Shown piece after piece: positions 1 to 11,586 of a stretch of 11,586 nucleotides of DNA; the first letter of the stretch is position 1; each line of letters opens with the position of its first letter. A model generated the notes under the pieces. That model saw only the letters and a program-made list of their open reading frames with translations. It did no database searches and was not told the origin of the DNA. The translations under genes were made by a program, and so were the position numbers. This DNA comes from Kiloniellales bacterium (GTDB taxonomy: Bacteria; Pseudomonadota; Alphaproteobacteria; Kiloniellales; JAKSBE01). The DNA is taken from the NCBI GenBank assembly GCA_030067055.1, contig JASJAL010000248.1, forward strand, positions 1 through 11,586, written 5' to 3'.

Positions 1-1
1 T

Positions 2-670
2 CTCGAATCCTCGATCAAGAACGCCTACGAGCGGGCAGGGATGGTCAAGACCAACGACGACTCGGTCGGCAGCCTGACCATGATCGGCACCGTCTCGCCT
101 GCCGGCGGCAACTTCGACGAGCCGGTGACCCAGGCGACGCTGTCGACGGTGAAGGACTTTCTCGGCCTGTCCTACGATCGTGCCTACAAGCGCTTCTATC
201 CGGCGGTGGATCCGCTGATCTCCTGGTCACGGTACTTGAAGCAGCTGGAGCCCTGGTTCGACCAGAACGTCGACGTCGGCTGGACCAAGCGGGTCGAGGA
301 AATGCAGGAGCTGCTGCACAAGGGCGAGGGCGTGGCCCAGATGATGCAGGTGACCGGCGAGGAGGGCATCACGACCGAGGATTTCGTGGTCCAGCAGAAG
401 GCGCTCTTCCTCGACATGGTCTACCTGCAGCAGGATGCCTTCGATTCGGTCGATTCCTCGGCATCCCTGGAGCGGCAGAAGCTCACCTTCAACAAGGTCT
501 ACGACCTGGTGACACGGCGCTATAGCTTTGCCGACAAGGAGGCGGTGCGCGACTACTTCACCAAGCTCACGGGCCTCTTCAAGAACTTCAACTACGCGGC
601 GGAAGAGGCGCCCGACTACGGCAGCCTTCTGAAGCAGATCGACGATCTCGCGGCCGGGGCGCCCCAGTGA
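2..670 (+). CDS. ntpA: V/A-type ATPase catalytic subunit A, C-terminal part (5' truncated by window edge)
   Basis: The frame is open from base 2, so the gene begins upstream; an internal Met at 41 is not a credible start. What remains is about 222 residues. The segment YERAG...GSLTMIGTVSPAGG followed by DEPVTQ matches the region of V/A-type ATPase subunit A just after the nucleotide-binding core, where the family has GSITxIxAVSPxGGDxSEPVTQ. The rest is the helical C-terminal domain, including YLQQDAFDSVD, which corresponds to the family's DYLQQNAFDDVD. The Walker motifs would lie upstream of the window. The protein is the catalytic A subunit of the peripheral V1/A1 head, coupling ATP turnover to proton or sodium movement. 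Normally subunit B follows A, but here non-coding DNA follows. The assignment rests on motifs remembered from the family; an F-type beta subunit is unlikely because its C-terminus lacks these motifs. Confidence 0.85.
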   Translation, partial: LESSIKNAYERAGMVKTNDDSVGSLTMIGTVSPAGGNFDEPVTQATLSTVKDFLGLSYDRAYKRFYPAVDPLISWSRYLKQLEPWFDQNVDVGWTKRVEEMQELLHKGEGVAQMMQVTGEEGITTEDFVVQQKALFLDMVYLQQDAFDSVDSSASLERQKLTFNKVYDLVTRRYSFADKEAVRDYFTKLTGLFKNFNYAAEEAPDYGSLLKQIDDLAAGAPQ

Positions 671-717
671 GCCGAGGTGGTCACAGCCGCCCGAATGTCG
701 GATGAGGAACCAGGGTC

Positions 718-738
718 AGGATCGGACTCGTCCTTTTT
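718..738 (+). terminator. Rho-independent-like terminator after the V-ATPase subunit A gene
   Basis: A short stem AGGA(T)CG / CGTCCT with a GACT loop and a single bulged T is followed directly by a run of five T (734-738). It begins 48 bases after the subunit A stop codon. The stem is short, so termination may be partial. Position and T-run suggest that the ATPase transcript ends here and the genes downstream form a separate unit. Confidence 0.5.
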
Positions 739-997
739 GAACTGAGCCGTAGAACCCGATTCGGTCCCTAGCTGCCGCCGGTGCATGAGAAGGTCTCGCC
801 GGTGCCAAAGCCGAACTTCGGATGGGGCGCGAAATCGGCGTGCCATATCATCTGGCATGGGGTGCCGGAGAGGTATTCGCACGCCGTGCCTCAGTGAGCC
901 TATCTTGTTGAATCTTAGATGAAATTGTCCCCGGTCAGCGGTTCAGCAAGGGGTTCCGAAAACTCTCCGGTCGCAGGAAGCGCGGGACGGGATCGCG

Positions 998-1022
998 CCC
1001 CAGAATATTTTGGTTTCTGGGG
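998..1022. repeat. 8-bp perfect inverted repeat (CCCCAGAA / TTCTGGGG)
   Basis: CCCCAGAA (998-1005) and TTCTGGGG (1015-1022) are exact reverse complements around a 9-base AT-rich spacer. As RNA this gives a stable stem followed by TCTTGCTTTCC, which is only weakly U-rich, so it could be a poor terminator. As DNA it could be a dimeric regulator site. It lies about 230 bases upstream of the DUF3141 start codon. Confidence 0.4.
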
Positions 1023-1213
1023 TCTTGCTTTCCTTTCAACGGTCGACCATTTGTTAAGAAGAGCTTATGCTGCATATGCGAGATAGCGTATCAGGTGCGC
1101 GCAAGGGGCGGGTTGAACACTGATCGTAGCGCCTTGAAATAATATAGCGAACTCAAACGCTTAAATTGCTCTTGGTCAGCGCCGGGCGCTGTGATTTAAT
1201 GCCAAGAAGCTTA

Positions 1214-1229
1214 TTTCGCAGATGCGAAA
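1214..1229. promoter_or_regulatory. Palindrome TTTCGCA-GA-TGCGAAA before the DUF3141 ribosome binding site
   Basis: Two perfect 7-base arms flank a 2-base centre. The site ends 11 bases before the AGGAGG ribosome binding site (1241-1246) and 23 bases before the ATG. As DNA it has the form of an operator for a dimeric repressor. As RNA it would form a 6-bp stem with an AGAT loop without covering the ribosome binding site. It does not match the CTGC-N-GCAG form reported for PhaR repressors. The regulator is unknown. Confidence 0.4.
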
Positions 1230-1252
1230 ACCACGAACCGAGGAGGCACGTC

Positions 1253-3595
1253 ATGCCACCGTCAAAATCCGTCGAAAACGCAAAAGGTCAGAAGAAGTCG
1301 ACACCACAGCTGCCGTGGCAGGCCTTCTGGGAGTACTCGACCGATTTCTGGCAGCGGAACGTCCTCTTTGCCGACGTCATGCGGCAGCGCGGCAACCAGC
1401 ACCTGGAGCATATGGCGCAGCCGGTCCAGCACGTCCTCCGCTACGAGTTCGAGAAGGTGATGGACGGCCGCGATCTGCCGCGTCCCGTCAACTACGGGCT
1501 CGTGCGGATCCTTCCGCCCGAAGGGATCGAGCTGGACGACAATAAGAGGCCCTTTGTCGTCGTCGACCCGCGAGCCGGGCACGGTCCCGGGATCGGTGGG
1601 TTCAAGGCCGACAGCCAGGTTGGCGCCATCCTGAAGGCAGGCCATCCCTGCTACTTCATCGGCTTTCTGTCCGATCCCGTTCCGGGCCAGACCATCGAGG
1701 ACGTGGGCAGTGCCGAACTCACGTTCCTGGAGCATGTGGCCGAACTTCACCCGGCGACCGAAGGCAAGCCCTGTGTGATCGGTAACTGCCAGGCGGGCTG
1801 GGCGATCATGATGCTGGCCGCCGTTGCCCCCGACGCGGTAGGCCCGCTCTTGATCAACGGTTCGCCGCTGTCCTACTGGGCCGGCGTGCGCGGCAAGAAC
1901 CCGATGCGCTACACGGGTGGCCTGCTGGGCGGCACCTGGCTGACGGCGCTCTACGGGGACCTCGGGCATGGCATCTTCGATGGCGCCCACCTGGTCTCCA
2001 ACTTTGAGAACCTGAACCCGGCCAACACGCTGTGGAGCAAGCAGTATAACCTCTGGTCCAAGATCGACACCGAACCGGAGCGCTATCTCGAATTTGAGCG
2101 CTGGTGGGGTGGCCATGTACTGCTGACCGACGAGGAGATGCAGTTCATTGCCGACGAACTCTTTGTCGGCAACAGGCTCGTCCAAGGCAAGATGCAGACT
2201 TCGGACGGGCTTGCCATCGACCTGCGCAACATTCGCTCCCCGATCGTGGTTTTCTGCTCCCATGGCGACAACATCACGCCGCCGCAGCAGGCTCTGCAGT
2301 GGATCCTCGATCTCTACGATGACGTCGACGAGATCCGGGCCTACGGTCAAACGCTGATCTACGCGCTGCACCATGATATCGGACATCTGGGAATCTTCGT
2401 GTCTGGCAAGGTGGGCAAGAAAGAGCACACCGAGTTCACCCAGAACATGGACTTGATAGATGTCCTGCCCCCGGGCCTCTACGAAGTCGTGATCCGCGAG
2501 AAGACTGCCGAGGACAGCAACGTCGATCTTGCCCAGGGGGACTACATCGTTTCCTTCGAGGAGCGGACCCTGGACGACATCCGCGCCCTGGGCGAGCAGG
2601 ACAGCGAGGACGAGCGTGCCTTCGAAACGGTGGCTCGCGTCTCGGAGATCAATCAGGGTCTTTACAAGACCTTCCTGTCTCCTGTCGTGCGCGGCGCCAC
2701 CACGGAGCAAAGCGCCAAATGGCTGCGGGAGACGCATCCCGCCCGCCTGCAGTACAGCTTGTTCTCGGACCAGAATCCCCTCATCTCCTGGACCAAGGAG
2801 GCGGCGGAAAAGGTCCGCGCGAACCGCCAGCACGTGCAAGACGACAATCCGTTCCGTATGGCCGAGAAACAGATCTCGGACGGCATTGTCGCTTGGCTCG
2901 ATTCCTGGCGCGAACTGCGTGACCGGACCCAGGAGCAGCTCTTCTTTTCGGTCTACGATTCCGAACTCTTGCAGGCCTTGGTCGGGCTGAAGTCCAGCAG
3001 CGAAGAGCGACGGACGAGGTCCGTAGCCGGCGACCCCGCCCGCGAGGCTCTGGTTCACGAAAAGATCCGGGACCTCAAGCAGAGGATCGGATCGGGCGGA
3101 GCGGCGGAGGCCGCAGTGCGCGCCTTGCTCTACGCTGGGCTGCCCGACGGCCGGGTTGATGAACGTGGCTTCGGCGCCTTGAAGTTGATCCACGAGCAGA
3201 CCCCGCCGGCCGAGCGCTTGGCGCTGGACGAATTCAAGGCGCTGGTCCGTGACCAGTTCTTCATGCTCCTGATCGATGAAGAGGCAGCGATTAGGGCTCT
3301 GCCAGACCTGCTTCCCAAGGACCCGAAGGCGCGTCGCAAGCTCTTCGACGAGGTCTTGTCGGTCTCTACCGCGGCCGGCCCGCCAAGCGAGAAACAACGG
3401 GCCCACCTGCGCGAGCTTGCGACCTGCTTCGGTCTGGACCCCGATGTCGCCGTGGACGGAAGGAAGCTGGAAGTGGTGGCTAAGGACCAGGTTGAATCGC
3501 CTTCCGAGCAGCGGCCCGCGCCGGCGGCGCCGGTCTCCCGGACACCGGCCGCCCGGCCGCGCCGCCGCACCGCTGCGCGACAGCAAACCTCCTGA
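1253..3595 (+). CDS. DUF3141 family protein with PhaC-like alpha/beta-hydrolase core
   Basis: This 780-residue protein fits the DUF3141 family, annotated loosely as poly(3-hydroxyalkanoate) synthase-like. ATG 1253 is chosen because AGGAGG (1241-1246) lies 6 bases upstream; the frame stays open further upstream to 1166 but without such a site. The hydrolase core spans about residues 85-400. The nucleophile box is GNCQAGW with Cys179, close to the PhaC box G-x-C-x-G-G. The likely triad partners are Asp339 in HGDNITPP and His378 in IGHLG. Residues about 400-600 are a family-specific region. About 601-735 is helical and acidic, perhaps TerB-like. The last 25 residues are Pro/Ala/Arg-rich and probably disordered. 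No signal peptide or membrane segment is seen, so it should be cytosolic. It is the first gene of the operon with the phosphotransacylase, kinase and FabI. Whether it polymerises, hydrolyses or transfers acyl groups cannot be told; the intact triad argues for activity. Confidence 0.9.
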   Translation: MPPSKSVENAKGQKKSTPQLPWQAFWEYSTDFWQRNVLFADVMRQRGNQHLEHMAQPVQHVLRYEFEKVMDGRDLPRPVNYGLVRILPPEGIELDDNKRPFVVVDPRAGHGPGIGGFKADSQVGAILKAGHPCYFIGFLSDPVPGQTIEDVGSAELTFLEHVAELHPATEGKPCVIGNCQAGWAIMMLAAVAPDAVGPLLINGSPLSYWAGVRGKNPMRYTGGLLGGTWLTALYGDLGHGIFDGAHLVSNFENLNPANTLWSKQYNLWSKIDTEPERYLEFERWWGGHVLLTDEEMQFIADELFVGNRLVQGKMQTSDGLAIDLRNIRSPIVVFCSHGDNITPPQQALQWILDLYDDVDEIRAYGQTLIYALHHDIGHLGIFVSGKVGKKEHTEFTQNMDLIDVLPPGLYEVVIREKTAEDSNVDLAQGDYIVSFEERTLDDIRALGEQDSEDERAFETVARVSEINQGLYKTFLSPVVRGATTEQSAKWLRETHPARLQYSLFSDQNPLISWTKEAAEKVRANRQHVQDDNPFRMAEKQISDGIVAWLDSWRELRDRTQEQLFFSVYDSELLQALVGLKSSSEERRTRSVAGDPAREALVHEKIRDLKQRIGSGGAAEAAVRALLYAGLPDGRVDERGFGALKLIHEQTPPAERLALDEFKALVRDQFFMLLIDEEAAIRALPDLLPKDPKARRKLFDEVLSVSTAAGPPSEKQRAHLRELATCFGLDPDVAVDGRKLEVVAKDQVESPSEQRPAPAAPVSRTPAARPRRRTAARQQTS

Positions 3596-3651
3596 GCGCG
3601 CGACGGAAGCCCTTCCGCACCGCGCAAACAGGATCTTTGAGTGAGGACGCC

Positions 3652-4626
3652 ATGAACGACATGGAAGCCCAGAGGCACGACGACCACTGGAAACACCGGG
3701 GCGAGAAGTACAGGCGCTTGATCGCCGAGACCAAGGAGTTGCCGGTCATCGGAACCGTGGTCGTCCACCCCTGCGAACGCTCCGCCTTGGAAGGCCCGCT
3801 CGACGCCGCGAAGGCCGAGATCATCGAGCCGATCCTGGTCGGTCCGAGGCGGAAGATCGAGGCGGTCGCCGCCGAGCACGATCTGGACATTTCGGCCTGC
3901 GAGATCGTCGACGTGCCGCACAGCCATGCGGCTGCCCAGCGCGGCGTCGAACTCGTGCGTGAGGGGCGCGGCGAGGTCCTGATGAAAGGCAGCCTTCACA
4001 CCGACGAACTGATGCGGGCGGTGCTCAGCAGCGCTGCCGGGCTGCGCACCGAGCGGCGGGTGTCCCATGTCTTCGCCATGGACGTGCCCAGCTACCCCAA
4101 GCCGCTGTTCGTCACCGACGGGGCGGTCAATATCTTTCCCGATCTCGCGGCCAAGGTCGATATCGTCCAAAACGCGATCGATATGGCCATCGGGTTGAAG
4201 GTCGAGGAGCCAAAGGTCGCGATCCTCTCGGCGATGGAGACCGTGAATCCCAAGATCCCCTCGACCGTGGAAGCGGCAGCGCTGTGCAAGATGGCCGAGC
4301 GGGGACAGATCACCGGCGGATTGCTCGACGGCCCGCTCGCGCTCGACAATGCGATCAGCCTGGAAGCCGCCGAGGTCAAGAAGATCAAGTCTCCGGTGGC
4401 GGGCCAGGCCGACATACTGGTGGTGCCCGACCTTGAGGCCGGCAACATGCTGGCGAAGAACCTGACTTTCATGTCGGGGGCCTATGCCGCCGGTATCGTG
4501 CTTGGCGCCCGGGTGCCGATCGTCCTGACCAGCCGCGCGGACTCCTTGGAGACCCGCATGGCGTCCTGCGCCGTGGCCGCGCTCTACGCAATGGCCTTGC
4601 GGGCAAAGAAGCCGGTTTCGGCCTGA
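3652..4626 (+). CDS. Phosphate acetyl/butyryltransferase (PTA_PTB family)
   Basis: It would catalyse acyl-CoA + phosphate = acyl phosphate + CoA in the cytosol. The protein has 324 residues from ATG 3652, preceded by GAGGA at 3643-3647; TTG 3637 would add five residues but lacks a good site. PTA_PTB features run the full length: an early VVHPCERSALEG segment, FVTDGAVNIFPD in the middle, AILSAMETVNPKIPST, GQITGGLLDGPLALDNA, and the C-terminal VVPDLEAGNMLAKNLTFMSGA beginning near residue 257. The N-terminal MaoC-type hydratase domain found in many longer relatives (bifunctional enoyl-CoA hydratase/phosphate acetyltransferase) is absent; only about 30 residues precede the core. The gene starts 56 bases after DUF3141 and ends 2 bases before the kinase. 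Pairing with a kinase supports function; whether acetyl, propionyl or butyryl groups are preferred is not visible. Confidence 0.9.
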   Translation: MNDMEAQRHDDHWKHRGEKYRRLIAETKELPVIGTVVVHPCERSALEGPLDAAKAEIIEPILVGPRRKIEAVAAEHDLDISACEIVDVPHSHAAAQRGVELVREGRGEVLMKGSLHTDELMRAVLSSAAGLRTERRVSHVFAMDVPSYPKPLFVTDGAVNIFPDLAAKVDIVQNAIDMAIGLKVEEPKVAILSAMETVNPKIPSTVEAAALCKMAERGQITGGLLDGPLALDNAISLEAAEVKKIKSPVAGQADILVVPDLEAGNMLAKNLTFMSGAYAAGIVLGARVPIVLTSRADSLETRMASCAVAALYAMALRAKKPVSA

Positions 4627-4628
4627 CC

Positions 4629-5822
4629 ATGTCGGACACGATCCTCGTCCTCAATGCCGGCTCGTCGAGCATCAAGTTCCAGCTCTTCGCGATCGAAGAG
4701 GGAGCGCTGTCGCGCCTGTTCAAGGGTCAGGTCGAAGGCATCGGTGCGAAGCCGCGCCTGACGGCAAAGGATGCCGAAGGCGCACCTCTCGTCGATACCG
4801 CCTTCGAACCGTCGGAGGTTGCCAATCTGCCGAGCGCCCTGGCGATTCTGCGGGACTGGCTCGGCGAGCGCCTTGCCGGGAACCTGCCGATCGCGATCGG
4901 CCATCGCGTGGTTCACGGTGGACCGAGCTTCGACCAGCCGGTCCTGATCGACGACGCGGTTCTCGAAGAGCTTGAGCGCTTCGTCTCGCTGGCGCCCCTG
5001 CACCAGCCAAATAATCTCGCGCCGATCAAGTCGATCCGAGAGCTCCTGCCCGACATCCCGCAGGTCGCGTGCTTCGATACGGCCTTTCATCGCAATCACG
5101 GCGAGCTTGCGGATCGATTTGCGCTTCCCGGCCACTTTTACGACATGGGAGTACGCCGCTACGGCTTCCACGGCCTGTCATACGAATACATCGCGGGTGT
5201 GCTGCCGGAAGTGGCGCCGGAGATCGCCTCGGGCCGGGTGATTGCCGCCCACCTGGGCAGCGGTGCTTCGCTCTGCGCCATGAAAGGCGGGCGCAGTGTC
5301 GACAGCACGATGGGGTTCACCGCACTCGACGGTCTCCCAATGGGCACGCGTCCTGGGCAGCTCGATCCGGGTGTCGTTCTCTTCCTCATCTCGCACGAAG
5401 GCATGAGCCCGCAGGACGTGGAGCGCCTGCTCTACAAGGATAGCGGTCTGAAAGGTCTGTCCGGCATCAGCAACGATGTCCGCGACCTGCTGGCGAGCGA
5501 GGAGCCCGGTGCCCGCCTGGCTCTCGACTATTTCGCGTATCGGGCCGCCAAGGAGATCGGCGCATTGACCGCGGTACTCGGTGGTCTCGACGCCCTCGTC
5601 TTCACCGCCGGGGTCGGCGAGAACGCGCCGGAGGTGCGCCAGAGCATTTGCGAGCGTCTTGCCTGGCTGGGCGTTGCAGTGGATGACGAGGCCAATCTTA
5701 AGAACGCTACGGAAATCAGCCGGAAGGGCTCTAGACCCTTGGTCTATGTCGTTCCGACCGACGAGGAGCTCATGATTGCAACCCATGCGTTGCGCCTCGT
5801 CGACACCAGCGCCGTGGCCTGA
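4629..5822 (+). CDS. ackA: Acetate/propionate family kinase
   Basis: This 397-residue kinase interconverts acyl phosphate + ADP and carboxylate + ATP. Signature segments are present: VLNAGSSSIKFQLF at the N-terminus (Asn9), GHRVVHGG (Arg93), FDTAFH (Asp150), YGFHGLSYEYIA (His181), GLPMGTRPGQLDPG (Arg241), FTAGVGENAPEVR and TDEELMIA (Glu379/380). By eye these align with the catalytic residues of characterised acetate kinases (Asn7, Arg91, Asp148, His180, Arg241, Glu384 of the Methanosarcina enzyme). The substrate-pocket proline before the LEGL segment of that enzyme is replaced by alanine (Ala232 in GFTALDGL), and HNPxN reads HQPNN; both look typical of an alphaproteobacterial subtype. The start lies 2 bases after the previous stop with no clear ribosome binding site, which suggests translational coupling to the transferase. 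Confidence 0.95.
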   Translation: MSDTILVLNAGSSSIKFQLFAIEEGALSRLFKGQVEGIGAKPRLTAKDAEGAPLVDTAFEPSEVANLPSALAILRDWLGERLAGNLPIAIGHRVVHGGPSFDQPVLIDDAVLEELERFVSLAPLHQPNNLAPIKSIRELLPDIPQVACFDTAFHRNHGELADRFALPGHFYDMGVRRYGFHGLSYEYIAGVLPEVAPEIASGRVIAAHLGSGASLCAMKGGRSVDSTMGFTALDGLPMGTRPGQLDPGVVLFLISHEGMSPQDVERLLYKDSGLKGLSGISNDVRDLLASEEPGARLALDYFAYRAAKEIGALTAVLGGLDALVFTAGVGENAPEVRQSICERLAWLGVAVDDEANLKNATEISRKGSRPLVYVVPTDEELMIATHALRLVDTSAVA

Positions 5823-5838
5823 TTGACGAGGTTTGACG

Positions 5839-6645
5839 ATGTCTGAGCGGAAAGAAGATCGGATTTTCACACCGGAAGCCCTGACGCTGGAAGGCAAGAA
5901 AGGCCTGGTCATCGGGATCGCAAACGATCAGTCGATCGCCTATGGCTGCGCCAAGGCCTTTAAGGCCCTCGGGGCGGAAGACCTGGCGATCACCTATCTG
6001 AATGAGAAAGCGAAGCCCCATGTCCAGCCGCTCGCGGAGGAACTCGAGGCCGGGATCTTTATGCCGCTCGACGCCCGCGTCGACGGCCAAATGGAAGAGG
6101 TTTTTGGAGAGATCGAGCACCGCTGGGGGCGGCTCGACTTCGCCTTGCACTCGATTGCCTTCGCGCCGAAAGAGGACCTGCAAGGCCGGCTGACCGACTC
6201 CTCTCGCGACGGATTTCTGCTTGCCATGGACGTCTCCTGCCATTCCTTCATCCGGATGGCGCATTTGGCGGAGCCGCTGATGAAGGATGGCGGCGCCCTG
6301 TTCACCATGAGCTACTACGGTGCCGACAAGGTGATCGAGAACTACAACCTGATGGGGCCGGTCAAGTCCGCGCTGGAATCGGCAACCCGGTATCTGGCCT
6401 GGGAGCTTGGACGCAAGGGTATCCGGGTGCTCGCGATCTCTCCGGGACCTCTGAAGACGCGCGCCGCCTCGGGTATCAAGGACTTCGACGAGTTCCTCGA
6501 CCGAGCTACGGCCGAGGCACCGGCCGGCCAGTTGGTCACGATCGAAGACGTCGGAATCGCCTGCGCGGGCCTTGCGACGGATGCCTCCAAGCTGATCACC
6601 GGGAAGACCGTCTACATCGACGGTGGCCTGCATATCATGGGGTAA
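5839..6645 (+). CDS. fabI: Enoyl-[acyl-carrier-protein] reductase, FabI type
   Basis: FabI reduces trans-2-enoyl thioesters with NAD(P)H in the last step of fatty-acid chain elongation. ATG 5839 (268 residues) is preferred over TTG 5833 because ACGAGG (5826-5831) lies 7 bases upstream. The nucleotide-binding segment is GIANDQSIAYG near residue 30. HSIAFAPKEDLQGR and MDVSCHSF follow. The catalytic pair is Tyr169 and Lys176 (Y-x6-K), with a second conserved Tyr159 ten residues earlier as in E. coli FabI (Tyr146/Tyr156/Lys163). ISPGPLKTRAASGI and the C-terminal GKTVYIDGGLHIMG are typical of the family. It is the last operon gene, 16 bases after ackA. Placement with phosphotransacylase and kinase, rather than with fatty-acid synthesis genes, suggests a dedicated role, perhaps on short-chain enoyl-CoA or enoyl-ACP. 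That role is inference; it could also be the housekeeping copy. Confidence 0.93.
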   Translation: MSERKEDRIFTPEALTLEGKKGLVIGIANDQSIAYGCAKAFKALGAEDLAITYLNEKAKPHVQPLAEELEAGIFMPLDARVDGQMEEVFGEIEHRWGRLDFALHSIAFAPKEDLQGRLTDSSRDGFLLAMDVSCHSFIRMAHLAEPLMKDGGALFTMSYYGADKVIENYNLMGPVKSALESATRYLAWELGRKGIRVLAISPGPLKTRAASGIKDFDEFLDRATAEAPAGQLVTIEDVGIACAGLATDASKLITGKTVYIDGGLHIMG

Positions 6646-6653
6646 AAGACCAA

Positions 6654-6678
6654 AGGGTTGAGCCGGATCGGCAACCCT
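6654..6678 (+). terminator. Hairpin after fabI, probable operon end
   Basis: AGGGTT pairs with AACCCT, and inside a bulged GA the arms GCCG and CGGC close a GAT loop. It starts 8 bases after the fabI stop. No T-run follows (GTAAGG), so it is either a factor-dependent terminator or a 3'-end stabilising stem. Confidence 0.45.
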
Positions 6679-6800
6679 GTAAGGCCGTGCTCTTTAGCAG
6701 CGCCCCGCTCGCTGACCAGAGATCTAGTGTCGAGCGCCTACATTAAAATCTGTATCTATGTTAGGGTATTACCGCCCGTCTCTCTGATTTGAATTGAACT

Positions 6801-6823
6801 GGGGAGCTGCGTCTGCGCTCCCC
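6801..6823. repeat. 7-bp inverted repeat GGGGAGC / GCTCCCC
   Basis: Perfect arms at 6801-6807 and 6817-6823 surround a 9-base loop. It lies about 137 bases upstream of the PA2779-like start, downstream of the AT-rich zone, so it may fall in the 5' leader. No T-run follows. Its function is unknown. Confidence 0.35.
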
Positions 6824-6959
6824 GAAGCCGTTCATCCGCTGGCGGTGACCATAGCGTGGCAAGTTGCATTCCGGACTTGGCAGCAGGATCGAGACACGCA
6901 AATAATCCGACTGGATCGAACCGGCTGCGTTTCCGTCGGTTCGGAGGACGAAGCTGAGA

Positions 6960-7385
6960 GTGCCGCTGCCGATGACCGTCTTCGATCGCTTCTGCCGGGC
7001 CTTGGCAATGCCCCTGGCCTTGGTCGTTCTCTTTGTTTCCCTACCGATCAACGTGGCTCAGGGCGCAATGGTCACGACCGACCAGGTTCTGGCCGAGAGC
7101 CAGACCGAGTCGGACCGGGCGCGCGTGCTCGATTTCCTGGCCCGGGAGGATGTGCGGCAGCAGATCGAGGCCTTCGGGGTCGATCCGGACGAGGCAGCCC
7201 TCCGGGTGCAGAGCCTTTCCGACGTGGAGATCGCGAAAATCGTCCATCAGATGGACCAGGAACCGGCGGGTCAGAGTACTGTCTTGGTCATCCTTGGCGC
7301 CGTGATTCTGATTATCTTCCTGATCTTCATCATCACGGACTTGACCGGGGCAACCGACGTCTTTCCCTTTATCAATCCAATCTGA
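6960..7385 (+). CDS. PA2779-family small membrane protein
   Basis: The protein has 141 residues from GTG 6960, or 137 from ATG 6972. GGAGG at 6943-6947 is rather far from either start, so the start is uncertain. The N-terminus has a hydrophobic signal-like stretch ending INVAQGAMV, with plausible cleavage after AQG or QGA. The middle is predicted soluble and helical, with the family-like REDVRQQIEAFGVDPDEAALRVQSLSDVEI segment split across residues of about 60-90. A strong membrane helix (STVLVILGAVILIIFLIFII) lies near residues 108-127, followed by a short tail. Expected topology: periplasmic domain anchored near the C-terminus in the inner membrane. Family membership is recalled from sequence pattern and from the next gene being PA2778-like, the order seen in other proteobacteria. 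No biochemical function is known to me. Confidence 0.8.
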   Translation: MPLPMTVFDRFCRALAMPLALVVLFVSLPINVAQGAMVTTDQVLAESQTESDRARVLDFLAREDVRQQIEAFGVDPDEAALRVQSLSDVEIAKIVHQMDQEPAGQSTVLVILGAVILIIFLIFIITDLTGATDVFPFINPI

Positions 7386-7399
7386 GGACGGTGCCCTGG

Positions 7400-7415
7400 C
7401 CCGAGATGCCTCGGG
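7400..7415 (+). other. Intercistronic hairpin CCCGAG-ATGC-CTCGGG
   Basis: A perfect 6-bp stem with a tetraloop starts 15 bases after the PA2779-like stop. An outer GCC/GGC pair may extend it across small internal loops. It is not followed by T residues, so an RNA-stability or attenuation role between the two genes is more likely than full termination. Confidence 0.35.
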
Positions 7416-7538
7416 AAGGCGCGGAATTAACTGACCTCTCCGCGCGAACATCGATCTGGACGGCAGGCCCCGATGTCCCTAGAGACGTCTAAACACACGA
7501 GGCTCCCGCCAAGGTCTCGACTCCCCGGACCCGAGCGA

Positions 7539-8489
7539 ATGGAATTTCGCAGGGCCAGAAGGCCTGGTCGAACGGTCCGCCGGCTAGCTGTCATGGTGCT
7601 TGCCGCTGGACTGGCCGGCTGCGCAGCGACGCAGACCGAACAACTTCTTGAGCAGCCGGGCGACCTGCCGCCGCAGGCGGAAATTGCGGAGGTGCCATTC
7701 TTCCCGCAGGAGCGCTACCACTGCGGTCCGGCGGCACTTGCCATGGTGCTGGCCTGGTCCGGGCTTCCGGTGACGGCGGAGGATCTGGTGTCGCAGGTTT
7801 ACACGCCCGGGCGCGAAGGCACGCTCCGCAGCGACATCTTGAGCGGATCCCGCCGCAACGGACGATTGGCGGTCGAGGTCCGGCAGCTGGAAGCGCTGCT
7901 CTCTGAAATCGCGGCAGGGCATCCGGTCCTGGTTTTTCAGAACCTCGGGCTCGACGTCTTGCCTCAATGGCACTTCGCCGTCGCGGTCGGATACGACCTG
8001 CGCGGCCCAACGATCATCCTCCATTCCGGCACCGAGGCCAGGCGGAGCGTTGCCCTGGCGACCTTCGAGCGGACCTGGCGGCGCGGTGACTTCTGGGCGC
8101 TGGCCGTGCTGGCGCCCGATCAAATTCCCGTGAGCGCAGGCCAGAGGGACGTGGTTGAAGCCGCCGCCGGGCTCGAACGGGCCGGGCAACTGTCCGAGGC
8201 CGAGACCGCCTACACGACCGCGCTCGCCCGCTGGCCGGAGAGCCATACCGCTCTCATGGGGTTGGGTAATACGCGCTTCGCGAGAAAGGATGCCACAGGC
8301 GCTGAGGCCGCCTATCGGAGAGCGATCGAGCTGCGCCCAAGCGCGGCGGAGGCCTGGAACAACCTCGCCTATGCCTTGAAGGCGCTCGGCCGCCGGTCCG
8401 AGGCAATCTCCGCTGCTCAACGGGCAGTTGCGCTGGGAGACGCTCGGACGTCGCGCTATCGAGACAGCCTGGAGGAGATCAGGGAGTAA
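7539..8489 (+). CDS. PA2778-family lipoprotein: C39-like cysteine peptidase with TPRs
   Basis: ATG 7539 gives 316 residues with an ordinary lipoprotein signal: basic MEFRRARRPGRTVRR, then LAVMVLAAGLAGC with the lipobox Cys28. The frame is also open from ATG 7473, preceded by GGCAGG, but that adds 22 residues ahead of the signal. The peptidase domain covers about residues 48-205. QERYHCGPAALAMVL carries the probable nucleophile Cys62 with its CGPAAL context, and PQWHFAVAVGYD carries the probable catalytic His145. LHSGTE follows, where C39-like enzymes place the third residue. Residues about 215-310 contain tetratricopeptide repeats (AETAYTTALARWPES, AEAAYRRAIELRPSAAEAW, AISAAQRAVAL). It should be lipid-anchored and face the periplasm. 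The gene follows the PA2779-like one, suggesting a functional pair. The substrate is unknown; C39 relatives that cut double-glycine leaders belong to ABC exporters, and no ATPase domain is present here. Confidence 0.85.
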   Translation: MEFRRARRPGRTVRRLAVMVLAAGLAGCAATQTEQLLEQPGDLPPQAEIAEVPFFPQERYHCGPAALAMVLAWSGLPVTAEDLVSQVYTPGREGTLRSDILSGSRRNGRLAVEVRQLEALLSEIAAGHPVLVFQNLGLDVLPQWHFAVAVGYDLRGPTIILHSGTEARRSVALATFERTWRRGDFWALAVLAPDQIPVSAGQRDVVEAAAGLERAGQLSEAETAYTTALARWPESHTALMGLGNTRFARKDATGAEAAYRRAIELRPSAAEAWNNLAYALKALGRRSEAISAAQRAVALGDARTSRYRDSLEEIRE

Positions 8490-8545
8490 TTTCGGCTCGG
8501 GTCGAGTCGACCTGCACGGTGATTCCTGATCCATCTCAGAATGTT

Positions 8546-8592
8546 AGAGCCTGATCGCTTCACACTCAGCTGGTGTGAAGCGATCAGGCTCT
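8546..8592. repeat. Perfect 20-bp-stem palindrome, probable dispersed intergenic repeat
   Basis: The arms at 8546-8565 (AGAGCCTGATCGCTTCACAC) and 8573-8592 are exact reverse complements around a 7-base loop TCAGCTG. It lies between the stop codons of two convergent genes. Outer bases of the form AGAGC-TGATC / GATCA-GCTCT resemble palindromic units scattered between genes in other alphaproteobacteria (recalled, not searched). It could also stop transcription from both sides, though no T-run follows on either strand. Confidence 0.75.
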
Positions 8593-8604
8593 CGATGGTG
8601 GCCC

Positions 8605-8621
8605 GTGAGCTGCCAGCTCAC
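8605..8621. repeat. Second palindrome GTGAGCTG-C-CAGCTCAC
   Basis: Perfect 8-base arms surround one central base, 12 bases after the larger palindrome and 35 bases before the stop codon of the minus-strand gene. It could be part of the same repeat element or a separate site. Confidence 0.5.
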
Positions 8622-8655
8622 TGAGTCGGGTTTGCGTAGTATTGTGGGCGCGGCT

Positions 8656-9003
8656 TTAGACGGCTTCACTCATACGGCACGCACCGGCAGCCGGGGGCCA
8701 TTCCGGCAGGGCCTCGATCACCTCTGGAAAACTCGGGCCCTCCGCCAGCAAGTTCTGGCCATAGAGCGGACAGCAGTAGGAGAGGACGTAGGTTCCACCC
8801 AAGCGTTTCAATTTAAAGACTGTTTCGCCCTCGGGTTCGCTTAGAATCTCGGCGTAGGCATCACCGCCGTCGCTCCTAAGGTGGGCAAGGTGCCCGGCAA
8901 TGCCGCGGCTGAGGCGCCGGCGGCAGATCGTCTCGAGGGCGTCGATGTCTTCTCGCGAGAGGCCGTTGGGGTCCAGGGTAGTCAGGACCATTGCCGCGGT
9001 CAT
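8656..9003 (-). CDS. Hypothetical protein, 115 residues
   Basis: I do not recognise this family. It is likely a real gene because the minus-strand start ATG (9003-9001) is preceded by GGAGGT (9012-9007) 3 bases upstream, a near-ideal Shine-Dalgarno sequence, and no other good gene occupies the region. The product looks soluble, without signal peptide or membrane segment. A helical Arg/His-containing part (about residues 15-45) is followed by strands around ETVFKLKRLGGTYVLSYCC and then CPLYGQNLLAEGPSFPEVIEALP. It has four Cys: one near residue 27, the adjacent pair near 77-78, and one near 108. Adjacent cysteines could bind metal or form disulfides, but no standard motif is seen. It converges on the PA2778-like gene and is divergent from the ABC importer genes. 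Confidence 0.65.
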   Translation of the reverse strand: MTAAMVLTTLDPNGLSREDIDALETICRRRLSRGIAGHLAHLRSDGGDAYAEILSEPEGETVFKLKRLGGTYVLSYCCPLYGQNLLAEGPSFPEVIEALPEWPPAAGACRMSEAV

Positions 9004-9053
9004 GTCACCTCCGTCGTGAATTCGTTCTGCAACAGTGCTCTCTAACGGGTGCC

Positions 9054-9082
9054 ATTGTAGGTTGAAAAATTTTCCTTAGGAA
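9054..9082 (-). promoter_or_regulatory. Weak candidate promoter for the minus-strand hypothetical gene
   Basis: Read on the minus strand, TACAAT (9059-9054) is a good -10 element about 50 bases before the ATG. The matching -35 at 17-base spacing is TTCCTA (9082-9077), a poor match. That -35 overlaps a small palindrome TTCCT-T-AGGAA (9072-9082), which could be a regulator site. Confidence 0.3.
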
Positions 9083-9225
9083 GGTGTTAAAGCTGTGTCT
9101 TCGAACGCTGCCTGGATCCACAGGACGACGAAAGAGCATCGCTGACGGAGAGTCTGCGTGTTGGTTGCCCCGATCGCCGTGCCGAAGAATCTGCAACACT
9201 CAATAATATAAGTAAATTAGTAATT

Positions 9226-9235
9226 CCCCTAGGGG
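9226..9235. promoter_or_regulatory. CCCCTAGGGG palindrome, probable activator site for the ABC importer promoter
   Basis: A perfect 10-bp palindrome stands at the end of an AT-rich tract. The sequence TGGTATGCG at 9257-9265 has the form of an extended -10 (TG-N-TAT...). It would start transcription near 9272, placing the palindrome centre (9230.5) close to -41.5, the usual position for an activator that overlaps the -35. No TTGACA-like -35 is seen, consistent with activator dependence. A LuxR/GerE-type response regulator is a guess from the site's shape. Confidence 0.45.
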
Positions 9236-9419
9236 TGGTAAGCTTTCGTCAACATCTGGTATGCGGCTCTTTTTGTCATTACGACGACATCCAGTCTGCC
9301 AAAAGGGACTCCACCTTTCGCCCGGGCTCACGTAGCATCCGCGCCGGGGTATCCGGGCCGAAGCCATCGGTTGCGGCGGCACCTCGGGAGAGCCGGCAGA
9401 GATCGGCCAGATAAGAATA

Positions 9420-9442
9420 GGCGCCGGCCGGAAAGCCGCGCC
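9420..9442 (+). other. GC-rich hairpin directly upstream of the ABC ATPase ribosome binding site
   Basis: GGCG-(C)-CGGC pairs with GCCG-CGCC around a CGGAAA loop, with one bulged C. It ends 6 bases before the AGGGA ribosome binding site (9449-9453). It could influence translation of a gene that also starts with TTG, or may simply be local GC-rich structure. Confidence 0.3.
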
Positions 9443-9458
9443 TGGGGCAGGGACGATT

Positions 9459-10568
9459 TTGGACGCCAAATCCACGTCACACGGCGAAGACGCCATCGTG
9501 CGCTTCGAGCGAGTGCAGAAGAGCTATGACGGCACCTTGCTCGTGGTCAAGGATCTCGACCTTGCGGTCCAGCGGGGCGAGTTTTTGACGCTGCTCGGAC
9601 CCTCGGGTTCGGGTAAGACCACGGTCCTGATGATGCTGGCTGGCTTCGAGACGGCGACCCACGGCGGCATCTTTCTGAACGGCGAGCCGATCAACAACGT
9701 GCCGCCGCACAAGCGCGGGATCGGCATGGTGTTCCAGAACTACGCCCTGTTTCCCCACATGTCCGTCGCCGAGAACCTGGCCTTTCCGCTGGAGGTGCGG
9801 CGAATCTCCAAGGCCGGGATCGAGGAGAAGGTCCGCCGCGCGCTGGAAATGGTGCGCCTTGGCGGCTTCGAGCACCGCCGGCCGGGTCAGCTGTCCGGCG
9901 GCCAGCAACAGCGCGTCGCTGTCGCCCGGGCCCTGGTCTTCGAACCGGATCTGGTCCTGATGGACGAGCCCTTGGGCGCCCTGGACAAGAATCTCCGCGA
10001 AGAGATGCAGTACGAGATCAAGCACATCCACGAGAACCTGGGCGTTAGCATGGTCTATGTCACCCACGACCAGTCTGAAGCGCTGACGATGTCTAACCGG
10101 ATCGCCGTGTTCAATGACGGCCGGATCCAGCAGCTCGCGGCGCCGGACGACCTCTACGAGCGCCCGGAGAACGCCTTCGTCGCTCAGTTCATTGGCGAGA
10201 ACAACCGATTGAACGGCCAGGTCAGCCAGCTCAACGGAGTTTCCTGCTTGGTCGACCTCGACGATGACGGCGGCAGGGTCGAGGCCTTGGCGGTCAAGGT
10301 CGCCGGAGAGAAGGAGCGTACGACCTTGTCGCTGCGCCCGGAACGGGTTGCCATCAATCCAGAGGAGGGGGCCCTTCCAAACATATTCGAGGCCCGCGTT
10401 CAGGAGTTGATCTACCTGGGCGACCACATCCGGACTCGGGTGAACCTCTGCGGCAAGGACGATTTCATCATCAAGGTTCCCAACGCTCAGGGCCATGCCA
10501 CGCTACGCGAAGGCGAGACGGTGCGTGTCGGCTGGGCGCTGGAGGATTGCAGGGCGTTGGATGCCTGA
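9459..10568 (+). CDS. ABC transporter ATP-binding protein, PotA-like (polyamine-type importer)
   Basis: This 369-residue ATPase would power import of the ligand bound by the downstream periplasmic protein. TTG 9459 is preceded by AGGGA (9449-9453) at 5-base spacing; no ATG is available before the conserved core, and GTG 9498 is an alternative. Motifs: Walker A GPSGSGKT (residues 47-54), Q-loop Gln93 in [11 protein letters not shown], signature LSGGQQQR (145-152), Walker B LVLMDEP (165-171), D-loop GALD, and switch His203 in VTHDQSEA. Residues from about 275 form a TOBE-type regulatory domain ([10 protein letters not shown]). Length and layout match PotA and related spermidine/putrescine-type ATPases rather than amino-acid transporters, which are about 100 residues shorter. 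The binding protein gene follows after 131 bases, and permease genes are expected beyond the window. The exact substrate is not determined. Confidence 0.92.
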
Positions 10569-10699
10569 AGGGGAGAAGCGTGCCTGCGATAGCGCGCGTC
10601 CCATGACCGGGGACGAGCTAAAGCGCATGAAGGGACTTGGGGGAGAGCGTGGGGTCCGGTACGACCCGGCCCCGGTATCAGATTGGGAGTTTGCGACAC

Positions 10700-11586
10700 A
10701 TGAAACTTGAACTGAAGAAATTTAGCCTGACCATCGCCGGGGTCTCGGCCTTGGGCCTCCTGGCGGCCACGCCGGCACTGTCGGCCGACAGCCTGACCGT
10801 GGTGTCCTGGGGCGGCGCCTACACCAAGAGCCAGGTCGAGGCCTATCACAAGCCATACACCGAGAAGACCGGCACCAAGATCTTGTCGGAGAACTACAAC
10901 GGCGGCTTGGCCGAGATCAAAGCCCAGGTCGACGCTGGCAGCGTCAACTGGGACCTCGTCGATCTGGAACTCGCGGACGTGGTGCGCGGCTGCGACGAAG
11001 GCTTGCTGGAGCCTCTGAACCTTGAGGCCCTGCCCGCATCGCCGGACGGCAAGTCCGCGAGCGATGACTTCATCGCCGGAACGCTGCACGAATGTGGGGT
11101 TGCGACCATCATCTGGTCGACGATCTATGCCTACGACGATACCAAGTTCTCCGGTGCCAAGCCGACCGGCATCGCCGACTTCTTCGATACCGGGAAGTTC
11201 CCGGGCAAGCGCGGCATGCGGAAGTCGCCGAAGGTCAATCTCGAGTTTGCCCTGATGGCGGATGGCGTGCCCTCGAACAAGGTCTACGAAGTGCTGGCCA
11301 CGCCCGAAGGCGTCGACCGCGCCTTTGCCAAGCTCGACAGCATCAAGGACGATGTCGTCTGGTGGGAAGCCGGAGCCCAGCCGCCGCAGCTGCTGGCGGA
11401 CGGCGAGGTCGCCATGACCACTGCCTACAACGGCCGGATCTTCAATGCCCAAGCGGAGGAGAGTAAGCCCTTCGTCATCGTTTGGGACGGCCAGGTCTGG
11501 GACATCGACCTCTGGGGCATTCCCAAGGGCTCGAAGAACAAGGACGCGGCCATGGAGTTCATCAAGTTCTCCACGGACACCCAGCG
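10700..11586 (+). CDS. Periplasmic substrate-binding protein of a polyamine-type ABC importer (3' truncated)
   Basis: The frame is open from ATG 10700 to the window end (295 codons), so the 3' end is missing; relatives are about 340-350 residues. GGGAG at 10685-10689 is the likely ribosome binding site, at somewhat long spacing (10 bases). A Sec signal peptide is clear: basic MKLELKKF, hydrophobic core, and cleavage after ALSA (about residue 29). The mature protein starts with SLTVVSWGGAYTKSQVEAY, typical of PotD-like or Fe-type extracellular solute-binding proteins. WWEAGAQPPQLLADGEVAMTTAYNGR and DLWGIPKGSKNKDAAMEFIKF are the later conserved regions of this family. The 131-base gap after the ATPase gene holds a small stem (10652-10667, GGGTC/GACCC), perhaps allowing different expression levels. 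Spermidine, putrescine or another small cation is likely, but the ligand is not fixed by the sequence. Confidence 0.9.
   Translation, partial: MKLELKKFSLTIAGVSALGLLAATPALSADSLTVVSWGGAYTKSQVEAYHKPYTEKTGTKILSENYNGGLAEIKAQVDAGSVNWDLVDLELADVVRGCDEGLLEPLNLEALPASPDGKSASDDFIAGTLHECGVATIIWSTIYAYDDTKFSGAKPTGIADFFDTGKFPGKRGMRKSPKVNLEFALMADGVPSNKVYEVLATPEGVDRAFAKLDSIKDDVVWWEAGAQPPQLLADGEVAMTTAYNGRIFNAQAEESKPFVIVWDGQVWDIDLWGIPKGSKNKDAAMEFIKFSTDTQ

What the first reader, a model, noticed from the sequence alone, without database searches (positions are those of the whole stretch)
1253..6645. Four-gene operon: PhaC-like DUF3141 protein, phosphotransacylase, acyl kinase and FabI
The genes are co-directional with gaps of 56, 2 and 16 bases, preceded by a long non-coding region and followed by a hairpin. 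The known reactions connect: FabI consumes reducing power on an enoyl thioester, the transferase and kinase convert acyl-CoA to free acid with ATP gain (or the reverse), and the PhaC-like triad enzyme handles acyl thioesters or polyester. I infer a module that balances acyl-CoA, NADH and ATP, or that activates free short-chain acids for polymer or membrane synthesis. I recall this gene set from other proteobacteria, but know of no described joint function.
Basis: partly seen in the sequence, partly recalled or inferred. Interest (0 to 1): 0.75.

Follow-up and report, generated by a model that had tools for sequence, protein, structure and literature searches.

The report
Conserved PhaC-like/pta/ack/fabI operon
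This is a widespread proteobacterial operon, already described in rhizobia as phosphate-starvation induced, whose four enzymes probably trade acyl-CoA from the storage-polymer pool against short-chain acids and ATP when respiration is limited.

Summary
Four co-directional genes (DUF3141, Ptb-like Pta, acetate-family kinase, a FabI paralogue) lie at 1253-6645 with gaps of 56, 2 and 16 nt. The hairpin after fabI is no stronger than chance. The grouping is far beyond chance: in a draw of 398 phylum genomes the operon-type FabI occurs in 20 of 27 genomes with DUF3141 and 22 of 371 without, and 17 of 27 DUF3141 neighbourhoods carry all three partners, in several orders. 20 of 20 related genomes tested hold further FabI copies.

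The set is not undescribed: S. meliloti ORF-pta-ack-fabI (co-transcribed, PhoB-regulated), B. diazoefficiens blr3456-blr3459 (PhaR-repressed), Burkholderia phaC-pta-ack-fabI. DUF3141 is predicted to have a PHA-synthase-like fold, which a published classification also says, with a conserved Cys-Asp-His set and an extra helical domain. Some related operons fuse a hydratase to Pta. FNR-like boxes precede 16 of 43 related operon loci, but not this one.

Best reading: a PHA-linked acyl-CoA/short-chain-acid exchange module for low oxygen or low phosphate. Direction, substrates and DUF3141 activity are unproven. Ordinary as a gene set; open as biochemistry.

The parts
671..1252 (+). Long leader without a convincing gene; presumed promoter region. 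No FNR/FixK or PHO box above chance here
1253..3595 (+). DUF3141 protein (780 aa): predicted PHA-synthase-like alpha/beta hydrolase with conserved C179/D339/H378, plus C-terminal helical domain (residues about 600-735)
3652..4626 (+). Phosphotransacylase of the PRK11890/Ptb-like type (324 aa from ATG 3652), without the hydratase half found fused in some relatives
4629..5822 (+). Acetate/propionate-family acyl kinase (397 aa); residues aligned to the recalled catalytic positions of acetate kinase 1g99 are identical
5839..6645 (+). FabI paralogue of the PRK07533 type (268 aa), Y169 and K176 conserved
6654..6678 (+). Inverted repeat/hairpin after fabI; not a canonical terminator and not stronger than shuffles

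Best explanation
The operon is a proteobacterial (probably alphaproteobacterial) member of the known orfA(DUF3141)-pta-ackA-fabI family. It exchanges acyl-CoA linked to the polyhydroxyalkanoate (PHA) pool with free short-chain acids. The Ptb-like transferase and the kinase turn acyl-CoA + Pi + ADP into free acid + CoA + ATP, or the reverse. The extra FabI spends NADH on an enoyl thioester, most likely crotonyl-CoA made from (R)-3-hydroxybutyryl-CoA by a MaoC-type hydratase that is fused to Pta in some related operons and would be encoded elsewhere here. DUF3141, a PhaC-like Cys-His-Asp enzyme, moves hydroxyacyl groups between CoA and a polymer or other acceptor. Low oxygen or low phosphate would call it up. 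Shown here: gene set, conservation, predicted fold, conserved residues, hydratase-Pta fusion in relatives. From papers: regulation in rhizobia. Inferred: substrates, direction, DUF3141 activity, regulation in this organism.
For: Operon-type FabI co-occurs with DUF3141 in 20 of 27 against 22 of 371 genomes, and Pta in 19 of 27 against 46 of 371 (from; the centre genome G001, chosen because it holds the operon, is one of the 27). 17 of 27 neighbourhoods hold all partners, including permuted and divergent orders. The hydratase-Pta fusion family NF006045 scores 590-708 bits (cut-off 282) over nearly its whole length in the four long Pta proteins scanned, of seven seen. PHA synthases fill ranks 1-7 of the structural comparison. 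C179 kept in 106 of 107 rows (one gap), D339 and H378 in 107 of 107. Further FabI copies in 20 of 20 genomes. blr3456-blr3459 listed as induced in a B. diazoefficiens phaR mutant in microoxia, 7.2 in both value columns. Pta and AckA up 118-228-fold in NGR234 bacteroids. A phaC gene stands beside fabI, bi-pta and ackA in Cobetia/Halomonas and beside pta, ack and fabI in Burkholderia. FNR-type boxes upstream in relatives.
Against: No box of either kind in this window and no hydratase among the nine window proteins scanned. Pta scores below the phosphate butyryltransferase cut-offs (TIGR02706 314 against 410.5), so the acyl chain is not assigned. 9 of 27 DUF3141 neighbourhoods carry none of the three partners (two of them, on one genome, near contig ends). 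PHA synthases lead other hydrolases by only 0.5-1.6 Z, and H378 lies in a low-confidence segment (376-388) of the model. The phaC products of the Burkholderia clusters share only 2-24% identity with the S. meliloti ORF, so phaC and DUF3141 are at best distant counterparts. In B. diazoefficiens PhaR is reported to activate fixK2, so induction in the phaR mutant does not itself support FixK control.
Confidence: 0.5

Rival explanations
1. Assimilation direction: kinase and Pta activate external acetate, propionate or butyrate to acyl-CoA, which feeds PHA synthesis with DUF3141 as an auxiliary synthase; FabI is a side activity.
For: This is the suggestion made in print for the phaC-linked clusters (passages). 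Both enzymes are reversible (general knowledge).
Against: FabI would remove, not supply, precursors of 3-hydroxyacyl-CoA (inference). In the B. diazoefficiens phaR mutant the operon goes up while PHB goes down (passages).
Confidence: 0.25
2. Phosphate-starvation device: the operon recovers Pi and ATP and sets acetyl phosphate, and FabI supports lipid remodelling; PHA is incidental.
For: S. meliloti operon up-regulated by phosphate starvation through phoB (passages citing Summers 1999; abstract recalled).
Against: PHO boxes are near expectation upstream of relatives (8 of 81 at 3 mismatches or fewer, about 4 expected) while FNR-type boxes are enriched (26 of 81 against about 1). Hydratase fusion and neighbouring phaC point to acyl-CoA chemistry.
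Confidence: 0.15
3. Loose cluster: four genes with independent roles that travel together.
For: DUF3141 without partners in 9 of 27 neighbourhoods; the FabI-Pta pair without DUF3141 in 8 genomes.
Against: Association odds ratio 45 (FabI) and 17 (Pta) across 398 genomes; kept through permuted and divergent orders. Tests not corrected for phylogeny.
Confidence: 0.07

Closest known systems
Sinorhizobium meliloti ORF(orfA)-pta-ackA-fabI operon (Summers, Denton, McDermott 1999; cited passages seen, paper not held)
   Same: Same gene set and order; the Sinorhizobium loci L012 and L036 have DUF3141 as the first gene.
   Different: PhoB control is reported there; no PHO box above chance in this window. 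S. meliloti itself was not compared here.
Bradyrhizobium diazoefficiens blr3456-blr3459 (PMC10888616, passages)
   Same: Hypothetical protein, pta (blr3457), ackA (blr3458) and blr3459 as a predicted operon; Bradyrhizobium loci here have DUF3141-pta-ack-fabI.
   Different: Repression by PhaR is inferred there from expression, with a predicted site; nothing comparable tested here.
phaC-pta-ack-fabI clusters of Burkholderia s.l. (PMC8231600, passages) and phaC1-fabI-bi-pta-ackA of Cobetia/Halomonas (PMC8686332, passages)
   Same: Pta, Ack and FabI beside a PHA-synthase-like gene.
   Different: Those have a phaC gene (2-24% identity to the S. meliloti ORF in Burkholderia) and a hydratase-Pta fusion (Burkholderia group D1, Cobetia/Halomonas); the window has DUF3141 and an unfused Pta.
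DUF3141 (PF11339) as placed in an alpha/beta hydrolase classification (PMC11878206, passages)
   Same: DUF3141 is grouped there with PHA synthase 5hz2, with Cys in place of Ser.
   Different: No function of the operon is discussed in the passages seen.
Clostridial butyrate branch (Ptb-Buk)
   Same: Phosphotransacylase plus acyl kinase on acyl-CoA (general knowledge).
   Different: Kinase here is acetate/propionate family (TIGR00016 363 bits; butyrate kinase models 52-81).

Membership tests
orfA-pta-ackA-fabI operon family | Four genes in this order, co-directional, short gaps | tested here: met
   same order in 35 of 80 related loci
orfA-pta-ackA-fabI operon family | Co-transcription | not testable with these tools
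   Needs RNA; gaps of 56, 2, 16 nt are suggestive only
orfA-pta-ackA-fabI operon family | PHO box upstream (S. meliloti; recalled) | tested here: inconclusive
   Best window match has 4 mismatches, as common as expected by chance
PHA synthase (PhaC) | Alpha/beta hydrolase fold | tested here: met
   Predicted model only; best matches are PHA synthases, tied with or just above other hydrolases
PHA synthase (PhaC) | Cys-Asp-His triad with the Cys in a G-x-C-x-x-G box | tested here: inconclusive
   GNCQAG with C179, and D339, H378, conserved; equivalence to PhaC positions is by motif order and recall, not by a residue-level superposition; H378 is in a low-confidence segment
PHA synthase (PhaC) | Curated PhaC family score | tested here: not met
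   TIGR01836 31.4 bits against cut-off 365.3; no PhaC_N Pfam hit at E <= 0.001
PHA synthase (PhaC) | Polymerase activity | not testable with these tools
   Needs an enzyme assay
Phosphate butyryltransferase | Curated cut-off | tested here: not met
   TIGR02706 314.2 against 410.5 bits; also below PRK05805 (326 against 399) and PRK07742 (282 against 409)
PRK11890 phosphotransacylase subfamily | NF008852 cut-off 413 | tested here: met
   513.5 bits
PRK08190 bifunctional enoyl-CoA hydratase/Pta | Both halves present | tested here: not met
   Window Pta passes the score (508 against 282) but covers only profile positions 156-464, the Pta half
FabI of the PRK07533 type | NF005717 cut-off 337 | tested here: met
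   438.3 bits
PRK07058 acetate/propionate kinase equivalog | NF005462 cut-off 486 | tested here: inconclusive
   485.3 bits, just below; TIGR00016 subfamily met, 362.8 against 293.4

The most novel reading that the evidence does not exclude
A storage-polymer fermentation module: DUF3141 releases (R)-3-hydroxybutyryl-CoA from PHB by thiolysis, a MaoC hydratase makes crotonyl-CoA, the extra FabI acts as an NADH-dependent crotonyl-CoA reductase, and Pta/Ack make butyrate and ATP, so that respiring proteobacteria ferment PHB to butyrate in microoxia.
Probability: 0.18. Interest if true: 0.72.

Novelty: new member of a known kind. Interest (0 to 1): 0.36.

Why it matters
The gene set is widespread (DUF3141 matches at E <= 1e-60 in 27 of 398 phylum genomes) and strongly regulated in rhizobia. 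The listings, and the passages I opened, showed no biochemical assay of DUF3141; most papers listed there were not opened. If the polymer-to-acid reading is right, it gives respiring bacteria a way to draw ATP and redox balance from PHB with little oxygen, and gives DUF3141 a testable function.

Tried and rejected
Housekeeping FabI: rejected for relatives (20 of 20 genomes hold one or two further FabI copies at 40-47% identity against 63-69% for the copy most like the window's); not testable in the window's own genome. In A. brasilense (L072) no fabI lies in the fetched locus although the genome has the operon-type copy.

Burkholderia lxa low-oxygen locus as the parallel: passages did not show these genes; dropped. 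Rfam: no match in the window at gathering scores. PDB sequence search with the DUF3141 profile gave only a 33-position match to a lipase at E 0.13.

C-terminal domain: Foldseek top match is 2h5n, TM 0.52 but E 0.07, and a phmmer match to 2ou3 (named tellurite resistance protein of COG3793) at E 0.76. That these share a TerB-like fold is recalled from SCOP. Suggestive only.

Two similar leader stretches at 925 and 1166 (TTG-N8-CAG) were judged chance by a rough count of my own, not by a call.

FNR box test: gene starts are those of the longest ORFs, related species are not independent, and the pattern was chosen, so the two are not independent. In one search a 700-nt gap limit placed L013, L017, L043 and L072 among 'DUF3141 alone' although partners lie further off. 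In one search I set aside larger clusters as antisense or overlapping frames by their coordinates and sequence, without a separate test. In one search FabI hits at or under 220 bits were dropped before the residue count.

Full report
Observation. The four genes are present as described: DUF3141 1253-3595, pta 3652-4626, ack 4629-5822, fabI 5839-6645, gaps 56, 2 and 16 nt, with AGGAGG before the first ATG. Upstream lies a 582-nt stretch without a convincing gene. The downstream hairpin is real as an inverted repeat but no stronger than shuffled sequence (z -0.61), has no T-run, and is not in the terminator list.

Conservation. Of the best 80 related loci (chosen by DUF3141 similarity, hence biased), 35 have the same order with gaps under 700 nt, 15 more have partial or permuted sets, and 30 count as DUF3141 alone (7 of these cut short downstream; 4 others have partners further off). 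Clustering all ORFs of these loci, the four families are the only ones in more than 17 loci once antisense and overlapping frames are set aside. In a draw of 398 phylum genomes around G001, DUF3141 (E <= 1e-60) occurs in 27, FabI over cut-off in 42, Pta over cut-off in 65. Overlap with DUF3141: FabI 20 of 27 against 22 of 371 (odds ratio 45, p 1e-16), Pta 19 of 27 against 46 of 371 (odds ratio 17, p 8e-11), not corrected for phylogeny; G001 itself, chosen for its operon, is among the 27. FabI and Pta lie within 9 kb in 25 of the 33 genomes that have both, 8 of these 25 without DUF3141. The 27 DUF3141 places of the draw other than that of G001 were fetched, from 26 genomes: 17 hold pta, ack and fabI, 1 holds fabI only, 9 hold none. 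Orders vary: duf-pta-ack-fabI, duf-pta-fabI-ack, fabI-duf-pta-ack, duf-ack-pta-fabI, and divergent pta-ack/duf-fabI. A set that stays together while its order changes argues for joint function.

FabI is an extra copy in relatives: 20 of 20 genomes examined, of the 80 loci available, hold two or three FabI at E <= 1e-30, one at 63-69% identity to the window's and the others at 40-47%.

Hydratase link. In 57 loci with a Pta protein, 7 have one of 430 aa or more. [quoted passage not shown] Pfam MaoC passes its own cut-off in 2 of these 4. Minor recurrent neighbours over 107 loci, each named from one representative, are GNAT (20 loci), CoA-transferase subunits (18 and 16), a protein without Pfam match (17), AI-2E transporter (16) and MaoC (14).

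Regulation. Upstream of DUF3141, FNR/FixK-like boxes with at most one mismatch occur in 26 of 81 regions, about 1 expected from shuffles; PHO boxes are near expectation. With other gene leaders of the same loci as control: 20 of 75 DUF3141 leaders against 71 of 871 others; 16 of 43 when three or more operon genes are present, 0 of 25 for DUF3141 alone. The window has neither box, so this says nothing direct about it.

Literature (passages only). PMC8231600 describes phaC-pta-ack-fabI clusters and a phaJ-pta fusion in Burkholderia and likens them to the S. meliloti ORF-pta-ack-fabI operon, co-transcribed and up-regulated by phosphate starvation through phoB, although the first genes share only 2-24% identity. 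PMC5789663 reports four such genes, shared by the Burkholderia and Rhizobium strains studied, induced about 2-fold by Mimosa root exudate. PMC10888616 lists blr3456-blr3459 among genes induced in a phaR mutant in microoxia, 7.2 in both value columns, with predicted PhaR sites. PMC3732241 reports NGR234 Pta and AckA up 118-228-fold in bacteroids. PMC8686332 describes phaC1, fabI, bi-pta and ackA together. Summers et al. 1999 was not held; what I know of it beyond these citations is recalled. That blr3456 and the S. meliloti ORF are DUF3141 proteins is inferred from gene order in their relatives.

Interpretation. The recurring chemistry, hydroxyacyl-CoA to enoyl-CoA (hydratase), enoyl to acyl (FabI), acyl-CoA to acid + ATP (Pta, Ack), next to a PhaC-like enzyme and under PHA- or oxygen-linked control in relatives, favours exchange between the PHA pool and short-chain acids with ATP and redox balance. 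The release direction is my preference; the suggestion in print is assimilation of acids into PHA. As a gene set the finding is a new member of a known kind.

Noticed in passing
window 1-670 (+): C-terminal part of a V/A-type ATP synthase subunit A, cut by the window edge; no B subunit gene lies between it and the operon.
   Followed up: no
window 6960-8489 (+): Pair of PA2779-family and PA2778-family (C39 peptidase plus TPR) proteins, co-directional, downstream of the operon.
   Followed up: no
window 9459-10568 (+): PotA-like polyamine ABC transporter ATPase (TIGR01187 368 bits, over its cut-off).
   Followed up: no
window 8656-9003 (-): 115-aa ORF on the minus strand with no Pfam or NCBIfam match at E <= 0.001 (scanned in the plus-strand coordinate range given with strand '-').
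   Followed up: no
window 3020-3457 (+): Helical C-terminal domain of DUF3141 outside most of the Pfam model, conserved in relatives; weak resemblance to 2h5n and 2ou3.
   Followed up: partly
L002, L005, L035, L052, L054, L082 upstream of DUF3141: FNR/FixK-like boxes before the operon in several proteobacteria, suggesting oxygen control.
   Followed up: partly
L086 and L088: Operon split into divergent pta-ack and DUF3141-fabI halves.
   Followed up: partly
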